Source: Verrucomicrobiaceae bacterium
GTDB taxonomy: Bacteria > Verrucomicrobiota > Verrucomicrobiia > Verrucomicrobiales > Verrucomicrobiaceae
Reading direction: 5' to 3'
Assembly (NCBI GenBank): GCA_016795365.1
Contig: JAEUHN010000007.1
Span: 1 to 64,000, forward strand
Length of the DNA stretch: 64,000 bases
Shown here: in pieces, positions 1 to 64,000 of the stretch
How the letters are laid out: each line of letters starts with the position of its first letter
Position numbering within the stretch: position 1 is the stretch's first letter
Program-made: the position numbers and the translations under genes
The notes under the pieces: generated by a model
The model's input: only the letters and a program-made list of their open reading frames with translations
Databases searched by the model: none
Told to the model about the DNA's origin: nothing

Positions 1-759
1 GAGTTCGAGCGCGATTTTGAGCGTGATGCTGGCACCGGCGGCATCGATGACGCCGTCGCAGCCGAGGCCGTCGCGTTCCATGGCCCAGGGTTTGGCGTCG
101 CCGATGATGACTTCGCAGCCGTAGTGCTTGCGGGCGAGCTCGAGGCGATGCGCGTCCTGCTGGAGGCCGACGATGGCGACCTGCGCGCCGCATTGTTTCG
201 CCATGGCGGCGCAGAGGATGCCGATGGTGCCGGGGCCGAGAACGATGACGCGATCACCGGGCTCGATGCGGGCATTTTTGACGACGGCGTTGTAGGCGAC
301 GCAGCAGGGCTCGGTGAGGCAGGCCTGCTCGAAGGGCACATGATCCGGCACATGATGCAGGATGCGGCTGGGCACGCGCACATACTTCGTCATCGCGCCG
401 TTCACGCCGTAGCCGAAGCCTTTGCGGGTGCTGTCGAGGTTGTAGAGGCCGCGACGCGTCATCGGATTGTCTTTGGAAATGATCGCGGCGGTCTCGGAGA
501 CGACGCGGTCGCCTTCCTTCCAGCCTTCGACGTCCTTGCCGACCTCGACGATATGCCCGCCGAACTCATGGCCGAGCACGACGGGGTAATTCACCGGCCA
601 GGAGTGATCGGAGGTCCACTGATGCAGATCGGAGCCGCAAACGCCCACATTGGCGACTTCGAGGAGCACGTCCTCGGCGCCGATGGTCGGCTTTTCGATC
701 TCACGGATTTCGACGGAGCCCTTTTCAGGCGCGAAGTTGACGACGGCGGCGGATTTCAT
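1..759 (-). CDS. Zinc-dependent alcohol/polyol dehydrogenase (MDR family), partial
   Basis: Oxidoreductase of the medium-chain dehydrogenase family that would oxidise an alcohol or polyol with NAD(P). The gene starts at ATG 759 and runs off the left edge, so the C-terminus is missing. Catalytic-zinc ligands are visible: Cys41 in GVCGSDLHQW and His64-Glu65 in VLGHEFGG. A Rossmann motif (LGPGTIG) lies near residue 180. The structural-zinc lobe (around residues 95-115) has lost its four cysteines but keeps the RRGLYN context. It sits 37 bp downstream of the HPS-like gene on the same strand, so the two probably form one catabolic unit under the divergent AraC regulator. The substrate cannot be told. 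Confidence 0.85.
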   Translation of the reverse strand, partial: MKSAAVVNFAPEKGSVEIREIEKPTIGAEDVLLEVANVGVCGSDLHQWTSDHSWPVNYPVVLGHEFGGHIVEVGKDVEGWKEGDRVVSETAAIISKDNPMTRRGLYNLDSTRKGFGYGVNGAMTKYVRVPSRILHHVPDHVPFEQACLTEPCCVAYNAVVKNARIEPGDRVIVLGPGTIGILCAAMAKQCGAQVAIVGLQQDAHRLELARKHYGCEVIIGDAKPWAMERDGLGCDGVIDAAGASITLKIALEL

Positions 760-796
760 GGGAATTCGGAATGGGGAGTGCGGAAGGCGGAATCAA

Positions 797-1498
797 TCAA
801 GCGAAGGCAGGAACGTCCTGAGCATGCACTGCCTCGCAGATCATGCGGAGCGAGGCTTCGAGGTTTCCATCGGCGGTTTTGAAGGCATCCGCGTCGATGG
901 TGAGCGGAGCGCCGAGGACGACCAGCGGCGCACCATACTTCGGGCACTGGATCGCCTGCTCCAAACTCAAACCGCCGACGGCTTGAACGGGCACTTTCAC
1001 GGCCTGGACGACTTCGCGGAGTTTGTCGAGTGGGCTGGGCATGCGGTGGCCGGCGGCGGCGATGCCGCGGCGTTCGTCGTAGCCGATGTGATGAATGATG
1101 TAGTCACAGCCGAGGTCTTCGAGCCATCTCGCCCCGGCGACCATGTCCTCGCAGATCATGTTATCACCCATGACCTTGCAGCCGAAGTCCTTCCCGGCCT
1201 TCACGACGCATTTCACGGTCTCCGCGTGCGCACGGGCCATCACGACGACATGCGTGGCACCGGCCTTGGCCATCATCTCGGCTTCCAGGTAGCCGCCATC
1301 CATCGTTTTAAGGTCGGCGACGATGGGCGTGTTCGGAAAAGCCTTTCGCAGCGCACGAACACCATGCAAACCCTCAGCGAGGATGAGCGGCGTGCCGGCC
1401 TCCAGCCAGTCCACACCGGCCCGCATGGCCAAAGCCGCGGTTTCGAGGGCTTCGTCGATGTTCGTGAGGTCGAGGCTGATCTGGACGATGGGTTTCAT
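797..1498 (-). CDS. HPS/OMP-decarboxylase superfamily (HUMPS) sugar-phosphate enzyme
   Basis: TIM-barrel enzyme related to 3-hexulose-6-phosphate synthase and 3-keto-L-gulonate-6-phosphate decarboxylase. The suprafamily catalytic motif DxKxxD is visible as VADLKTMD near residue 63, and a phosphate-binding region (VGGLSLEQA) lies near the C-terminus. Start taken at MKPIVQISLDLTN (1498); a longer reading adds six residues and overlaps the divergent promoter region. It is probably cotranscribed with the alcohol dehydrogenase. The 44 bp between this start and the AraC start at 1543 must hold the divergent promoters. Whether it is an aldolase or a decarboxylase cannot be decided from the sequence. 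Confidence 0.8.
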   Translation of the reverse strand: MKPIVQISLDLTNIDEALETAALAMRAGVDWLEAGTPLILAEGLHGVRALRKAFPNTPIVADLKTMDGGYLEAEMMAKAGATHVVVMARAHAETVKCVVKAGKDFGCKVMGDNMICEDMVAGARWLEDLGCDYIIHHIGYDERRGIAAAGHRMPSPLDKLREVVQAVKVPVQAVGGLSLEQAIQCPKYGAPLVVLGAPLTIDADAFKTADGNLEASLRMICEAVHAQDVPAFA

Positions 1499-1542
1499 GA
1501 TTGCAGAGCAAAGCAAAACTGGCCATTCTCGTCACGACAAAG

Positions 1543-2343
1543 ATGATGCGAAATGCGACACCGCTGAAGCCTCTTGAACGAGCGAAACGCACTGCCGCTG
1601 AGGTGGCTCGGTGGCGTAAGGCGCGGGCCGCCTGGATGGCGTCGCTGGAGTCGTCGCTCTTGTTCCAGCGGCTGTTCGATCACATCCCAGGGGTGTATTT
1701 CTTTGCCAAGGACCGGGTGGGGCACCTGATGTTTGCGAGCAAGGGATTGCTGCAACGCTATCAGATGGAGGATGACTCGGAGTTCATCGGCCGGACGGAC
1801 TTCGACATCAATCCTGATACGATGGCCCAGGCCTATGTGGATGACGACAAACGCATCCTGGCTGGCAAGGCGGAACTGATTGAGAGAATCGAGCTATGGT
1901 GGGACTCGCAAGGCATTCCCGATTGGTTCCTGGTGACGAAGCTGCCGCTCTATGATCGACGCCACAGAGTGCAGGGCGTGATGGGCACGCTGAGGCGACC
2001 CCAGGAAGCTGAGCGGCAGTTGCCGGTATTCCAGACGGTGGCGAAGGCCGTGGAGATCATCCGACGGGACTATGCATCACCACTCAAGATCGAGGAAGTG
2101 GCCCGTGCGTGTGGCCAGTCGCTGCGGCAGTTGCAGCGGCGGTTTCAATCCGCGTTTGGCATCACGCCGCAGGAGTTTCTGCTGCGAACCCGCATCCTGG
2201 CTTCGACACGGCTGTTGGAGGAATCGAGGCTGACGGCTTCGGAGATTGCGAGCCGTTGCGGGTTCGTGGACGGCAGCAGCTTCACGCAGCACTTCAGGCG
2301 GCGCATGGGCATGTCGCCATCAGCTTATCGAGTTCGACGCTAG
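1543..2343 (+). CDS. AraC-family transcriptional regulator with PAS sensor domain
   Basis: DNA-binding regulator of 266 residues. Residues about 35-140 read as a PAS-like sensor (IPGVYFFAKDRVGHLMFASK; GRTDFDINP). The C-terminal 100 residues hold the two helix-turn-helix motifs of AraC proteins (IEEVARACGQSLRQLQRRF, then ASEIASRCGFVDGSSFTQHF) ending MGMSPSAYR. An upstream TTG at 1501 is in frame, but the ATG pair at 1543/1546 is more likely. It is divergent from the HPS-like and dehydrogenase genes and most likely controls them; this is inferred from position. A strong hairpin follows the stop codon. Confidence 0.88.
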   Translation: MMRNATPLKPLERAKRTAAEVARWRKARAAWMASLESSLLFQRLFDHIPGVYFFAKDRVGHLMFASKGLLQRYQMEDDSEFIGRTDFDINPDTMAQAYVDDDKRILAGKAELIERIELWWDSQGIPDWFLVTKLPLYDRRHRVQGVMGTLRRPQEAERQLPVFQTVAKAVEIIRRDYASPLKIEEVARACGQSLRQLQRRFQSAFGITPQEFLLRTRILASTRLLEESRLTASEIASRCGFVDGSSFTQHFRRRMGMSPSAYRVRR

Positions 2344-2356
2344 ATCGGAGAACAAA

Positions 2357-2389
2357 AAGCCCCGTCGCGAACGAGTCGCGACGGGGCTT
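2357..2389. terminator. Bidirectional intrinsic terminator
   Basis: A perfect 14-bp inverted repeat (arms 2357-2370 and 2376-2389) with a 5-nt loop sits between the convergent AraC gene and the small membrane protein gene. The A-rich 5' flank (aacaaaaa) supplies a U-tract for transcripts coming from the right. It can serve both genes. Confidence 0.85.
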
Positions 2390-2416
2390 CGAGAGTAATA
2401 GAGTGTGATCGTTTGG

Positions 2417-2827
2417 TTAGCCCTTCTGGCCCTGGAAGCGGGCATCACTGAAGGCCAGAATGGGGAAGAAGATGAAGCCGAGGAAAACGAGGCCCACAGC
2501 AAAGCCACCACCTTTCCCGAAGTTCTTCGCCAGACCCAGCATCGCCAGGATCATCATGATGAAGTTTACGAAGGGGATGATGAACAAGAACAACCACCAC
2601 CAGGGTTTGCCGCAGATCTTGAGCAGCACAACAACGTTGTAAATGGGGATGATCGAGGCCCAGCCGGGTTCACCCGCCTTAGTGAAGATCTTCCACATAC
2701 AGACCACCATCAAGACGATGAACACGAGATAGACGATGCCGATGACTCCTGCGGCAGCGCCCATGGCGGCCTGCTGTTCAGGAGTGAGTTCTGCGGAGGC
2801 GCTTTGCAGCATGGGGAGGAGATGCAT
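2417..2827 (-). CDS. Small integral membrane protein, DUF5684-like
   Basis: Protein of 136 residues with about four hydrophobic segments: residues about 25-45, a Trp-rich stretch (KPWWWLFLFIIPFVNFI), and a C-terminal pair with a Gly-rich turn (KNFGKGGGFAVGLVFL). The pattern KAGEPGWASIIPIYN-x-KPWWW matches the DUF5684 family of unknown function, often annotated near signal peptidase I. Start taken at the internal Met (2827). It stands alone, convergent with AraC and ending at the shared terminator. Function unknown. Confidence 0.75.
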   Translation of the reverse strand: MHLLPMLQSASAELTPEQQAAMGAAAGVIGIVYLVFIVLMVVCMWKIFTKAGEPGWASIIPIYNVVVLLKICGKPWWWLFLFIIPFVNFIMMILAMLGLAKNFGKGGGFAVGLVFLGFIFFPILAFSDARFQGQKG

Positions 2828-3004
2828 GATCATAATGAGAGGCTATTGGATTGGGTTGGATGGCTTGACGACTCAACGGTGAGCAGATTTCTGACCACCA
2901 TCTTGAAATTCATGTGATCAGAAAGCAAACGCGGGTGCAATCCTGAATTTGCCTTAGCTTTGAGCGATTTGGATTTCCTGCTTGCCCGCCCTTTCCGGGA
3001 CGGT

Positions 3005-5758
3005 ATGCATCACGCCCCTTTTTACAATCGCATGGACCTGCCTCTTCCTGGACAACGTTGGGTAAGTAACACTGAAGCAGAGCTGGGACTCGGCGTGATT
3101 CTACGCGCCGATGCTGCCCGTCTCGATGTCTTCTTTCCCGCCGCTGGTGAGCATCGGACGTATGCACGGAAGACCGCTCCGCTTCGTCGAGTGTTGTTCA
3201 AGGAAGGCGACTCCATCAAGACTCACGCGGGTGAACAGTTCACCGTGAACACCGTGGAGGAGAAGAACGGACTGGTGGTGTATCAGTGCGGAGATCGTGC
3301 GGTGCCTGAGGCCGAACTGGCGGACACACTGAGCTTCAACAAGCCGGGCGATCGCCTCTTCGCCGGGCAGATCGACGAGAACTCCACCTTCGAGCTTCGC
3401 GTGGAGGCGCTCGCTCGTCGTGCTGCGATCCAGCAATCGCCGGTGCGAGGCTTTGCAGGCGGGCGTGTGGACCTGCTGCCGCATCAGATGTATATTGCTC
3501 ATGAGGTCAGCTCTCGATTGATTCCTCGCGTCCTGCTCGCGGATGAGGTGGGCCTTGGCAAGACGATCGAGGCCGGACTCATTCTGCATCGTCTGCATCT
3601 CACTGGTCGTGCCGGGCGCATCCTGGTGCTGGTGCCCGAGCCGCTGATCCATCAGTGGTTCGTCGAATTGCTGCGTCGCTTCAATCTGATGTTCAGCCTC
3701 TACGACGATGAACGCTGCGAGGCGATCGAGAGCAATGACGAATCGGGCAATCCCTTCCTCGACAGCCAGCTGATCCTTTGCAGTATTGGCTTCCTCAGCA
3801 AGAACGATGAGCGCGCGCAGCAAGCGATCGCGGCAGGCTGGGACCTCGTCGTCGTCGATGAGGCGCACCACCTCGAATGGTCACCCCAGGAGGCGAGCAA
3901 GCCTTACCAACTGGTGGAATCGCTCGCTGCGAAAACGCCGGGCCTGCTTCTGCTCACGGCCACACCTCAGCAACTCGGACCCGAAGGACACTTCGCCCGT
4001 CTGCGTTTGCTCGACCCTGATCGTTATGCTGACCTGGCGAAATTCGTCGATGAGTCCAGCCACTACGAGGAGGTGGCGCAGGCCGTGGATCGCATCCTAT
4101 CTGGCAAGCCCCTCACAAAGGCCGAGCATACGATGATCACGAAAAAATCGCCCCGCATCAAGAAGCACTACGCTGAGTTGCAGAAAGGCGACGCCGATGC
4201 CCGCGATGCCTTGGTAGGCGAGTTGCTCGATGAGTTCGGCACCGGGCGTGTGATGTTCCGCAACACCCGTGCTGCCCTCACGGGGTTCCCCAAACGCGAG
4301 GCCCGGCTGGTGCCTCTCGATGGAGAAGATGAAGTGGAAGCCAAGGTGAAGTGGCTGGCGCAGTTGCTCCGCGATCTCGGTGAGACGGAGAAGGTGCTGA
4401 CCATCTGCCGCACCAAGGAGCTGGCGCTCGACATCAAGGAGCGCCTCCTGCGTGAGGTGAATGTGAGTGCGGGCGTGTTCCATGAAGGCATGTTGCTCAT
4501 GCAGCGCGACCGTGCGGCGGCGCACTTCTCGGATGAAGAAGGGGCGCGCATCTTGATCTGCTCCGAGATCGGCAGCGAGGGACGCAACTTCCAGTTCGCG
4601 CATCATCTCGTGCTCTTCGATTTGCCCGACGAACCGGAGCTGCTGGAGCAGCGCATTGGCCGTCTGGACCGCATTGGACAATCGGCCACCATTCAGATTC
4701 ACGTGCCCTTCGTCGAGGGCACCGCGGGTGATGTGATGGCCCAGTGGTATCATCTTGGGCTCGGTGCAATCGAAGTGAACGTGCACGGCGCCACGGAGAT
4801 TCATCTGGCCGTGAAGGATACGCTGGCAGGGCTGCGCGAGAAGTTTGATTCCAAGAAGCTGAAGGCCTGCATCAAGAAGACGGTGGAACTGCGCGGGCAA
4901 GTCACCAAGAAGCTCGAGCGCGGTCATGACCGCTTGCTCGAACTCAACTCCTGCAAGCCCGAGAAGGCCGCAGGTGTGATCGACATGGTGAAGGCACTCG
5001 ATGCCGATGAGACCTTCGAGGAGTTCTACATTCGTCTGCTCGATCACTGCGGCATGACTATCGAGGAACTTGGGCAGCGTGGTTACTACCTCAAGCCAGA
5101 GACGCTCAAGATTGATGCCTTCCCTGGACTCAATGCCGAAGGCGCATCCGTCACCTTCTCACGCACTCGCGCGCTGTCGCGTGAGGACATGGGCCTGCTC
5201 ACCCAGGATCATCCCTTTGTGCGTGGGGCACTGGATTCACTGCTCGGCAGCGAAGACGGAAACGCCACGGCCATGCTGTGGAAGGACGCAGGCAGCGAAG
5301 GCTTGCTGCTGGAGCAGCACTTCGTCGTGGAGTGCGTGGCACCTGCTGCCCTGCATGTGGAGCGCTTCCTGCCGCCACAACCAGTGCGCGTTGTCGTCGA
5401 TCACGCAGGTGAAGACCAGAGTGACGACCAGGACTACAAGCAGGCTCGTCTGCGCAAAGGCGATGTGTCCAAGCTGCTCGACAAGCCTGTGATGCGGAAG
5501 AAGCTCATGCCGCTCATGCTGAAGAAAGCAGAGGAGATTGCCGCTGCTCGCATGGCTGAGATGGTGGAAGCCGCGAAGGTCTCGATCCATGCGCGACTCG
5601 ATAGCGAGATCGAACGTCTCGAAGATCTCGGCAAGCTCAACGATCACGTGCGCACCGAGGAAATCGACGGCCTCAAGCAGCAGAAGGAGCAATTGATTGC
5701 CGCAGTCGGTGAAGCACGCGTGCGCCTCGATGCCCTGCGTCTGGTGCTGAAGCTGTAG
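3005..5758 (+). CDS. rapA: RNA polymerase-associated ATPase RapA (SNF2 family)
   Basis: SWI/SNF-type ATPase that recycles RNA polymerase. Similarity to E. coli RapA runs through the whole protein: an N-terminal LPGQRW...TEAELGLG segment, Walker A (DEVGLGKTIEAG), a DEAH box (VVDEAHHLEW), LLLTATPQQLG, then the second RecA lobe (FHEGM, SEIGSEGRNFQF, EQRIGRLDRIGQ), and a C-terminal region rich in charged helices ending RLDALRL. Length of about 917 residues fits the family (968 in E. coli). Start is uncertain: a TTG at 2960, ATG 3005 and ATG 3032 are all in frame, and 3032 aligns best with the E. coli N-terminus. Confidence 0.93.
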   Translation: MHHAPFYNRMDLPLPGQRWVSNTEAELGLGVILRADAARLDVFFPAAGEHRTYARKTAPLRRVLFKEGDSIKTHAGEQFTVNTVEEKNGLVVYQCGDRAVPEAELADTLSFNKPGDRLFAGQIDENSTFELRVEALARRAAIQQSPVRGFAGGRVDLLPHQMYIAHEVSSRLIPRVLLADEVGLGKTIEAGLILHRLHLTGRAGRILVLVPEPLIHQWFVELLRRFNLMFSLYDDERCEAIESNDESGNPFLDSQLILCSIGFLSKNDERAQQAIAAGWDLVVVDEAHHLEWSPQEASKPYQLVESLAAKTPGLLLLTATPQQLGPEGHFARLRLLDPDRYADLAKFVDESSHYEEVAQAVDRILSGKPLTKAEHTMITKKSPRIKKHYAELQKGDADARDALVGELLDEFGTGRVMFRNTRAALTGFPKREARLVPLDGEDEVEAKVKWLAQLLRDLGETEKVLTICRTKELALDIKERLLREVNVSAGVFHEGMLLMQRDRAAAHFSDEEGARILICSEIGSEGRNFQFAHHLVLFDLPDEPELLEQRIGRLDRIGQSATIQIHVPFVEGTAGDVMAQWYHLGLGAIEVNVHGATEIHLAVKDTLAGLREKFDSKKLKACIKKTVELRGQVTKKLERGHDRLLELNSCKPEKAAGVIDMVKALDADETFEEFYIRLLDHCGMTIEELGQRGYYLKPETLKIDAFPGLNAEGASVTFSRTRALSREDMGLLTQDHPFVRGALDSLLGSEDGNATAMLWKDAGSEGLLLEQHFVVECVAPAALHVERFLPPQPVRVVVDHAGEDQSDDQDYKQARLRKGDVSKLLDKPVMRKKLMPLMLKKAEEIAAARMAEMVEAAKVSIHARLDSEIERLEDLGKLNDHVRTEEIDGLKQQKEQLIAAVGEARVRLDALRLVLKL

Positions 5759-5762
5759 CGAA

Positions 5763-6572
5763 CTACGAGAGGCGGAAGGTCACCTTCACGAGCACGCTGG
5801 ATGAAGCGGAAACGGCCGGGGTGAACTTCCAGCCTTTAACCGCGCGCAGTGCGGCGGTGTCGAGTGCTGAATGACCGGCGGAAGTCCAGATGGAGCAGTC
5901 GTTCACGCGTCCGTTCTCATCGACGATGACCTTCACCACGGCCGTGCCTTCCGCATGGTCACGTCGAGCTTGAGCCGGGTAGGGTGGGGGATAGGAGGTG
6001 ACCAACTTCGGTGCCGCGGCGGCGATGAGCGCACTGCCATGCCCGGTGCCAGATCCTTTGCCTGCAGCTTTTCGTTTGGTGCTGGCGGCATTGCCTTGGG
6101 TTTCGGAAGTCCGTGCGACGGCAGGCTTCGCCGTAGGTGCCTCTGGTGCCATCTTCGGAGCTGGCGGCGGAGCTGCTTCGATGGGCCTGGTCGGGGCCAT
6201 CTCCCACTTGGGCATCACAATGTCTGCGCGCTCAGTCTGCGCGACGAGACGCGGCAAGTTTGCCGTGGGCAGCTTCTTCACTCGATGCGGCTGAACGGTG
6301 AAACGCAGCTCCTGCTTGGGCAGGGTTCGCAGCACTGGCACGGTCTCGGTCGCCACATCCGCATCGACCAATTGATCCCCGGCATCACCACCGCTGCCCT
6401 GGCCGCCTACCAGCCACACGGCGGCGGCGAGCAGCGCACCATGGAGACCGATGGAAAAAAAGAGCGCGGGCCAGCCCATCGACTGACGCCGCGCACGAAA
6501 ACAAACTGCCGGCCCGCCTTGAAAGCGGCGAGGATCGCGATCGGGAGACGGACCGGCAGGAACCATAACCAA
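5763..6572 (-). CDS. TonB-family energy transducer
   Basis: Inner-membrane protein passing proton-motive-force energy to outer-membrane transporters. One N-terminal transmembrane segment (about residues 34-56, after MGWPALFFSIG) is followed by a Pro/Ala/Lys-rich periplasmic spacer (about 115-190) and a TonB C-terminal domain (about 195-269) with the family pattern YPPPYPAQARRDHAEGTAVV, then VDENGRV and ALRAVKGWKFTPA. An alternative start lies at 6479, just before the membrane segment. It ends 4 bp from the rapA stop and is 3 bp downstream of the barrel-like gene, so it forms an operon with that gene. No ExbB/ExbD is in the window. Confidence 0.88.
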   Translation of the reverse strand: MVMVPAGPSPDRDPRRFQGGPAVCFRARRQSMGWPALFFSIGLHGALLAAAVWLVGGQGSGGDAGDQLVDADVATETVPVLRTLPKQELRFTVQPHRVKKLPTANLPRLVAQTERADIVMPKWEMAPTRPIEAAPPPAPKMAPEAPTAKPAVARTSETQGNAASTKRKAAGKGSGTGHGSALIAAAAPKLVTSYPPPYPAQARRDHAEGTAVVKVIVDENGRVNDCSIWTSAGHSALDTAALRAVKGWKFTPAVSASSSVLVKVTFRLS

Positions 6573-6575
6573 AGA

Positions 6576-7463
6576 TTACAAGCGGCTGGATACCGGCTTG
6601 TTCGAACTCTTCTGCGAAGGTGCACCGAAGTCGAAGCCGACGATCAGCCAGCCTTCGAAGTCAGGTGAATCTTCGGTGCAGCCGAACAGGCCAGCGATGT
6701 CGATGTGCATCGACTTCGTCGGGCGCCACTGAAGCTGGGGTCCGATGATGAACTTTTGCTCAGGGTCGTTGCGGGAGCCGTCCACCGTCTCGCGCTTCCA
6801 GGCCATTTCCATGCCCAGCGAGAGGGACTCGGTGATAGTCTTGCTGATGGCGTTGGTGATGGCGATCTCCTCGGCCTTCTCGCCGCTGAGTTCACGCTCA
6901 TAGACGAAGTTCATACCCCAGTGCCAGCCATCGCCGAAGTCATCGCCGATGAGGATTTTGGGCTCGATAACATCGCCACCGCGGTCGTCATCGGTGAGCT
7001 TGTATTCGAGGTAAAAGGCAGGGTTCAGCGGCAGCTCGCCCCAATCAGCGGGAGCCCAGCGGATCTCCCCGGCAACATCGAGGTGGTCAGCCTTGCTGTC
7101 CTCCACGGTCCAGTCGTAGTAGAAGTCGAGCTGAATACGACCCGGAAGGCCGAACTCGATCTCCTCGCTGAAGCGGAACTTGTTTTCGCCATCCTTGTTA
7201 CGCCAGCGCATCCACTGCTCCACGGTGATCTCACCAGGGTTGCGCTGGATGTGCACGCGCGTGGTGGGGAAAGGGCGACGCTGCACCCAGCCCGGCTGGT
7301 TGTAGGCACCGGTGTTTGCATCAATGGTGGTGTAGCCGACAGCTTCGACACCGCCCACGGTCGGTGGCGTGGTCGCAGGTAATTCGGCGCGGAGTGATCC
7401 GCAGGTGAGAAGCGCTGCAAGCGTGGCGGCGCTCCGGATGGTGGTTCGTTTGACGTTGAACAT
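6576..7463 (-). CDS. Secreted, probably outer-membrane beta-barrel protein
   Basis: Protein of 295 residues with an N-terminal signal-like segment (RSAATLAALLTCGSLRAELP). Alternating aromatic/polar stretches suggest beta strands (IQLDFYYDWTVED, NPAFYLEYKLTDD, WHWGMNFVYERELSG). The C-terminus reads GWLIVGFDFG before a short tail. The character resembles uncharacterised transporter-type barrels such as the MetA-pathway-like family, but I do not recognise a specific family. The tonB-like gene directly downstream suggests a role in energised uptake or envelope assembly. Divergent from the histidine kinase gene, with 163 bp between the starts. Confidence 0.6.
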   Translation of the reverse strand: MFNVKRTTIRSAATLAALLTCGSLRAELPATTPPTVGGVEAVGYTTIDANTGAYNQPGWVQRRPFPTTRVHIQRNPGEITVEQWMRWRNKDGENKFRFSEEIEFGLPGRIQLDFYYDWTVEDSKADHLDVAGEIRWAPADWGELPLNPAFYLEYKLTDDDRGGDVIEPKILIGDDFGDGWHWGMNFVYERELSGEKAEEIAITNAISKTITESLSLGMEMAWKRETVDGSRNDPEQKFIIGPQLQWRPTKSMHIDIAGLFGCTEDSPDFEGWLIVGFDFGAPSQKSSNKPVSSRL

Positions 7464-7626
7464 GAGGCGTTGGTTCTAAACAAGACGGGCTCTCCTGACA
7501 ATCCTTGGTGATGGTCAAATATTATCCCATCCACCACTCGCGATGGATGGATCGCGATCCAGATCGGGCGCTCGAAATGCTCGACGGCACCGGCCTTCCC
7601 GCCCATGCTGGCAGTCCATTGTTTTC

Positions 7627-8961
7627 ATGCATCAAGCACCGACCACAGCCCCCGTTCATCGTTCCCTCGCCCTCTGGCTGGTAGGGAGCATCGGCGTGTT
7701 CGTGCTGGTGGGATCGGTGGCCCTGGTGGCTTTGTTTCAGCAACGTGTGCGCCGCGAGGAGGCCACCGCCTTCGAAACGCAAGCAAGGGCCAACGCAGCC
7801 TTCCTCGATCGTTCACCGCTGCCGCAGAGCGATCAGATGGCGCAGCAACTCGGCGAGGTGATGGGGGCTCGCGTTTTCTTCTGGCATGCGGCCACGAGTT
7901 CCATCGTGGGCAAACCGGGTGATGCCGTGGATGCGCAGATCATGAAACTGCCAGTCGATGGCCGGGTGCATCTGATGCCCGATGAACGCGAGTGGATGGT
8001 GGGCCATGTGTTTCGCGGCAGCTCGCGCGTCTTTTTCCTCCGGCCTGCCGTGGACTCCGGGCTGCTGATGCCTGCGGGCGAGCACTGGCTGGTGCTGGCG
8101 ATCTTTTGGGCGCTGTCATGCCTGCTCACCTGGTGGCTGGCACGTCGCGTGGTGCATCCCTTGCGGCAGCTCGCCGAGGCTGTGCCCGCTGTCGGTGGAG
8201 ACAAAAATTTGCCACCGCTGCCTACCACGCGCGGTGATGAAATTGGACTCCTGGCTCAAGCCATGGCGAGCACTCATGCCTCGATCCTCGATGAGCGTGA
8301 ACGCCGTCGTGCCGCCGAGCGCCTCGCCTTGCTAGGACGGATGGCAACAAGCCTGGCCCATGAGGTGCGCAATCCCGTCAGTGCGATTCGTCTTCATGCG
8401 CAGTTGCTCGATGGTGCGCCACCTGAGGATGCGGCAGCGTCGGCGCGGTTGATCGAGAGCGAGGCCGCTCGCATCGAGTCTCTCGTGAGCCAATGGATGC
8501 GTTACGCCAAGCCGGGTCCGGTGGTCATGCAGCCGATCGACGTGATCGCTCTGGTGCGAGAGGCCGTGGCCATCATGACGCCGCAGGCTACTCACGCGGG
8601 AGTGGTTCTTCACGAGCAAATCGAGAGCGATCAGTGGACTCTGCCAGGGGATCGGCCTCGGTTGCTGCAAGTGCTCAACAACCTCCTGCTCAATGCGATC
8701 CAGGCGATGCCACGAGGTGGCCGCGTCACCATCATGCTCAAGGCACCGGTCATCAAGATCGGTGATGAAGGCCCGGGCTTCAGCGAGGCTGCACTGGCTC
8801 GTCTCGGTGAACCCTTTTACTCTGAGAAAGAAGGCGGCATGGGGCTCGGCCTCGCGGTCTCACGCGAGATCGTGGAAGCTCACAACGGTCGATTGACGGT
8901 CACCAACTCGCCTTCTGGAGGTGCCCTCGTTAGCCTGACGTGGAACTGCGCCCAACACTGA
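7627..8961 (+). CDS. Membrane sensor histidine kinase
   Basis: Sensor kinase of 444 residues. Transmembrane segments at about 17-37 and 153-170 bracket a periplasmic sensor of about 115 residues. A HAMP-like linker (HPLRQLAEAV...DEIGLLAQAM) follows, then a dimerisation/phosphoacceptor box with His245 in SLAHEVRNPV, an N box (NNLLLNAIQAM, about 351), a G1 box (GDEGPGF, about 380) and a G2 box (GGMGLGLAV, about 403). Start taken at ATG 7627, right before the first membrane segment; an ATG at 7543 adds 28 basic residues unlike a signal anchor. It is 12 bp upstream of its likely partner response regulator. Confidence 0.9.
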   Translation: MHQAPTTAPVHRSLALWLVGSIGVFVLVGSVALVALFQQRVRREEATAFETQARANAAFLDRSPLPQSDQMAQQLGEVMGARVFFWHAATSSIVGKPGDAVDAQIMKLPVDGRVHLMPDEREWMVGHVFRGSSRVFFLRPAVDSGLLMPAGEHWLVLAIFWALSCLLTWWLARRVVHPLRQLAEAVPAVGGDKNLPPLPTTRGDEIGLLAQAMASTHASILDERERRRAAERLALLGRMATSLAHEVRNPVSAIRLHAQLLDGAPPEDAAASARLIESEAARIESLVSQWMRYAKPGPVVMQPIDVIALVREAVAIMTPQATHAGVVLHEQIESDQWTLPGDRPRLLQVLNNLLLNAIQAMPRGGRVTIMLKAPVIKIGDEGPGFSEAALARLGEPFYSEKEGGMGLGLAVSREIVEAHNGRLTVTNSPSGGALVSLTWNCAQH

Positions 8962-8973
8962 CCTTTCGATCCC

Positions 8974-10293
8974 ATGGACTCTATTCTCATCATCGAAGAC
9001 GAACACGCTCTTGGCACCGCCCTTTCGTTCGCAGTGCGTCGCGCCGGGCATCTTCCCACTCTCGTGGCCACCGGCACGGCCGGGCTCGAAGCGATGAAAC
9101 GCGGCACCTTCGCCGCACTCGTGCTCGACATCGGATTGCCCGACATGAGCGGGCTCGAGGTGCTGGATCGCGTGCGCAAGCAGAAGCCCGCCCTGCCAGT
9201 GCTCGTCATCACGGCGCATGCCACGCTCGACCACGCGATCAGCGCCCAGAAACTCGGTGCCACCGACTACCTCACCAAGCCGCTCGACCTTCGCCAGTTC
9301 GAGACCTCCCTCTCATCGCTCGTCACGCGTTCAGCCGAGGCGGCGCAGTCCGAGCCCGCAACGGTCCCTGCGGCTGCCACCTTGATCGGTGCGGCAGGTT
9401 GTCTCCAGGAGGTCTTCCTCGGCATCGCTCGCGGTTGTGCGGGTGAAATGCCTGCGCTGATCACGGGACCGACCGGATCAGGCAAAACGCTGGCCGCCCG
9501 TGTCATTCATGCCAACAGCCCGCGCAACGCCCAGCCGCTGCGCTTGATCGAGGCCGCTACGATCAAAGACACCGACTCGCTCCAAACCTTGCTGTCGGAT
9601 GCCCAGGGGACAGTCGTGCTCGAAGAGGTCACAGCCTTGCCCCTGCCAGTTCAGGCCAAGCTGGCGGCGGTGCTCGCGGAACCAGACTCCAAACGACCTC
9701 GTCTCCTTGCCACGACGAGCACAAGTCCGCGTGAGTCCGTCGATCAAGGGACCTTGCGTGCCGAGTTGTTTTACGCCCTTAGCGTTCTTACGATTCCAAT
9801 GCCGCCGCTGCGTGATCGCACAGGCGATTTGCCTGCCCTGGCAGCCTTCTTCCTGGGACTTCGCGATGCAGCTGCCGTGATGCCCGTGACTCCTCCAGCA
9901 CTCGCTGCGATGCAGGCCTATCCATGGCCGGGCAATGTGCGTGAACTGCGTCATGTGCTCGACTATGCGGCGACGATGAGTCGTGGTGGGGCGATCTACC
10001 TGAGCCATCTGCCAACGCATGTGGCGGCCGCTGTGCAGGCTCCAGGCGTGGGACCCGTCTCAGGCGAACTCGATGCTGCGATCACGCGCTGGCTTGATTC
10101 GCAGATGTCCGCCACGCCTGAGCAGTCGCGGCATTACGATGGGCTGCTCGATCAAGTCGAGGCCATCATGCTGCGCCATCTCCTGCAACGATTTGACAAT
10201 CGCCCCACGCATCTCGCCACCGCCCTGCGAATGAATCGTGCCACCTTGCGCCAGAAGCTCCGTCGCGCGGGCTTGCAGCGTGATGATGCGTGA
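8974..10293 (+). CDS. NtrC-like response regulator lacking the GAFTGA sigma54 loop
   Basis: Receiver domain (phospho-acceptor Asp52 in VLDIGLPDMSG, Lys102 in YLTKPLD), AAA+ domain (about 135-340) and a C-terminal Fis-type HTH (RPTHLATALRMNRATLRQKL). Walker A is intact (GPTGSGKT, 165-172) and the sensor region is recognisable (LRAELFYALSVL, then PPLRDRTGDLPAL and YPWPGNVREL). The stretch between Walker A and Walker B is about 17-20 residues shorter than in NtrC and has no ELFGH...GAFTGA segment. Walker B reads VVLEEV instead of the usual FLDE. It may therefore not activate sigma54 promoters directly. Partner of the kinase encoded just upstream. Confidence 0.88.
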   Translation: MDSILIIEDEHALGTALSFAVRRAGHLPTLVATGTAGLEAMKRGTFAALVLDIGLPDMSGLEVLDRVRKQKPALPVLVITAHATLDHAISAQKLGATDYLTKPLDLRQFETSLSSLVTRSAEAAQSEPATVPAAATLIGAAGCLQEVFLGIARGCAGEMPALITGPTGSGKTLAARVIHANSPRNAQPLRLIEAATIKDTDSLQTLLSDAQGTVVLEEVTALPLPVQAKLAAVLAEPDSKRPRLLATTSTSPRESVDQGTLRAELFYALSVLTIPMPPLRDRTGDLPALAAFFLGLRDAAAVMPVTPPALAAMQAYPWPGNVRELRHVLDYAATMSRGGAIYLSHLPTHVAAAVQAPGVGPVSGELDAAITRWLDSQMSATPEQSRHYDGLLDQVEAIMLRHLLQRFDNRPTHLATALRMNRATLRQKLRRAGLQRDDA

Positions 10294-10351
10294 AGAGGGG
10301 TGGGGGAGAGGTGCTGTTGAAGTGGAGAAGCGTGGGAGCGCTCTGGGGCTT

Positions 10352-11671
10352 CTACTTCGATTGCAGGCCTACCGTGTTGACGGCGATCACGCGATAGGAG
10401 TGCTTCTTGCCAGCTTCAACTTTGGTGTCGGTGAAGGTCATGGGCACGAGAGGATTCGTTGGTGTGTCGCTGTATTGCAGGCCTTGGAACACGGGACGGC
10501 CAAAGGGGTTGTTTGGCTTCTCAGGCACGGTGCCGATCGCCTGTCCATCACGCTCGATGATGAAGTGGGCGATGCCGCTTTCCAGATCCGCCTCCGCGCT
10601 CCAGGACAAGACATTGCCATTCACAACGAGATCCGTGGGGGCCGGTGGCGGTGTGGTGTCTGGCACTGCGGTGTCCTTCACATACTGTGCCCACGCCTTC
10701 GCCACGGCGGCATTGGGCAGCCAGACCGCTCTCGATTTGTCACCACTGAATTGTTCGGCAGCAGTGGCCTCGGTTCCGAGCAATGGAGCCAGCCACGCGC
10801 CTTCCTTCGGCATGGGCAGGGGCGCAGCGCCACCCGCCTTTGGCAGGCGGACGCTGAGGCAGGCATCGAACCACGCCATCGCGAGGTAACGCTGGTTGCC
10901 ACACTCGTGAGCAGTGAAGGGATCAACGGACACACCAATAAGCGCGCCCTTGCCGCGCATGGTATTGAAGAAGTCTTCATTCGCAGCCCATGCGCCCGCG
11001 AAGCGGCCTTCCTTCACGGTGACGCCTTCCTTGGTGCCTAGGTTGCACATGATGGGCACATTGAGCGCCGCATCGGGAATGGTATGCGTCTTGATCGTTG
11101 CGCGGCTGGGGTTCTCCTTGAGCAGTGGCACACCTGAGCGCAGCCATGCGGCGGCCACACGCTCGGGATGCATGAGCGTCATCCCGCCCGCCCAGTGCCC
11201 ACCGCCACTGTGCCCCCAGAGCGCCCAGGGCACCTTCGCGAGTTCCGGGTGTCCGCTCTTCGCACCGAGATCCGTGAGGCATTTCAAGAAGGCATTGCTC
11301 GACCCATTGCGCGGATCGCACCACATCTGGCAGTCGGCTTTCTCCGGCTGCTCGTAGCTGGGTGCCAGCAGCGCGCAGTCATGCTTCTTCGCGAGCGCCT
11401 GCCAGTGCAGATCAAAAGCCCCCGTGAGCCCCGACTTGCAAGAACCCTCGCCGCACCCGTGCTGATGCACGATCACGCCACGCAGCTCCTTCACTCCCGG
11501 CGGCACCCAGACCGTGTAGTTCACCGGAAAAATCAGCTCTCCCGGCTTGGTGGAGGCCTCATAGCGCACCCGGTAGTAGGACGCCTCGGCAGGCGGAAAC
11601 ACATCATAGGGAGCCTTCTGCGCGTGCAGAGCACTGGCAAGGGAAACAAGGAGGAGAGCGGCAAATCGCAT
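10352..11671 (-). CDS. Secreted alpha/beta hydrolase with C-terminal FN3-like domain
   Basis: Exported protein of 439 residues with a signal peptide ([18 protein letters not shown]). The hydrolase core has an [10 protein letters not shown] oxyanion-type segment near residue 70 and a nucleophile elbow GHSGGG near 152, where Ser is the likely nucleophile. HECGN near 250 could supply the catalytic His. The last 90 residues ([20 protein letters not shown]...) look like a fibronectin type III module ending [11 protein letters not shown]. It has no obvious operon partner. The substrate is unknown; PVC bacteria commonly export polysaccharide and ester hydrolases of this kind. Confidence 0.75.
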
Positions 11672-11809
11672 GGTGCATCGTAGAACGAATCCGCCTCGCC
11701 GTTCAAACAGTGGATCGACGTTTTTTCATCGCATCGATCCCTCAACCAAACTGCATCAGGTTTGTGCGCATGTTTCACGACATCCGACCGTTTAACCACC
11801 TGCTCCATT

Positions 11810-12592
11810 ATGAAACGCTTTCTTCTCCTCTCCCTCCTCGCCATCGCCACCGCCACCGCCCATGCGCAGGATGGCTTCAAGCCCCTCTTCAACGGCAAAG
11901 ACCTCACCGGCTGGGATGGCAATCCAGAACTCTGGAGCGTGCAAGACGGCTGCATCACCGGCAAGACCACTGGCCCCGAACAGCTCGCCTACAACCAATT
12001 CCTCATCTGGCGCGGCGGCACGGTGAAGAACTTCGAGCTTCGTGCCAAGATCAAACAGTCCGGCAACAACACCGGCATCCAGTATCGCAGCAAGGAACTC
12101 ACCGAGGTGGGGAGGTGGTCTGTGGGTGGCTACCAGTGCGATGTGCATCCCTCTCCGCCGAACAACGCCATGGTCTATGAGGAGCGTGCGCGTGGCGTCA
12201 TCTGCCAGAACGGTCAAAACGTCGTCATCGATCCCGAAGGCAAACGCTGGCTGACTGCCGAGCGCGAGCCGGTGAAGGTCGATATTGCCGAGTGGCATGA
12301 CTACACCATCATCGCGCAGGGCAATCACCTCATTCACAAGCTGGACGGCCAGATCACCATCGACCTCACCGATCACGAGGCAGCCAAGCGCTCGCTCGAA
12401 GGCCTCATCGCTTTCCAGATCCATCGTGGCCCCGCCATGAACGTGCAGATCAAAGACGTCATGATCAAAGAACTGCCTGAGGGCGGTATGGTCGCTTTTA
12501 ACAAGAGCAGCGTCGCCACGGCTAAACCCATTGCTGCCAAGCCCCAGGGCAAAGGCAAAGTCAAGAGCAAGGCCAAAGGTGCGACGAAGTAG
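11810..12592 (+). CDS. DUF1080 (3-keto-disaccharide hydrolase-like) secreted protein
   Basis: Exported protein of 260 residues with a signal peptide (MKRFLLLSLLAIATATAHAQ). The mature part begins with the DUF1080 signature (FKPLFNGKDLTGWDGN), followed by GGTVKNFELRAKIK, NNTGIQYRS and GLIAFQIHRGPAMNVQIKDV, the concanavalin-like fold elements of the family. A basic Lys/Ala tail ends the protein. Upstream codons back to 11762 are open but precede the signal peptide. The family is greatly expanded in Verrucomicrobiota and Planctomycetota and linked to carbohydrate use. Confidence 0.88.
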   Translation: MKRFLLLSLLAIATATAHAQDGFKPLFNGKDLTGWDGNPELWSVQDGCITGKTTGPEQLAYNQFLIWRGGTVKNFELRAKIKQSGNNTGIQYRSKELTEVGRWSVGGYQCDVHPSPPNNAMVYEERARGVICQNGQNVVIDPEGKRWLTAEREPVKVDIAEWHDYTIIAQGNHLIHKLDGQITIDLTDHEAAKRSLEGLIAFQIHRGPAMNVQIKDVMIKELPEGGMVAFNKSSVATAKPIAAKPQGKGKVKSKAKGATK

Positions 12593-12640
12593 GGGTGTGC
12601 CCCTCGGAAACTCGTGCGGCCGCGATCCTGGCAATTCGTC

Positions 12641-13492
12641 TCACCCCACGGTCTCGATCCAGGCGCTGGAGGGGTAGCTGCCGAGCACCTTCACGTTGAC
12701 GTCGGAGGCGCGGAGTTCCTGGATAGTGGTGGCGAGGCTGGGTTCCTCGGCGTGGCCGCTGACTTCGACGAAGAATCGGGCGGCCTTGCCGGTGTCGCTG
12801 ACATGAGCGAGTCGGCTTTCGATCATGCGGACATTGACGCCGTGACGGGCGAAGGACTCGAGGAGGTGGCTGAGGGCTCCGACTTCATCGGGGACCTCAA
12901 GGAAGAGCATGGTGCTATCGTCGCCGGTGGGGCCGCTGGATCGCTGGCCGAGGATGATGTAGCGACTGCGTGCGTCGTCCTCGCCTTTGACAAGCATTTG
13001 GGCGCAGATCTGGAGTGGTGAGCCGACGAACTGATCGAGGGTGTGGTGCACGGCACCCTGGGTGGAGTGCTCGATGGGCAGCACCCCGTAGTCGGCATCC
13101 TTGGCGGTGACGCGATCGAATACGGCCTGGGCGCAGGTCTCGGCGGTGTAGGCGACGCCGTGGCCGAACTTGCTGAGGGCGACCTGATGGGTGCGGGAAC
13201 CGGTGGGGCCGAGGTAGGCGATGCTGAGGGGATGCTCGAGGGCGAGCGCGGCGGACATGATCTCGCGATAGATGGCGCGGATGGAACGCTCGGGGAGGCG
13301 GCCTTGCTGGGCGGTATTGAGTTCCACGAGCTTGCGCAGGAGCTTTTCCTCGCGCTCGGGGGCGTAGATCTCGAGGCCGGCGCGGTGCTTGATTTCACCG
13401 ACGATATTGACGCACTCGGCGCGCTCGTTGAGGAGGCGAAGAAGCTCCTTGTCGATGGCGTCGATCTTGTGCCGAACTTCTTCGAGTGTCAT
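12641..13492 (-). CDS. pheA: PheA-type chorismate mutase/prephenate dehydratase with shortened dehydratase domain
   Basis: Phenylalanine biosynthesis enzyme. Residues 1-88 are an AroQ chorismate mutase (VRHKIDAIDKELLRLLNERA). Residues 90-165 are the first lobe of prephenate dehydratase (IAYLGPTGSRTHQVAL; ADYGVLPIEHSTQGAVHHTL). Residues 194-283 are an ACT domain with the Phe-binding ESR motif (VRMIESR) ending VKVLGSYPS. The protein is 283 residues against about 360-390 in the family. Roughly 75-80 residues forming the second dehydratase lobe are absent: LQICAQM joins almost directly to DDARSRYIILG, the counterpart of the NxTRFxV motif. The frame is intact. It lies 12 bp downstream of scpB. Dehydratase activity is doubtful. 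Confidence 0.85.
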   Translation of the reverse strand: MTLEEVRHKIDAIDKELLRLLNERAECVNIVGEIKHRAGLEIYAPEREEKLLRKLVELNTAQQGRLPERSIRAIYREIMSAALALEHPLSIAYLGPTGSRTHQVALSKFGHGVAYTAETCAQAVFDRVTAKDADYGVLPIEHSTQGAVHHTLDQFVGSPLQICAQMLVKGEDDARSRYIILGQRSSGPTGDDSTMLFLEVPDEVGALSHLLESFARHGVNVRMIESRLAHVSDTGKAARFFVEVSGHAEEPSLATTIQELRASDVNVKVLGSYPSSAWIETVG

Positions 13493-13504
13493 GGGCGAGG
13501 GGCG

Positions 13505-14182
13505 TTACTCGGCGGTGGAGGAGGGTTCGACGGCACCGAGGGTGAGCTGTTGCGGTGGGGACTCGCTCGGGGCGGGGGCGTCGGCTTCAGCCGAAGGCAG
13601 CTTCACGCGGCGCAGTTCGGTTGCGTTTGGAAGATCATCGACGGAGCGGATGGCGAAGTGCTCCAGGAAGTTTTCCGTAGTGCCATACAGCATGGGCTTG
13701 CCGGGCAGTTCGGCGCGGCCTTCGGCCTTCACCAGGCCTCGATCAAGGAGCTGCTGGACCATGGCATCGACGGAGACGCCGCGCACGGCTTCGATGCCTG
13801 CCTTGGTAATGGGCTGCCGGTAGGCGATAATGGCGAGGGTCTCCAGGGCTGGCTGGCTGAGGCGCTGGGGTTTCTTGCCGGGGTAAAGGGAGCGGCACCA
13901 CTCGGCATACTCGGTGCGGGCGCAAAGCCGCCAGCCCGTGCCGCGCTCGGCGACGGTGAAGGCGCGGCCTTCGCGCTCATAGCCAGCGATGAGTTCCTGG
14001 AGAGTCTGAGCGATCTGCTCGTCGGAGACATTGGTGAGCGGGGTGGCGGCGGCGATCTCGTTTTCGCTGCCCGCCTCGGCGATCTCCTTGGCCGTCTCAC
14101 GCACGGCACGGCCCATGAGTTCGACGCTCAGGGGTTCCTGATACGAGAAAAGCAGTGCCTCGATGATCTTGATAAGCTCCAT
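13505..14182 (-). CDS. scpB: Segregation and condensation protein B
   Basis: Winged-helix partner in the SMC-ScpA-ScpB condensin complex acting on chromosome segregation. Start chosen at MELIKIIEALLFSYQEPLS (14182), which matches the family N-terminus; a further in-frame Met at 14203 would add seven residues. The hallmark RLSQPALETLAIIAYRQPIT and the DRGLVKAEGRAELPGKPMLYGTT segment are both present. Length of 225 residues is normal, with a Pro/Ser-rich tail. It is followed closely by pheA on the same strand. Confidence 0.93.
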   Translation of the reverse strand: MELIKIIEALLFSYQEPLSVELMGRAVRETAKEIAEAGSENEIAAATPLTNVSDEQIAQTLQELIAGYEREGRAFTVAERGTGWRLCARTEYAEWCRSLYPGKKPQRLSQPALETLAIIAYRQPITKAGIEAVRGVSVDAMVQQLLDRGLVKAEGRAELPGKPMLYGTTENFLEHFAIRSVDDLPNATELRRVKLPSAEADAPAPSESPPQQLTLGAVEPSSTAE

Positions 14183-14351
14183 GAAAAAGGGGCCGACTAT
14201 CAAGCGAGCACAGGCGGAGAGTCAAGCCCAGGGGGCGGGAGAGTTCGGGCGGGGCGGTTGCAGCTTTCTGCCAGGTGGAGGTTCGTGACTTTGCCGTGGC
14301 AGACGAAACGATTTGTTCGTCAAGCGTCCTCTCGTGCGTAGGATTCGCTCC

Positions 14352-14960
14352 ATGTTCACCGGCCTCGTCGAATCCACTGCCCGCGTCACTGCCATCCTGC
14401 CTCGCGACGGAGGGGCACGGCTGGAGCTGGGGATCGGTCCCATGGCTGCCGAGGTGCGCTTGGGTGACAGCATCGCGGTCAACGGCTGCTGCCTCACGGC
14501 CACCGAGATTCAGGGGGAACGGATTGCCTTTGACCTCCTGGAGCAGACCCTCCGGGTGACCTCGCTCGGCGACCTTCAGGTGGGCGACCTTGTCAATGTC
14601 GAGCGCGCCATGCTGGCGGGTTCGCGGCTGGGCGGTCACTTTGTGCAGGGGCACGTGGACGGCACGGTCAAGATTCTCATCTGGCGCGAGGACGGAGCCG
14701 ACTGGCGACTGGAAGTGGAACTGCCCGCCGAGGCCCGCGGGCTGGTCATTCCCAAGGGCTCGATTTGCCTCGATGGCATCTCTTTGACAGCGGCCGAAGT
14801 GAGCGACGATCGCGTGACCTGCTTCATCATTCCCCACACCCGTGCGGTGACTCACCTGAGCACCAAACAAACGGGGCAACGCATGAACGTGGAATGGGAC
14901 ATGCTGGCCAAGCACGTTCGCGAACTGGTCCGACTCGAACTTCAGCATCAGCAACGATGA
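14352..14960 (+). CDS. ribE: Riboflavin synthase alpha subunit
   Basis: Dismutates two 6,7-dimethyl-8-ribityllumazine molecules to riboflavin. It begins with the invariant MFTGLVES and contains two lumazine-binding repeats: residues about 1-90 (GDSIAVNGCCLTATEI) and 95-190 (GSICLDGISLTAAEV), with LGGHFVQGHVDGT between. Length of 202 residues is typical. A longer in-frame reading from 14313 is disfavoured because MFTGLVE is the universal N-terminus. The stop overlaps the next start (ATGA), which indicates translational coupling. No FMN riboswitch is recognisable upstream. Confidence 0.95.
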   Translation: MFTGLVESTARVTAILPRDGGARLELGIGPMAAEVRLGDSIAVNGCCLTATEIQGERIAFDLLEQTLRVTSLGDLQVGDLVNVERAMLAGSRLGGHFVQGHVDGTVKILIWREDGADWRLEVELPAEARGLVIPKGSICLDGISLTAAEVSDDRVTCFIIPHTRAVTHLSTKQTGQRMNVEWDMLAKHVRELVRLELQHQQR

Positions 14961-15502
14961 ACCAACCTCCTCCCGTTCCCTTCGGCGACCCCTCCAAGGT
15001 CCAACAAGACAACCAAGCGGCCGTCAAGAAAGGCATCCTCTTCGGCTGCGGCGGATGTGGATTGGTGATCATGATCGGCGTGCTCTTCGTCGCTGCGATC
15101 GTTTTCGTGGCGATTACGTTCATGAGCCGGAGCGACGTGTGTGCTCAGGCTGTCGCAAAGGCTCAGGCATCCGCGCGGGTCCAGGAAGCTCTCGGGCAGC
15201 CGATCACGCAGGGATGGTGGGTCACGGGCAGCATCAACACCTCCAACTCCACCGGCGAGGCCAACATCAACTTCTCCATCAACGGACCGAAAGGCACCGC
15301 TCAAGTGCATGCCGAGGCGACCAAGGTGAATGGTGTGTGGAACTTCTCCGTGCTGACCGTCACCCTGCCGGATGGCAAGGTGGTGGACCTAGTGAATCAC
15401 GGCACCGCGATGCGGCTAGAGGCGCGCCAGCAGCTTCTCATGCATGCCATCGAAACCGCCATTGCTGAACACGACGATCACATCGCCGCTGCGAGTGCAT
15501 GA
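14957..15502 (+). CDS. Coa1-like membrane protein
   Basis: Protein of 181 residues with a Pro-rich N-terminus, a Gly/Cys-rich junction (LFGCGGCGL), one transmembrane segment (about 38-60) and a periplasmic domain of the Coa1/Tim21-like type (GWWVTGSINTSNSTGEANIN, then GPKGTAQVHAEATKVNG). The family is associated with cytochrome c oxidase assembly in mitochondria; its bacterial role is unclear. The start overlaps the ribE stop by ATGA. Its last 29 codons are antisense to the 3' end of mpl (87-bp overlap), so the true C-terminus past about residue 152 may be incidental. Confidence 0.75.
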   Translation: MNQPPPVPFGDPSKVQQDNQAAVKKGILFGCGGCGLVIMIGVLFVAAIVFVAITFMSRSDVCAQAVAKAQASARVQEALGQPITQGWWVTGSINTSNSTGEANINFSINGPKGTAQVHAEATKVNGVWNFSVLTVTLPDGKVVDLVNHGTAMRLEARQQLLMHAIETAIAEHDDHIAAASA

Positions 15503-16798
15503 CTTCAGGCGGTCGATGATGGCGTCGGTGCCTGGCTCGTAATAGCACTCGCGGCCTGCGGCATTGACCTCACGCGTGACTTGCTCGGGATCGAGACGGA
15601 GTTCCACCGGCACCTTCTCAATGGCATTGATCGCGGCGAGCACGGAGCCATCCGCTGTCTTCAAGGCCTCGACCAAATCGTTCTGCAGGACCTTGCGTCG
15701 GCTGGTGTTGGATCGCGGCTCGAACAAGGCCCAGAGCCTCCGGCCAGGATAACGCTGGCGCAGACCTTGGAGCGTGACACGGATCGCCGTGGGATGATGG
15801 CCGAAGTCATCAATGATGGTGATGCCATTCTTCTCGCCACGCTCGGTCTGACGGCGCTTCACGCCACGGAAGGCCAGCAGGCCGGAACGAATCTGATCAT
15901 CCGCGAGGCCTCCGAACCGTGCGGCGCAGATCGCCATGGCTGCATTGCGCACATTGAACTCACCGATCATCGGCACCGTGAATGCCACGCCATTGAGAGT
16001 GAAGTCCGTGCTGTCGGCGCGTGCATCCGTGATCACGATGCGCACATCGCAGCTCTCACCGGTGCCCACTGTCTTCGAAGGGGCAGGGCACTTCTCTTTC
16101 ACCGTCAATGAGTTGGCGCAATCACCATTGATCAACACCAGTCCGTTGCGCGGCACCTGAAGGGTCATGCGCTGGAAGGCGAGGATGATCTCGTCCAGGT
16201 CGCGGAAGATGTCTGCGTGATCGAACTCCACATTGTTCACGATCGCGCACTCGGGCAGGTAGTGAAGGAACTTGGAGCGCTTGTCGAAGAAAGCGGTGTC
16301 ATATTCATCGCCTTCGATCACGAAGTGAGACGAGTCATTGAACCGGGCACCGACGGTGAAGTTGTCCGGCACGCCGCCGATCATGAAGCCAGGGTTGAGG
16401 CCCGCGCTTTCGAACAACCAGGCGAGCATCGAGGTGGTGGTGGTCTTGCCGTGCGTGCCGGTGACGACGAAGCTGCGCTTGCCTTGAATCACATGGCGCT
16501 TGAGCAAGCCTGCCATGCTGTCGAACACACGCTTATGTTCGAGCACGGCCTCCACTTCCGCATTGCCACGAGAGATGGCATTGCCAACCACGATCACATC
16601 AGCGGTGGTGGGCAGATTTTCCGGCTTGTAACCAATCATGGTCTGGATGCCCTGAGATTCCAGCAGCGTGGACATCGGAGGATACACAGAATTGTCAGAA
16701 CCTGTGATCGTGTGCCCCTGAGCCTGAAGGGCCGCAGCTGTGGAACCCATCGCTGTGCCAGCGATGCCGATGAAGTGAAAGTGTTTGCGCTTGCTCAT
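15416..16798 (-). CDS. mpl: UDP-MurNAc:L-Ala-gamma-D-Glu-meso-DAP ligase (murein recycling)
   Basis: Mur-ligase family enzyme of 460 residues that reattaches recycled tripeptide to UDP-N-acetylmuramate. The N-terminus KHFHFIGIAGTAMGSTAAAL, the ATP-binding GTHGKTTTTSMLAW (about 115), the IEGDEYDTAFFD motif, and the late DDFGHHPTAI and FEPRSNTSRRKV segments are diagnostic of Mpl rather than MurC (EGDEYDTAFFDKRSKF is the Mpl form). The C-terminus SNGGFDGMHEKLL also matches. It implies meso-DAP peptidoglycan and turnover recycling. The 3' end overlaps the Coa1-like gene convergently. Confidence 0.93.
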   Translation of the reverse strand: MSKRKHFHFIGIAGTAMGSTAAALQAQGHTITGSDNSVYPPMSTLLESQGIQTMIGYKPENLPTTADVIVVGNAISRGNAEVEAVLEHKRVFDSMAGLLKRHVIQGKRSFVVTGTHGKTTTTSMLAWLFESAGLNPGFMIGGVPDNFTVGARFNDSSHFVIEGDEYDTAFFDKRSKFLHYLPECAIVNNVEFDHADIFRDLDEIILAFQRMTLQVPRNGLVLINGDCANSLTVKEKCPAPSKTVGTGESCDVRIVITDARADSTDFTLNGVAFTVPMIGEFNVRNAAMAICAARFGGLADDQIRSGLLAFRGVKRRQTERGEKNGITIIDDFGHHPTAIRVTLQGLRQRYPGRRLWALFEPRSNTSRRKVLQNDLVEALKTADGSVLAAINAIEKVPVELRLDPEQVTREVNAAGRECYYEPGTDAIIDRLKSCTRSGDVIVVFSNGGFDGMHEKLLARL

Positions 16799-16966
16799 GT
16801 GCAGGCCGCCCCGGAAGGCGGAGAACGCGCGTTATAGAGCGGCCCGGCGAGGGGCGCAATCAGGGATCGTATCCTTGTGCGATCCTCACAAAATGATCAT
16901 GAACCCGGAGGGTCTGGCGGTCGCACAAGTCGGGCCACGGGTGTCGAAAACCGCCGCTCAAACGGT

Positions 16967-18232
16967 TCATTCGTGAGGCAGCAGCCGCTCCCAAAGGGTA
17001 TCGTTCATGAGCACATTGGTCACGAAGTCACGACTGGTCGCCGTGGCCGATGCTTTCTCCTCAGCTTGCAGTGGCAGTTCGATGTGGAAGTTCAGCCCCG
17101 CTCCTTCGGAATTGCTGCCAGATATCTGGCCACCCAGGTGATAGACCAGGAAGTAAACACCCATCAGATTGAGCCCAAAGTCTGGCGGGCCGTCGGTGCG
17201 AATGAAGAAGGGATCAAAGACCGCTCGCAAGGTATCGGGCGGCAGCCCTGGACCATCGTCGCGGAAGACGATGTGGAGGCTGGGATCCTTGTCCGTGGAT
17301 TGATTGGCCGTCACCGCCAGCGAGACCGAGGAACCTGGGAACAGCATTCCGAGTTCACATCGCAGCAGCAGGTCGAAAATCTTCTCAAACTTCTGCGGAT
17401 CGGCGGAGAGGTTGGGCAGAGGGCTTGAGATGTCGAGCTTGAGTTCGATCCCGCGGTCGCTGAGTTCCTTGCGGTAGTTCTCAGCGATGGTGTCAAACAC
17501 CGCTCCGGTATTCACGATGCTGTCCGTTCTTGGCGGAATGCTTGACGCGCCGGGAGTCAGTTCGCCCAGGAGCGTCGAGATGCGTGCGGCCTGCTTCACG
17601 ACCAAGCCATGGAAGTCGCGCCAAAAGGCCGGATCGCGCAGCCTTTCCCAGTCGGTGCTGCCTTGTTCGAGCCGTCCAGGAGTCAGCTGAAGGAAACGCT
17701 GCACGGCCTGAAGGGGATTGGACAGCTGCCGGCTCAAGCCAGCGGCGAGGACACCAAGACTGATGACCCGATCTGTGATGAGCATGTTCTGCAGGGACGA
17801 CAGCTTCTCCCGCAGCAGTTCGTCGCGCTCCAGCTGCACCATGTAGAACTCCATCGCGCGGCGCAGCGTGGTCATCATGTCCTCGACCTGAAGCGGCTTG
17901 GAGATGTAGCGGAAGATGTTCCCCATGTTCACCGCATCCACGGTCACGCCGAAGTCCGCGTAGGCTGTGATCAGCATGCGAACCATGCGCGGGCGCAAGG
18001 TCCGGGCACGCTCCAGGAGCTTGACCCCTTTCTCGCCAGGCATTCGTTGGTCAGTGAGCAGAATAGCAATCTCATCGCCACGCTCCTCAATCAGCTTCAG
18101 TCCATCGGCGGCATTGCTCGCCGTCATGATTCGGAACTCGCGCCCAAAAGCCTTCTCAAAATATTTCAGCGCCATCTCTTCGTCATCAACGTAGAGGACG
18201 GCGTAGCGTTTGAGATCGTAGTGGTATTGCAT
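16967..18232 (-). CDS. Response regulator with degenerate histidine-kinase output domain (PhcR-like)
   Basis: Residues 1-125 are a receiver (AVLYVDDEEMALKYF; phospho-acceptor Asp61 in LLTDQRMPGEKG; Lys112 in YISKPLQ). Residues about 130-400 are kinase-like: a coiled linker, an H-box relic AAGLSRQLSNPLQAV in which the phospho-acceptor His is replaced by Arg168, and an ATPase domain with FRDDGPGLPPDTL and a weakened G2 box (FGLNLMGVY). This receiver plus kinase-like output architecture is the known feature of Ralstonia PhcR. It is the last gene of the three-gene unit, 18 bp after the hybrid kinase. The missing His implies no autophosphorylation. PhcQ-type identity is also possible. Confidence 0.82.
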   Translation of the reverse strand: MQYHYDLKRYAVLYVDDEEMALKYFEKAFGREFRIMTASNAADGLKLIEERGDEIAILLTDQRMPGEKGVKLLERARTLRPRMVRMLITAYADFGVTVDAVNMGNIFRYISKPLQVEDMMTTLRRAMEFYMVQLERDELLREKLSSLQNMLITDRVISLGVLAAGLSRQLSNPLQAVQRFLQLTPGRLEQGSTDWERLRDPAFWRDFHGLVVKQAARISTLLGELTPGASSIPPRTDSIVNTGAVFDTIAENYRKELSDRGIELKLDISSPLPNLSADPQKFEKIFDLLLRCELGMLFPGSSVSLAVTANQSTDKDPSLHIVFRDDGPGLPPDTLRAVFDPFFIRTDGPPDFGLNLMGVYFLVYHLGGQISGSNSEGAGLNFHIELPLQAEEKASATATSRDFVTNVLMNDTLWERLLPHE

Positions 18233-18250
18233 AGCTGTGATCGGCTAAGG

Positions 18251-20920
18251 TTATTCAATAGTATTTATTGCAGAGGAAAGGGGCAATTCCAAAACAAATT
18301 CAGTGAAGCGACCGGGCTCACTTCTCACGTCAATCCGACCTCCATGCTCTGTCATAATACGATGACAGACTGCTAGGCCGAGGCCCATGCCTGCACCCAC
18401 ATCCTTGGTGGTGAAGAAGGGATCGAAGATCTGACTCTTGATCGCGTCCGGCACGCCCGGACCATTGTCCCGGATGAGCACCGTGACTTCTCCGTCCCGA
18501 ACGTGAGCCTTGATCGAGATTGTCGGGATGTCCGGGCTGATAAAGGTCTTCGTCCTCAATGCGTCGATCGCATTTTGGATCAAGTTGGTTAGCACTTGCA
18601 CCATGTGGTTGCTGTCACCCCGGACACAAAGTCCCTCCGGAATCTGGACCGAGAGGTGGATACCATCTTTGAATTCATGAGCAAAGAACCGGCTCGTCAT
18701 CTGAATGATCTCGGCTAGGTCAAACGAGCCTGTGCGGTCATTGGTGTGGCGGGTGAAGCCACGGAGATCGGAGACGATACGCACCACGCGGTCGATCCCT
18801 TCTTCCACATCCTTCACCGTATCGACATAGTCGAGATGCTCCGGTCCGGTCAGCAGCCGTGCCTTGTCTCTCAAGAGGTAGAGTCCTTGACGCGCGTAAT
18901 TAAGCGGATTGTTGATCTCATGGATCAAGCCCGCGCTCATGCGGCCCAACGATGCCAGTTTTTCGTTCCGCACGAGGAGCACCTCGGTTTCCTTGACCTG
19001 CTCGAGAGCCGCCTCCAGCTGGACCTTTTGTCTCGCGAGTGCCTGCTGGTAAAGCGAGGACTCCACCAGATTGCGCAGGCGCACCATGACTTCGATCATC
19101 GAGAACGGCTTGTTCAGGAAGTCGCTGGCTCCGGCGGACAGGCAGGCAATGCGCTTGGCGGGGTCAGTCTCGGCTGTTAGCAGCACGATCGGCGTCGTGC
19201 GCGTGGTCGCGCTGGCGCGGAGTTCGCGGCACACCTGCAAGCCGTCCTTCTCGGGCATCATCATGTCCGACAAGATGATGTCTGGCGATTGCGCGAGAGC
19301 CACCTCCACTGCCTGCTTGCCATCGGCAGCTTCGAGGACTTCGAACTGCTCACCCAGCTGCACCTTGAGGAAATGCCGCATGTCGGGCTCGTCGTCAGCA
19401 ACGAGCAACACCGGCTTGCGGGCACCGCTGGACGAACCGTTTACCTTCTCCTCGTGGTAGTGAATCGTTGTGGAATGGAGCGCCGCCTCGCGATGCAGGC
19501 CCCCGAGCCAGTCGTCATCATCCGTGACGTCGGCGGGTTTTTCATCGACCGAGGCCTGCTCCGGTGCAGCCAGGTAGGGCAGCCGAACAGTCATCGTGGT
19601 GCCAACACCAACCGCACTCGTCGCCGACACTGAACCACCCATTGCCTCCGCGAATTCCTTTACCAAGGCCAGGCCGATGCCCACGCCTTGGAACTTTCGT
19701 TTCGAGGACGTGTCTGCCTGCCAGAAGCGGCCAAAGATGTGAGGCAGGTGGGCGGGATCAATGCCGATACCCGTGTCGCGGACAGCGATCACCAGCCATG
19801 AATCGACGCGCGACGTCTCAATCTCAATGATGCCACCCTCGGGCGTGAACTTGATCGCATTGAAAAGCAGGTTCAGGCAGATGCGCTCGAGCTTCTCTGG
19901 ATCGGTCTGAATCAGGTCAAGACCATCAGCCACCTTCGACCGAACGTTCAGGTGCTTGTCATGGGCAACCCCTTGAACCGCATTCACCATGCCGGAGAAG
20001 AACTCGGGCACGCTCAAGCGATGCGTTTTCACATTGACCTTGCCTGACTGCAAACGGGTGAGTGCAAGAAGATCGTTAATCAGCTTCAGCAACCGCATTG
20101 CATTGCCTTGCATGGTGGCCAGCAAATCGCGCTGATCCTCCACGCTGAGTTGGCCAGCCTTCTGCATCAAACGCTCGAGCGGAGCGATCAGGAGCGTCAG
20201 CGGCGTGCGCAGTTCGTGGCTGATGTTGGCAAAGAACCGGTTCTTCACTTCATCCAGGTCGCGCAGCTTCGCATAGTTGTCGGCAAGCTTGAGGTTGGCC
20301 GACTCGAGCTCGGACCGGTTCTTGTCGAGGTCATTGCGGAGCTGGAACTCACTGAAGCGAATCGTGTTGTAAAACCACGTGCCTGCCGTGGTGAATACGC
20401 CGGTCACGAAGAGGAAATAGACGTTGTTGAAGAAGACCGCGCGATTGATCGGCTGGTCGTTGGCGAAGCACGCGATGAAGTAGGAGGTGAGGGTGAGGAA
20501 GACGATGATGATGCTGTCCGCGAGTTGCCAGTGCATAAGCACGGCAGCACCGAGCATGACAAGATTGAGACCTGCGTAGTAGGGCGACTCGGAGCCATTC
20601 TTCGCGTAGATCATCCACGAGATCGAGATGATCAGGGGCATGGCCATGGCGATGCCAAGGGGACGATGAAACTTGCGACCCCACTCACGTCCTAGGAGCA
20701 CGCGAATGATGCCCAGCACCACTGCGGTGCCGAGTCGCATCCCAAAGAACTCTCGCACTCCGGCTTCGCCATAGACGATCCAGTCGAGCGAGCAACCCAC
20801 CAGCATGAACACCATGGCCAGCACCCCGCACATCCGGTAGTTGCGCACGCGGATGTCCTTCTCGTAGTCCTGGAAGTCACCTTCCAAGTTCTCACGAGTC
20901 GATGGAGACGATTCAACCAT
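18251..20920 (-). CDS. Six-TM hybrid histidine kinase with two kinase cores (PhcS-like)
   Basis: Protein of 889 residues. Six hydrophobic segments (about 29-49, 60-76, 88-104, 116-131, 135-152, 166-184) form an integral-membrane sensor without a large periplasmic domain, as expected for a lipid-like ligand. Core 1 has His235 in ANISHELRTPL, an N box near 350 and G1 RDTGIGI. A receiver follows (Asp552 in ILSDMMMPEKDG; Lys604). Then a coiled coil leads to a second complete core with His667 in GLIHEINNPLNYA, an N box NLIQNAIDAL and G2 GAGMGLGLAV. Its start overlaps the methyltransferase stop by 8 bp. It probably phosphorylates the receiver protein encoded downstream; the ligand is inferred only from the synteny. 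Confidence 0.88.
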   Translation of the reverse strand: MVESSPSTRENLEGDFQDYEKDIRVRNYRMCGVLAMVFMLVGCSLDWIVYGEAGVREFFGMRLGTAVVLGIIRVLLGREWGRKFHRPLGIAMAMPLIISISWMIYAKNGSESPYYAGLNLVMLGAAVLMHWQLADSIIIVFLTLTSYFIACFANDQPINRAVFFNNVYFLFVTGVFTTAGTWFYNTIRFSEFQLRNDLDKNRSELESANLKLADNYAKLRDLDEVKNRFFANISHELRTPLTLLIAPLERLMQKAGQLSVEDQRDLLATMQGNAMRLLKLINDLLALTRLQSGKVNVKTHRLSVPEFFSGMVNAVQGVAHDKHLNVRSKVADGLDLIQTDPEKLERICLNLLFNAIKFTPEGGIIEIETSRVDSWLVIAVRDTGIGIDPAHLPHIFGRFWQADTSSKRKFQGVGIGLALVKEFAEAMGGSVSATSAVGVGTTMTVRLPYLAAPEQASVDEKPADVTDDDDWLGGLHREAALHSTTIHYHEEKVNGSSSGARKPVLLVADDEPDMRHFLKVQLGEQFEVLEAADGKQAVEVALAQSPDIILSDMMMPEKDGLQVCRELRASATTRTTPIVLLTAETDPAKRIACLSAGASDFLNKPFSMIEVMVRLRNLVESSLYQQALARQKVQLEAALEQVKETEVLLVRNEKLASLGRMSAGLIHEINNPLNYARQGLYLLRDKARLLTGPEHLDYVDTVKDVEEGIDRVVRIVSDLRGFTRHTNDRTGSFDLAEIIQMTSRFFAHEFKDGIHLSVQIPEGLCVRGDSNHMVQVLTNLIQNAIDALRTKTFISPDIPTISIKAHVRDGEVTVLIRDNGPGVPDAIKSQIFDPFFTTKDVGAGMGLGLAVCHRIMTEHGGRIDVRSEPGRFTEFVLELPLSSAINTIE

Positions 20921-22400
20921 GGGCTGGTTTGCGGATTTCGAGGAAGATGTTTACGCCCGTCGGATCTGCTATCACTGAGATGGCTCCACGGGGCGCCCGT
21001 TCAGGTGCGAGACGAAGAAAGTGATCTTCATCGCGATACACGAGGTGCCAGTCTGCCAGGTATTCCATCCAGTTTCGCCAGGGATTACTGGGATGCACAT
21101 TGGTGGCGATGACCAGTCCGCCGGGCGCGACCAAGTCGTAGAAGATCTCGAGGAGTCGCTTGCATACTCGATCCGAGAGATAGTCGAACAGGCCTGCGCA
21201 ATAGACCACATCGTATTGCCGAGGCTGACTCCCAGGTGCTGGACGGACGTGCTCTTTCAGCACCTGCTGCACCGACTTTCGCTCCAGGCGCAGCTGCGCT
21301 TTGCGCCGATGACGCTCGCGGATCTCCTCCAGATTGCGTGAGGTGTTGGTGATGGTTTCATCATTGAAGTCCAGAAGATGGAAGTCGGCGAAATCACTGA
21401 TGTCATGGTGGCTAAGGAAGTTCTGAATCTCCTGGGCGGGACCGCAGCCCAGATTGAAGATGCGTGCCATGCGTTCTTCCTGCGAGCACCGGAGACATTC
21501 GTGATGCAGCTGCTCGGTGAGGTAGGTGATACGATTCCGGTGGGCGAGCACTGGAGGAATCTCCAGGTAAAGCCGGTTCAGTATCTTCGCGAAGATCGTG
21601 CTGCCTTCATAAGGATCGCGCAGCATCATGCTGACCATCTCGTAGTCTCCCGCGTAACCGAGTGGCTTGTGATAAGTGCGATACACAAACGGTGCGCAAA
21701 GCACCAGCGGGTGCAGTTGCCGTTTCACATAACTCCGATGAATGGGCTGAAGCTCGGTGGGAATGGAGTTGGCCGAGGCCTCGAACTTCACCATCAAGGG
21801 CATGACGGCGGGGACGATGGGCTCTTGCAGATCCACCATCGCCTCGCGCTCAGCATCGATGCGCTCGACGGGAGGCAAGGATCGCATGCTTAACTCCACC
21901 TGCTCCATCCAACGACGGAGATCGGAGAGGAGGATGTGAATGTCGGCCACCACGATCTTAAAATCTGGCAGCACTTGGAAGGTCTTCTCGGTCTCGCGAA
22001 GGAATTCCTGGAGGTCACTCTGAAGCCGGTCGCGCGAGTGCAGGGGCGAGAAGATGCCCACATCGATCCAGCCTTCTTCCGTGAGCGATGCCTCACAGAT
22101 CAGCATGATGCCGGTGTTCACCAGGTTGGCAATGATGGCACGACCACTGTAGATCATCCGCTCGTTCATCATGATGCGGAAGCCCGAAAGCACTTCCGAC
22201 AGCTGGACAATGCTGTAGGGATTATACACTTCGAAAACGGCCAGGTGCCGTGTCAGGCGGTGCAGCGTGCCTCTCAGTTCTACTCCATGACTGTTGCGAC
22301 AAATGATGAAGCTCAGCCGCTCGCCAGTCTCGGCATTGTGCAGCGGCGTGTTTTCTGAATTATCCATGAAGGAGGAGAAGTGTCGATTTCCGGCATTCAC
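20913..22400 (-). CDS. PhcB-like SAM methyltransferase (3-hydroxy fatty acid methyl ester synthase family)
   Basis: Protein of 495 residues. The N-terminal half (about 25-130) has an all-beta segment (CRNSHGVELRGTLHRLTRHL, then FEVYNPYSIVQLSEVLSGF and MIYSGRAIIANLVNTG) that I associate with the PhcB family. The C-terminal half is a class I methyltransferase (motif I IFNLGCGPAQEIQ, acidic DFHLLDFNDETI, YDVVYCAGLFDYLSDR). In Ralstonia, PhcB makes 3-hydroxy-palmitate or -myristate methyl ester, the ligand of PhcS/PhcR. The identical order methyltransferase, hybrid kinase, receiver/kinase-like protein supports the same role here. The chemistry is inferred. An alternative start Met is at 22367. 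Confidence 0.8.
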   Translation of the reverse strand: MNAGNRHFSSFMDNSENTPLHNAETGERLSFIICRNSHGVELRGTLHRLTRHLAVFEVYNPYSIVQLSEVLSGFRIMMNERMIYSGRAIIANLVNTGIMLICEASLTEEGWIDVGIFSPLHSRDRLQSDLQEFLRETEKTFQVLPDFKIVVADIHILLSDLRRWMEQVELSMRSLPPVERIDAEREAMVDLQEPIVPAVMPLMVKFEASANSIPTELQPIHRSYVKRQLHPLVLCAPFVYRTYHKPLGYAGDYEMVSMMLRDPYEGSTIFAKILNRLYLEIPPVLAHRNRITYLTEQLHHECLRCSQEERMARIFNLGCGPAQEIQNFLSHHDISDFADFHLLDFNDETITNTSRNLEEIRERHRRKAQLRLERKSVQQVLKEHVRPAPGSQPRQYDVVYCAGLFDYLSDRVCKRLLEIFYDLVAPGGLVIATNVHPSNPWRNWMEYLADWHLVYRDEDHFLRLAPERAPRGAISVIADPTGVNIFLEIRKPAHG

Positions 22401-22567
22401 TGCTAGGGCCAGGAGGACTTTGGCAGTCAGGAATCCGTGAAATGCCGTTCACTTGGGGAGGTGTTATTCGATGGAAGCATTGACAATTTCGCAAGCAACG
22501 TCCAGTGCTAATGTCCTTTCACTTCGGGCTATTTTCTTAACTATCGCCAATTCCCCGAAGGACCAAG

Positions 22568-23353
22568 ATGTTCAGCCGAAACGTCACTGTGAACGCCACC
22601 CGTTTAAAGCCAGAAATCAGATTCTCAAGTCGCGTTGAAAACTATGTGAAGTTCCGCCCCGGCTACCCTTCGAGTGTCATCGCATGGCTTCGCGAAGTGA
22701 TGGGACTGCCACCTGGAATAGTGATAGCTGATGTGGGCGCTGGGACTGGCATTTCGTCTCGTTTCTTTCTGGATGTCGGATGTGAAGTGTTCGCGATCGA
22801 ACCAAACACTGAGATGCGTGAGGCTGCGATCCATCAGCTTGGCCTCCATGGTTCATTCCATGCCATCGACGGAACGGCTGAGGCCACCGGCCTGGATGCG
22901 CGATTCGTGGACGTGGTCGTTTGTGCTCAGGCATTTCATTGGTTTCAGAGGCAGCCTGCACGACACGAGTTCACCCGGATTCTCAAGCCCGGCGGACATG
23001 TGGTGCTGATGTGGAATGAGCGTGAACTCGATTCTACTCCTTTCCTCCGAGCCTACGAAGCAATGCTCTTGCGCTATGCCACCGACTACTCGCAAGTGCG
23101 CCACGAGAATGTCACTCATTCGGACCTTGCCGAGTTTCTCGGGCAGGAGTTCCAGACCGCGAGCTTCGCGAACGAACAATGGTTCGACTTCGAAGGTCTG
23201 AGGGGAAGATTGCTTTCGTGTTCCTACGCACCGGAGTCTGGACAACAAGGCCATGACGAGATGATCGCAGAGTTGCAGCGCCTCTTCGATGAGTGCCACG
23301 AGGGTGGGCAGGTGTGCTTTCGATACCAGACCGTCGTGCACCTGGGATCCTGA
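22568..23353 (+). CDS. Class I SAM-dependent methyltransferase
   Basis: Soluble methyltransferase of 261 residues. It starts with the usual small-molecule methyltransferase pattern RFSSRVENYVKFRPGYP, then motif I (IADVGAGTGISSRFF), motif II (VFAIEPNTEMREAA) and the VVVCAQAFHWF and RILKPGGHVVLMWNE segments. It resembles the trans-aconitate/ubiquinone methyltransferase type, but the substrate cannot be named. It is divergent from the PhcB-like gene across 167 bp. A TTGACA (22480) and an extended TGCTAATGT (22506-22514) lie in that gap, but their spacing is too long for a standard sigma70 promoter. Functional linkage to the signalling operon is possible but unsupported. Confidence 0.85.
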   Translation: MFSRNVTVNATRLKPEIRFSSRVENYVKFRPGYPSSVIAWLREVMGLPPGIVIADVGAGTGISSRFFLDVGCEVFAIEPNTEMREAAIHQLGLHGSFHAIDGTAEATGLDARFVDVVVCAQAFHWFQRQPARHEFTRILKPGGHVVLMWNERELDSTPFLRAYEAMLLRYATDYSQVRHENVTHSDLAEFLGQEFQTASFANEQWFDFEGLRGRLLSCSYAPESGQQGHDEMIAELQRLFDECHEGGQVCFRYQTVVHLGS

Positions 23354-23486
23354 AGTCAGCTTGTGTTCGGCGTGTTTTCGAGAGTGACAGTTTTGGTGGA
23401 GTCGATAGAATCACCGCCACTTTCGATTCATGCGCGCGGCACGTTTGCATTCCCCATCACCCCTCACGTCGAAGGCCTTGTAGGAT

Positions 23487-26075
23487 ATGGATTGGGAGTC
23501 ACCACGTCTCTTGCTGCTCGCAGTGCCATTGCTGGCGCTGCTGCTGTGGATTGAGAACACGTCGGCCCATCCCATGGAGGGTGCCCGGAAGAAGGCGTTG
23601 CTGCTGGTTCGTGCCTGCCTCGTTCTGCTGGCTTTGCTGGCGCTGGCGGGACCGGCGCGGGTGGTCAAGTCGGACCGCCGGGCGGTGGTGCTCGTGGTTG
23701 ATCATTCGCAGAGTCTTGGCGAGCCGGGATTAACGGACGCATTGAACCGGGCCAAAGACCTTCGATCGAGTCTTGCTGGTGCCGTGGAAACCTCCGTTGT
23801 TGCCCTCGGCGACGAGGCCGCGCTGGTGCCCGTCGAGTCTTCGCGTGCGGAGCGCGCTCAGTGGCAATCCGTTCATGGCTCACAAACGCATCTCCAGGGT
23901 GCCGTGGAGTTTGGCAAAGCATTGTTTCCCGCAGGCACCAGTCGGCACTTGGTGCTCATCAGCGATGGGCATGAAACGCGCGGGAGTTTGCTCACAGCGG
24001 CGCGTGAGGCCGCCGTCGCTGGCATCCGCATTCATGCTGTGCCCGTCGCTGGACCGCGCAAACCGGATGTCCGCGTGCGTGACCTGGTGCCAAGCCGGGT
24101 GCGACTTCACGAGGGGGCGACCTTGCGTTTGACGGCGACTGTTGAGAGCACCATGAGCGGGCAGGGGAGCATCAAGCTCTTCGAGAACGGCATCGAAGTG
24201 GATCGCAAGCCCCTGGAACTCGTCGAGGGCAAACCGTTGTCCGTCACCTTCACTCGCTCGCCGCCGGTGCGGAACACTTACAAGTATCGTGCCGTGGTCG
24301 AGGGATTCACGGGCGATTCTTTGCCTGGCAACAATGATGCCCTCGCGATTGTGGAAGTGCGTGGCAGGCTGCGACTGCTGCTCTGTGAGGGCGAGCCCGC
24401 CGAGGCGCAGATGTTCGTGCAAGCCATGGAGAAGGAAGGCATTCAACTGGAAGTCCGTGGGCCAGGACAGGTGCCGCGTTCGCTAGAGGAGTTGGCAGGC
24501 TACGATGGCGTAGTGCTCTCTGACATTGCGGCGCGACAGGTCGGCGAGGGCCCGATGGCGGCGATCCGCGACTACGTGGACAAGCTGGGTGGCGGACTCG
24601 TGATGATCGGCGGCCCCAACAGCTTCGGCGTGGGAGGCTACTATCGCACGCCGATCGACGAGGCCTTGCCCGTGCGACTGAAAAGTCCCGACGAGGAGGA
24701 GAAACAAAGCTCTGCCCTGGCCATCGTGATGGACCGCAGTGGTTCGATGGCGGGTGAGAAGCTGGAGACGGCCAAGAGCGCAGCAGTGGCGGCAGCCGAG
24801 GTGCTGGGACGCAATGACAGCATCGGTGTCTTCGCCTTTGATTCCGAAGCTCACGTCGTGACGCCGATGACGCGCGTGACTTCGACGGCTGCGATCGCGG
24901 GCCAGATCGCAGGTTTGGTCTCGGGCGGCGGCACGAATCTGGAGCCAGCCTTTCGCGTGGCCCGTGAGCAACTGCAACGCACGAAGGCACGGATCAAGCA
25001 CATGATCATCCTCACCGATGGGCAGACCTCGGGCTCGGGGTATGAAGCAATGGCTTCGCAATGTCGAGCCGAGGGGATGACGGTCTCCACCGTGGCGATT
25101 GGGGAAGGTTCATTCGTGGGATTGCTGCAAGCGATCGCGGCATCTGGTGGCGGGCAAGCCTACTCGACGACCGACGTCGCCAGCATCACGCGCATCTTCA
25201 CGCAAGACACCCTGATGCACACTGGGCGGATGATTCGCGAAGAACCATTCCAGGCCAATCTGGTGGAGGCGCATCCTATGCTCGCCGGATTCAAGACACT
25301 CGAAGATGCACCTGCGCTCTTGGGTTACGTCAAGACCATCCGCAAAGCCACGGCGCAGGTGCCTGTGGTGACGGAGGCTGGCGATCCACTGCTAGCGCAC
25401 TGGCGCTTTGGGCTCGGCAAGGTGACGGCTTTCACGAGCGACTCGAAGAGCCGCTGGGCATCGCTTTGGATCAGTCGATGGCCGGGATTCAGCCGGTTCT
25501 GGGGGCAGGTGCTGCGTGAAACCGCCCGCCCTCCGCAAGGCCAGCGCATGGACATCCGCACCGAGATGAATGGGGACGAAGCGCATGTGGAAGTCGATCT
25601 CATGGAGGATGCCGCGAGCCGGGTGAACAACGCCACTGTGACCGCCGAGGTGTTCTTTGTTGCCGCTGATGCTTTGGGCGCGCCGCTCAAACCGGTAGCC
25701 CAGATGCCTCTGCGGCAGAGCGGTCCCGGTTTGTATGACGGCAGTTTCCGACCCGATCAGCCGGGCGTGTATTTGGTGCGTGCGCAATCCGGTGCCGACA
25801 TGGTGGCTGCGGGGCTGGTGCATCATCCCGCGAGTGAAGCCAGTCTTGGCACGGTGAACGACAAACTGCTGGCCGAAGCGGTGAAACTCACCGGCGGGCA
25901 GATGCTCAAGGCCGGTGAGGTGCCCGATCTTGGCAAGGAAGAGGCGACTCAGTTTGTGGAATTGTGGCCGCCGCTGGTGATGGCCTTGCTGCTATTGTTC
26001 CTCGTGGACGTGGGCATTCGGCGCTGGGAGCATCTTACCGGATTGTGGGAATGGCTTGCCAGGCGTCCGGCATAG
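23487..26075 (+). CDS. Large membrane protein with vWA domains and glutamine-amidotransferase-like fold
   Basis: Protein of 862 residues, BatA-like at the N-terminus. Two adjacent membrane segments (about 7-25 and 33-55) are followed by a vWA-like domain with a weak MIDAS (VVDHSQSLGEPG). Next come beta-rich CARDB-like segments, a class-I amidotransferase-like domain (about 285-400; LRLLLCEGEPAEAQMFVQAM, GGGLVMIGGPNSFG), then a second vWA with intact MIDAS (VMDRSGSMAGEK) and TDGQTSG. A last membrane segment (LVMALLLLFLVDVGI) lies near the C-terminus. This is the PVC-abundant DUF1355/vWA architecture of unknown function. It is 42 bp upstream of the kinase-SUMF gene on the same strand, so cotranscription is likely. 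Confidence 0.82.
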   Translation: MDWESPRLLLLAVPLLALLLWIENTSAHPMEGARKKALLLVRACLVLLALLALAGPARVVKSDRRAVVLVVDHSQSLGEPGLTDALNRAKDLRSSLAGAVETSVVALGDEAALVPVESSRAERAQWQSVHGSQTHLQGAVEFGKALFPAGTSRHLVLISDGHETRGSLLTAAREAAVAGIRIHAVPVAGPRKPDVRVRDLVPSRVRLHEGATLRLTATVESTMSGQGSIKLFENGIEVDRKPLELVEGKPLSVTFTRSPPVRNTYKYRAVVEGFTGDSLPGNNDALAIVEVRGRLRLLLCEGEPAEAQMFVQAMEKEGIQLEVRGPGQVPRSLEELAGYDGVVLSDIAARQVGEGPMAAIRDYVDKLGGGLVMIGGPNSFGVGGYYRTPIDEALPVRLKSPDEEEKQSSALAIVMDRSGSMAGEKLETAKSAAVAAAEVLGRNDSIGVFAFDSEAHVVTPMTRVTSTAAIAGQIAGLVSGGGTNLEPAFRVAREQLQRTKARIKHMIILTDGQTSGSGYEAMASQCRAEGMTVSTVAIGEGSFVGLLQAIAASGGGQAYSTTDVASITRIFTQDTLMHTGRMIREEPFQANLVEAHPMLAGFKTLEDAPALLGYVKTIRKATAQVPVVTEAGDPLLAHWRFGLGKVTAFTSDSKSRWASLWISRWPGFSRFWGQVLRETARPPQGQRMDIRTEMNGDEAHVEVDLMEDAASRVNNATVTAEVFFVAADALGAPLKPVAQMPLRQSGPGLYDGSFRPDQPGVYLVRAQSGADMVAAGLVHHPASEASLGTVNDKLLAEAVKLTGGQMLKAGEVPDLGKEEATQFVELWPPLVMALLLLFLVDVGIRRWEHLTGLWEWLARRPA

Positions 26076-26117
26076 TTCGTATTTTACTCAGACGAATCGT
26101 TGTTATCGTTCACCCAG

Positions 26118-28595
26118 ATGCCTCCCCCGCCTGAACCGCATCCAGCTGATCCCACGCCTGCCGATTCAACGGTGTGGCGGGAGGATGCTGCGGTCGTGAT
26201 GGAGGAGCCCGTGGAGCGCATGGAGGTCTCCGTGCAGCCGGCTCCAGGGTCGGCCACGGCCAAGCTGGCCTCCTTCCGCGATCGGGTCCAGGTGCCGGAT
26301 TACCATCTGATTCGGCGCATTGGCTCTGGAGCGTATGGCGAGGTCTGGCTGGCGCAGAGCATTACGGGGGCGCTTCGCGCGGTGAAGATCGTCTGGCGGG
26401 AGGACTTCGAGTTGGAAAAGACTTTCCATCGGGAGTTCGAAGGCATCCAACAGTTCGAGCCCATCTCGCGCGGGCATCCCGGATTGGTTCACATTCTTCA
26501 CGTCGGATGGAATGAGGAGCACGGCTTCTATTATTATGTGATGGAGCTGGCCGATGATGCTGTGGCTGGACCCCACATTGACGATCTCGCCACCTACTCC
26601 CCGCGCACCTTGAGTTCCGACATGAAGCTGCATGGCCGCCTGGACCTGCACTTCTGCCAGGAAGCCGGAGCCTTCATCGCGGACGCGCTCCACTACATGC
26701 ACGAGCACGGGCTCACCCACCGTGACATCAAGCCCTCCAACGTGATTTACTGCGGCGGCGTGTGCAAGCTGGCCGACATCGGGCTGGTGGCGGTCTCTGG
26801 CGAGCGCTCCTTCGTGGGCACCGAGGGCTTCGTGCCCCCGGAAGGCCCCGGCACTCCTCAGGCCGACCTCTACAGCCTGGGCAAAGTGCTTTACGAGATG
26901 ACCTCCGGGAAGGACCGGATGGAGTTCCCCGAGGTGCCGGACAATCTGGACGAGACGGAGTGGCCGTTTTGGGTGAACCTGAATCGGGTGATCTGCCAAG
27001 CCTGCGCTCCCGATCTTGACGAGCGGTTCCACACCTGTGCCGATTTCGCCGATGCCCTGCGGCGGGTCACCGAAATTCAGCCACCCACCTTGATCCAGAA
27101 GGCCCGGCGCCTGGTGGGGAAGGCGGCTTTGTTCATGGGATTGAGCTGCGCTGCAGGAGGTGCGTGGGCGGCTCTCAAGCATCAGGAGCAATGGGCTTAC
27201 CATGTCGCTCTGCCTCAGAAGCCTCCGCCTCCATCGCTCCTGCCAGAGCCGGATAAGCCCTGGCAGAGCCTGTCCGCACGCTGGTTCTCCTTCAAAAGGG
27301 ACCGCCATGTGGCCGACCTCCCTGTGGATCTGCCTTTGTTCAACCTCTTTCTCGAAGCCGAGATGAGGCCATTCGAAGGGGATATGATCAAGATCCAGGA
27401 CCCTCAGGCCAAGCCCGAGTTTTATGCGGTGGTGGTCCCCAAGGCCGATGCCGATGCCTTTTGCGAGTGGATGACCAAGCGGGAACGAAAAGCTGGGAGG
27501 CTGCCAGATGATCTGGAGTGCTCGTGGCGGCCTTATGGCCCGGCTTCCAAGCGAGGCTTTGCCATGCAGGCGAGCCATCCAGAATGGTCGGCATTTATCT
27601 GCGAGATCGTGAAGGTGCCCTTTGGGCGGCTTGCACTCACGAGCACCCCATCGCCAGCGCAGGTCTTTGAGGGCGATGTGCTGCTGGGCTCGACCCCGCT
27701 TACCCTGCCGAAGATCAAGGCCGGGGACTATGTGTTTGAAGTTCGTTACCCCGGCTACAAAACCGAGACGGTCAAAGGCACCCTCAAGCAAGGCGAGTCG
27801 AAGAGTTTCAACGTGAAGCTGAAAAACATCAGCGCTGTGATCTTCGGCAAGGTCTGGGAGAACACTATCAGGATGAAATTGGTGCCGCTCGGTCACTCGA
27901 TGCTCGGTGCCACGGAGGTTCGGCGCCGCGATTTCCGGGAGTTCGTGATCGACCAGAAGCTGCCCATGGTGCCGGAGCGGCAACTGGACCTCGCCACCGA
28001 CCTGGACAAGCCCGTCACCTTCGTGAATCGCGCAGATGCCGAAGCCTTCTGTGCGTGGCTGACCCAAAAAGAGCAGGCATCCGAGATCATTGAGGGCGAT
28101 CACCGCTATCGGCTTCCATTCGATGATGAGTGGAGCATGGCAGCGAACCTGCCACGCGAGAAAGGCGATTCGCCCTCCGAGCGAAATCTCCGGGTGGGCG
28201 GCATCTATCCCTGGGGCTTCTCCTGGCCCCCAGTGCCCAAGCCTGGCAACCTTTTCGATCAGTCGGCGGCGAAGACAGCGGGTTCAGGCGCCAAAGGAAT
28301 CGAAGGCTACCATGACGGGCAGGCGGGCGTGGCAGACGTGGCAAGCTTCAAGGCTGACTGGCGCGGCGTGTTCGATCTCTCGGGCAATGTCTGGGAATGG
28401 GTGCAAGATGACTTCGGTGGTGGTGATGCCAAGACCAAAACATTCGGGACCTGCCGTGGCGGCTCCTGGATGACCAGCGATCAGCTGGAACTCCTGGCCT
28501 CCTTCCGGCGTGGCGTGGCGGCTGACCAACGCGCTTCGGACATTGGGTTTCGAGTCCTGCTAAGCGATTCACACCCGGCGCGCGAGGATGATTAG
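26118..28595 (+). CDS. Ser/Thr protein kinase with PEGA and C-terminal SUMF1/FGE-like domain
   Basis: Fusion of about 825 residues. Kinase domain, residues about 60-320: Gly loop IGSGAYGEVWLAQ, VAIK-type Lys in ALRAVKIVW, catalytic HRDIKPSNV, and a Mg-binding motif ADIGLVAV (DIG in place of DFG). One membrane segment (about 335-352) precedes a degenerate SUMF-like region, a PEGA module (STPSPAQVFEGDVLLG...YPGYKTETVKG) and a C-terminal formylglycine-generating-enzyme-like domain (FDLSGNVWEWVQDDFGG, CRGGSW, DIGFRVLL). The SUMF fold here is probably a binding module. Start taken at ATG 26118; a TTG 18 bp upstream is also in frame. Likely partner of the vWA protein upstream. Confidence 0.87.
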   Translation: MPPPPEPHPADPTPADSTVWREDAAVVMEEPVERMEVSVQPAPGSATAKLASFRDRVQVPDYHLIRRIGSGAYGEVWLAQSITGALRAVKIVWREDFELEKTFHREFEGIQQFEPISRGHPGLVHILHVGWNEEHGFYYYVMELADDAVAGPHIDDLATYSPRTLSSDMKLHGRLDLHFCQEAGAFIADALHYMHEHGLTHRDIKPSNVIYCGGVCKLADIGLVAVSGERSFVGTEGFVPPEGPGTPQADLYSLGKVLYEMTSGKDRMEFPEVPDNLDETEWPFWVNLNRVICQACAPDLDERFHTCADFADALRRVTEIQPPTLIQKARRLVGKAALFMGLSCAAGGAWAALKHQEQWAYHVALPQKPPPPSLLPEPDKPWQSLSARWFSFKRDRHVADLPVDLPLFNLFLEAEMRPFEGDMIKIQDPQAKPEFYAVVVPKADADAFCEWMTKRERKAGRLPDDLECSWRPYGPASKRGFAMQASHPEWSAFICEIVKVPFGRLALTSTPSPAQVFEGDVLLGSTPLTLPKIKAGDYVFEVRYPGYKTETVKGTLKQGESKSFNVKLKNISAVIFGKVWENTIRMKLVPLGHSMLGATEVRRRDFREFVIDQKLPMVPERQLDLATDLDKPVTFVNRADAEAFCAWLTQKEQASEIIEGDHRYRLPFDDEWSMAANLPREKGDSPSERNLRVGGIYPWGFSWPPVPKPGNLFDQSAAKTAGSGAKGIEGYHDGQAGVADVASFKADWRGVFDLSGNVWEWVQDDFGGGDAKTKTFGTCRGGSWMTSDQLELLASFRRGVAADQRASDIGFRVLLSDSHPAREDD

Positions 28596-28888
28596 GCAGT
28601 GGCCGTGGCAGGATTGCCATTGAGGTGGGCGAGTCGGTTCATGTGAACAATAAACGACTTGTCAGCATTGGTGCTCCTGCCAGAAATCACAGGCAGTTCG
28701 CTTGGCATGGTTTGCCTGCTATTTATCCACATCACTGAATCTTCTTGGTTCTTTAGAGAAACGCATTCTTTTCTCATAAAGTCTATTTTTGGGTTGCATT
28801 TATGACAGCTTTCGCAAATGTTTGTATTATCTCGTTTATACCGAGCTGAACAAAGAGCGATTGAATTATTGAATCTATGATAATTCAA
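28592..28888 (-). CDS. Possible AT-rich orphan ORF, Cys-rich
   Basis: An open frame of 98 codons in a locally AT-rich, otherwise gene-free stretch (28596-28968). The peptide has a CESCHKC cluster and a plausible amino-acid mix (SGRSTNADKSFIVHMNRLAH), unlike a GC-shadow. No family is recognised and no clear ribosome site is seen, and its 3' end runs 4 bp into the kinase gene. Composition differs sharply from both neighbours, which suggests acquired or decaying DNA. It could be a gene remnant. Nothing else is seen in this intergenic stretch. Confidence 0.25.
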   Translation of the reverse strand: MNYHRFNNSIALCSARYKRDNTNICESCHKCNPKIDFMRKECVSLKNQEDSVMWINSRQTMPSELPVISGRSTNADKSFIVHMNRLAHLNGNPATATA

Positions 28889-28968
28889 AAGTAACAGTTC
28901 TCGCGGCCCTCACCGCCTGCCCAAGCTTCTCTCCTTTCGTAATCTCCCACCTCAACGACACCGACCCA

Positions 28969-29535
28969 ATGGCCGACACCGCACAACCCGAACTCATGAC
29001 CGTCAAAGAGACGGCCGAATACCTCCGCATCCCCCTGCCAACGGTCTATTACCTCGTGCAGCGCGGGCAGCTGCCGGCGGTTCAGATCGGCGGTCGCTGG
29101 CGCATCAAGCGCAGCCTTCTCGACCGTGACGTCTTGCGCAAGGAGGAGGAATCCGGCCAGCCAACCGTGATGGTGGTGGACGATGACCCTGCTCTCCAGG
29201 CTCTCTTCAAGCAGTTCCTCAAGAAGGCGGGCTTCGGGCGCTTGGTCGTTGGTTCGGGTGCCGAGGCGATCAGCCTTGCCCGCAAGCAGAAGTTCGACTT
29301 TGTGTTCCTCGACCTCAAGCTGCCTGATATTCCAGGTGACGAGGTTTATACCCAGCTCAAGGAAATCCATCCTGATCTGCCCATCGTGGTCATCACGGGC
29401 TATCCAGACAGCGAGATCCTGAGCCGCATTCTTTCCCTTGGGCCTCTTACGGTTATCAAGAAGCCGATTGAGTATGAGCAGCTGAACCGTGCGGTGAAGC
29501 AGCTCGGCCACAAAGGTGCCGAAAGCGGAGCCTAA
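28969..29535 (+). CDS. Excisionase-type HTH fused to a response-regulator receiver
   Basis: Protein of 188 residues. Residues about 9-58 are a MerR/excisionase-like DNA-binding domain (LMTVKETAEYLRIPLPTVYYL...GQLPAVQIGGRWRIKRS). Residues about 66-182 are a receiver (VMVVDDDPALQALF; phospho-acceptor in FVFLDLKLPDIPG; Lys in VIKKPI). A DNA-binding domain placed ahead of the receiver reverses the usual order. No kinase gene is adjacent, so it is an orphan regulator here. An AT-rich 370-bp region lies upstream and a terminator hairpin follows. Confidence 0.88.
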   Translation: MADTAQPELMTVKETAEYLRIPLPTVYYLVQRGQLPAVQIGGRWRIKRSLLDRDVLRKEEESGQPTVMVVDDDPALQALFKQFLKKAGFGRLVVGSGAEAISLARKQKFDFVFLDLKLPDIPGDEVYTQLKEIHPDLPIVVITGYPDSEILSRILSLGPLTVIKKPIEYEQLNRAVKQLGHKGAESGA

Positions 29536-29555
29536 GCCGCGATCCTTGATTTCCA

Positions 29556-29595
29556 CGACCCGCTGTGCCTCGCGTGCAGCGGGTCGCTTTGTTTC
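29556..29595 (+). terminator. Intrinsic terminator
   Basis: Inverted repeat of 10 bp (cgacccgctg at 29556-29565 with its complement at 29577-29586), an 11-nt loop and a T-rich tail (ctttgtttc), 21 bp after the stop of the HTH-receiver gene. Confidence 0.8.
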
Positions 29596-29672
29596 GGGCA
29601 GCGCATTGATTTTCAGCAAATCAGGGTATTCCTGCGCTGCTCGCTGCGTTATCGCACTTCACCGTCTTACCC

Positions 29673-32234
29673 ATGCTTTCGATTCGTTTTTGCTTCGCCA
29701 GTCTCTTCCTCTCAATTTCCACCATCATCGCAGCTGATGCTCCCAAGGCACCAGCGACCGAAACCAAGAAACGTGATCGCGGCCCTGAGAAACCGGACCT
29801 GAAGTTCAATCTTCCGCCGCCGCCGGTGCTCAGCCCTGAAGAAGAACTCAAGACTCTGCGAGTTGCCCCAGGCTATCGCGCTGAACTGGTCGCTGCCGAG
29901 CCCATGATCGAAACGCCGGTGGCAATCAGTTGGGATGATCAAGGCAGGCTCTTTGTGTGTGAAATGCGCGGCTACATGCAGGACATGGCGGCTGCGGGCG
30001 AAGATCAACCGGTGGGCCGAATCAGCCGCCTTGAGGATACCGATGGCGATGGCCGCATGGACAAGTCCACCGTGTTTGTGGACAAGCTTCTCATGCCTCG
30101 CGCGGTGATGGCTCTGGGTGATGGAGCCCTTGTTTCGGAGCCACCCAATCTCACCTTTTACCACGACACCAACGATGATGGAGTGGCTGACAAGAGCGAG
30201 GTCATCGCCACCAACTACGCCCGCGCCGGTGGTCAGCCCGAGCACATGGCGAATGGTGCGCTCTGGTGCCTCGACAACTGGATCTGGTCGGCCTCTCATC
30301 CGGAGCGCCTGCGTTATTCGGGGGGCAAGTTCATCGCCGAGCCGACGCGCAGTGGTGGACAATGGGGCCTCACGCAGGACGACTGGGGACGCCGTTACTT
30401 CAACTACAACAGCGATGCGCTTCGTTGCGATCTGCTGCCGCCACAGATGTATCTGCGCAATCCGAATGTGAAGGACATGCCTGCGCTCAACTTCCAGGTG
30501 ACCAAAGATCAGGCCACCTGGCCCGTCGTTCCCACCCCCGGTGTGAATCGCGGTTACAATGAGAAGCAGCTGCGCCCTGACGGACGTCTCGCCACTTTCA
30601 CGGGAGCGTGCGGACCTTGCATTTATCGCGGCGATCTCATGCCCAAACTGCGTGGCAATGCCTTTGTGGCGGAGCCTTGCGGCATGTTGGTGAAGCGGCT
30701 CACGCTTAGCGAAACAGGCGGAGTGGTGACCGGCACTCATGCTTATCCATCGACTGAGTTCGTCGCCTCTACCGACGAGCGATTCCGTCCGGTGAACATC
30801 AACAACGGTCCCGACGGAGCGCTCTACATCACTGACATCGCCCGCGGCATCGTTCAGCACAAAGCCTTCCTCACGCACTATCTCGAAGCCAACATCAAAG
30901 CACGCAAACTCGAGCAGCCCATCAACCTCGGACGCATCTGGCGCATTGTTCCTGAGGGTGCCAAACCGGCTCCGGTGAAGCTTCCGCGAGTGACCGCCGA
31001 GATCGTTCCCTTCCTCGCTCACGCGAATGGACACATTCGCGACACTGCGCAGCGGGTGCTGGTGGAGCGAGCCGACGCCGCAGTCATTCCGGCCATCAAG
31101 CAGATCGCACTCGAAGGCAAGACCGCTCAGGCCCGGGTGCAGGCGCTGTGGACTATCGAAGGCATGGGGGCCATCGCCACCTCGCCCGAGATCATTGCAT
31201 CTCTGCTCAAGGACACCGATGCCAAGGTCCGTGTCGCCGCCGTTCGTATGGCCTCCGTGGTTCATTTGCCTCAGATGCTGGCGATGAGCGACGAGCCCAA
31301 TGCTGAGGTCCGTGTCCACCTCGCTTCGCAACTTAGCGCTCAAGCGACTTCCGAGGCGCAGGCGACGGTGCTCAAGCTGCTTAAGAAGGGCGGCAGTTCG
31401 TTGCTCAACGATGCCATTGCCACTGGCGCACGCGGACGTGAGCTGGAGTTAGTCGAGCAGCTCATGGCGGAGCCTGCGGGCAAGGTCGATACCTTGGCAT
31501 CCAGTGGTCTGCTGCAAATGCTGGCCAACTGCGTGATGAACGAGCGACGTGCAGCCCGTGTGCCTCGCTTGCTCGATCTGGCAGCCAAACAAGCCGCTGG
31601 CAGCCAACGCCAGATGGCCTTGCTCAATGGCATCGCCGGAACGCCGCTCGACAAGAAATCGAAGACCGTTCCTCGCAAGCTCCTCTATCTCGATGCGGAG
31701 CCTGTATCCTTGTCCAAGCTGTCCGCTGACACGGCAAAGATCAAAGATGCCTTCAAGCTCGTGCGAGCGTTCGAGCCCTCTATCGCGTGGCCTGGAAAGC
31801 CTGGTGTTCCACCACCACCGAAGATCGTGCCTCTGACGGCCGAGCAACAGGCTCGCTTCGAGAAGGGCAAGGCGATCTACGCAGGACTTTGCGCAGCCTG
31901 TCATCAACCCTCTGGCACAGGGCTGGATGGACTCGCTCCACCGCTCGTTGATTCCGACTGGCTGTTGGGCAAGTCCGACATCCCCGTGAAGATCATCCTT
32001 CACGGCGTCGGAGGTCCGATCACGGTGGGACCGAAAGTGTGGCGGCTCGAAATGCCACCGCTGCCGATCCTTGATGACGAGCAGATCGCCTGCATCCTCA
32101 CCTACCTGCGTCGCGAATGGGAGCACACAGCATCGCCAGTCGAACCCTCCGAGGTCGCAAAGATTCGTGCTGCCAACTCAGGGCGCACCAAGGCATGGAC
32201 CGCCGACGAATTGAAGCCTGCCAAGAAGAAGTAG
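29673..32234 (+). CDS. PVC-type membrane-bound dehydrogenase with HEAT repeats and cytochrome c domain
   Basis: Exported protein of 853 residues. A signal peptide (about 1-22) precedes a beta-propeller dehydrogenase domain (about 55-430; APGYRAELVAAEPMIETPVA, WDDQGRLFVCEMRGY, LEDTDGDGRMDKSTVF, DGALYITDIARGIVQH). HEAT-like repeats follow (about 430-640), then a PVC-type heme domain with C740AAC-H744 (LCAACHQPSG) and a distal Met candidate in LEMPPLPILDDEQ. The family is a hallmark of Planctomycetota and Verrucomicrobiota, thought to oxidise sugars in the periplasm with electrons passed to the heme. The convergent propeller gene on the other strand ends 16 bp away. Confidence 0.9.
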   Translation: MLSIRFCFASLFLSISTIIAADAPKAPATETKKRDRGPEKPDLKFNLPPPPVLSPEEELKTLRVAPGYRAELVAAEPMIETPVAISWDDQGRLFVCEMRGYMQDMAAAGEDQPVGRISRLEDTDGDGRMDKSTVFVDKLLMPRAVMALGDGALVSEPPNLTFYHDTNDDGVADKSEVIATNYARAGGQPEHMANGALWCLDNWIWSASHPERLRYSGGKFIAEPTRSGGQWGLTQDDWGRRYFNYNSDALRCDLLPPQMYLRNPNVKDMPALNFQVTKDQATWPVVPTPGVNRGYNEKQLRPDGRLATFTGACGPCIYRGDLMPKLRGNAFVAEPCGMLVKRLTLSETGGVVTGTHAYPSTEFVASTDERFRPVNINNGPDGALYITDIARGIVQHKAFLTHYLEANIKARKLEQPINLGRIWRIVPEGAKPAPVKLPRVTAEIVPFLAHANGHIRDTAQRVLVERADAAVIPAIKQIALEGKTAQARVQALWTIEGMGAIATSPEIIASLLKDTDAKVRVAAVRMASVVHLPQMLAMSDEPNAEVRVHLASQLSAQATSEAQATVLKLLKKGGSSLLNDAIATGARGRELELVEQLMAEPAGKVDTLASSGLLQMLANCVMNERRAARVPRLLDLAAKQAAGSQRQMALLNGIAGTPLDKKSKTVPRKLLYLDAEPVSLSKLSADTAKIKDAFKLVRAFEPSIAWPGKPGVPPPPKIVPLTAEQQARFEKGKAIYAGLCAACHQPSGTGLDGLAPPLVDSDWLLGKSDIPVKIILHGVGGPITVGPKVWRLEMPPLPILDDEQIACILTYLRREWEHTASPVEPSEVAKIRAANSGRTKAWTADELKPAKKK

Positions 32235-32250
32235 CAGTCCGCGTGGCGGC

Positions 32251-33768
32251 TTACTTCTTCGGAATCTCGTTCAGCGTGTAGTAGCCAACGGTGTGCAGCA
32301 ATGCCTCGCCGTTGCTGCTCTTCACTCCGTCCATGTGCAGTTCATGGATGTGTCCCTTGGTCAGTGGCGAAAGTGCCAGCCGCACCGACTTCCCATCAGC
32401 CGCCACCTTGGCAGCGGTGATCTGAGGAATCACTTCATCGACCTCATCACCGCCATACTGCTCCCGATAGGCATACGTAAAGGCACGCATCGAATAGCTC
32501 TTCACATCACCTGCAGTCGTGGCATCCACTGGGTGGGTGAAGGTGAGTTCAAAGCCATCCGCCAGTGCATGCATCTCGTGCACTTCGAAAGGCACCTTGC
32601 CTGTCCAGTCCAGTCGCTCAAAGCTGAAGGGCTTCCCGCCGCGGGCACCCCAGCCGCGATCGCTACCGCCGATGAAAACGCGACCCTCGGCATCCATGCG
32701 TCCACCAATGGGACCGCTCGCGAAACCACTGCGGAAGGGGAACACCACACCTTGCTTGATGCCGTTGACGGTTTCCAGATACACGCGGCTGAGATTGCTG
32801 TGACTTTGGTCGGCGATGAAGAGCTGCTTGCTGAACGGGCCGAACTTGCCGTTGCTCAGATCGCAGATGATCGCACTCGATGAATTGCCGATCTTACCAT
32901 GCACGAGATACACGGCGGGTGGCAGCAGCTCCTTGATACGTGCGCGTTCCAGCACCATGCGGTCAGGGTCCCCACCGGGGCGAGCTTCCTTACGACCGCG
33001 ATCGCCCTGGAAGGCTTCAGGGATCGGGTCGATGGGGCGTGGTCCCATGTTCGGAGCCAGATCATACCAGATGTTGCCGCCCGGATGTCCCTGGAAGGTG
33101 CCGGGCACGAGATGCTGCAGCGTGCACGAGCCATGCCACGGTCCTTGGTTGTCACAGTAATAGACTTCGCCATCGGCATCGAAGCCGATGCCTCCAGGAC
33201 TCCGCACGCCGGAGCAGGTGGGCACCATCGTGCCATCGGGCTTGATGCGGACAGCCCAGCCACGGAAGGGCACCTGGCTGCTGAATGAACCGGTGAGGCA
33301 GAGCGTCACCCAGATGTCGCCATTCTTATCAAATCGCGAGCCGATGGCGTATTCATGATAGTCACCTGACACGCCCCACTTGTCGCACACGGTCTCAAAC
33401 ACATCCGCGCGACCATCACCATCCTTGTCGATCATTTTCACCAACTCGTAGCGGTTGGTGGCGTAGAGCGCGCCGTCTTTGTAGGCCAGCCCCAGCACCT
33501 CGTGTTGTCCGCTGGCGAAGAGCTGATACTGCACCTTCGCGGGATCGGCATCGCCTGCGTTGGAGACAATCCACACCTCGCCTCGTCTCGTGCCGAGTGC
33601 CAATTTGTTGCCAGGCAGCAGCTCGATGCTGCCCACTTCCATCGCGGTTTGCTGTGGGGTGGTGAAGGTCGTGATCTTGTAGAACTCTGCTTCCTTCTCC
33701 TCCTGCGGCGAAACGGCAAGGAGAGTCGATGAAGCCAAAAGAGCGAGGGCAGGGGAGACGAGTTTCAT
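32251..33768 (-). CDS. Secreted beta-propeller (PVC-type dehydrogenase/L-sorbosone-like) protein
   Basis: Exported protein of 505 residues; start taken at MKLVSPALALLASSTLLAVS (33768), a typical signal peptide. The mature part is a six-bladed-propeller-like sequence: GNKLALGTRRGEVWIVSN, LYATNRYELVKMIDKDGDGR, FDKNGDIWVTLCLTG, SGVRSPGGIGFDADGEVYYCDN, then PFRSGFASGPIGGRMDAEGRV. The last 100 residues form an all-beta module. It lacks a CxxCH heme site. It resembles the propellers next to PVC cytochromes and could be a sugar-binding or PQQ-like dehydrogenase. Its convergent neighbour is the heme-bearing homologue. Confidence 0.8.
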   Translation of the reverse strand: MKLVSPALALLASSTLLAVSPQEEKEAEFYKITTFTTPQQTAMEVGSIELLPGNKLALGTRRGEVWIVSNAGDADPAKVQYQLFASGQHEVLGLAYKDGALYATNRYELVKMIDKDGDGRADVFETVCDKWGVSGDYHEYAIGSRFDKNGDIWVTLCLTGSFSSQVPFRGWAVRIKPDGTMVPTCSGVRSPGGIGFDADGEVYYCDNQGPWHGSCTLQHLVPGTFQGHPGGNIWYDLAPNMGPRPIDPIPEAFQGDRGRKEARPGGDPDRMVLERARIKELLPPAVYLVHGKIGNSSSAIICDLSNGKFGPFSKQLFIADQSHSNLSRVYLETVNGIKQGVVFPFRSGFASGPIGGRMDAEGRVFIGGSDRGWGARGGKPFSFERLDWTGKVPFEVHEMHALADGFELTFTHPVDATTAGDVKSYSMRAFTYAYREQYGGDEVDEVIPQITAAKVAADGKSVRLALSPLTKGHIHELHMDGVKSSNGEALLHTVGYYTLNEIPKK

Positions 33769-33859
33769 GCGGGGCGGGCTCATTACATGGCCAGCGTTTT
33801 GCGTCTGTCACGGAATCTCATGAGTTGCGCAGCGCGAGCATCTCCGCACACTCGACCCC

Positions 33860-34330
33860 ATGCCCGCCCGTCTCATCGCCATCGTCGCCATGTCCAGCAA
33901 CCGAGTCATCGGCAAGGACGGCACGCTGCCCTGGCATCTGCCTGAGGACCTGAAGTTCTTCAAGAAGACCACGCTCGGCCATCCGATCCTCATGGGACGC
34001 AAGACCTTTGACTCCATTGGCCGCCCTCTGCCTGGCCGTCGCAATATCGTTCTCAGCCGCACCATGCAGCCACGGGAAGGCGTGGAAGTCATTCGCGACC
34101 TGAGTGAGCTGAGGTGTGAAAACGATGAGCAAGTCTTCCTTATCGGGGGTGCCCAGTTGTTCGAGTCTTTGCTGCCACAGTGTGCGGGCATGTATCTCAC
34201 TTACATCGAGAAGGCTTACGAGGGGGATGTTCTCTTCCCGCCGTTCGAGCATCTGTTCGAAGTTCCTGAAGTGGTTGGGCAAGGCGAGGGCATCGAGTTT
34301 CGATACTATCGTCGCAAGGCTGCCGTGTGA
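33860..34330 (+). CDS. folA: Dihydrofolate reductase
   Basis: Reduces dihydrofolate to tetrahydrofolate with NADPH. All family signatures are present in 156 residues: LIAIVAMSSNRVIGKDGTLP, WHLPEDLKFFKKTT (catalytic acidic residue in the EDL segment), HPILMGRKTFDSIGRPLPGR, NIVLSR, and VFLIGGAQLFESLLP. No thymidylate synthase is adjacent. It is divergent from the propeller gene and convergent with the DUF1553 gene (10 bp apart). Confidence 0.95.
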   Translation: MPARLIAIVAMSSNRVIGKDGTLPWHLPEDLKFFKKTTLGHPILMGRKTFDSIGRPLPGRRNIVLSRTMQPREGVEVIRDLSELRCENDEQVFLIGGAQLFESLLPQCAGMYLTYIEKAYEGDVLFPPFEHLFEVPEVVGQGEGIEFRYYRRKAAV

Positions 34331-34340
34331 TCTCGCGCGA

Positions 34341-37181
34341 TCAATCCACGAACAGAAACTCGTTCGCCAGCATCAGCACCTGAACGAGTTGCTCCCAGGA
34401 TGAGAGACTGGACTTCCCACCGCTCGTGAAGTCCGCTCGCGCATCCCAGACTTCCGTCACGCCATCGCCTCCTGATCCTGTGGTGCCAGCCTCAGAGGGC
34501 TTCACGATCGGCGACCATAGGAATTGATCGCTGTTCAAGCCCTGGCCAATATCGACGATGAAGTCCAGCGACTCGCCTGCTTCAAAGGCGATGCCGTCGA
34601 GATCCACGGGCACCTTGTCACCGAACAAGTTCGTGCTGCGCAGTTTGCCCAGACGGCTGTGACTCACAAAGGCACGAATGCCATCGCCGACCTTGGGCTC
34701 ATGAATCAGCACGGAGCGCAAATCATACTTGCCTGCTGTCGGCGCAGTCCAGCGCCGCACCACCGCGTGCTGACGACTGTTGCCGGGGTGTCCACCAGTC
34801 GCTGTCAGCTGGGCCCAGCCGAAGGTCTTGTTGGGCCAGTCTTCGTCGCCTTGCCAGGCCGAGCCGTTGAAGTGTGGCAAGGGCGTGAAGCTCTTCACCT
34901 TGCCTGCCGCGTCATCCCACTCGCCGACCCCATAAAGCCAGGCCTTGGAGTGGTCGGGTTCCTTGGGGTCGGTCGATGGGACAGGTTGAGTGTAATCGAG
35001 TGCCGCCGCTAGTTCTTCGCTCGTGGGCAGGCGTTGGAAGAGTCGTGCGTAGATGGCGCGAACCCGTTGCTCGCCCGCGGCTGACTTCACCTCTGGCTGT
35101 GCCAGCAGCCCACGCGCTTGTTGCACCACGAAGGGATGATTCATGCCGAAGAGAGCCTGCTGTGGAACGGTCGTCTCGCTGCGCTGGGGAATCGAGAGGT
35201 CGGGATTGGCGAAGTCGAAGGTGCGCATCACCGCCGGAAGATTCTCGCGATCCACGAGAGCGTAGATCGTGCGCCGCGTGTTGTTGTTCGCGAACAATCC
35301 CAGAGGCCTGCCTCCAATGGTGACGTCCAGCTTGCCTGCGCCCGCCAGCCATGCATCGCGCGCTTCTTCAAAGGTGAGTCGGTGGGCATTCATCCGCCAC
35401 AGCAGACGATTGTCGGGATCGACCTCACGACCTCTCGCCAACGTGCCACCATTACTCGTGCTCGTCTGCTGATAGGTCTTCGACAGCATCATGAGACGAT
35501 GCATGGACTTCAGGCTCCAGCCCGAATCCATGAAGCGCTGAGCCAGCCAGTCGAGCAGCTCGGGATGCGATGGCGCGCTGCCTTGCTTCCCGAAATCGCT
35601 CGGCGTGCTCACGATGCCTCGACCGAAGTGATGCTGCCACAGCCGGTTCACCATCACGCGAGCGGTGAGGGGATTGCGAGGGCTCGTGATGGCCTGCGCC
35701 AGCTCCATGCGTCCACTGCCTTGCTTGAAGGGGGACTGCTCACCGAAGACGCTGAGGAACTGACGAGGCACCGCATCGCCCTTCGTCAGTGGATTGCCAC
35801 GATTGAAAACGCGAGGTGTGCTTGGGATTGGACGATCCACCAGGACAGTGGCGTAGGCTGGAGCGCCTCTGGTCTTGATCAAAAACCGATCCACCTCGCC
35901 CTGTGCCTTCCACAGCTCCACGACGGCATTCGTGGGGAAATACATCTCGTTGTTCGCAATGTGCTCGTCTGGAACCCAGCACGGTGAGGCTGGCCCATCG
36001 AGCATCGCTTTCAATGCGTCGCTGTTGAGTGCCTCTGAAAAGCACTTCGCCACCTCGTGCATGTCTTTCGGTGCTTGCGGGAAGAAGCTCATCACACGCT
36101 CATCGCCTGTGGTCTTCAGGCGCTGCCAGATGGTGACGAAGTCCTCCGGCTTGCTGCGCAGAAACTCATGCCAGGGCTGGAACACGGGATCGCTCTTGCG
36201 CCGATCCAGCCAGCTCTGCCAGCGGCGCACGATAAACGGATTGAGGTCCTTCGCGTCCAGGATTTGGCCAAAGACTTCCTCGGGATACTTCTCCAACTCC
36301 AACTGCGCCTCCAGATGCTCCCGCACCTGCGACCGCGTGCGGGCGATCTGTTCCACGCGCCGCTTGCTCATGAGGTCACGGTTCTTGTGATCCAGCGCGG
36401 TCAGCTCGGGACTGCCGCCGTCGGCACAGGGCACCAGCTTCTCGGCACTGCTCTGAAACACGCCATAAAGGGAGTAATAATCGCGCGTGGGCACAGGATC
36501 GAACTTGTGATCGTGGCACCGCGCACAGGCGACCGTGAGTGCCTGCGTGCCACGCATCACGACATCGATGCGATCATCAATGATGTCATGGGTGACGCCC
36601 AGGAAACGACGCCCGATGGTGAGGAATCCCATCGCAGCGAGATCAGGCGAGCGGGCTGGCACCATCTGGTCGGCCGCAATCTGCAGCCGCAGAAAGCGAT
36701 CATAAGCAAGGTCGTCATTGAGCGCCTGCACGACCCAGTCACGATACGTCGAGGCATGAACCCACATCTTTTCCTCACGGGCATAGACGTAGCCCTTCGC
36801 ATCCGAGTAACGTGCCACATCCAGCCAGTGCCGAGCCCATTGTTCACCATAGTGGGGCGAGGCAAGCAGCCGCTCGATCAATCGCGGATATGCATCAGGC
36901 GATTGATCATTAACAAACTCCTGCACCTCATCGGCTGTCGGCGGGAGGCCGGTCAAGTCGAACGTCGCACGCCGAATCAACGTCCGGCGATCTGCCGAAG
37001 GTGAAGGCGACAATCCCTGAGCACTTAGCTTCGCCAGAATTAGTTCATCGACACCCGATGCCTGCACCGACTTGACGGGCTGGAACGACCAGTGCTCCGC
37101 CGCCATCGTTGCAGCACAAGACGCCATCGCGAGCACCAGCAGTGCTGCGTGTCCTGGCGTGTGGCTTGGTCTTTTCGGCAT
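34341..37181 (-). CDS. DUF1549/DUF1553 PVC surface or periplasmic protein
   Basis: Exported protein of 946 residues. After a signal segment (about 10-28) it starts directly at the DUF1549 region (WSFQPVKSVQASGVDELILA, then RRATFDLTGLPPTADEV and RLLASPHYGEQWARHWLDVAR). DUF1553 follows (NPLTARVMVNRLWQHHFGRG, PSHPELLDWLAQRFM, ALFGMNHPFVVQQARGL). An N-terminal PSCyt1 heme domain common in the family is absent, as no CxxCH is seen there. A late beta-rich segment (FTPLPHFNGSAWQGDEDWPN...VRRWTAPTAGKYDLRS) resembles a carbohydrate-binding module inserted in DUF1553. It is likely part of polysaccharide processing; biochemistry is unknown. Confidence 0.9.
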   Translation of the reverse strand: MPKRPSHTPGHAALLVLAMASCAATMAAEHWSFQPVKSVQASGVDELILAKLSAQGLSPSPSADRRTLIRRATFDLTGLPPTADEVQEFVNDQSPDAYPRLIERLLASPHYGEQWARHWLDVARYSDAKGYVYAREEKMWVHASTYRDWVVQALNDDLAYDRFLRLQIAADQMVPARSPDLAAMGFLTIGRRFLGVTHDIIDDRIDVVMRGTQALTVACARCHDHKFDPVPTRDYYSLYGVFQSSAEKLVPCADGGSPELTALDHKNRDLMSKRRVEQIARTRSQVREHLEAQLELEKYPEEVFGQILDAKDLNPFIVRRWQSWLDRRKSDPVFQPWHEFLRSKPEDFVTIWQRLKTTGDERVMSFFPQAPKDMHEVAKCFSEALNSDALKAMLDGPASPCWVPDEHIANNEMYFPTNAVVELWKAQGEVDRFLIKTRGAPAYATVLVDRPIPSTPRVFNRGNPLTKGDAVPRQFLSVFGEQSPFKQGSGRMELAQAITSPRNPLTARVMVNRLWQHHFGRGIVSTPSDFGKQGSAPSHPELLDWLAQRFMDSGWSLKSMHRLMMLSKTYQQTSTSNGGTLARGREVDPDNRLLWRMNAHRLTFEEARDAWLAGAGKLDVTIGGRPLGLFANNNTRRTIYALVDRENLPAVMRTFDFANPDLSIPQRSETTVPQQALFGMNHPFVVQQARGLLAQPEVKSAAGEQRVRAIYARLFQRLPTSEELAAALDYTQPVPSTDPKEPDHSKAWLYGVGEWDDAAGKVKSFTPLPHFNGSAWQGDEDWPNKTFGWAQLTATGGHPGNSRQHAVVRRWTAPTAGKYDLRSVLIHEPKVGDGIRAFVSHSRLGKLRSTNLFGDKVPVDLDGIAFEAGESLDFIVDIGQGLNSDQFLWSPIVKPSEAGTTGSGGDGVTEVWDARADFTSGGKSSLSSWEQLVQVLMLANEFLFVD

Positions 37182-37225
37182 GGGCTACACATACGGAGCT
37201 GCGAAGACCTCTTGCGCTCCTAAGA

Positions 37226-37265
37226 TGCAAAGTGCCCGCTGGCTCTTGCGAACCAGCGGGCACCC
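37226..37265 (-). terminator. Intrinsic terminator
   Basis: Perfect 11-bp inverted repeat (37232-37242 with 37253-37263) and a 10-nt loop, between the sialate esterase gene and the DUF1553 gene, both on the minus strand. The minus-strand flank after the stem is T-rich (tttgcatctt), so it would end the esterase transcript. Confidence 0.75.
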
Positions 37266-37290
37266 GAGGGAAAATCGAGAGCGCTGAGAG

Positions 37291-38853
37291 TTACGGCTTC
37301 GGCTTCGTCAGCATCTCGAAGTCATCACTGCGGAAGGGAGTCACTGGCAACCACTCCTTGTTGAAGAGATTGCACACCGGATTGTCGGACCAGGCATAGC
37401 GCACGGCGACGATCTTGGGCACGTCCTTGCTCGTGACGGTAATCTTGTCGGGACCCGTGACCTTGGCATCGGCCCAGAACCACTTCTTGTCTGCGCCGCA
37501 CACCACCACACCCTTGATCTCCTGGGTGTCGAAGGTCTGGAGCGAGCTGCCGAAGGTATCGAAGGAAACCGTGGCCGTGTTGTCCTTGAAGGTGGCCGCC
37601 TTGAACTCAGGGCTGCGATAAATGACGTTGATCCCGTAGTCCTTCGCCAGAGCCCAGCGGGTGAGGCGCTCGGCCACATCGCGCTTGTTTTTCGGATGGA
37701 TGTCCTTGCCTTCGCCGATGTCGATGATCACGGCCTGGCCGCCATTCTTGATCGCGCTCTGCGTCTTGGTCTGCGATTCGCGCAGCTCCGCCCACTGGCT
37801 GGTGGTGGCCTGCATGGCGTCCGTTTTCTCCGCCATGAAGTCCGCCAGCTGCACCCAGTAGAAGGGGAAGTCGCCCTGCTGCCATTCTTGACGCCAGTGC
37901 TGAATCATGAGCGGGAAGAGGGAGGCATACTCATAGGCACGTCCGGCATTGCTTTCGCCCTGATACCAGATCGCCCCCTTGATGCCGTAGCCAATGGTCG
38001 GCAGCAGCACGCCATTGTAGATATTGCCAGGACGCGCATTGCCACGCAGCCAGCCATCCGGTCCGCCCGGAGCGCGCTCGGTGAAGGGCTTGCCTGCGGC
38101 CTTGGCTGCCTCGGCGCGTTTCTTCCACTCGGCCATCGCCTTCTCCCACTTCGCCTTGGCATCAGGTGCGGTCAGGCTCGCCTCGTTGCGCTTCGTGTTT
38201 TCCATCAGGATCTTGAAACGTGGATCTTTCTCCAGCACATCGCGACGCACCCAGGCCTCGGCCGCGGAACCACCCCAGGCGTTGTTGATCAGGCCAATCG
38301 GCACATCGAGGATTTGATGAAGTCCACGACCAAAGAAGTAACCCACGGCGCTGAAGCCGGGCACGGTCTGAGGCGAGCACTCGGCCCAGGCACCCTTGAA
38401 GTCATCCTGCGGTTCCTGCGTTCCGACTTGAGGCACGGAGATGAGGCGAATCTTCGGATACTTCGCCGTCGCGATCTCCAGGTCAGCATCCAGGGACTGG
38501 CCCACGTTCCACTGCATGTTGGACTGGCCGGAACAAATCCATACCTCGCCGACGAGGATGTTTTTGAGTTCCTTCGTTGAGGAACCCTTGATCGTCATCG
38601 TGCTGGGCTTCGCATTGGCGGCTCCGGGATTGAGCGAGACGGTCCACTTGCCCTTGGCATCCGCCTTGGCGCTGAGCGTCTGACCGCCAAAGGCGACGGT
38701 CACATCGGCGCCGGGATTGTCCCAGCCCCAGATTTTGCCAGCCTGCTTTTGTTGCAGGACCATGTTGTCGCCAATGATGGCCGGGAGTCGAAGTTCTGCG
38801 CGAGCTGCCAGCGGCGCGAGGGCCAGCAGGGCGAGGAGTGTGGTGTGTTTCAT
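37291..38853 (-). CDS. Sialate O-acetylesterase (SGNH hydrolase)
   Basis: Exported carbohydrate esterase of 520 residues. A signal peptide (MKHTTLLALLALAPLAARAE) is followed by a beta domain (LPAIIGDNMVLQQKQ...IWGWDNPGADVTVAFGG). The SGNH core has the nucleophile block WICSGQSNMQWNVG (about 107), LINNAWGGSAAEAW, the block GAIWYQGESNAGRAYEY (about 285), and a likely Asp-His pair in KDIHPKNKRDVAERL. Such enzymes deacetylate sialic acid or xylan and are numerous in Verrucomicrobiota that degrade sulfated or acetylated glycans. It is transcribed alone and ends at a strong terminator. Confidence 0.92.
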   Translation of the reverse strand: MKHTTLLALLALAPLAARAELRLPAIIGDNMVLQQKQAGKIWGWDNPGADVTVAFGGQTLSAKADAKGKWTVSLNPGAANAKPSTMTIKGSSTKELKNILVGEVWICSGQSNMQWNVGQSLDADLEIATAKYPKIRLISVPQVGTQEPQDDFKGAWAECSPQTVPGFSAVGYFFGRGLHQILDVPIGLINNAWGGSAAEAWVRRDVLEKDPRFKILMENTKRNEASLTAPDAKAKWEKAMAEWKKRAEAAKAAGKPFTERAPGGPDGWLRGNARPGNIYNGVLLPTIGYGIKGAIWYQGESNAGRAYEYASLFPLMIQHWRQEWQQGDFPFYWVQLADFMAEKTDAMQATTSQWAELRESQTKTQSAIKNGGQAVIIDIGEGKDIHPKNKRDVAERLTRWALAKDYGINVIYRSPEFKAATFKDNTATVSFDTFGSSLQTFDTQEIKGVVVCGADKKWFWADAKVTGPDKITVTSKDVPKIVAVRYAWSDNPVCNLFNKEWLPVTPFRSDDFEMLTKPKP

Positions 38854-39544
38854 GGAGTAATAGGATCAGAACGCCCGGCCCCTTGGAGGCCCGGCGGACG
38901 AACCAAACGAAGGGCGCTCCCTCATGTTTTCGTCTGGAATGAAGATCGGGAACGCGCCTCGCCCATCGGCCACGGGTTCCTCGTCCGCTGTCTTGAGCAC
39001 CGGTGTGTCTCAAACGGGAAATGGCGGTGGACAGGAGCGCGGACACTCTTGTCCGCCTTGTTATACCTCGCGGCCTCGCCGCCTGAAGGCTCGATGCGGG
39101 CAGGAGTGCCCTCACTCCTTGGAATGCGACGCGAGCTGGTCATGGGCGATGGGGTGGGAAAAGGGGAGGAATTTGTGGTTCCCTATTCCAGATACAACAC
39201 GGGGAAGCAGGGCGGTGAAGAAAGGGGGAGGGGCGCCAGGAGGACGCGAGGGCACCGCGTGACAGTTCGCCTCACAAAAATGGCATCAAGAAAATCATGA
39301 CGATGGTCAAGCCTTCTCATGATGGGCTCAATAATTTGAACAAAATCATTAGCCATTCTTAGCTAGGCAATTACTTCTTTTTGGCATCAATATATGCTTG
39401 AACGCCAATCAGATGCATCAACGCATTTTATGGAATGCTAAGCTGAGCGATCTGCTTATAAAGAAAAAGCGGTTCACAGTCACTTTCTGCGTCACAAAGC
39501 CTCACGGCTTCGTGTAGAAAGAAGCTGACACCTGGATTTTTGTC
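38854..39544. other. Gene-free stretch with short GC hairpins and an AT-rich end
   Basis: No convincing gene. Two short hairpins occur: gcggac/gtccgc at 39039-39056 and aggagt/actcct at 39102-39119. These resemble dispersed intergenic palindromes in related genomes (memory, not checked). From about 39280 the DNA turns AT-rich, which marks the left border of the accessory region. It probably holds the promoter of the HTH gene that starts at 39545. Confidence 0.5.
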
Positions 39545-39853
39545 ATGAGGAGCAAGTCGAGACCTGTCCCAGATCCGGCGGCATTGCTGAGGCTGTGCCA
39601 GGAACGTCATCGGTCGTTCATTTGTGCGGGGCAGGTCGTGGTCTTGGAGGCGGCCATGGCACGGCTGGAGTGGTCCATCAATGATCTGGCAAAGGCTTCC
39701 GGGGTGTCCAGGCAGATGCTCAAGTCGATCCTGGCGCTGGAAAAGTTTCCCACAGCAGATCGTTTGGAGCGTCTGGCGATCGCGCTTGGGATGCAGCTTC
39801 ACGAACTCGATGAGGCGGCGCTCAAGGTGTGTCATCAACATCGGCTCCTATAG
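39545..39853 (+). CDS. Small XRE-type helix-turn-helix protein
   Basis: Protein of 102 residues. The central helix-turn-helix reads LEWSINDLAKASGVSRQMLKSIL (shown here only as the XRE pattern at about residues 41-63), followed by TADRLERLAIALGMQLHELDE, typical of lambda-repressor-like folds. The N-terminal 35 residues are basic. There is no partner toxin gene. It lies about 310 bp upstream of the 42-bp palindrome array and is the only DNA-binding candidate near it; an interaction is speculative. Confidence 0.75.
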   Translation: MRSKSRPVPDPAALLRLCQERHRSFICAGQVVVLEAAMARLEWSINDLAKASGVSRQMLKSILALEKFPTADRLERLAIALGMQLHELDEAALKVCHQHRLL

Positions 39854-40162
39854 GAGCCTTTTCATTCCGCGCCGGTCGTCTTAAGATGGCCTCATGAAAC
39901 GGAAGGTGAGCCACTCACAGCATACGCAAAGTAGTGTGCATGACTTTCGGCAACACTATAAGCACACTGGGCGCACCAGATTGCAACAAGTCGTCCCACA
40001 AGATGGCTTAAAGGCAGGGTTATTTGCTGAACAGTTACGAAATCATTGGTTAATGTTCAGCAGAGATTGCGAAAGCTGGAGCATTTCTCGGATGGTATTC
40101 GAGGACCTGAGGCGAGTGGGGCGAAAATGTGCGGGTTCCCGTCTCCTCCGTCTGGGCCTGGA

Positions 40163-40617
40163 GCCAAGATTTCGGGTGGCCCTGACCTGCCTCCCTTTGC
40201 TCGTGCGACGATTTCGGGCGTCGATGGGGAGCCTCGGGGGCGGTAGCCGAAGATTTCGGGCGCTATCGGTGAGCCTGCGGGTCCTGGGCCGACGATTTCG
40301 GGCGGGGCTGGGAGGTCTCGGCATCCGCAGCCGACGGTTTCGGGCGGCGATTACCGGGAGGGCCTTGGTCGGCCGACATCTTCGGGCGGGCATCGGCAGC
40401 AGTGAGAAGATGAGCCGAAATCTTCGGGCACCATCCTGGAACGTGCGGGTCCTGGGCCGACGATTTCGGGCGTGGCGGGTGAGTCTGGGGAAGGGGAGCC
40501 GACATCTTCGGGCGGCGGCGGGGACCTTGGCGAGGCTGGCCCGAAATCTTCGGGCGAGGCGGCGGAGTCGAGAGCCCCAGGGCCAAAGGTTTTGGCACCC
40601 CAACCCCACCCGATCCC
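40163..40617. repeat. Array of 42-bp-spaced short palindromes (about 11 units)
   Basis: A conserved core close to gccga[ac][ga][at][tc]ttcgggcg recurs with exact 42-bp spacing: the ttcggg element falls at 40171, 40213, 40255, 40297, 40339, 40381, 40423, 40465, 40507 and 40549, with a decayed copy at 40591. The core is a short palindrome (CCGAA-nnn-TTCGG, best at 40423 and 40549). The intervening 26 bp are not conserved. All frames through it stay mostly open because of GC content, but no frame shows codon-position conservation, so I read it as non-coding DNA upstream of the gene at 40618. The stretch 39854-40162 before it shows nothing clear. Confidence 0.85.
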
Positions 40618-41637
40618 ATGAACTGGGATGAAGGTTTTTGGGACTCCGGCTTCTGGGATGAGCCGTCGGGTCCTGTGTTCCCACCTGTCCCGAAACGAAC
40701 CTACAACCGACGCACCATGGCTTCCAACCCAACACCCGATAATAGCGATATGCTTCGCGCCCTGGCCGACCGCATGGCGGACGGCTGCCACACGCATGAA
40801 GTGGCGATCAATATCCTGCAAAACAAAGAGGCGGCGATCCGTGCCGCCATCGCTGCCCTGGTGGCTGCCGATCTGGCGCTGGGGATCAAGAAACACGCCG
40901 TGAGTCAGGCCTATGAAGCGCTTCAGGCGGCGGATGAAGCCGGACTGACGGTGCTGACCAATTGCAAATTGCGCCTGGGGCAGAAGCTGGGCCAGCGCTG
41001 GAGTGCCGCGTGGGAGCCCACGGGCTTCCCCTCGGGCAGCACGGCGGTGCCGCGCACCCAGGACGAGCGCTTCGCCCTGCTGGCGGCGCTGAAGGCTTAC
41101 TTCACGGCGGTTCCGGCCAATGAGAGCGCGGAGATGGAGGCCACGGCGGCCGCGTGTGATGCGGCGGTGACGGCCTTGTCAGATGCCCGTCAGGCGGTGG
41201 CGGATGCCGAGGTGCAGCAGACCACGGCCTTTGATGCGCGGTCCGTGGCGATCGACGGACTGCGGAAGCGGGTGCGCGGGCTGATCAATGAGCTGGAGAC
41301 GCTGATCGCGGTGGATGATCCGCGCTGGGAGGCCTTCGGGCTGAATATCCCCGCCAACCCGAGCGCGCCCGAGCCGGTGGGGATTCTGACGGCGGCGGCC
41401 CTGGGCAATGGCCGGATCGAGGTGAGCTACGATTACGCCACCCGGGCCACGCGGTTCCGTGTGGAGAGCTTGATCATCGGGGTGGACACCGAATGGCAGA
41501 CCAAGGCGAGTGCCAAGGACCTGGAGGTGATCCTGAAGGGCTACACCGCCGGCCAGCAGGTCAAGGTGCGTGTGGTGTCGGCCAATGAGGGCGGCGAGGC
41601 TGCGCCCAGCCCGGAGGTGACGGTCGCAGTCGTGTGA
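40618..41637 (+). CDS. Helical protein with C-terminal FN3 domain
   Basis: Protein of 339 residues. It begins with an acidic Trp-rich motif (MNWDEGFWDSGFWDEP), then long Ala-rich helices (about 45-230; AIRAAIAALVAADLALG, ATAAACDAAVTALSDARQAV), and ends with a fibronectin type III-like module (about 250-339; GNGRIEVSYDYATRATRFRV, then VKVRVVSANEGGEAAPSPEV). No signal peptide is seen. I do not recognise a named family. It starts right after the palindrome array and is followed by a collagen-like gene, a layout suggestive of phage-tail or surface-structure genes. Function unknown. Confidence 0.8.
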   Translation: MNWDEGFWDSGFWDEPSGPVFPPVPKRTYNRRTMASNPTPDNSDMLRALADRMADGCHTHEVAINILQNKEAAIRAAIAALVAADLALGIKKHAVSQAYEALQAADEAGLTVLTNCKLRLGQKLGQRWSAAWEPTGFPSGSTAVPRTQDERFALLAALKAYFTAVPANESAEMEATAAACDAAVTALSDARQAVADAEVQQTTAFDARSVAIDGLRKRVRGLINELETLIAVDDPRWEAFGLNIPANPSAPEPVGILTAAALGNGRIEVSYDYATRATRFRVESLIIGVDTEWQTKASAKDLEVILKGYTAGQQVKVRVVSANEGGEAAPSPEVTVAVV

Positions 41638-41720
41638 TTCAAGCCGGTCCCTCGGCCGCTGCGAGGGGGCCCAGGAGACCGTGCTCTGCCCTCGCTCTGC
41701 TATGAAAACCCTGATCCGCT

Positions 41721-42308
41721 ATGCCCTTCGATCCTGATCTCCCTGCTGACCACTCGCCCAATTCCGCTGCACAGATGCGTGCGCAGCTGACGGGTCTGAA
41801 ATCGCTGATCGACGCCGTTCCGGGCGTCACCACGGCGGTGGTGGACTCGGTCACCACCGGGGCGCCCGGTGATCCCGCTGCGATCTCGATGAACGTGGTG
41901 GGAACAGAACTACACTTCGCCTTCGTGCTGCCGAGGGGGGACGCCGGGCCGCAGGGTCCGCCCTTTGCCAGCGTGCTGGTGGACAATGTCACAACGATCA
42001 ACCCTGGGGATATGGCGACGGTGCAGGCCAGCTTCGATGGCGCGGCGGTGCATCTCAGCTTCGGCATTCCCCAGGGCAATGACGGACAGCCGGGGCCAAT
42101 CGGGCCGATGGGACTGACGGGAGAGGTGAGTGCAGCGGACCTCAACGGTGCTCTCCTCAGCACGAGCGAGGCCCTTCTCCAGGTGACGAGCGGCAACAGC
42201 AACGCGGTGGAGATGCTCACGATTTCTCCCGCGCCCACCTATGACACCACGCAGCAGCAGCAACTGATCGACAAGATCAATCAGCTGATCACGGCCCTCC
42301 GGCGGTAG
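41721..42308 (+). CDS. Short collagen-like (Gly-X-Y) protein
   Basis: Protein of 195 residues with two Gly-X-Y stretches (PRGDAGPQGPPF near 72 and GNDGQPGPIGPMGLTG near 120) between beta-rich blocks (TTAVVDSVTTGAPGDPAAIS; ASVLVDNVTTINPGDMATVQ) that look like duplicated modules. It ends in a helical oligomerisation-like tail (TQQQQLIDKINQLITAL). Similar proteins form trimeric fibres in phage tails and bacterial surfaces. It lies 83 bp after the FN3 protein gene on the same strand, and the two may function together. Specific role unknown. Confidence 0.75.
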   Translation: MPFDPDLPADHSPNSAAQMRAQLTGLKSLIDAVPGVTTAVVDSVTTGAPGDPAAISMNVVGTELHFAFVLPRGDAGPQGPPFASVLVDNVTTINPGDMATVQASFDGAAVHLSFGIPQGNDGQPGPIGPMGLTGEVSAADLNGALLSTSEALLQVTSGNSNAVEMLTISPAPTYDTTQQQQLIDKINQLITALRR

Positions 42309-42309
42309 C

Positions 42310-42642
42310 AGGCCGCAGCCCTGGTCTGGCAAGGCCAAGGACGCCCGCCTGGACGAGTGGGAACTCCAGCTGGACCACGACAGCGGCCCCGCCCTCCTCG
42401 CCACGGACCCCACGCTCCACGACCTCGACTTCACCCTTGCCACCGTCATCTCGCCGAAGTGGACCTCCAAAGCCATCCTCCGCGTCGCCGACCATCACAT
42501 CGGCCAGGGGAGCGACGAGGAGAGCATCATCATCGGCGGCCGATCCCCGATGAGGAACCTTCACCCCAAGGAGGCCGCCCATGCGCGGGCCTCTTCGAAG
42601 AGTGGTAAGCCCACCCCTTTTCCCGTGTTATTCCACACTTAA
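42310..42642 (+). pseudogene. Decayed ORF fragment after the collagen-like gene
   Basis: From about 42310 the frame one step off from the collagen gene is open to a TAA at 42640 and encodes a natural-looking peptide (KAKDARLDEWELQLDHDSGP, WTSKAILRVADHHIGQGSDE) with no start codon of its own. Codon use is GC-rich, as in the preceding genes. It is best read as the 3' remnant of a gene lost by deletion or a frameshifted extension. No family recognised. Confidence 0.4.
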
Positions 42643-42679
42643 CTGTGGACGAATCTGATTCGCCCACAATTAAGTGTGG
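42633..42679. repeat. 47-nt near-perfect hairpin at the cassette-array border
   Basis: Arms of 16 bp (42633-42648 and 42664-42679, one mismatch) enclose a second perfect 5-bp stem (cgaat/attcg) with a 3-nt loop. It sits 9 bp before the first cassette boundary. The first arm overlaps the stop codon of the decayed ORF. It may be a terminator insulating the cassettes or a recombination/regulatory site. Its arms do not pair with the cassette core sites, so it is not itself a standard attC. Confidence 0.7.
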
Positions 42680-42706
42680 CTAAACTACGTTCGCTGAAGA
42701 ATTGAA

Positions 42707-43150
42707 ATGCGCGTAACGACCGAATATCTCGAATCGGTGAACCCCAGTTGCGATTACTATCCAGAAGGGTGTGACGAGGCTGCGTGGAGGAAGTTCCGCG
42801 GCGATTTGTCAGACTTCCGGCAACGACTCTCCGATGAGTTTTTCCTCGACTTCAATCTTTCGAGCGAATCGAGCATCCAGGATTCCACCCACGGGGCTGA
42901 GATTGGGTTCCCAAGCATTCTTGTCGTTGGGGAAGGGCGGGTCGTGCCGTGCATTCGCGTGAGTAACCATGCGCGACTCTACGTTATCACCGTATCCAGG
43001 CGCATCACCCCAGATACTGAGTCCCGCGTTGAGACTGTGGCGGAGCGATTGGGCTTTCGCTATACGCCAGAATCAATGTTTGGCCTTCCCTTCGATCAAC
43101 GGGACCGGTTCAATGGAGACCTATTCAATCAACTCTACGATTACGTTTGA
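42707..43150 (+). CDS. Cassette gene 1, hypothetical protein
   Basis: Protein of 147 residues, start ATG 18 bp after the cassette boundary, which is typical for integron cassettes. It is acidic and globular with no signal peptide or membrane segment, including EAAWRKFRGDLSDFRQRLSD and a strand-rich middle (GFPSILVVGEGRVVPCIRVS). I recognise no domain. The gene is followed by attC1 11 bp after the stop. Function unknown. Confidence 0.75.
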   Translation: MRVTTEYLESVNPSCDYYPEGCDEAAWRKFRGDLSDFRQRLSDEFFLDFNLSSESSIQDSTHGAEIGFPSILVVGEGRVVPCIRVSNHARLYVITVSRRITPDTESRVETVAERLGFRYTPESMFGLPFDQRDRFNGDLFNQLYDYV

Positions 43151-43161
43151 GAACCACCGCA

Positions 43162-43253
43162 GCGAACAAAACGGATGCAGGCAACGGCTCGAAGGCGATC
43201 TGTCGTGTCAGCAACGTCTTGCGCTCGCACTCGCCTGATCCGAGTCGTTCGGT
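43162..43253 (+). repeat. attC1 recombination site
   Basis: 92-bp imperfect palindrome: outer boxes gcgaac / gttcggt, unpaired aaaa/gact spacers, inner boxes cggatgcaggc against gcctgatccg. The left inner box carries one extra base (g) relative to its complement, the extrahelical base typical of attC sites. About 60 bp of variable centre lies between the inner boxes. Confidence 0.82.
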
Positions 43254-43268
43254 TAGAGAAACACAGCG

Positions 43269-43655
43269 ATGAGAGCAATTCTGCGACCAGCACTCTTGGG
43301 GGCCATCGGGCTAGCATGCCTTCTGAATGCGAACTCGATTTTGAATCGGGAGGGCGATGTCACGTCAGCGCCTATTTATCGTTTGCTTGAATTGCTAACT
43401 TGGTGCGGGCTTTGGACTGGCGTAGTCGGCATTGTCTGGGCTTGTTTTGTCAGAAGTCGTCCTCTTTGGTTTCTGGATCTTTGTTTTTGCTCTTCCGTTG
43501 CTCTGTTTGCGGTGATGACTTTCGTCTGGCTTCCAAGCTACATTTGGACAGCTAGATCGGATTCGGCCACCAAAGAAGCCGAACAAAACGGATGCAGGCA
43601 ACGGCTCGAAGGCGATCTGTCGTGTCAGCAACGTCTTGCGCTCGCCGTCGCCTGA
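43269..43655 (+). CDS. Cassette gene 2, small membrane protein
   Basis: Protein of 128 residues with three hydrophobic segments (PALLGAIGLACLLNA; LLTWCGLWTGVVGIVWACFV; FLDLCFCSSVALFAVMTFVW). The reading frame continues into attC2, so the last 26 residues are encoded by the recombination site itself. The start is 16 bp after the core site of attC1. No family recognised. Membrane proteins of this size are common in cassette arrays. Confidence 0.65.
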   Translation: MRAILRPALLGAIGLACLLNANSILNREGDVTSAPIYRLLELLTWCGLWTGVVGIVWACFVRSRPLWFLDLCFCSSVALFAVMTFVWLPSYIWTARSDSATKEAEQNGCRQRLEGDLSCQQRLALAVA

Positions 43656-43670
43656 TCCGAGTCGTTCGGC
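43578..43670 (+). repeat. attC2 recombination site
   Basis: 93-bp site with perfectly complementary outer boxes gccgaac (43578) and gttcggc (43664) and inner boxes cggat(g)caggc / gcctgatccg, again with a single extrahelical g on the left strand. A further paired acggc/gccgt follows. Nearly identical in sequence to attC1, which suggests one source array. Confidence 0.87.
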
Positions 43671-43692
43671 CAAGAAACGGAACCCATCGCCA

Positions 43693-44229
43693 ATGATTCA
43701 TTCGCCCATAGTAATCTCAGGAGTGCCAGCATGTGGTAAAACGAGCTTCGGTGATTGGCTTCGCGATAACCGATCTTTTAAGCACCTCGACATGGAGGCG
43801 ACTGCTCAGCACGATCAAACTCGGCAGTTGTGGACCTATTTTGCCAGCGGCCAACGTGCCAAGGTCGAAGAGGCCTTACAGAAGTTGAGGGCCGGATTTG
43901 AAAGGCTCGTTGTGACATGGGGATTTGTCCCAAATGAAACTGGCTTGGGCATTCTGAGCACATTCAGAGACCAGGGCTATGAACTTTGGTGGTTCACTGG
44001 ACCTATTGACAAGGCCCGCGAAGAGTGGGTTCGGCGTGACAATCGTCCTGACTCACAGCTTTTTGATGGTCAGATGGCAAACATTGGACGTGCGAAGCAC
44101 GCCTTGAACAGTCTTTACGCCGAGACAACTATTCAGACGCTGGAGGCGGATGGTTCCAGAATGCCATCGGAAGCAATCGAGGCTCGTATCATTAGCTATC
44201 AGACACAGAGACATGGACAGGAGTCATGA
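43693..44229 (+). CDS. Cassette gene 3, P-loop NTPase/kinase-like protein
   Basis: Protein of 178 residues. Start chosen at MIHSPIVISGVPACGKTSFG (43693) because the Walker A (GVPACGKT) then lies at residues 10-17, as in small P-loop kinases; a longer reading starts inside attC2. It has an LVVTWGFVPNETGLG segment and a YELWWFTGPIDKAREEW region reminiscent of NMP-kinase-type lids (KAREEWVRRDNRPD). The substrate is unknown; zeta-toxin-like or adenylate-kinase-like relationships are possible but unproven. Followed by attC3. Confidence 0.7.
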   Translation: MIHSPIVISGVPACGKTSFGDWLRDNRSFKHLDMEATAQHDQTRQLWTYFASGQRAKVEEALQKLRAGFERLVVTWGFVPNETGLGILSTFRDQGYELWWFTGPIDKAREEWVRRDNRPDSQLFDGQMANIGRAKHALNSLYAETTIQTLEADGSRMPSEAIEARIISYQTQRHGQES

Positions 44230-44249
44230 ATCACAGAGACCACACCAAG

Positions 44250-44341
44250 GCCGAACAAAACGGATTCAGGCACGGCTCGAAGGCTATCTGTCGTCTCAGC
44301 AACGTCTTGCGCTCGCCGTCGCCTGATCCAAAGCGTTCGCC
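44250..44341 (+). repeat. attC3 recombination site
   Basis: 92-bp site, outer boxes gccgaac (44250) and gttcgcc (44335). Inner boxes ggat(t)caggc / gcctgatcc carry an extrahelical t at the same place where attC1 and attC2 carry g. The sequence differs from attC2 at several scattered positions but keeps the same folding. Confidence 0.84.
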
Positions 44342-44362
44342 CAATTTCGCAGCGTCAACCCG

Positions 44363-44839
44363 ATGAGTAGAAGCAGCTATGAGGAGGGCACCGGAGTCTC
44401 GCTCCCGAGCGTGCAGGACTTTGACCCGTTTGGTGGCGATCTCGACGCCCAGAGTGCGTGGCGTAGCTTTGGTGGACTCTCGATTGCCGATGCCCTCGCA
44501 CGGTTCCGCGAGAATCCGATTCACTATCAGGAGGACTTCATGTTTATGGGAGGCCGTGCCTTCGTGTTCTACTTCCCGGTTCTTGATGCGTTTCTACGGG
44601 AGTTTCGCCTGACCGAGCACGAGGACGACTCGCAGGCAGCCATTATTGGTTCAGGCATTGCTGCACAGTTCAGGTGGCCTACTGCGTCGCATCTGGTTCC
44701 AATTCGCCCAGCCATTCGCTCACTCGCGGATTACGTTTGTTCACACACGGAGCAGTTGGCCGCAGACCCAGAGGAGCAGCGAAGGATTGCCAGAGATTGG
44801 CAGGCTGTTTACCGTGCGCTCGATTCAGCCACATCATGA
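44363..44839 (+). CDS. Cassette gene 4, hypothetical protein
   Basis: Protein of 158 residues starting 22 bp after the attC3 core site. It has a SMI1/DUF-like acidic feel (SLPSVQDFDPFGGDLDAQSA; SIADALARFRENPIHYQEDF; FVFYFPVLDAFLREF) but I recognise no defined domain. No signal peptide or membrane segment. It is the last gene of the array, followed by a truncated attC. Function unknown. Confidence 0.72.
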   Translation: MSRSSYEEGTGVSLPSVQDFDPFGGDLDAQSAWRSFGGLSIADALARFRENPIHYQEDFMFMGGRAFVFYFPVLDAFLREFRLTEHEDDSQAAIIGSGIAAQFRWPTASHLVPIRPAIRSLADYVCSHTEQLAADPEEQRRIARDWQAVYRALDSATS

Positions 44840-44864
44840 CACCAGCCATCGACGACCAACCAAA

Positions 44865-44928
44865 GGCGAACAAAACGAATGCAGGCTACGGGGGCGAACG
44901 ACGTCTGTCGTGTCAGCCAGGGCTCCAG
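44865..44928 (+). repeat. Truncated attC4
   Basis: The left half is preserved (ggcgaac, then aaaacgaatgcaggctacgg) and the centre gtctgtcgtgtcagc is recognisable, but the sequence then diverges and no right inner box or GTT core follows. The break abuts the terminator of the downstream chromosomal gene, so the array was cut here by deletion or rearrangement. Confidence 0.75.
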
Positions 44929-44932
44929 CCAT

Positions 44933-44966
44933 AAAAGAGCCGGGAACCCGTGGGGGCTCCCGGCTT
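44933..44966 (-). terminator. Intrinsic terminator of the siroheme-decarboxylase-like gene
   Basis: Stem of 11 bp with one mismatch (44938-44948 with 44955-44965), followed on the minus strand by a T-run (cttttat). It lies 18 bp after the stop of the minus-strand gene and marks the right edge of the cassette island. Confidence 0.75.
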
Positions 44967-44984
44967 GAATCCTACGGTGCGAGG

Positions 44985-46103
44985 TTAGACCACGGGACCG
45001 GGCACGTCCTTCCACTTGGCGTGCCATTCCTTGTAGATGATGGGCGAGATCTCGCTGGGCTTGATCTCGCTACGGCCGCCCCAGAAGACGTTGGTGTAAT
45101 CGCAGGGGATGCCGGCTTCTTCGAGGTGCTTGTCGATGGCGGCTTTGTGCTGGAGGACGAGGTCCTTGTCGCTGCCGTGGACGACGCCCATGATATTGAC
45201 ATTGGCGAAGCGTTCGCCGCCTTCGCGCCAGTAGCAGTGAGTCATGATGGTGTGGCGACCGACTTCGGCTCCGCCGCGCTCTTCCATGCCCTTCGGGACG
45301 CGCCAGTGGAAGAGGCCATTGAAGCGGGTGACGCGCACGCCTGCCTGGGAGGGCTTGACGTGTTCGAGGAAGGTGGAGAAGCGTCCGAGCACGCCCTTGC
45401 AGTCGAGGGTTTCAGCCACCTGGCAGAAGCGTTCGAGTGTGACGCCTGCCTGCTCAGCGCGCTTGGCCCAGGGTTCGGCACCGATTTCTTCCACGCTGAG
45501 TTCGCCCTTGAGAGCGAGGAGCACGCGCCACTCTTCTTCGGTGAGGGGGACGGCTTCGGTGGTGAGCATCTTGGCAGGCTCATCGGCGCGCTCGCCGATC
45601 TCCATCGTCTTGCGGCGGACGTGACCGACACCGAGGGCGAAGATGCCTTTGGCCTGCATCAAATAATACTCTTCAGCGCCGGTGAGGCGCTTGAGCACAT
45701 CGGCGTGCTCGGCGACGTCGGTTCCGAAGGGCACCTTCAGCGTGGTCCAGAGGCGGTAGTCGCTGCCGGAGATCTCGCGGTCGGTGGAGCGAATGACGAC
45801 ATGGCCGCTGAAGGGATCCTCTTTGAACATGAACTCGAATATGGCGTCGAGCTTGTCGGCGGGGACCTTCCAGGCCACGAGGGCTCCATCGGCCAGTTTG
45901 TTGGCGAGGAGTGTCTGGCGCACGCGACGAATGACGCCACCGGAGACCATGGCGCGGATGCGCTCGACGACGGTGTCGAGATCGAGACCGCTCTGCTCGG
46001 CGATGGCGTGAAACGGATGACGGAGGAAGCCGCGGATGCGGTCTTCGGACACGGCGAGGATGCGGGCGTTGGTCTCTTCAGTATGCTCAATGGGGACACT
46101 CAT
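44985..46103 (-). CDS. Fused two-domain siroheme decarboxylase-like (AhbA/AhbB, Lrp-type) protein
   Basis: Protein of 372 residues made of two homologous halves. Each half has a winged-helix region and an AsnC-like beta domain. The first half (1-185) has VVERIRAMVSGGVIRRVRQT and SGSDYRLWTTLKVP. The second half has VLGRFSTFLEHV, RFNGLFHWRVP and the MTHCYWREGGERFANVNIMG segment that matches the AhbB-type His/Tyr site. Known enzymes of this family decarboxylate siroheme to didecarboxysiroheme for heme or heme d1 synthesis, normally as two subunits. Start taken at MSVPIEHTEE (46103). No other heme-pathway gene is adjacent, so a regulatory role is not excluded. Confidence 0.75.
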   Translation of the reverse strand: MSVPIEHTEETNARILAVSEDRIRGFLRHPFHAIAEQSGLDLDTVVERIRAMVSGGVIRRVRQTLLANKLADGALVAWKVPADKLDAIFEFMFKEDPFSGHVVIRSTDREISGSDYRLWTTLKVPFGTDVAEHADVLKRLTGAEEYYLMQAKGIFALGVGHVRRKTMEIGERADEPAKMLTTEAVPLTEEEWRVLLALKGELSVEEIGAEPWAKRAEQAGVTLERFCQVAETLDCKGVLGRFSTFLEHVKPSQAGVRVTRFNGLFHWRVPKGMEERGGAEVGRHTIMTHCYWREGGERFANVNIMGVVHGSDKDLVLQHKAAIDKHLEEAGIPCDYTNVFWGGRSEIKPSEISPIIYKEWHAKWKDVPGPVV

Positions 46104-46178
46104 GGGGCGCGCACTATGAGTGGAAGAGACGGGAGCGCAACGGAGGATGCTGCGCAAACCTTGGCCTTCACCGTGCGA

Positions 46179-46772
46179 TCAATCCACGATGCTGACGGGG
46201 GTGCCGGAGGGCAGTTCCTCAAACATCCGCGCCGCCATCTCGGACGGGAGACGAATGCATCCATGCGAGGCGGGAGACCCGGGCTCGGGGATGGGGCCTG
46301 CGTGCATGCCAATGCCGGAACTGGTGAGACGCATCCAATTTGGCATCGGCGCCCCGACAAAGCGACCTCCCTTCGGGATGCGGGAGCGCTGGGAGTGCGC
46401 GTTCCAGTTCACCGTCTCACCATCGGCGTCTTCGATGATGCCCCAGGTATTGGACTTCTTGTCGACCTTCTTCTCCGAGATCACGAAATTGCCCCGTGGC
46501 GTGGGATGGTCCTCGACGCCCGTGGCCACGTAGGTCCAGGCGATCTCCTGAGTGCCGTCGTAGATGCGGGCCTTTTGCTCGCCGAGGTCGATGCGCACCT
46601 TGGGCTTGCCCTGCACGCTGGGGCCGGTCCACTGGAAAAGCACGGGCTCCGCTTCTTTGACCTCGGCTTTCAGGCCCGAGTCGGGCATGGGCGGAAAGAG
46701 GGGCTGCCGAAGGGCGCACGAGGTGAACGCACAGAGTGGAAGCAGGACAAGCAGGGCGCGGGAAATTTGCAT
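46179..46772 (-). CDS. L,D-transpeptidase (YkuD domain), lipoprotein-like
   Basis: Exported protein of 197 residues that probably cross-links peptidoglycan or attaches proteins to it. The N-terminus MQISRALLVLLPLCAFTSC fits a lipoprotein signal (AFTSC lipobox-like). The YkuD domain spans about 55-195: KVRIDLGEQKARIYDG, TPRGNFVISEK, and the catalytic SHGCIRLPSE with nucleophile Cys and upstream His (IGMHAGP). A longer frame from 46811 is open but precedes the signal peptide. It is convergent with nothing and divergent from gtrA. Confidence 0.9.
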   Translation of the reverse strand: MQISRALLVLLPLCAFTSCALRQPLFPPMPDSGLKAEVKEAEPVLFQWTGPSVQGKPKVRIDLGEQKARIYDGTQEIAWTYVATGVEDHPTPRGNFVISEKKVDKKSNTWGIIEDADGETVNWNAHSQRSRIPKGGRFVGAPMPNWMRLTSSGIGMHAGPIPEPGSPASHGCIRLPSEMAARMFEELPSGTPVSIVD

Positions 46773-46881
46773 AGGACGGAGGAGTGGATCGGGAGCTGAG
46801 TAGATCACCATTCGAGGCCGTCATTCAAGCGCTGACTTCGTGCTTGTGTGTGGCGGCCTCCTGTCCACCCTAGCGGCCCCC

Positions 46882-47400
46882 ATGCCAAACCCTATATCCA
46901 ATGCTCTGCAATTCGTCCGCGAGAACGATTTGAAGACCATCATCGCGCGGCTGAACTCACGCGACACGCACCCGGCCATCCAGTTTCTCAAATACAGCAT
47001 CAGCGGCGGAGTCGCTGTCGTGGTGTATGGCACCATCTACTTCATGCTGATTCACAAGGTGTGGCCGGAACTCAAGCACATCGGCAGCGATGCCTCGGTT
47101 GATCCCTGGGTGAAGTTCCTCAAGACCTTGCCACCGACAGGCATCGCCTTCTTCTTCAGCAACATCATCGTCTATTGGCTGAACACGCGCTGGGTCTTCA
47201 CGCCGGGGCGGCATCATCCGGTGCTGGAGTTCCTCTACTTCACCTTCGTCAACATGCCAGGCGTGCTCGGTGGTGCCGTGGTGCAGGGGCTCTTGATCGC
47301 CAAGGCAGGCTGGCCTGCGAGCGCGGCCTTCCTCGGCTTCCTGGTGCCGAACATGCTGATCAATTTCATCTGCCGGAAGTTCTTCATCTTCAAGGGTTGA
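46882..47400 (+). CDS. GtrA-family membrane protein
   Basis: Protein of 172 residues with four transmembrane segments: after QFLKYSISGGVAVVVYGTIY, around GIAFFFSNIIVYWLNTRWVF (a GtrA hallmark), LEFLYFTFVNMPGVLGGAVV, and the last ending FLVPNMLINFICRKFFIFKG, the typical GtrA C-terminus. The family is thought to move polyprenyl-linked sugars across the membrane. Start taken at MPNPISNAL (46882). Its stop overlaps the TTG start of the ketosynthase gene, which implies coupled translation. Confidence 0.88.
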   Translation: MPNPISNALQFVRENDLKTIIARLNSRDTHPAIQFLKYSISGGVAVVVYGTIYFMLIHKVWPELKHIGSDASVDPWVKFLKTLPPTGIAFFFSNIIVYWLNTRWVFTPGRHHPVLEFLYFTFVNMPGVLGGAVVQGLLIAKAGWPASAAFLGFLVPNMLINFICRKFFIFKG

Positions 47401-48659
47401 GAACCGCATCCACAGATCCTGATTCGCGCCGTGCGGTCATCACTGGCATCGGCATCGTGTCCGCCCTGGGCCTGGGCAAGGAAGCGTTCTGGGCGGGATT
47501 GAAGGCGGAGCGCAGTCCTGTGCGCCGACTTTCGTTGTTCGATACCTCGAAGACGAAAGCGAAGCACGCCGCCTGGATCGACAGCTGGCAGCCCGAGACC
47601 TGGGTCGCGGCGCATCGTCTCAAGCGCATGGACCGCTGCGTGCAGTTCGCCGTCGCTGCGGCGCACATGGCGGTGGCTGATGCCCGGCTGGAGCAAAGCG
47701 CTGAGCGTCCCAACGTTCGCGCCGGGGTGAGCTTTGGCACGGCACTCGGCGGCTTTGGCACAGGGGAACTCGCGCACTCCCTCTTCGTCGAGCAGGGCAT
47801 GAGCACGCTCCCGCCCTCGCTTGGTCTTCAGGTGTTCCCCGGCAGTGCCCAGGGCAATCTGGCGATCGAGTTCGGTCTGCAAGGGCAGGGCACGACGAAC
47901 ACCAATACCTGCGCCGCTGGCAATGTGGCTCTGGGTGACGCCTTGCGTTTCATCCAGCATGGCAGTCTCGATGTCGTGATCGCCGGTGCCGCTGAGGCTC
48001 CGCTCACGCCGATGATCTATGCCGCCTTCGATCGACTGGGCACCATGGCTTCAAGCAACGTGGACCAACCTTATCGTCCTTTTCATCGTCATCGTGATGG
48101 CTTCGTGATGGGCGAGGGGAGTGCAATGTTCGTCGTGGAAAGTCTGAGTCATGCGCGGGCTCGCGGGGCGACTATTTACGCGGAGATCATGGGCTTTGCG
48201 GCGACCAATGAAGCGCACCACATGAGCACGCCGGAACCCTCAGGGACCATGCTGCGTGCAGCGGTCTCACAGGCACTGGCTGAGGCTGGGCTGCGAGGCG
48301 ATCAGCTCGATTACATCAATCCTCATGCTTCGGGCACGCAAGCGAACGACGCGAACGAACTGCGCCACCTGCACGCGGTGATCGGCGATGCCCTCGCACG
48401 TATTCCTGTCTCGGGAACGAAGCCGTTTACGGGTCATTGCCTCGGAGCTGCGGGTGCGATGGAAGTCGCCGCCTGCCTGCTGGCCATCGACCATCAGTGG
48501 ATTCCGCCTACGCCCGGGCTCGACGACCTTGATCCTGGGTGCCAGGGGGCCGACGTGGTGGCAATCACAGGTCGTCACCATCGTGTCCGTCATGTGCTCT
48601 CGAACTCCTTCGGCTTCGGAGGTATCAACACGGCTTTGGTGCTGGGGAAGGTCGAGTAG
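47397..48659 (+). CDS. Beta-ketoacyl-ACP synthase (FabF-like), TTG start
   Basis: Condensing enzyme of about 420 residues. The active-site set is complete: Cys in TNTCAAGNVALGDA (about 170), His in NPHASGTQANDANE (about 310) and His in KPFTGHCLGAAGAME (about 345), with a SNSFGFGGINTALVL C-terminus. No ATG exists before VITGIGIVSALG. The TTG at 47397, preceded by an aaggg-type site and overlapping the gtrA stop, gives the expected N-terminus. Divergent features such as TCAAGN in place of TACATS suggest a specialised rather than housekeeping FabF. No ACP is adjacent. Confidence 0.88.
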   Translation: MRTASTDPDSRRAVITGIGIVSALGLGKEAFWAGLKAERSPVRRLSLFDTSKTKAKHAAWIDSWQPETWVAAHRLKRMDRCVQFAVAAAHMAVADARLEQSAERPNVRAGVSFGTALGGFGTGELAHSLFVEQGMSTLPPSLGLQVFPGSAQGNLAIEFGLQGQGTTNTNTCAAGNVALGDALRFIQHGSLDVVIAGAAEAPLTPMIYAAFDRLGTMASSNVDQPYRPFHRHRDGFVMGEGSAMFVVESLSHARARGATIYAEIMGFAATNEAHHMSTPEPSGTMLRAAVSQALAEAGLRGDQLDYINPHASGTQANDANELRHLHAVIGDALARIPVSGTKPFTGHCLGAAGAMEVAACLLAIDHQWIPPTPGLDDLDPGCQGADVVAITGRHHRVRHVLSNSFGFGGINTALVLGKVE

Positions 48660-48676
48660 GACGAGGCGTATCCAGC

Positions 48677-49912
48677 TCAGCGTTGCGCTGTTGCTTTCAA
48701 GTCCCGTGTAATCCATCCCGCTGTGACAACGCTGTCGATCCACACTTGATCGCTGGTCATCGGATCCTCGGGAAACCGGAGGCGAAGGGTGAGAGGCAAG
48801 GGCTTCTCGCTGTTCTCGCGCAAATGGAAGTCGATCTCGGTGCCCACGGTGCTGTGCTTGTCCACATACGCAAAGATGGGCGGTGACGACTTGTCTGCGG
48901 GATCAAGGAGACGGATGCAGAGAAGTGACTGCGCATCGGTGAAAGCATTGTCGAAGCGGGTGGTCTCGTCGGCCAGCACGCGGAACACCTGAAGGCTGAC
49001 CGGCTTCTCGCTCATGAACTGTCTCCACCCCATGGTGGACCAGGCCACGTAGCTCGGCCAGTCCACGAGATGCTTGCCGTGATCGAGCACCACGTTCACT
49101 TCGCGGTGGCTGCCATCAGGCAAAAAGGCCGCCAGACGCCATTGGCGGTCGTTGTTCACCGCATGCTGATGGAGATCGAGCTTGGAATATGTCACCGGCT
49201 GCCAGGGATGCACAGCCACATGCTCACGAATCACGCGATCCAGGACGGCGCGATCAGCCACGCTATCGAGCAACTCCTCGGTGTTGCGCGCCTTGAGGAA
49301 ATGCATGGCCGCTTCAGCGACGGGACCAGGGAGCACTGGCGAATCTTCCACGGGGTCCTTCTTCACCTCGCCACTCACGCTTTGAAAGGTGAGCGTGGTC
49401 AGGGGACCGGCATCACCCGATGCACTGCCGTAGCGGAGGCCCACGGTGTTCTTCGGCAGCTTCACGGCTGAACCACCCGAAGGCTTGGCGGCCTCATCCT
49501 TGTCCTCCACCTTAACGACCGGAGGCGCGGGGTTCGTGCTGCTATCCGGGAGATAATGGAGCACCGTGGCGATCACGACGAGCCCCAGGACCACCGCCAC
49601 ACCGAGGATGAACCGACGCCGGGCCTCCTGCACCTCGGGGTCCAGCTTCATGCGCTCGAACACTTCGCCCTGCAAGGACTGCGGCTCGTAGGCGGGCCCC
49701 GGTGCCGGTTTTACCAAAGGCTCGTCAGCGACCACAGGGGAACCTGGCGGAGCAATAAGAAGCGCCCGGCGTTTCGACTTACGATCCTTGCACGAGACCT
49801 GCAAAACCACGTATTCGCTGCAATGCGGGCATGGCCGGGAGCGGGTGACAGAGGTCACCTGCACCTCAGCCTGCTTCTCGCAATGGGGGCAGACGAAAAG
49901 GACAGCGGGCAT
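48677..49912 (-). CDS. Zinc-ribbon single-pass membrane protein
   Basis: Protein of 411 residues. The N-terminus is a zinc ribbon (FVCPHCEKQ and RPCPHCSEY, two CPHC knuckles about 20 residues apart). One transmembrane segment follows (about 100-120; FILGVAVVLGLVVIATVLHY), then a long extracytoplasmic part with a helical region (AEAAMHFLKARNTEELLDSV) and a beta-rich C-terminal domain (LPLTLRLRFPEDPMTSDQVW). Start set at MPAVLFVCPHC (49912), removing 19 residues of a longer frame. The family is unknown to me; similar zinc-ribbon membrane proteins are common in Verrucomicrobiota. Confidence 0.7.
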   Translation of the reverse strand: MPAVLFVCPHCEKQAEVQVTSVTRSRPCPHCSEYVVLQVSCKDRKSKRRALLIAPPGSPVVADEPLVKPAPGPAYEPQSLQGEVFERMKLDPEVQEARRRFILGVAVVLGLVVIATVLHYLPDSSTNPAPPVVKVEDKDEAAKPSGGSAVKLPKNTVGLRYGSASGDAGPLTTLTFQSVSGEVKKDPVEDSPVLPGPVAEAAMHFLKARNTEELLDSVADRAVLDRVIREHVAVHPWQPVTYSKLDLHQHAVNNDRQWRLAAFLPDGSHREVNVVLDHGKHLVDWPSYVAWSTMGWRQFMSEKPVSLQVFRVLADETTRFDNAFTDAQSLLCIRLLDPADKSSPPIFAYVDKHSTVGTEIDFHLRENSEKPLPLTLRLRFPEDPMTSDQVWIDSVVTAGWITRDLKATAQR

Positions 49913-50023
49913 GGAAAAGGAATGCGTTCGATTATTCGCGCTCCTCGTGTTTTGCGCAACATGCATCATGCCATCGCAAGCAGGTTTCGATTGTCGTGAT
50001 CAAGAATCGAAGCACCATGCGCC

Positions 50024-51433
50024 ATGCCTCTTCGCATCGCCTTGTTTGGCGGCAGTTTTAATCCCCCAGGTATCCACCATCAGCGCATCGCGGAGGCGTT
50101 GAGTCAGCGCTTTGACGTGGTCCTTGTGGTGCCATGCGGACCCCGCGGTGACAAGTCGGCCACCAATCTGCTTCCGCCTGTGTTTCGTGCGGCGATGGCT
50201 GACATGGCATTCGCCACGATTCCAAAGGTCGAGATTGATCTCTTTGACCTCGAGCAGCAGCACTTCACGCGGTCGCATCTTCTCGATGCTCGCTATGCCT
50301 CGCGGGGCGAAGTGTGGCACGTGGTGGGAGTGGATCTGGTCAAAGGTGGAGCACGCGGCCAGTCGGAGATCCAGCGAACCTGGGAGCGTGGCACGGAGTT
50401 GTGGCAACGAGCGAGATTCGTGGTGCTGAAGCGCCCGGGGCATCGCTTTGATCCGGCGGACCTTCCGCCCCACCATGAGCTGATCGAACTCGATGTGCCG
50501 GGAGCGAGCAGCGATATTCGTCAGAGGCTCGTGCGCGGTGAAGATGTATCCGCCTACGTGTCGTCTCGCCCCCTGGCTTACATCCAGCGCTACGGCTTGT
50601 ATCGCTCCACGATTCCTAGCGCTGCGGCTCGTGGACATCTTCAAAATGCATCGTGGCTGCTGCACGCGGACCCACGCAACCCTCGCGCCCGCGAGTGGGA
50701 GCCGAAGTTCCACGAGGCAATGGTGGAAGACGCTGCGAAGGCCGACTTCATCACCGTGCTTGGTGGCGATGGGGCGATGCTTCGATCCATCCGCGAGCAC
50801 TGGAGACTGCGGCTTCCCTTTTATGGTGTGAATGCCGGTCATCTTGGCTTCCTCATGAACAGCGCCCGCAGTGTCTTCGGCGCACCTTTCCCGCCACAGG
50901 ATGTGATCTTCCGACAGTTGCCGATGCTCTACCTTGAACTCGAGGACGAGCATGGTGCGGTGCGCACAGCTTATGGATTCAACGACGCCTGGCTGGAGCG
51001 CTCGAGCAGCCAGTCGGCCTGGCTGGAGGTGAGCGTCAATGGCGTGACCCGGCTGAAGAAGCTGGTGAGCGATGGTGCACTCGTCGCCACCGCTGCCGGA
51101 TCGACCGCTTACGCGCGTTCGATGGGCGCATCGCCACTGCTTGCCGATACACCGGCATGGCTGCTCGTCGGGTCCAATGTGATGGAGCCTGTGGACTGGA
51201 AGAGTGCCTTGCTGTCGATCGACACCGTGATCGAGATGCGTAGCCTCGATCCTACGCACCGCCCGCTACGAGCTTACGTGGATGGGCAGGACTTCGGCAT
51301 TGTCACTCGTCTTCGCGCACGCATCTCACGGGCAGCAGCAGCCGAAGTGATCTTCAATGCGACCCACGACATGGCGGAGAAGATTGCCGCCATTCAATTC
51401 CGTGGCACTGGGATCACTGACGAACCTACGTGA
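50024..51433 (+). CDS. Fused nicotinate-nucleotide adenylyltransferase and NAD kinase
   Basis: A 469-residue fusion of two NAD(P) pathway enzymes. Residues about 1-195 are NadD-like (ALFGGSFNPPGIHHQRIAEA; WHVVGVDLVKGG; DVPGASSDIRQRL, the ISSTxxR equivalent), ending with the usual VSSRPLAYIQRYGLY. Residues about 205-469 are NAD kinase (FITVLGGDGAMLRSI, GVNAGHLGFLMN, DGALVATAAGSTAYARSMGA). The HxGH motif of NadD reads GIHH, so one catalytic signature is altered. The gene would channel nicotinate mononucleotide to NADP in one polypeptide. Divergent from the zinc-ribbon gene. Confidence 0.88.
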   Translation: MPLRIALFGGSFNPPGIHHQRIAEALSQRFDVVLVVPCGPRGDKSATNLLPPVFRAAMADMAFATIPKVEIDLFDLEQQHFTRSHLLDARYASRGEVWHVVGVDLVKGGARGQSEIQRTWERGTELWQRARFVVLKRPGHRFDPADLPPHHELIELDVPGASSDIRQRLVRGEDVSAYVSSRPLAYIQRYGLYRSTIPSAAARGHLQNASWLLHADPRNPRAREWEPKFHEAMVEDAAKADFITVLGGDGAMLRSIREHWRLRLPFYGVNAGHLGFLMNSARSVFGAPFPPQDVIFRQLPMLYLELEDEHGAVRTAYGFNDAWLERSSSQSAWLEVSVNGVTRLKKLVSDGALVATAAGSTAYARSMGASPLLADTPAWLLVGSNVMEPVDWKSALLSIDTVIEMRSLDPTHRPLRAYVDGQDFGIVTRLRARISRAAAAEVIFNATHDMAEKIAAIQFRGTGITDEPT

Positions 51434-51440
51434 TCCGCGA

Positions 51441-54344
51441 TCAGTCGGGCACGATCACCAGACCGCCATCCGCCGTGACTTCGAAATGGTAGTTGCTCGG
51501 GATCTTGCCGCGTGAACTGACCGTCATGTCACGAGCGAACTGCTTCGGATTGCCGCTGCCGGACAAGTAAACGCCCGGGTTGCTTGCCCAAGTGCCTGTG
51601 GCGGGATTGAACTTCATGAAGATGCTGTTGCGCGGCGTGACGAACGACCGCTGCATGGAAGGGGGAATGTTTCCTGCAGCAGCCGTCGGGGTGCGCGTCT
51701 CCGGTTTGGCGGTCGGCGTCTCAGGCTTCGCGACTGTCATCGCTGGTGCTTCTTCCTTTGGTTCGGGAAGATCGTCGGGCAGGAGGAAGTCGAAGTCCGC
51801 CTTCGGGCAATGGATCACGGCATCGGCTTTCCACTTGGATCGACTGACCGTCACCTCGTCACCTGAGTAAGGACTCTCAATCGTTCCGGACTTCGTGCCT
51901 ATGGGAGCCTTCGCACCCGACGTCGAAGCCACGAGCATGGGCAAGTCCCCAGGCAGCACGAATTCCTTCTGATCGCCATCGCTGAGGGTGGAACCCGGAT
52001 GCCAGTCCTTGCGCTCGACAGCGACAGGGTTGCCCGAGAAAGGACCCACGACCGATCCGGCCTTCGAACCTTTCGGTTTCACGGCGTTCTCGATGGAGGC
52101 GACCGGCTTGGGCAAGGGCTCCGCTGGTGCGAGGAAAGGCAGCGAAGTTTCCGGGCACTTCAGTTCAGCACCCGAGCGCCAATCGGTGATCGCCACAGGA
52201 ACAGGATTACCGGTGAATGGACTCTTGATCGAGCCTGGCTGACCACCTTTGGGTGCCACGGCTCCATCGATCACCGCGACCGCCAAGGGCAAGCCTTCGG
52301 GCAGCAGGAATTCCAACGAGGTCTCCGGGCACTTGAGCTTCGTCTTGGCCTGCCATGCCTTGGCTTCCACCGTCACGGCCTTCTGAGAGTAGGGGCTCAA
52401 GACGGTGCCCGCAGCTCCGGCTTTGGGTGCCACAGCGCCTTCGAGATCCGCTGTGAGTGGTGGCAGTTCGTCAGGCAGCACAAAAGCACGATCCGAGGCC
52501 GGGCACTTCAGCTTGGCCTTCGGTCGCCACTCGGCCGCCGTGACAGACACCGGAGAGTTAGCGAACGGGCTCATCACCGAGCCCGGTTGTTTGACCGTGG
52601 GCAACACGGCATTTTCCAGGGACGCCACGGGCATCGGCAGATCACTAGGCAGCAAGAATTCAAAGCCGGAGTCCGGGCACTTCACGACCGTGCCACCTAC
52701 CCACTCCTTGAGGTTCACGGACAACGGTTTGTTCGTGAACGGGCTAAGCACGGAGCCAGGCTGTGAAGTGGTAGGAGCCTTTGCACCTGTTGCGGACGCC
52801 GCGAGCTTCGGCAGGTCCTCGGGCAGCAAGAAGAACTGCTGGCTCGTCGGGCACATCACCTTCGCATTTGGGTGCCAGTCCTTCGCCTCCACCGGCACGG
52901 GCTTGCCATTGATAGGGCTGGCAATGCTGCCGGGCTTCCCTTCAGCAGGAGCTGCTGCCGAAGCGGGAAACGCGACCAAAAACTTGGGCGCTCCAGGCAC
53001 CACCTTGACCGCTCCATCGTCGGCCACCTCGAAGCGGTAGTGTTTCGGGATGGAACCATTGGCTTGTTCGGCAGCAGTGATCTGCCCCGCCCATTCATCG
53101 GGCTGCCCATCGCGCGCAGTGTCGAAGGCTTTCGGATCGCTCGACCAGGTCTGGGTCTCCGTGTTGAAGACCATGATGATGCCGCCCTTCTTGGTGACGA
53201 AATTGCGTGCCATGCTGGCAGGCACACCCTCGGGCTTCGGCGGCTCGGGTGGGGGAGGCTGAACCGGCGGAGGCTGCATCTTCTGCCAGGCCACGAATCC
53301 ACCTCCGCCACCGAGCAAGAGGATCACTGCAGCCACGAGCGGAGTCCACGAGTGCTTGGGTTTGTCGCCAGAGTTGGCAGTCGAGTTTTGATCGGGCTTG
53401 TGGAACTGCGGTTTTCCGGACTCGGTGCGAGCCCTGACCGTGTCCACGGCGGTCTTCATCTCCGTGGCGTTCTGGTAGCGCTTCTCGCGCTCGTATTGCA
53501 GCGCCTTGATCACCACCTGGTCCAGCTGGACATCCACGGGCACCTTCCGCGACGGAGGTTCCCAGGCACCGCGTGGTTTCTGCTTGGTGAGCATTTCGTA
53601 GAGCATCACGCCGACCGCGTAGAGATCGGCACGATGATCAGCGAGGCCGAGCAACTGCTCCGGTGCCATGTAATCGGGTGTGCCCATCACCGTGTTGGTG
53701 CGGGTGAAGGCGGTGCTATGATCTTCCACCATCGGACGCGCGAGACCGAAGTCCGCGAGCTTCGCCTTGCCCGTCTTGGTGAGCAGCACGTTCGCGGGCT
53801 TGATGTCGCGATGCATCACGCCCATCTCGTGAGCATACTGGAGCGCGCCGCAGATCTGGCTACACAAGTCGAGGGATTGCAGCGGATTGAGGCCGTCGCC
53901 ATGAATCACGCAGGCGAGATCAACGCCGTCCACATACTCCATGACGAAGTAGAGATGTCCCTCGCTGGTCTGACCGAAATCATAGACGGCCACGATGCCT
54001 GGATGCTGGAGCTTCGCGAGGGTGCGTGCCTCGCGCTGGAAGCGTCCGACGAATTCCTCGTCTGCCGCCATCTCGGACGGGAGGAGCTTGATGGCAACGG
54101 CTCGGTCGAGCGAAGTTTGCTTGCCTCGATACACCGCGCCCATGCCGCCACGTCCGATCATGCTGTCGATCTGATACTGCGGCAGCAGCTTGGCCAGATC
54201 CCACGGACTGGGCGGATGCCAGTCGCCGCGTGGCCCGGTGGGGCGTGGTTGTCCTGCATCAGAACTCGCACGCAGCTGCGCGGGAGTGGGCGGCACCACT
54301 CTCGTGGCGTCGTCAGCACCGGATGAAGGATTTGTTGAGTTCAT
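51441..54344 (-). CDS. Membrane Ser/Thr protein kinase with seven tandem 58-residue repeats
   Basis: Kinase of about 967 residues (start MNSTNPSSGADD at 54344; a longer frame to 54491 lacks support). The kinase domain (about 50-315) has IGRGGMGAVYRG, AVAIKLL, HRDIKPANVL, LADFGLARP and GTPDYMAPEQL. A membrane segment (LVAAVILLLGGGGGFVAW) lies near 345, then a Pro-rich linker. Seven tandem repeats follow, each about 57-58 residues (consensus PGSVxSPFxxxPVxV...W...xxKCPxxxxxFLLPxDLPxxVA). The N- and C-terminal ends of this sensor part carry a related domain (FVTKKGGIIMVFN; FVTPRNSIFMKFN). The repeats are likely the extracytoplasmic ligand-binding or scaffold part. Confidence 0.88.
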   Translation of the reverse strand: MNSTNPSSGADDATRVVPPTPAQLRASSDAGQPRPTGPRGDWHPPSPWDLAKLLPQYQIDSMIGRGGMGAVYRGKQTSLDRAVAIKLLPSEMAADEEFVGRFQREARTLAKLQHPGIVAVYDFGQTSEGHLYFVMEYVDGVDLACVIHGDGLNPLQSLDLCSQICGALQYAHEMGVMHRDIKPANVLLTKTGKAKLADFGLARPMVEDHSTAFTRTNTVMGTPDYMAPEQLLGLADHRADLYAVGVMLYEMLTKQKPRGAWEPPSRKVPVDVQLDQVVIKALQYEREKRYQNATEMKTAVDTVRARTESGKPQFHKPDQNSTANSGDKPKHSWTPLVAAVILLLGGGGGFVAWQKMQPPPVQPPPPEPPKPEGVPASMARNFVTKKGGIIMVFNTETQTWSSDPKAFDTARDGQPDEWAGQITAAEQANGSIPKHYRFEVADDGAVKVVPGAPKFLVAFPASAAAPAEGKPGSIASPINGKPVPVEAKDWHPNAKVMCPTSQQFFLLPEDLPKLAASATGAKAPTTSQPGSVLSPFTNKPLSVNLKEWVGGTVVKCPDSGFEFLLPSDLPMPVASLENAVLPTVKQPGSVMSPFANSPVSVTAAEWRPKAKLKCPASDRAFVLPDELPPLTADLEGAVAPKAGAAGTVLSPYSQKAVTVEAKAWQAKTKLKCPETSLEFLLPEGLPLAVAVIDGAVAPKGGQPGSIKSPFTGNPVPVAITDWRSGAELKCPETSLPFLAPAEPLPKPVASIENAVKPKGSKAGSVVGPFSGNPVAVERKDWHPGSTLSDGDQKEFVLPGDLPMLVASTSGAKAPIGTKSGTIESPYSGDEVTVSRSKWKADAVIHCPKADFDFLLPDDLPEPKEEAPAMTVAKPETPTAKPETRTPTAAAGNIPPSMQRSFVTPRNSIFMKFNPATGTWASNPGVYLSGSGNPKQFARDMTVSSRGKIPSNYHFEVTADGGLVIVPD

Positions 54345-54670
54345 GAAACAACCAAGGGCAGACAGGTGAGAGGCACACCCGCTCTTCTGCGGGACTCTGG
54401 ATTTGGGCGCGAAGACTACGCCAGAAACACCCCAGGTGACAAGAGCAGGGACTAGACCAACGAACGAGATGCTGCCTTTCTCAAGCAACAATTTTTGTCG
54501 ATGAGCACCTTCAGCAAGGGTTGTGCCCTCAAAAGCCGCAGCTCACGAGGTGCATCGGACGGAGCACGCACATCGCTCGCGAGGCATCGAATGCCTGATC
54601 CCATCGCTGAGCTTGTCAGTTTCCACCACCGTGATTGCACAGCCCCGCGGCGTGCGTTAGGCGCATCATC

Positions 54671-55672
54671 ATGGCAGCTTCGATTCTCACCACCACCGTT
54701 GGTTCCTATCCCGTCCCTGAATGGCTCAGCGCTTTGCCGAGCGAGCAGGCAGTCATCGACGCCACCCGCGTCATCTTCGACATCCAGCGCCAGGCGGGCA
54801 TCGACCTCCCGACCGATGGCGAGCTGTATCGCTTCGACGTCAATCACCCTGACACCAATGGCATGATCGAATACTTCGTGAGCAAGTTGGGTGGGATCGA
54901 TACGCGTGTCAGCCGGGCGGATGGAGTGGCATTCCGGGCCAAGAAGGAGATGGGCTTCCGCAGCAAGCCGGCCGCCGTGGTGCGCGGCCCGATCACCGAG
55001 GGCTGGCTCAATCTCGCTGACGACTGCACGCGTGCGGCGAAGGTGGCGGGCGGTGATTTCAAGTTCACCCTCACCAGCCCCTACATGCTCGCGCGCACCC
55101 TGCTGGACACGCACTACCACGACATGGATGCGCTGACGATGGCCATCGCCGATGCTCTTGCGGCGCAGGTGGCTGACCTCGATTGCGCCTGTGTTCAGGT
55201 CGATGAAGCGAACATCCCAGGCAATCCGGCAGACGGCCCCCTTGCGGCCCGTGCCATCAATCGTATCCTTGACGCCGTGAAAGTGCAGAAGGCGGTCCAC
55301 TTTTGCTTTGGCAACTACGGCGGCCAGACGATCCAGAGCGGCGAGTGGAAAGCTTTGCTCGCCTTCTTGAACGAGTTGCACGCTGACCATTTGGTTCTCG
55401 AACTCGCCCATCGTCCCGCCAGCGACCTTGATGCCCTCAAGGACCTCGACCCCAAGATCGGCGTGGGCCTGGGCGTGGTGGACATCAAGGTGAACCATAT
55501 TGAGTCCGCCGATGAAATCGCACGTCGCATCGAGGCGGCCGAAGCCAAGCTCGGCGCGGGGCGGGTGAAGTATATCCATCCCGACTGCGGCTTCTGGATG
55601 CTCAAGCGCTCCGTTGCGGATCGCAAGATCGCAGCCTTGGCCGCAGGTCGAGACAAGTTCCTCGGAGTCTAG
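54671..55672 (+). CDS. MetE-like cobalamin-independent methyltransferase
   Basis: Protein of 333 residues resembling the C-terminal catalytic barrel of MetE or the epoxyalkane:CoM transferase family. The zinc ligands are visible: HFCFGNYGG (His-x-Cys, about 218), LELAHR (Glu) and HPDCGFWML (Cys, about 304). The N-terminus ILTTTVGSYPVPEWL is the standard family start, so the start was set at 54671. The homocysteine/methyl-folate N-terminal domain of MetE is absent, so the methyl donor or thiol acceptor is probably different. Its 3' end overlaps the transglutaminase gene by 4 bp. The preceding 326 bp (54345-54670) hold no gene. Confidence 0.87.
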   Translation: MAASILTTTVGSYPVPEWLSALPSEQAVIDATRVIFDIQRQAGIDLPTDGELYRFDVNHPDTNGMIEYFVSKLGGIDTRVSRADGVAFRAKKEMGFRSKPAAVVRGPITEGWLNLADDCTRAAKVAGGDFKFTLTSPYMLARTLLDTHYHDMDALTMAIADALAAQVADLDCACVQVDEANIPGNPADGPLAARAINRILDAVKVQKAVHFCFGNYGGQTIQSGEWKALLAFLNELHADHLVLELAHRPASDLDALKDLDPKIGVGLGVVDIKVNHIESADEIARRIEAAEAKLGAGRVKYIHPDCGFWMLKRSVADRKIAALAAGRDKFLGV

Positions 55673-56520
55673 GCCAGTTCGACTTCCACGGTCACCTCGA
55701 GTGCTGCCGTCGCTCCGTGGGGTCCGCTGAAGCTGCCGCGAATCGGCGCTGCATCATCGTAGTCACGTCCAGTGGCGATCTTGATGTAGCGCTCGTCGGC
55801 GACCGTGTTGTTGGTGGGATCAAGACCAAACCATCCACGTCCTGGGATCCACACTTCACACCAAGCATGTGAGGCCTGGGCTCCGCGAAGGGAACTGGTC
55901 GGTCCATTGTAAAGATAGCCGCTGACGTAGCGCGCAGGGATGCCCAGGGATCGACACATGCCGAGCATGACGTGGGCGAAGTCCTGGCAGACTCCACGGC
56001 GATCGCGCAGCACCTCGCTCATGTGCGTGGAGGCGGAGGTCGAATTCGGCTGATAAACCCAGTTCGCATGAACGAAGCTCATGATGGCATCGGCGGTGAG
56101 GAATACGTCCGTGCGTTCATCACGCGCATCCACCGCCAGCCTCCACACGTCGTGATCCACATCGACGTATCTGCTGGCCGTCACGAACGGGTGCAGCATG
56201 TCCATGTGCTCCCCACCGGCAAGGGAATCAAAGCCGATGCCAACAGGCTTGCCCGAGTCCGCATACTGCGACGTGGTGTGCAGCCGGGACACGGCATCAA
56301 TGATCAGCTCGGTGTGCGGCTCAGGAATCTCGAACCATTGAACATAGTTGTGATGCTCGTCGCGGAAGTGCCGGAGTCGGCGCGGCGGCTGAACGCAGAG
56401 CAGGAACGATGACAGACGCTTGGGATCGTCCGTGGCGGGGCGGAGGCGGACTTCGTTGTAGCTGTCGATGACAGGAACTCGATAGACGTAGCGGGTGCGA
56501 TGGTGGACGCGCAAATGCAT
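55669..56520 (-). CDS. Transglutaminase-like protease-fold protein
   Basis: Protein of 283 residues. The N-terminal beta domain (LRVHHRTRYVYRVPVIDSYN...FLLCVQPPRRLRHF) is the Bact_transglu_N fold. The C-terminal core has the Cys in RRGVCQDFAHVMLGM (about 177), RSLGIPARYVSGYLYN, the His in SHAWCEVWIPGRGW and an Asp in FGLDPTNN. It is the third gene of the ATP-grasp / alpha-E / transglutaminase operon, 15 bp after the alpha-E gene. The operon is widespread and its product is not defined; amide-bond hydrolysis or formation is a reasonable inference. Confidence 0.9.
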   Translation of the reverse strand: MHLRVHHRTRYVYRVPVIDSYNEVRLRPATDDPKRLSSFLLCVQPPRRLRHFRDEHHNYVQWFEIPEPHTELIIDAVSRLHTTSQYADSGKPVGIGFDSLAGGEHMDMLHPFVTASRYVDVDHDVWRLAVDARDERTDVFLTADAIMSFVHANWVYQPNSTSASTHMSEVLRDRRGVCQDFAHVMLGMCRSLGIPARYVSGYLYNGPTSSLRGAQASHAWCEVWIPGRGWFGLDPTNNTVADERYIKIATGRDYDDAAPIRGSFSGPHGATAALEVTVEVELA

Positions 56521-56535
56521 GAACGTGGGCAGAGA

Positions 56536-57588
56536 TTACGACTGCTGCTGTTGCTGTTGTTGCATCTGCATGTCCAGATTGGCGTGCCACGCACCCAGCG
56601 GAGCGGAGCGTGTGGGAGTCTGAGCGGACACGGGCGTCAGATCCGCGTAGAGCACATAGGTCTCGAAGATGGAGCGACCCACCACGTTGAGCTTGGCCTG
56701 CAAGTCGTCGATGTAGTCGTGCAGCCCGCGCTCCAGGATCTCGTCGATGGTGGCAAAGTCGAGTTCCGCGCGCAGACGGCCGCTGGAGCGGATCGGATCA
56801 GGATTTGCCGCCTTGCCTGGAGGCGCGATGAGTTTGCCCAGCGCGGCATCGACTTCACGAACGCAGAACCGCACCGAACGGGCGAAGCGATCCGAGAGGA
56901 AGAGGAACTCGAGCACGCTCTGAGGATTGAGTTGATTGTCATGCTCGCGATAGCCGTGGTAGGCCGAGCAAGAGTGCAGCAGCGAGGTCCAGCGCAGCGG
57001 CTGCGCATCGGGGTGCGGAGGAATCACCAAAGGCACGCCCGAGCAGGTATCGACCAAGCGAGATGTCTTGTCCGCACGCTCGAGGTAGGTGCCGATCTGG
57101 AGGAAATACCAGCTCTCGTCACGCATCATGGTGGCGCGCGCCATGCCCTGGAACAAGCCGGATCCCTGCGTGATCGCCTCGTAGTAGTCGGTGGGGGTTT
57201 GATCCCTCATCTGGCGTCCGCGAGGGCTGGTAACCAGAAGGTAAAGGTCATTCACGCTGCGCCACACTTCATCCGTGATCTGGTCGCGAATCATGCGGGC
57301 GTTCTCGCGCGCGGTGCGCACACAGTTGACGATGGAGTTGCCGTTCTCAGGACGATCCGTGAGGTAGTCAGCGATATGATCGCCATCAAGTTCGGAGTAG
57401 AGCTTGTGATAGCCTTCCTCATCCCCCGTGGTCATGAGGATCGGCCCCCAGAAGGCATCGGTGTCGGCGAGATGACGACCGGCATCAAGCATGAGGCTCT
57501 GATTGGCGAGCAGGAGTCGGGCGAGGTTTTCAGCTCGTTCCATGTAACGGGCCATCCAATAAATGCTGTCGGCGACGCGGCTTAACAT
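56536..57588 (-). CDS. Alpha-E domain protein (DUF403)
   Basis: Protein of 350 residues, all-helical, with the family N-terminus MLSRVADSIYWMARYMERAENLARLL. It also contains RTARENARMIRDQITDEVW and YFLQIGTYLERADKTSRLVD, and ends with a Gln-rich stretch (MQMQQQQQQQS-type, cag/caa repeat at about 56541-56570). The DUF403 family is nearly always encoded between a circularly permuted ATP-grasp and a transglutaminase, as here. Biochemistry unknown. The Gln run is a slippage-prone feature. Confidence 0.9.
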   Translation of the reverse strand: MLSRVADSIYWMARYMERAENLARLLLANQSLMLDAGRHLADTDAFWGPILMTTGDEEGYHKLYSELDGDHIADYLTDRPENGNSIVNCVRTARENARMIRDQITDEVWRSVNDLYLLVTSPRGRQMRDQTPTDYYEAITQGSGLFQGMARATMMRDESWYFLQIGTYLERADKTSRLVDTCSGVPLVIPPHPDAQPLRWTSLLHSCSAYHGYREHDNQLNPQSVLEFLFLSDRFARSVRFCVREVDAALGKLIAPPGKAANPDPIRSSGRLRAELDFATIDEILERGLHDYIDDLQAKLNVVGRSIFETYVLYADLTPVSAQTPTRSAPLGAWHANLDMQMQQQQQQQS

Positions 57589-57669
57589 AAGTATGAAAGA
57601 TGAAGTGTGAAGGATGAAAGGGGATGAGGCGATGGGTGAATCGAAGTGTCAGGGTTCAGACTTCATCCT

Positions 57670-59115
57670 TTAGGCTTCATCATTCCACAGCACCCAGGTG
57701 TCCTTGCTGCCGCCGCCTTGAGAGGAGTTCACGACGAGCGAGCCCTTGCGCAGTGCCACGCGTGTCAGTCCTCCAGGGAGCACCTGCACCTTGTCGCCGT
57801 AGAGGATGTAGGGGCGAAGGTCGATGTGACGACCCTCGAAGTGATCATCGACAAACACTGGATGCCGCGAGAGCTGGAGCACCGGCTGCGCGATGTAGTT
57901 GCGCGGGTTCGCCACGATGCGGCGGTGGAACTCTTCTTGTTGCTCCTTCGTCGAATGAGGTCCCATCAACATGCCGTAGCCACCGGATTCGTTCACAGCC
58001 TTGACCACCAGCTTGTCGAGGTTCGCGAGGATGTGCGAGCGATCCGCATCTTCCGAGGCGAGGTAAGTCGGCACATTGGGCAGGATCGGATCTTGATCCA
58101 GGTAGTAGCGGATCATCTTCGGCACGTAGGCATACACCGCCTTGTCATCCGCAACGCCGGTGCCGATGGAGTTGGCGAGCGCCACGTGGCCCAGTCGGTA
58201 GGAATGCACGAGACCAGGAACACCGAGCAGCGAGTCCTCACGGAACACCAGGGGATCAAGGAAGTCATCGTCGATGCGGCGGTAGATCACATGCACCTGG
58301 ACCAGCCCGCGCGTAGTGCGGACGAAGACACGGTCATTGCGCACGATCAGATCGCGGCCTTCCACGATCGGCACCCCCATCTGGCGCGCGAGGTAGGCGT
58401 GCTCGAAGTAGGCGCTGTTATACACGCCCGGCGTGAGCACCACGATTACCGGATCAGCTACGCCAGGAGGCGCGAGGTGCGCCAGCGTGTTTCGCAGCAT
58501 CGCACCGTAGCGATCGACGGGGCGCACGGGAAGGGACTGCAGCAGGTGAGGGAAAGCTCGCTTCATCGCCTGACGATTCTCCAGCATGTAGGAGGCACCG
58601 GACGGGCAGCGTGCATTGTCTTCGAGCACGAAGTAAGTGCCATCGTCATCGCGCACCAGGTCGGTGCCGCAGATGTGAATGTAGATGTGGTGCGGGACAT
58701 TGATGCCGCGGAAGGCAGGGCGGAAGTGGGAGGCGGACTCGACCACCTCAGCGGGCACCACCTTGTCGTTGATGATCTGCTGGCCGTGATACACGTCATT
58801 GAGGAAGAGATTGAGCGCCGTGATGCGCTGGATCAGGCCCGCCTCCACATGCTCCCACTCGGCGCGAGGAATGATGCGGGGCATGAGATCGAAAGGAAAG
58901 ATGCGCTCCGTGCCCTGATCGTCGCCATAGACCGTGAAGGTGACGCCTTGCTTCAAGAAGGCAGCATCAGCGGTCTGCTGTCGACGTCCGAAGTCGGTCG
59001 GAGTCATCCCATCGAGGGACTGCATCACGTTGTCGTAGTGCGGTCGCACAGCACCGTCGCTGGCAAACACTTCGTCGAAGAAGGCACCCCTGTCGTAGTT
59101 GTCAAAACTGGCCAT
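57670..59115 (-). CDS. Circularly permuted ATP-grasp protein (DUF404/407)
   Basis: Protein of about 481 residues; start taken at [17 protein letters not shown] (59115), three codons inside the longest frame. Features include [20 protein letters not shown], the [23 protein letters not shown] block, [33 protein letters not shown] and [20 protein letters not shown] (the permuted ATP-binding Lys/Glu elements). It is the first gene of the operon with DUF403 and transglutaminase. Members are thought to ligate amide bonds; the substrate is not known. Confidence 0.9.
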
Positions 59116-59264
59116 GGGAAACACTGTAGCAGATGCCGTGCCGAAGTCTTGTATCCCTTGTCATTGGCTGATCGCAGCGCAAGAAAGAGCCACCTCTCCA
59201 TCTCCGACAACCTTGGCATCGTATGGAAGGAATCACGTATGGGCCTCGTATCGACATCACTCTC

Positions 59265-60710
59265 ATGAACCCGCTCGCCCTCACCAAGCTCCAGCACCAG
59301 ACCCGCCGCCAGTTCCTTGGCAGCGCGGGACAACTCAGCCTCGGCGCGATCGCCATGCAGGCACTGGAGGCGAAGGCTTCACCGGCGATCGACAATCCGC
59401 TGGCACCACGCAAGCCACACTTCCCCGCGAAGGCGAAGCGCGTGATCTACCTGCACATGTCGGGTGCGCCGCCACACTTGGACATCTTCGACTACAAGCC
59501 CGAGCTGGTGAAACGCACCGATCAGGACTGCCCGGACTCCGTTTTGAAAGGCCGCACCTTCGCCTTCACCACCGGTGTGCCGAAGCTGATGGGCACGCCG
59601 CGCACCTTCAAACAATACGGCAAGGCGGGCTTGTGGATGAGCGATGCGGTGCCGAACTTCCACACGATCGCGGACGAGATCACCACCGTGCGCTCGATGC
59701 ACACGGATCAATTCAATCACGCGCCTGCTGAGCTGCTGCTCTTCACCGGTCATGCGCGGCAAGGTCGTCCATCGCTCGGCTCGTGGGCCACGTATGGGCT
59801 TGGCACCGAGAACCAGGATTTGCCCGGCTTCGTCGTGCTCATCTCAAGCGGTGTGCAGCCCAGCGGTGGGCAGGGACTGTGGGGCAGCGGCTTTGTGCCC
59901 AGTGTGTATCAAGGCGTGCAGTGCCGGTCCAAAGGCGACCCCGTGCTCTTCGTTTCGGACCCCGCAGGGATGGATCGCTCGCTGCGCCGCAAGACGCTCG
60001 ATGCACTCAAGGATCTCAACGAAGCTCAGGCCGCTGAACTCGGCCATCCCGAGACGCTCACGCGCATCGCGCAGTATGAACTCGCCTATCGCATGCAGAC
60101 CAGCGTGCCCGAGGTGATGGACATCTCGAAGGAACCGAAGAACGTCATCGAAGACTACGGCGCTCAGCCCGGTGAATCCTCCTTCGCCAACAACTGCCTG
60201 CTCGCGCGTCGCCTTGTCGAGCAAGGCGTGCGCTTCGTGCAACTCTTCGACTGGGGCTGGGACTTCCATGGCACCGGACCGAAGGAAGACATTCGCGGCG
60301 GCCTCACGGAGAAGATGGCGCGCACCGACAAGCCGGTCACCGCGCTCATCAAAGACCTCAAGCAACGCGGCTTGCTGGAAGACACGCTCATCGTCTGGGG
60401 TGGTGAGTTTGGCCGCACACCGTTCCGCGAAGGCCGCACAGCGAAGAGCCAAGTGCTCGGTCGCGATCACTACCCGGACTGCTACACGGTCATGCTTGCA
60501 GGCGGTGGCATCAAAGCCGGCTTCGACTACGGCAGCACCGACGAGCTGGGATTCCACATCGCTGAGAACGGCGTGCATGTGCATGACCTGCAAGCCACCA
60601 TCATGCACTTGCTCGGCTTCGACCACGAACGTCTCACCTACCGCTTCCAAGGCCGTGACTACCGGCTCACGGACATCAGCGGCCATGTGGTGAAGCCGTT
60701 GCTGGCTTAG
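59265..60710 (+). CDS. DUF1501 Tat-exported protein
   Basis: Protein of 481 residues. Tat signal with twin arginine (TRRQFLGSAGQLSLGAIAMQ). DUF1501 signatures follow: AKRVIYLHMSGAPPHLDIFDYKPEL, GTEN-type middle region, GVRFVQLFDWGWDFHGTG near 330, and the C-terminal block LIVWGGEFGRTPF...GRDHYPDCYTVMLAGGGIKAG, which carries conserved metal-site-like residues of the alkaline-phosphatase/sulfatase superfamily. The family is usually paired with DUF1553 genes in PVC bacteria, although the DUF1553 gene here is 22 kb away. Start at 59265 precedes the Tat motif by 15 residues. An upstream frame is open but unlikely. Confidence 0.9.
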   Translation: MNPLALTKLQHQTRRQFLGSAGQLSLGAIAMQALEAKASPAIDNPLAPRKPHFPAKAKRVIYLHMSGAPPHLDIFDYKPELVKRTDQDCPDSVLKGRTFAFTTGVPKLMGTPRTFKQYGKAGLWMSDAVPNFHTIADEITTVRSMHTDQFNHAPAELLLFTGHARQGRPSLGSWATYGLGTENQDLPGFVVLISSGVQPSGGQGLWGSGFVPSVYQGVQCRSKGDPVLFVSDPAGMDRSLRRKTLDALKDLNEAQAAELGHPETLTRIAQYELAYRMQTSVPEVMDISKEPKNVIEDYGAQPGESSFANNCLLARRLVEQGVRFVQLFDWGWDFHGTGPKEDIRGGLTEKMARTDKPVTALIKDLKQRGLLEDTLIVWGGEFGRTPFREGRTAKSQVLGRDHYPDCYTVMLAGGGIKAGFDYGSTDELGFHIAENGVHVHDLQATIMHLLGFDHERLTYRFQGRDYRLTDISGHVVKPLLA

Positions 60711-60873
60711 TGGTCGAGTCCAGCAAGGTTGAGGGGTTCAGGTAGAACGGGTTTTCAACGCGTTAACTTGTTCTGCAAGCTTGGAACTCACCGGGTTTCA
60801 AACCCGGCATACAGGCTTACGAGTTACAGACTCGCTCTACCCATCAACCTTGCTGGAGTGCTCCACTAGCCTC
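60709..60873. other. tRNA-like inverted-repeat element
   Basis: Arms of about 29 bp (60709-60737 and 60845-60873, a few mismatches) enclose a region that on the minus strand contains tRNA-like parts: a GTAGAGC D-arm-like stretch, a CGAG/CTCG stem around a TCTGTAA loop, and a perfect ccggg-tttgaaa-cccgg T-arm-like hairpin. The 7-bp acceptor stem, the 5' half of the D stem and U33 are missing, so this is not a normal tRNA gene. It begins at the stop codon of the DUF1501 gene. It could be a pseudo-tRNA or a structured RNA. Confidence 0.4.
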
Positions 60874-61065
60874 GTCCGGCGGCCTACCGCGACCTCAAAC
60901 CCGTCATCCGAATCGCTACCTGTGAGGTTTCAGGTTGTGTTCCGTTGCGCAAAGGAACAGCGAACTGCACGATTTCGATGGCGCTCTTGTTGGCGATGCG
61001 TTGGTCGAATCTTGTTGTTCGTTGAACGCCAGACGAGGAGCCCCTGTCTATGGGCGCTCCAACTC

Positions 61066-61281
61066 ATGAAAACGATCTGCCTGCACGTAGTTGCGGCCAC
61101 GCTGAGTGTCGTGGTCCTATGCCAATGCCAATCCGGTGAATTCTCCGGCTCCTCCCGCAAGGACTACCCCGTCATTGAACGCAAAACCGTTCACTCCGGC
61201 GACAAAACCTTCGTCCAAAAACGCCGCCTCGTCCGCGAACACCCACCCGAGTCGATCCTGGAGATGGTGGAGGTGAGGTGA
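61066..61281 (+). CDS. Small exported hypothetical protein
   Basis: Protein of 71 residues with a hydrophobic N-terminus (TICLHVVAATLSVVVLCQC) that fits a signal peptide or weak lipobox, then a short basic mature part (KDYPVIERKTVHSGDKTFVQ). Start at ATG 61066; the longer open frame from 60781 runs through the tRNA-like element. No family recognised. It lies between the structured element and the convergent KAP gene. Confidence 0.5.
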   Translation: MKTICLHVVAATLSVVVLCQCQSGEFSGSSRKDYPVIERKTVHSGDKTFVQKRRLVREHPPESILEMVEVR

Positions 61282-61379
61282 GGCTTTCCCGAGTGCCACT
61301 CGAATCACCATGCAAGGGATTCGAGTGGCCTGGGCCGCGTAGCCGCGGTTCGATGCAATGATCCTGCACCTTGCAAGCA

Positions 61380-63578
61380 TCAGGATGCCACTGCTCCACC
61401 CGCACCTGAAGGTGTCGAGGGCGTTACGCTCGCCAGTTGCTGGAAGTAGGTGCTCAGCGGCGCCGCATCGAGATCGAAGCAAGGACCATTGCCATGGCTT
61501 AGCATGGTCGTGAACACGCTTGCCCGCACCGCCTGCTCCGCAGCCACCAGCATCTTCAGTCCGTCCAGACTCATGCCGGGGTTCTCCCGCACCTTTGCCA
61601 TGCTCTGAGGGCAGGTCAGGTCCAGCGCAACTAGCTTGGCTAGGTGATGCACGCTTAGCTTGCCGGGCTTCACGGTCGCGGCATCGCCAGTTAGCGTATC
61701 GACATCCAGCAGGTCCAGGGCTGCCGCCAGCAGCAGGCGGAGGCGCAGCAGGTTGACGAACTGCTTCAGGCGGCGCGGATTGTTCTCCAGCGAATCGGCC
61801 ACATACAGCGCGCAGTCATAGGCCGTCTCGCCGTCGTGAAGCTGCCGGTCCACATTCTTCACGCGCACCTCCACTGCTCGTTGGGCAGCAGCCTCAGCGG
61901 CGGCGACTACCTGAGGCGTCTCAGGAGCTGGGGGCTGGTGCTCGATACTCTCGGGCACAACTTCCGATGCCGAACCTGAGGGAGGCGGATACGTAGCCGT
62001 GGGACTGGCGCGAAGTGTGGAAGTGATCCGAGCTTCTCCAAATTGAGCCACCTGCCGCCCCCGACGCCCCGTGATGCCGCGCAAGTAATGCAGGCGATCC
62101 TCACCCATCATGCCCGGCAGGTGCAGCGTGAGCTGGATGAACTTCTCCAGGAACTCGTGGCCGAAGCCCATGGCGCGATCCTTGGGCACTTTGCCAGTGG
62201 TCGCGTCGGACTCCAGGAGCAGAGGCAGCAGCTTGTCGTGCTTCGCAGCCACGGCGGCGGCGACCTTCTCGCGGTCCATGCCCAGCACACAGATCGCGCC
62301 GGGCGGAAGCTGGTCCTGCTTCGCATCGGAGGGGCACTGCTCCGAGACGCTCAGCATTTGGTGCAGGCTCATCAGCATGTCCGCTGCCTTTGGGGCCTCA
62401 CAGCGATCAAGGTCGTCGATGAAGACCGCAATGCGATCTTGCCGCCAGCGAGGAGGCAAGGATTCCTTCAGCTTTTCAGGACACCCGAGAAGATACTTGT
62501 AGTGCCATCGGCGCACCGTGCGGCAGGTGATCACCACCAGGGCGTGGAAAACGTAGCGTAGTTGTCCCGGCCACTGAGGGTCAGTCTGAGCGCGCACCGT
62601 GGCCATGAACCGCGACCAAGGTAAATTGCCGGGCATGTAGGCCCACATCAGGCGGGCGAAGTCTTCGTGGAAGCGATGCAAATCGTCCACGCCATCCTCA
62701 TGGAGGCTGGTGGTGAACAGGCGGGCCATGTCCAGCTTGATGGGGCTGCCCAGGTTCTTGGCCAAATCAGCCACCAGTCCCCAAAGTGGGAACAGCAGGG
62801 TCAACCATGGAGCATAGGCTTTGATGCCGCTCTTTACCAATTCAGAGGCCGTGAGATCAGTTTTCTCCACGGCAGGCAGGAGACGTTCATGGAGCAGCCA
62901 GGCACCCAAAACGCCCAGCACCACCCATGCTCCCAGACGCAGCGCTAGCAGGCATCGCTCCGTCCAGGTGAGGCGTTCAATCGCCAGTCGTGCTCGAACA
63001 GCCCAGCGTTCCATCATCGTCGGGCGTGCCGCCATCTGCCGCTCATAGGCCACGGCAAAGGCCGCCCACATGGTCTTCCCTGCTTCATGCTTCCAGGGAT
63101 TGAACCACACCGTGGGAATCATCTCCGTCTCCAGTCGCTTGCGCAGATGGCTCATGAAGGAGGTCTTCCCTGCGCCCCACGGTGCCTCCACCGAAACCGT
63201 CAGCGGTGCTTGCGTCTCCCGGCTGGCCAGGAACCGCGCCAGCGCCTCCTTGCACTTCTCTGCCGTCGGCGTCAGTTGCGCCGCCTCTCCGTCCGACACG
63301 AAGGCGACCGTGGACTCCAGGTGGTTGGTAATGACCTCCTTCTCGATCACCTCGGGCTCGGGAGTTGCTGTTGGTTCGGGAGCTGGCGTTGGGTCGGGTG
63401 TCGGTGTTGGTTCAGGAGTGGTTTCGGGAGTTGGAGTTGGCTCCGGTGCAGTATAGGTCGGGGCATCGTTTGGCGGGACCGGTTCGGTCGCCAGCCGAGC
63501 AGGCATATCGCTGAAGGCCGGGGTGCGCTCGGTGTTCTGGGGATGCTTGAGCCACCAGTCGTTGAACCAAGTCCTCAT
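61380..63578 (-). CDS. KAP-family P-loop NTPase
   Basis: Membrane-associated NTPase of the KAP family (Kidins220/ARMS-PifA). Pro/Thr/Glu-rich repeats (about 63346-63480) lie near the N-terminus. Then comes Walker A (VEAPWGAGKTSFM), the family motif WFNPWKHE, two membrane segments inserted in the NTPase (LGAWVVLGVLGAWLLHE; YAPWLTLLFPLWGLVADL), Walker B (RIAVFIDDLDRC) and the C-terminal LENNPRRLKQFVNLLRLRLLL helices. Known roles include phage exclusion (PifA). Start is not settled: this frame is open to 63752, but coding likely enters from another frame across an A6 run at 63621-63626. Confidence 0.85.
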   Translation of the reverse strand: MRTWFNDWWLKHPQNTERTPAFSDMPARLATEPVPPNDAPTYTAPEPTPTPETTPEPTPTPDPTPAPEPTATPEPEVIEKEVITNHLESTVAFVSDGEAAQLTPTAEKCKEALARFLASRETQAPLTVSVEAPWGAGKTSFMSHLRKRLETEMIPTVWFNPWKHEAGKTMWAAFAVAYERQMAARPTMMERWAVRARLAIERLTWTERCLLALRLGAWVVLGVLGAWLLHERLLPAVEKTDLTASELVKSGIKAYAPWLTLLFPLWGLVADLAKNLGSPIKLDMARLFTTSLHEDGVDDLHRFHEDFARLMWAYMPGNLPWSRFMATVRAQTDPQWPGQLRYVFHALVVITCRTVRRWHYKYLLGCPEKLKESLPPRWRQDRIAVFIDDLDRCEAPKAADMLMSLHQMLSVSEQCPSDAKQDQLPPGAICVLGMDREKVAAAVAAKHDKLLPLLLESDATTGKVPKDRAMGFGHEFLEKFIQLTLHLPGMMGEDRLHYLRGITGRRGRQVAQFGEARITSTLRASPTATYPPPSGSASEVVPESIEHQPPAPETPQVVAAAEAAAQRAVEVRVKNVDRQLHDGETAYDCALYVADSLENNPRRLKQFVNLLRLRLLLAAALDLLDVDTLTGDAATVKPGKLSVHHLAKLVALDLTCPQSMAKVRENPGMSLDGLKMLVAAEQAVRASVFTTMLSHGNGPCFDLDAAPLSTYFQQLASVTPSTPSGAGGAVAS

Positions 63579-63620
63579 GCCGTCGATCGGCGGCTTGCCG
63601 CGCACCCACTGGGCGAGCCA

Positions 63621-64000
63621 TTTTTTGCAGCATCGGGGCTTCAAGGGTGTCCGCCATAGACCCCTTAGCGCGGTCGGACCATGCCTGGAGCCATTCCCTC
63701 GGCGTGGACTCTGGCCAAAGGGGGCGGGTGGTGAATCCTGTGTGAACGTCACGTGCGAAACGTAGGTCGGCGTCTATTGCTACGAGATAAATGGCTGTGG
63801 ATTCAGTGTCCAAGCGAGTTGCGGCCACTGCAGCAGCGTCTGCAGTAGCCTCAATGGCGGTCTTCGTAGCAGCGTCAGCGAAGTTGTCGTCGTTGGTGGA
63901 GGCAAAAGAGTTGGCAGCAGCAGCATAGGCGGCGGCAACGGCCGTATAGGAGGCGGTTGTATAGGTAGCGGTAGGGTAGGCTGAGACTGGGTAAGCTGCG
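63621..64000 (-). CDS. 5' portion of the KAP gene in another frame (partial)
   Basis: A frame open from the right edge encodes an Ala/Tyr-rich helical stretch (ASYTAVAAAYAAAANSF; ADAATKTAIEATADAAAVAA) followed by TTRPLWPESTPREWLQAWSD. This architecture of Ala-rich patch, then RPLWPxxxPxxLQ segment, then WxxWYxxRL-like piece is one I associate with the N-termini of similar bacterial proteins. After the A6 run the natural continuation (WLAQWVRGKPPIDGMRTWFND) is in the KAP frame. One A fewer in the run would join them. Reading past the run in this frame gives 70 further unlikely codons to 63412. Real frameshift, slippage or sequencing error cannot be told apart. Confidence 0.55.

Follow-up and report, generated by a model that had tools for sequence, protein, structure and literature searches.

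A Phc-related gene cassette in a Verrucomicrobiaceae genome and its homologues across the Verrucomicrobiota

Three consecutive genes in a 64,000 nt stretch of a Verrucomicrobiaceae genome (contig JAEUHN010000007.1, positions 1–64,000; here called the window) form a bona fide Phc-related cassette, variant in the architecture of its kinase, in its third gene and in its output. The related system of Ralstonia and Cupriavidus employs a fatty-acid methyl ester to gauge the number of neighbouring cells. A lipid-ester signalling function is likely from the sequence, and there is a reasonably good chance that the trio is a Phc-type autoinducer cassette that employs a lipid-ester signal and acts on an output other than PhcA. 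In a 2023 survey that covered Pseudomonadota alone, the phc cluster was confined to Betaproteobacteria (PMC10653808); a literature search returned no paper describing a phc cluster in Verrucomicrobiota. The trio is a concrete candidate for cell-cell signalling in a phylum that is abundant in soil and water.

Genes of the trio locus

The region from nt 22400 to 16967 is filled on the minus strand by three ORFs, in the order methyltransferase (MT), sensor kinase and receiver protein (gene 3):

20913–22400, minus strand: PhcB-like SAM-dependent methyltransferase (MT), ORF of 495 aa
18251–20920, minus strand: PhcS-like hybrid sensor kinase, ORF of 889 aa
16967–18232, minus strand: PhcR/PhcQ-like response regulator (gene 3), ORF of 421 aa
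20913–20920, minus strand: 8-base overlap of the MT stop and kinase start, from the ORF coordinates

The 8-base overlap is consistent with a single transcript for MT and kinase, and an 18-base gap separates the kinase from gene 3. Near-abutting gene order is also seen at the trio loci of relatives, and promoter and terminator scans of the trio locus gave nothing above chance. The initial annotation described three overlapping or abutting genes for a methyltransferase, a six-TM hybrid kinase and a receiver joined to a kinase-like domain, and this is borne out by ORFs occupying exactly the span it gave, by Pfam domains and by hydropathy. Divergent from the trio lies an unrelated second methyltransferase gene (Methyltransf_11; window nt 22568–23353, plus strand).

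Since homology with its relatives starts there, translation of the MT probably begins at the ATG at nt 22367 (residue 12). The protein has an N-terminal PhcB domain (residues ~30–112), a helical middle section and a C-terminal class I methyltransferase domain (311–495), within which Pfam places Methyltransf_12 (317–429). The N-terminal domain has no Pfam match, and no PhcB model in Pfam or NCBIfam matches the MT. Structural comparisons gave weak PDB matches, to the methyltransferase part only, and an AlphaFold prediction from the single sequence had a mean pLDDT of 35.6. A PilZ-like fold for the N-terminal domain, suspected by eye, obtained no support.

The MT shares 39–41% identity with Cupriavidus PhcB over ~455 aa, N-terminal domain included, and when C. 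necator PhcB was searched against the whole genome it was the best match (348 bits; runner-up 177 bits). Its earlier assignment to the PhcB family therefore stands, best hits outside that family not having been found. A comparison of 11 Burkholderiales PhcBs gives 187 invariant positions, and the MT retains 124 of them. In the alignment its residue R43 corresponds to R22 of Cupriavidus PhcB, and signal synthesis in R. solanacearum is altered when its PhcB carries R22C (PMC6989110). The same genome encodes an MT paralogue on contig 22 (L117:10149–11618), 32% identical, which has no kinase or receiver neighbours and shares a clade with locus L116.

In the kinase, Pfam recognizes, from N- to C-terminus, HisKA and HATPase (H235), REC (D552) and a second HisKA and HATPase (H667). 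The N-terminal hydrophobic segments (residues 31–44, 61–75, 92–102, 117–152, with room for two, and 164–178; hydropathy averaged over 30 homologues) are enough for six predicted TM helices within residues 1 to ~185. PhcS aligns with this protein twice, first across the six-TM region and then across the second kinase module (residues 627–881), which is the PhcS-type module; there H667 is equivalent to H230 of PhcS (PMC11960443). Judged by these alignments, the window kinase is a PhcS with an extra HisKA-HATPase-REC cassette inserted between the six-TM sensor and the C-terminal kinase. At locus L105 its parts are divided between two genes, and the plain PhcS layout is found at L112 and in a kinase encoded on contig 10 of the same genome. 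The latter was the best match to C. necator PhcS in the whole genome (207 bits), the window kinase being second, with two separate alignments of 140 and 120 bits. It belongs to a second, complete PhcS-PhcR-like pair (L129:8441–11150; contig 10, ~225.4–228.2 kb). Like the trio, this pair joins a six-TM kinase to a REC-HATPase protein; unlike the trio, it is without a methyltransferase and lies directly after a gene for a GspD-type secretin (L129:11157–13619).

Gene 3 encodes a REC domain (residues 12–123) followed by HATPase (301–389) and is the best match in the whole genome for both PhcR and PhcQ of C. necator, with REC and HATPase colinear with PhcR over residues 8–368. The receiver Asp is kept (D61), and R168 occupies the expected position of the phospho-acceptor His. 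At the 17 loci of the family where gene 3 could be aligned, the Asp never varies and the His survives at a single, divergent locus, L194; in the clade of the window protein the N-box Asn has gone as well. Gene 3 has no DNA-binding domain. The trio operon has no fourth gene that could be a separate phcQ, and for R154 of PhcQ no counterpart residue was matched with certainty. From its domains and residues, gene 3 is best described as a PhcR/PhcQ hybrid, built like PhcR and carrying a receiver of the PhcQ type, and it looks like a phosphorylation-switched pseudokinase. Of the original description, the receiver with a kinase-like output domain is upheld and the identification as PhcR needs refinement, the protein being intermediate between PhcR and PhcQ and having lost the phospho-acceptor His.

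Conservation and phylogeny

Of the 388 genomes sampled from the phylum, 22 have an MT homologue, as do 47 of 68 genomes of the same family (38 of these at an identity of at least 61%); in the same order, many members with small genomes have none. At 20 MT loci examined in the phylum scan, a PhcS-like kinase gene lies directly downstream in 18, and in 17 of these a receiver gene is next. The two loci without a kinase group apart as an orphan clade, to which the paralogue on contig 22 belongs. Further loci from the same family keep the trio order in 20 of 20 cases, up to contig ends. The trio, for which a search in other Verrucomicrobiota had been proposed, is thus a conserved unit at phylum and family loci, and the cassette occurs widely in the phylum rather than as an isolated import. 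In three family members a gene for a Trp-halogenase-like FAD enzyme, absent from the window, lies near the trio and is transcribed away from it (L099:2495–3880, L100:11752–13089, L101:42–1412).

Cupriavidus served as the yardstick for Phc, named genomes being obtained via PhaC; conservation of five phc genes has been reported for this genus (PMC2864759). With the MT profile, 7 Cupriavidus genomes each gave exactly one full-length match and Trinickia gave none. All five Cupriavidus loci that were read have the order phcB-S-R-Q. A plasmid of Paraburkholderia graminis carries genes for MT, kinase, receiver and receiver, that is, the B-S-R-Q order with PhcR reduced to a receiver. PhcB was detected in 6 of 250 Burkholderiales genomes, including five new ones with B-S-R-Q in order. 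The proposed match of the gene order to phcB-phcS-phcR is confirmed by all 11 Burkholderiales loci examined, each of which has B-S-R-Q, so that the trio arrangement was missing from none of them.

A tree of the MT, rooted with more distant methyltransferases and sampling two phyla only, with long branches present, places Burkholderiales PhcB inside the radiation of the Verrucomicrobiota, as sister to homologues from loci with a linked polyketide synthase (PKS; L107–L111; support 100/97). A constraint uniting the non-Burkholderiales homologues in one clade was rejected (p-AU 0.0017), the clade for this test having been chosen with the tree already in view. A tree of PhcS-type kinases, drawn from the same two phyla, independently groups Burkholderiales PhcS with the same PKS-linked loci, in agreement with that of the MT. 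Distances for MT and sensor are correlated across 29 loci (r = 0.89), a value confounded by shared ancestry.

These data bear on whether a generic methyltransferase merely happens to lie beside an unrelated two-component system, as could be imagined in a genome where hybrid kinases and receivers are common (50 receiver hits). Set against this are the phylum-wide conservation of the trio, the best hits of PhcR, PhcQ and PhcB within it and the concordance of the MT and kinase trees; conservation across loci rules out a chance neighbourhood, and such an explanation has next to no probability.

PKS-linked loci and the putative signal

In six loci from as many genomes of the phylum (L106–L111) a gene for a type I PKS of 2082–2603 aa (L119–L124) lies directly 5' of the MT gene. 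Like the trio, these loci have a core of MT and hybrid kinase, with a receiver gene next in five of six; unlike the trio, they have the PKS upstream and, in several cases, extra receiver genes. Among the sampled loci, five of these six are the closest to Burkholderiales PhcB. Two of three domain-typed PKSs contain KS, AT, DH, ER, KR and ACP, and in the third (L119, upstream of L106) the domains are AMP-binding, ACP, KS, AT, MT, KR and ACP; none of the three has a thioesterase detectable by Pfam. As a PKS without a releasing domain adjoins a PhcB-like enzyme, the arrangement suggests that the MT of these loci acts on, or releases, an acyl-ACP product. The placement of a PKS immediately before the MT at these six loci suggests that the ligand may be an ester derived from acyl-ACP and sometimes built by a PKS. 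A plasmid of Enterobacter ludwigii (L125:5670–8807) encodes a KS-ACP PKS protein whose C-terminal methyltransferase domain is a distant relative of the PhcB core.

Since the trio of the window has no PKS beside it, the substrate of its MT presumably comes from fatty-acid synthesis, as for PhcB. The PhcB-like enzyme would methylate the carboxyl group of a 3-hydroxyacyl or similar acyl-ACP-derived chain, and the resulting ester, possibly a 3-hydroxy fatty-acid methyl ester, would be diffusible or would partition into membranes. The six-TM kinase would detect it and then autophosphorylate. Phosphate might pass from H235 to D552 and/or be set by the PhcS-type module (H667), and then reach D61 of gene 3. 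Because gene 3 lacks a DNA-binding domain and has lost the kinase His, its phosphorylation would be expected to alter binding by its pseudokinase domain, as proposed for PhcQ/PhcR. Such a circuit could respond to cell density and so act in quorum sensing. Points that weigh against this reading are the better match of C. necator PhcS to the contig 10 kinase, the divergence of gene 3 and the existence of an MT paralogue that has neither kinase nor receiver beside it.

The ligand of the trio is uncertain, since known Phc ligands vary even between related organisms: C. metallidurans CH34 yielded no 3-OH PAME despite its phcBSRQ genes (PMC2864759). Together with the PKS found beside the nearest relatives of Burkholderiales PhcB, this gives some room, in our view a minor share of the probability, to a Phc homologue that uses another acyl signal, such as a PKS-built ester or an O-methylated lipid, by which the cell would sense the state of its own membrane or metabolites and would not count neighbours. 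The window trio, however, has no adjoining PKS, and the invariant positions that its MT has in common with Cupriavidus PhcB also count against this alternative. Less probable still is that the MT acts on a target inside the cell and has only a feedback effect on the kinase, which would then sense an outside or host-made lipid with no autoinducer involved. Weak CheR-like matches fit such a role, as do more distant methyltransferases of the same core that lie beside diguanylate cyclase genes on Roseateles and Rhizobium plasmids (L127:4758–5804, L128:4734–5777), but these methyltransferases have no N-terminal PhcB domain and branch at a great distance in the tree, and the trio follows PhcBSR(Q) in both order and sequence.

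As the gene set is common in this part of the phylum, and some relatives have their own lipid-building enzyme, signalling of the fatty-acid methyl-ester type is probably older and wider than thought. A further-reaching reading, which we offer tentatively and rate at somewhat under even, is that Phc was not a betaproteobacterial invention: the known systems would derive from a larger family with a deep Verrucomicrobiota radiation, in which some members couple the MT to a dedicated type I PKS and may represent an undescribed class of PKS-built methyl-ester autoinducers. With a conserved unit, a nested PhcB and a PKS-coupled form, it becomes testable where the system arose and how varied its ligands are.

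Output and comparison with known systems

In C. metallidurans, phcBSRQ and a fur-phcA arrangement have been reported (PMC2864759), and the layout in C. necator matches this, with the phc operon ~22 kb from fur and a LysR gene adjoining fur. This LysR gene, identified as phcA by its position, gave the PhcA query. No PhcA orthologue was found among the 11 LysR-type HTH hits of the genome (97.2% complete), the best match being partial (23% identity, E 2.7e-4). The absence of a PhcA-like regulator had been noted in the window, with the prediction of a different output, and now extends to the whole genome; as the genome is without PhcA, the target of gene 3 is not PhcA.

In the CqsA-CqsS and Lqs (LqsA-LqsR-LqsS) systems, as in the trio, a multi-TM sensor kinase adjoins a synthase for a lipid-type signal. 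Both differ from the trio in having a PLP-dependent synthase (for LqsA, PMC10653808) and no methyltransferase, and they did not emerge as homologues here. With phcBSRQ-phcA of Ralstonia and Cupriavidus the trio has in common the B-S-R order, a full-length PhcB with its N-terminal domain, a six-TM sensor, a PhcS-type kinase and a third gene with REC and a kinase-like domain. It departs from these systems in the extra HK-REC cassette of its kinase, in having neither a separate phcQ nor PhcA, in a gene 3 with the architecture of PhcR, a PhcQ-like receiver and no remaining phospho-acceptor His, and in the presence of a second, orphan S-R pair in the genome.
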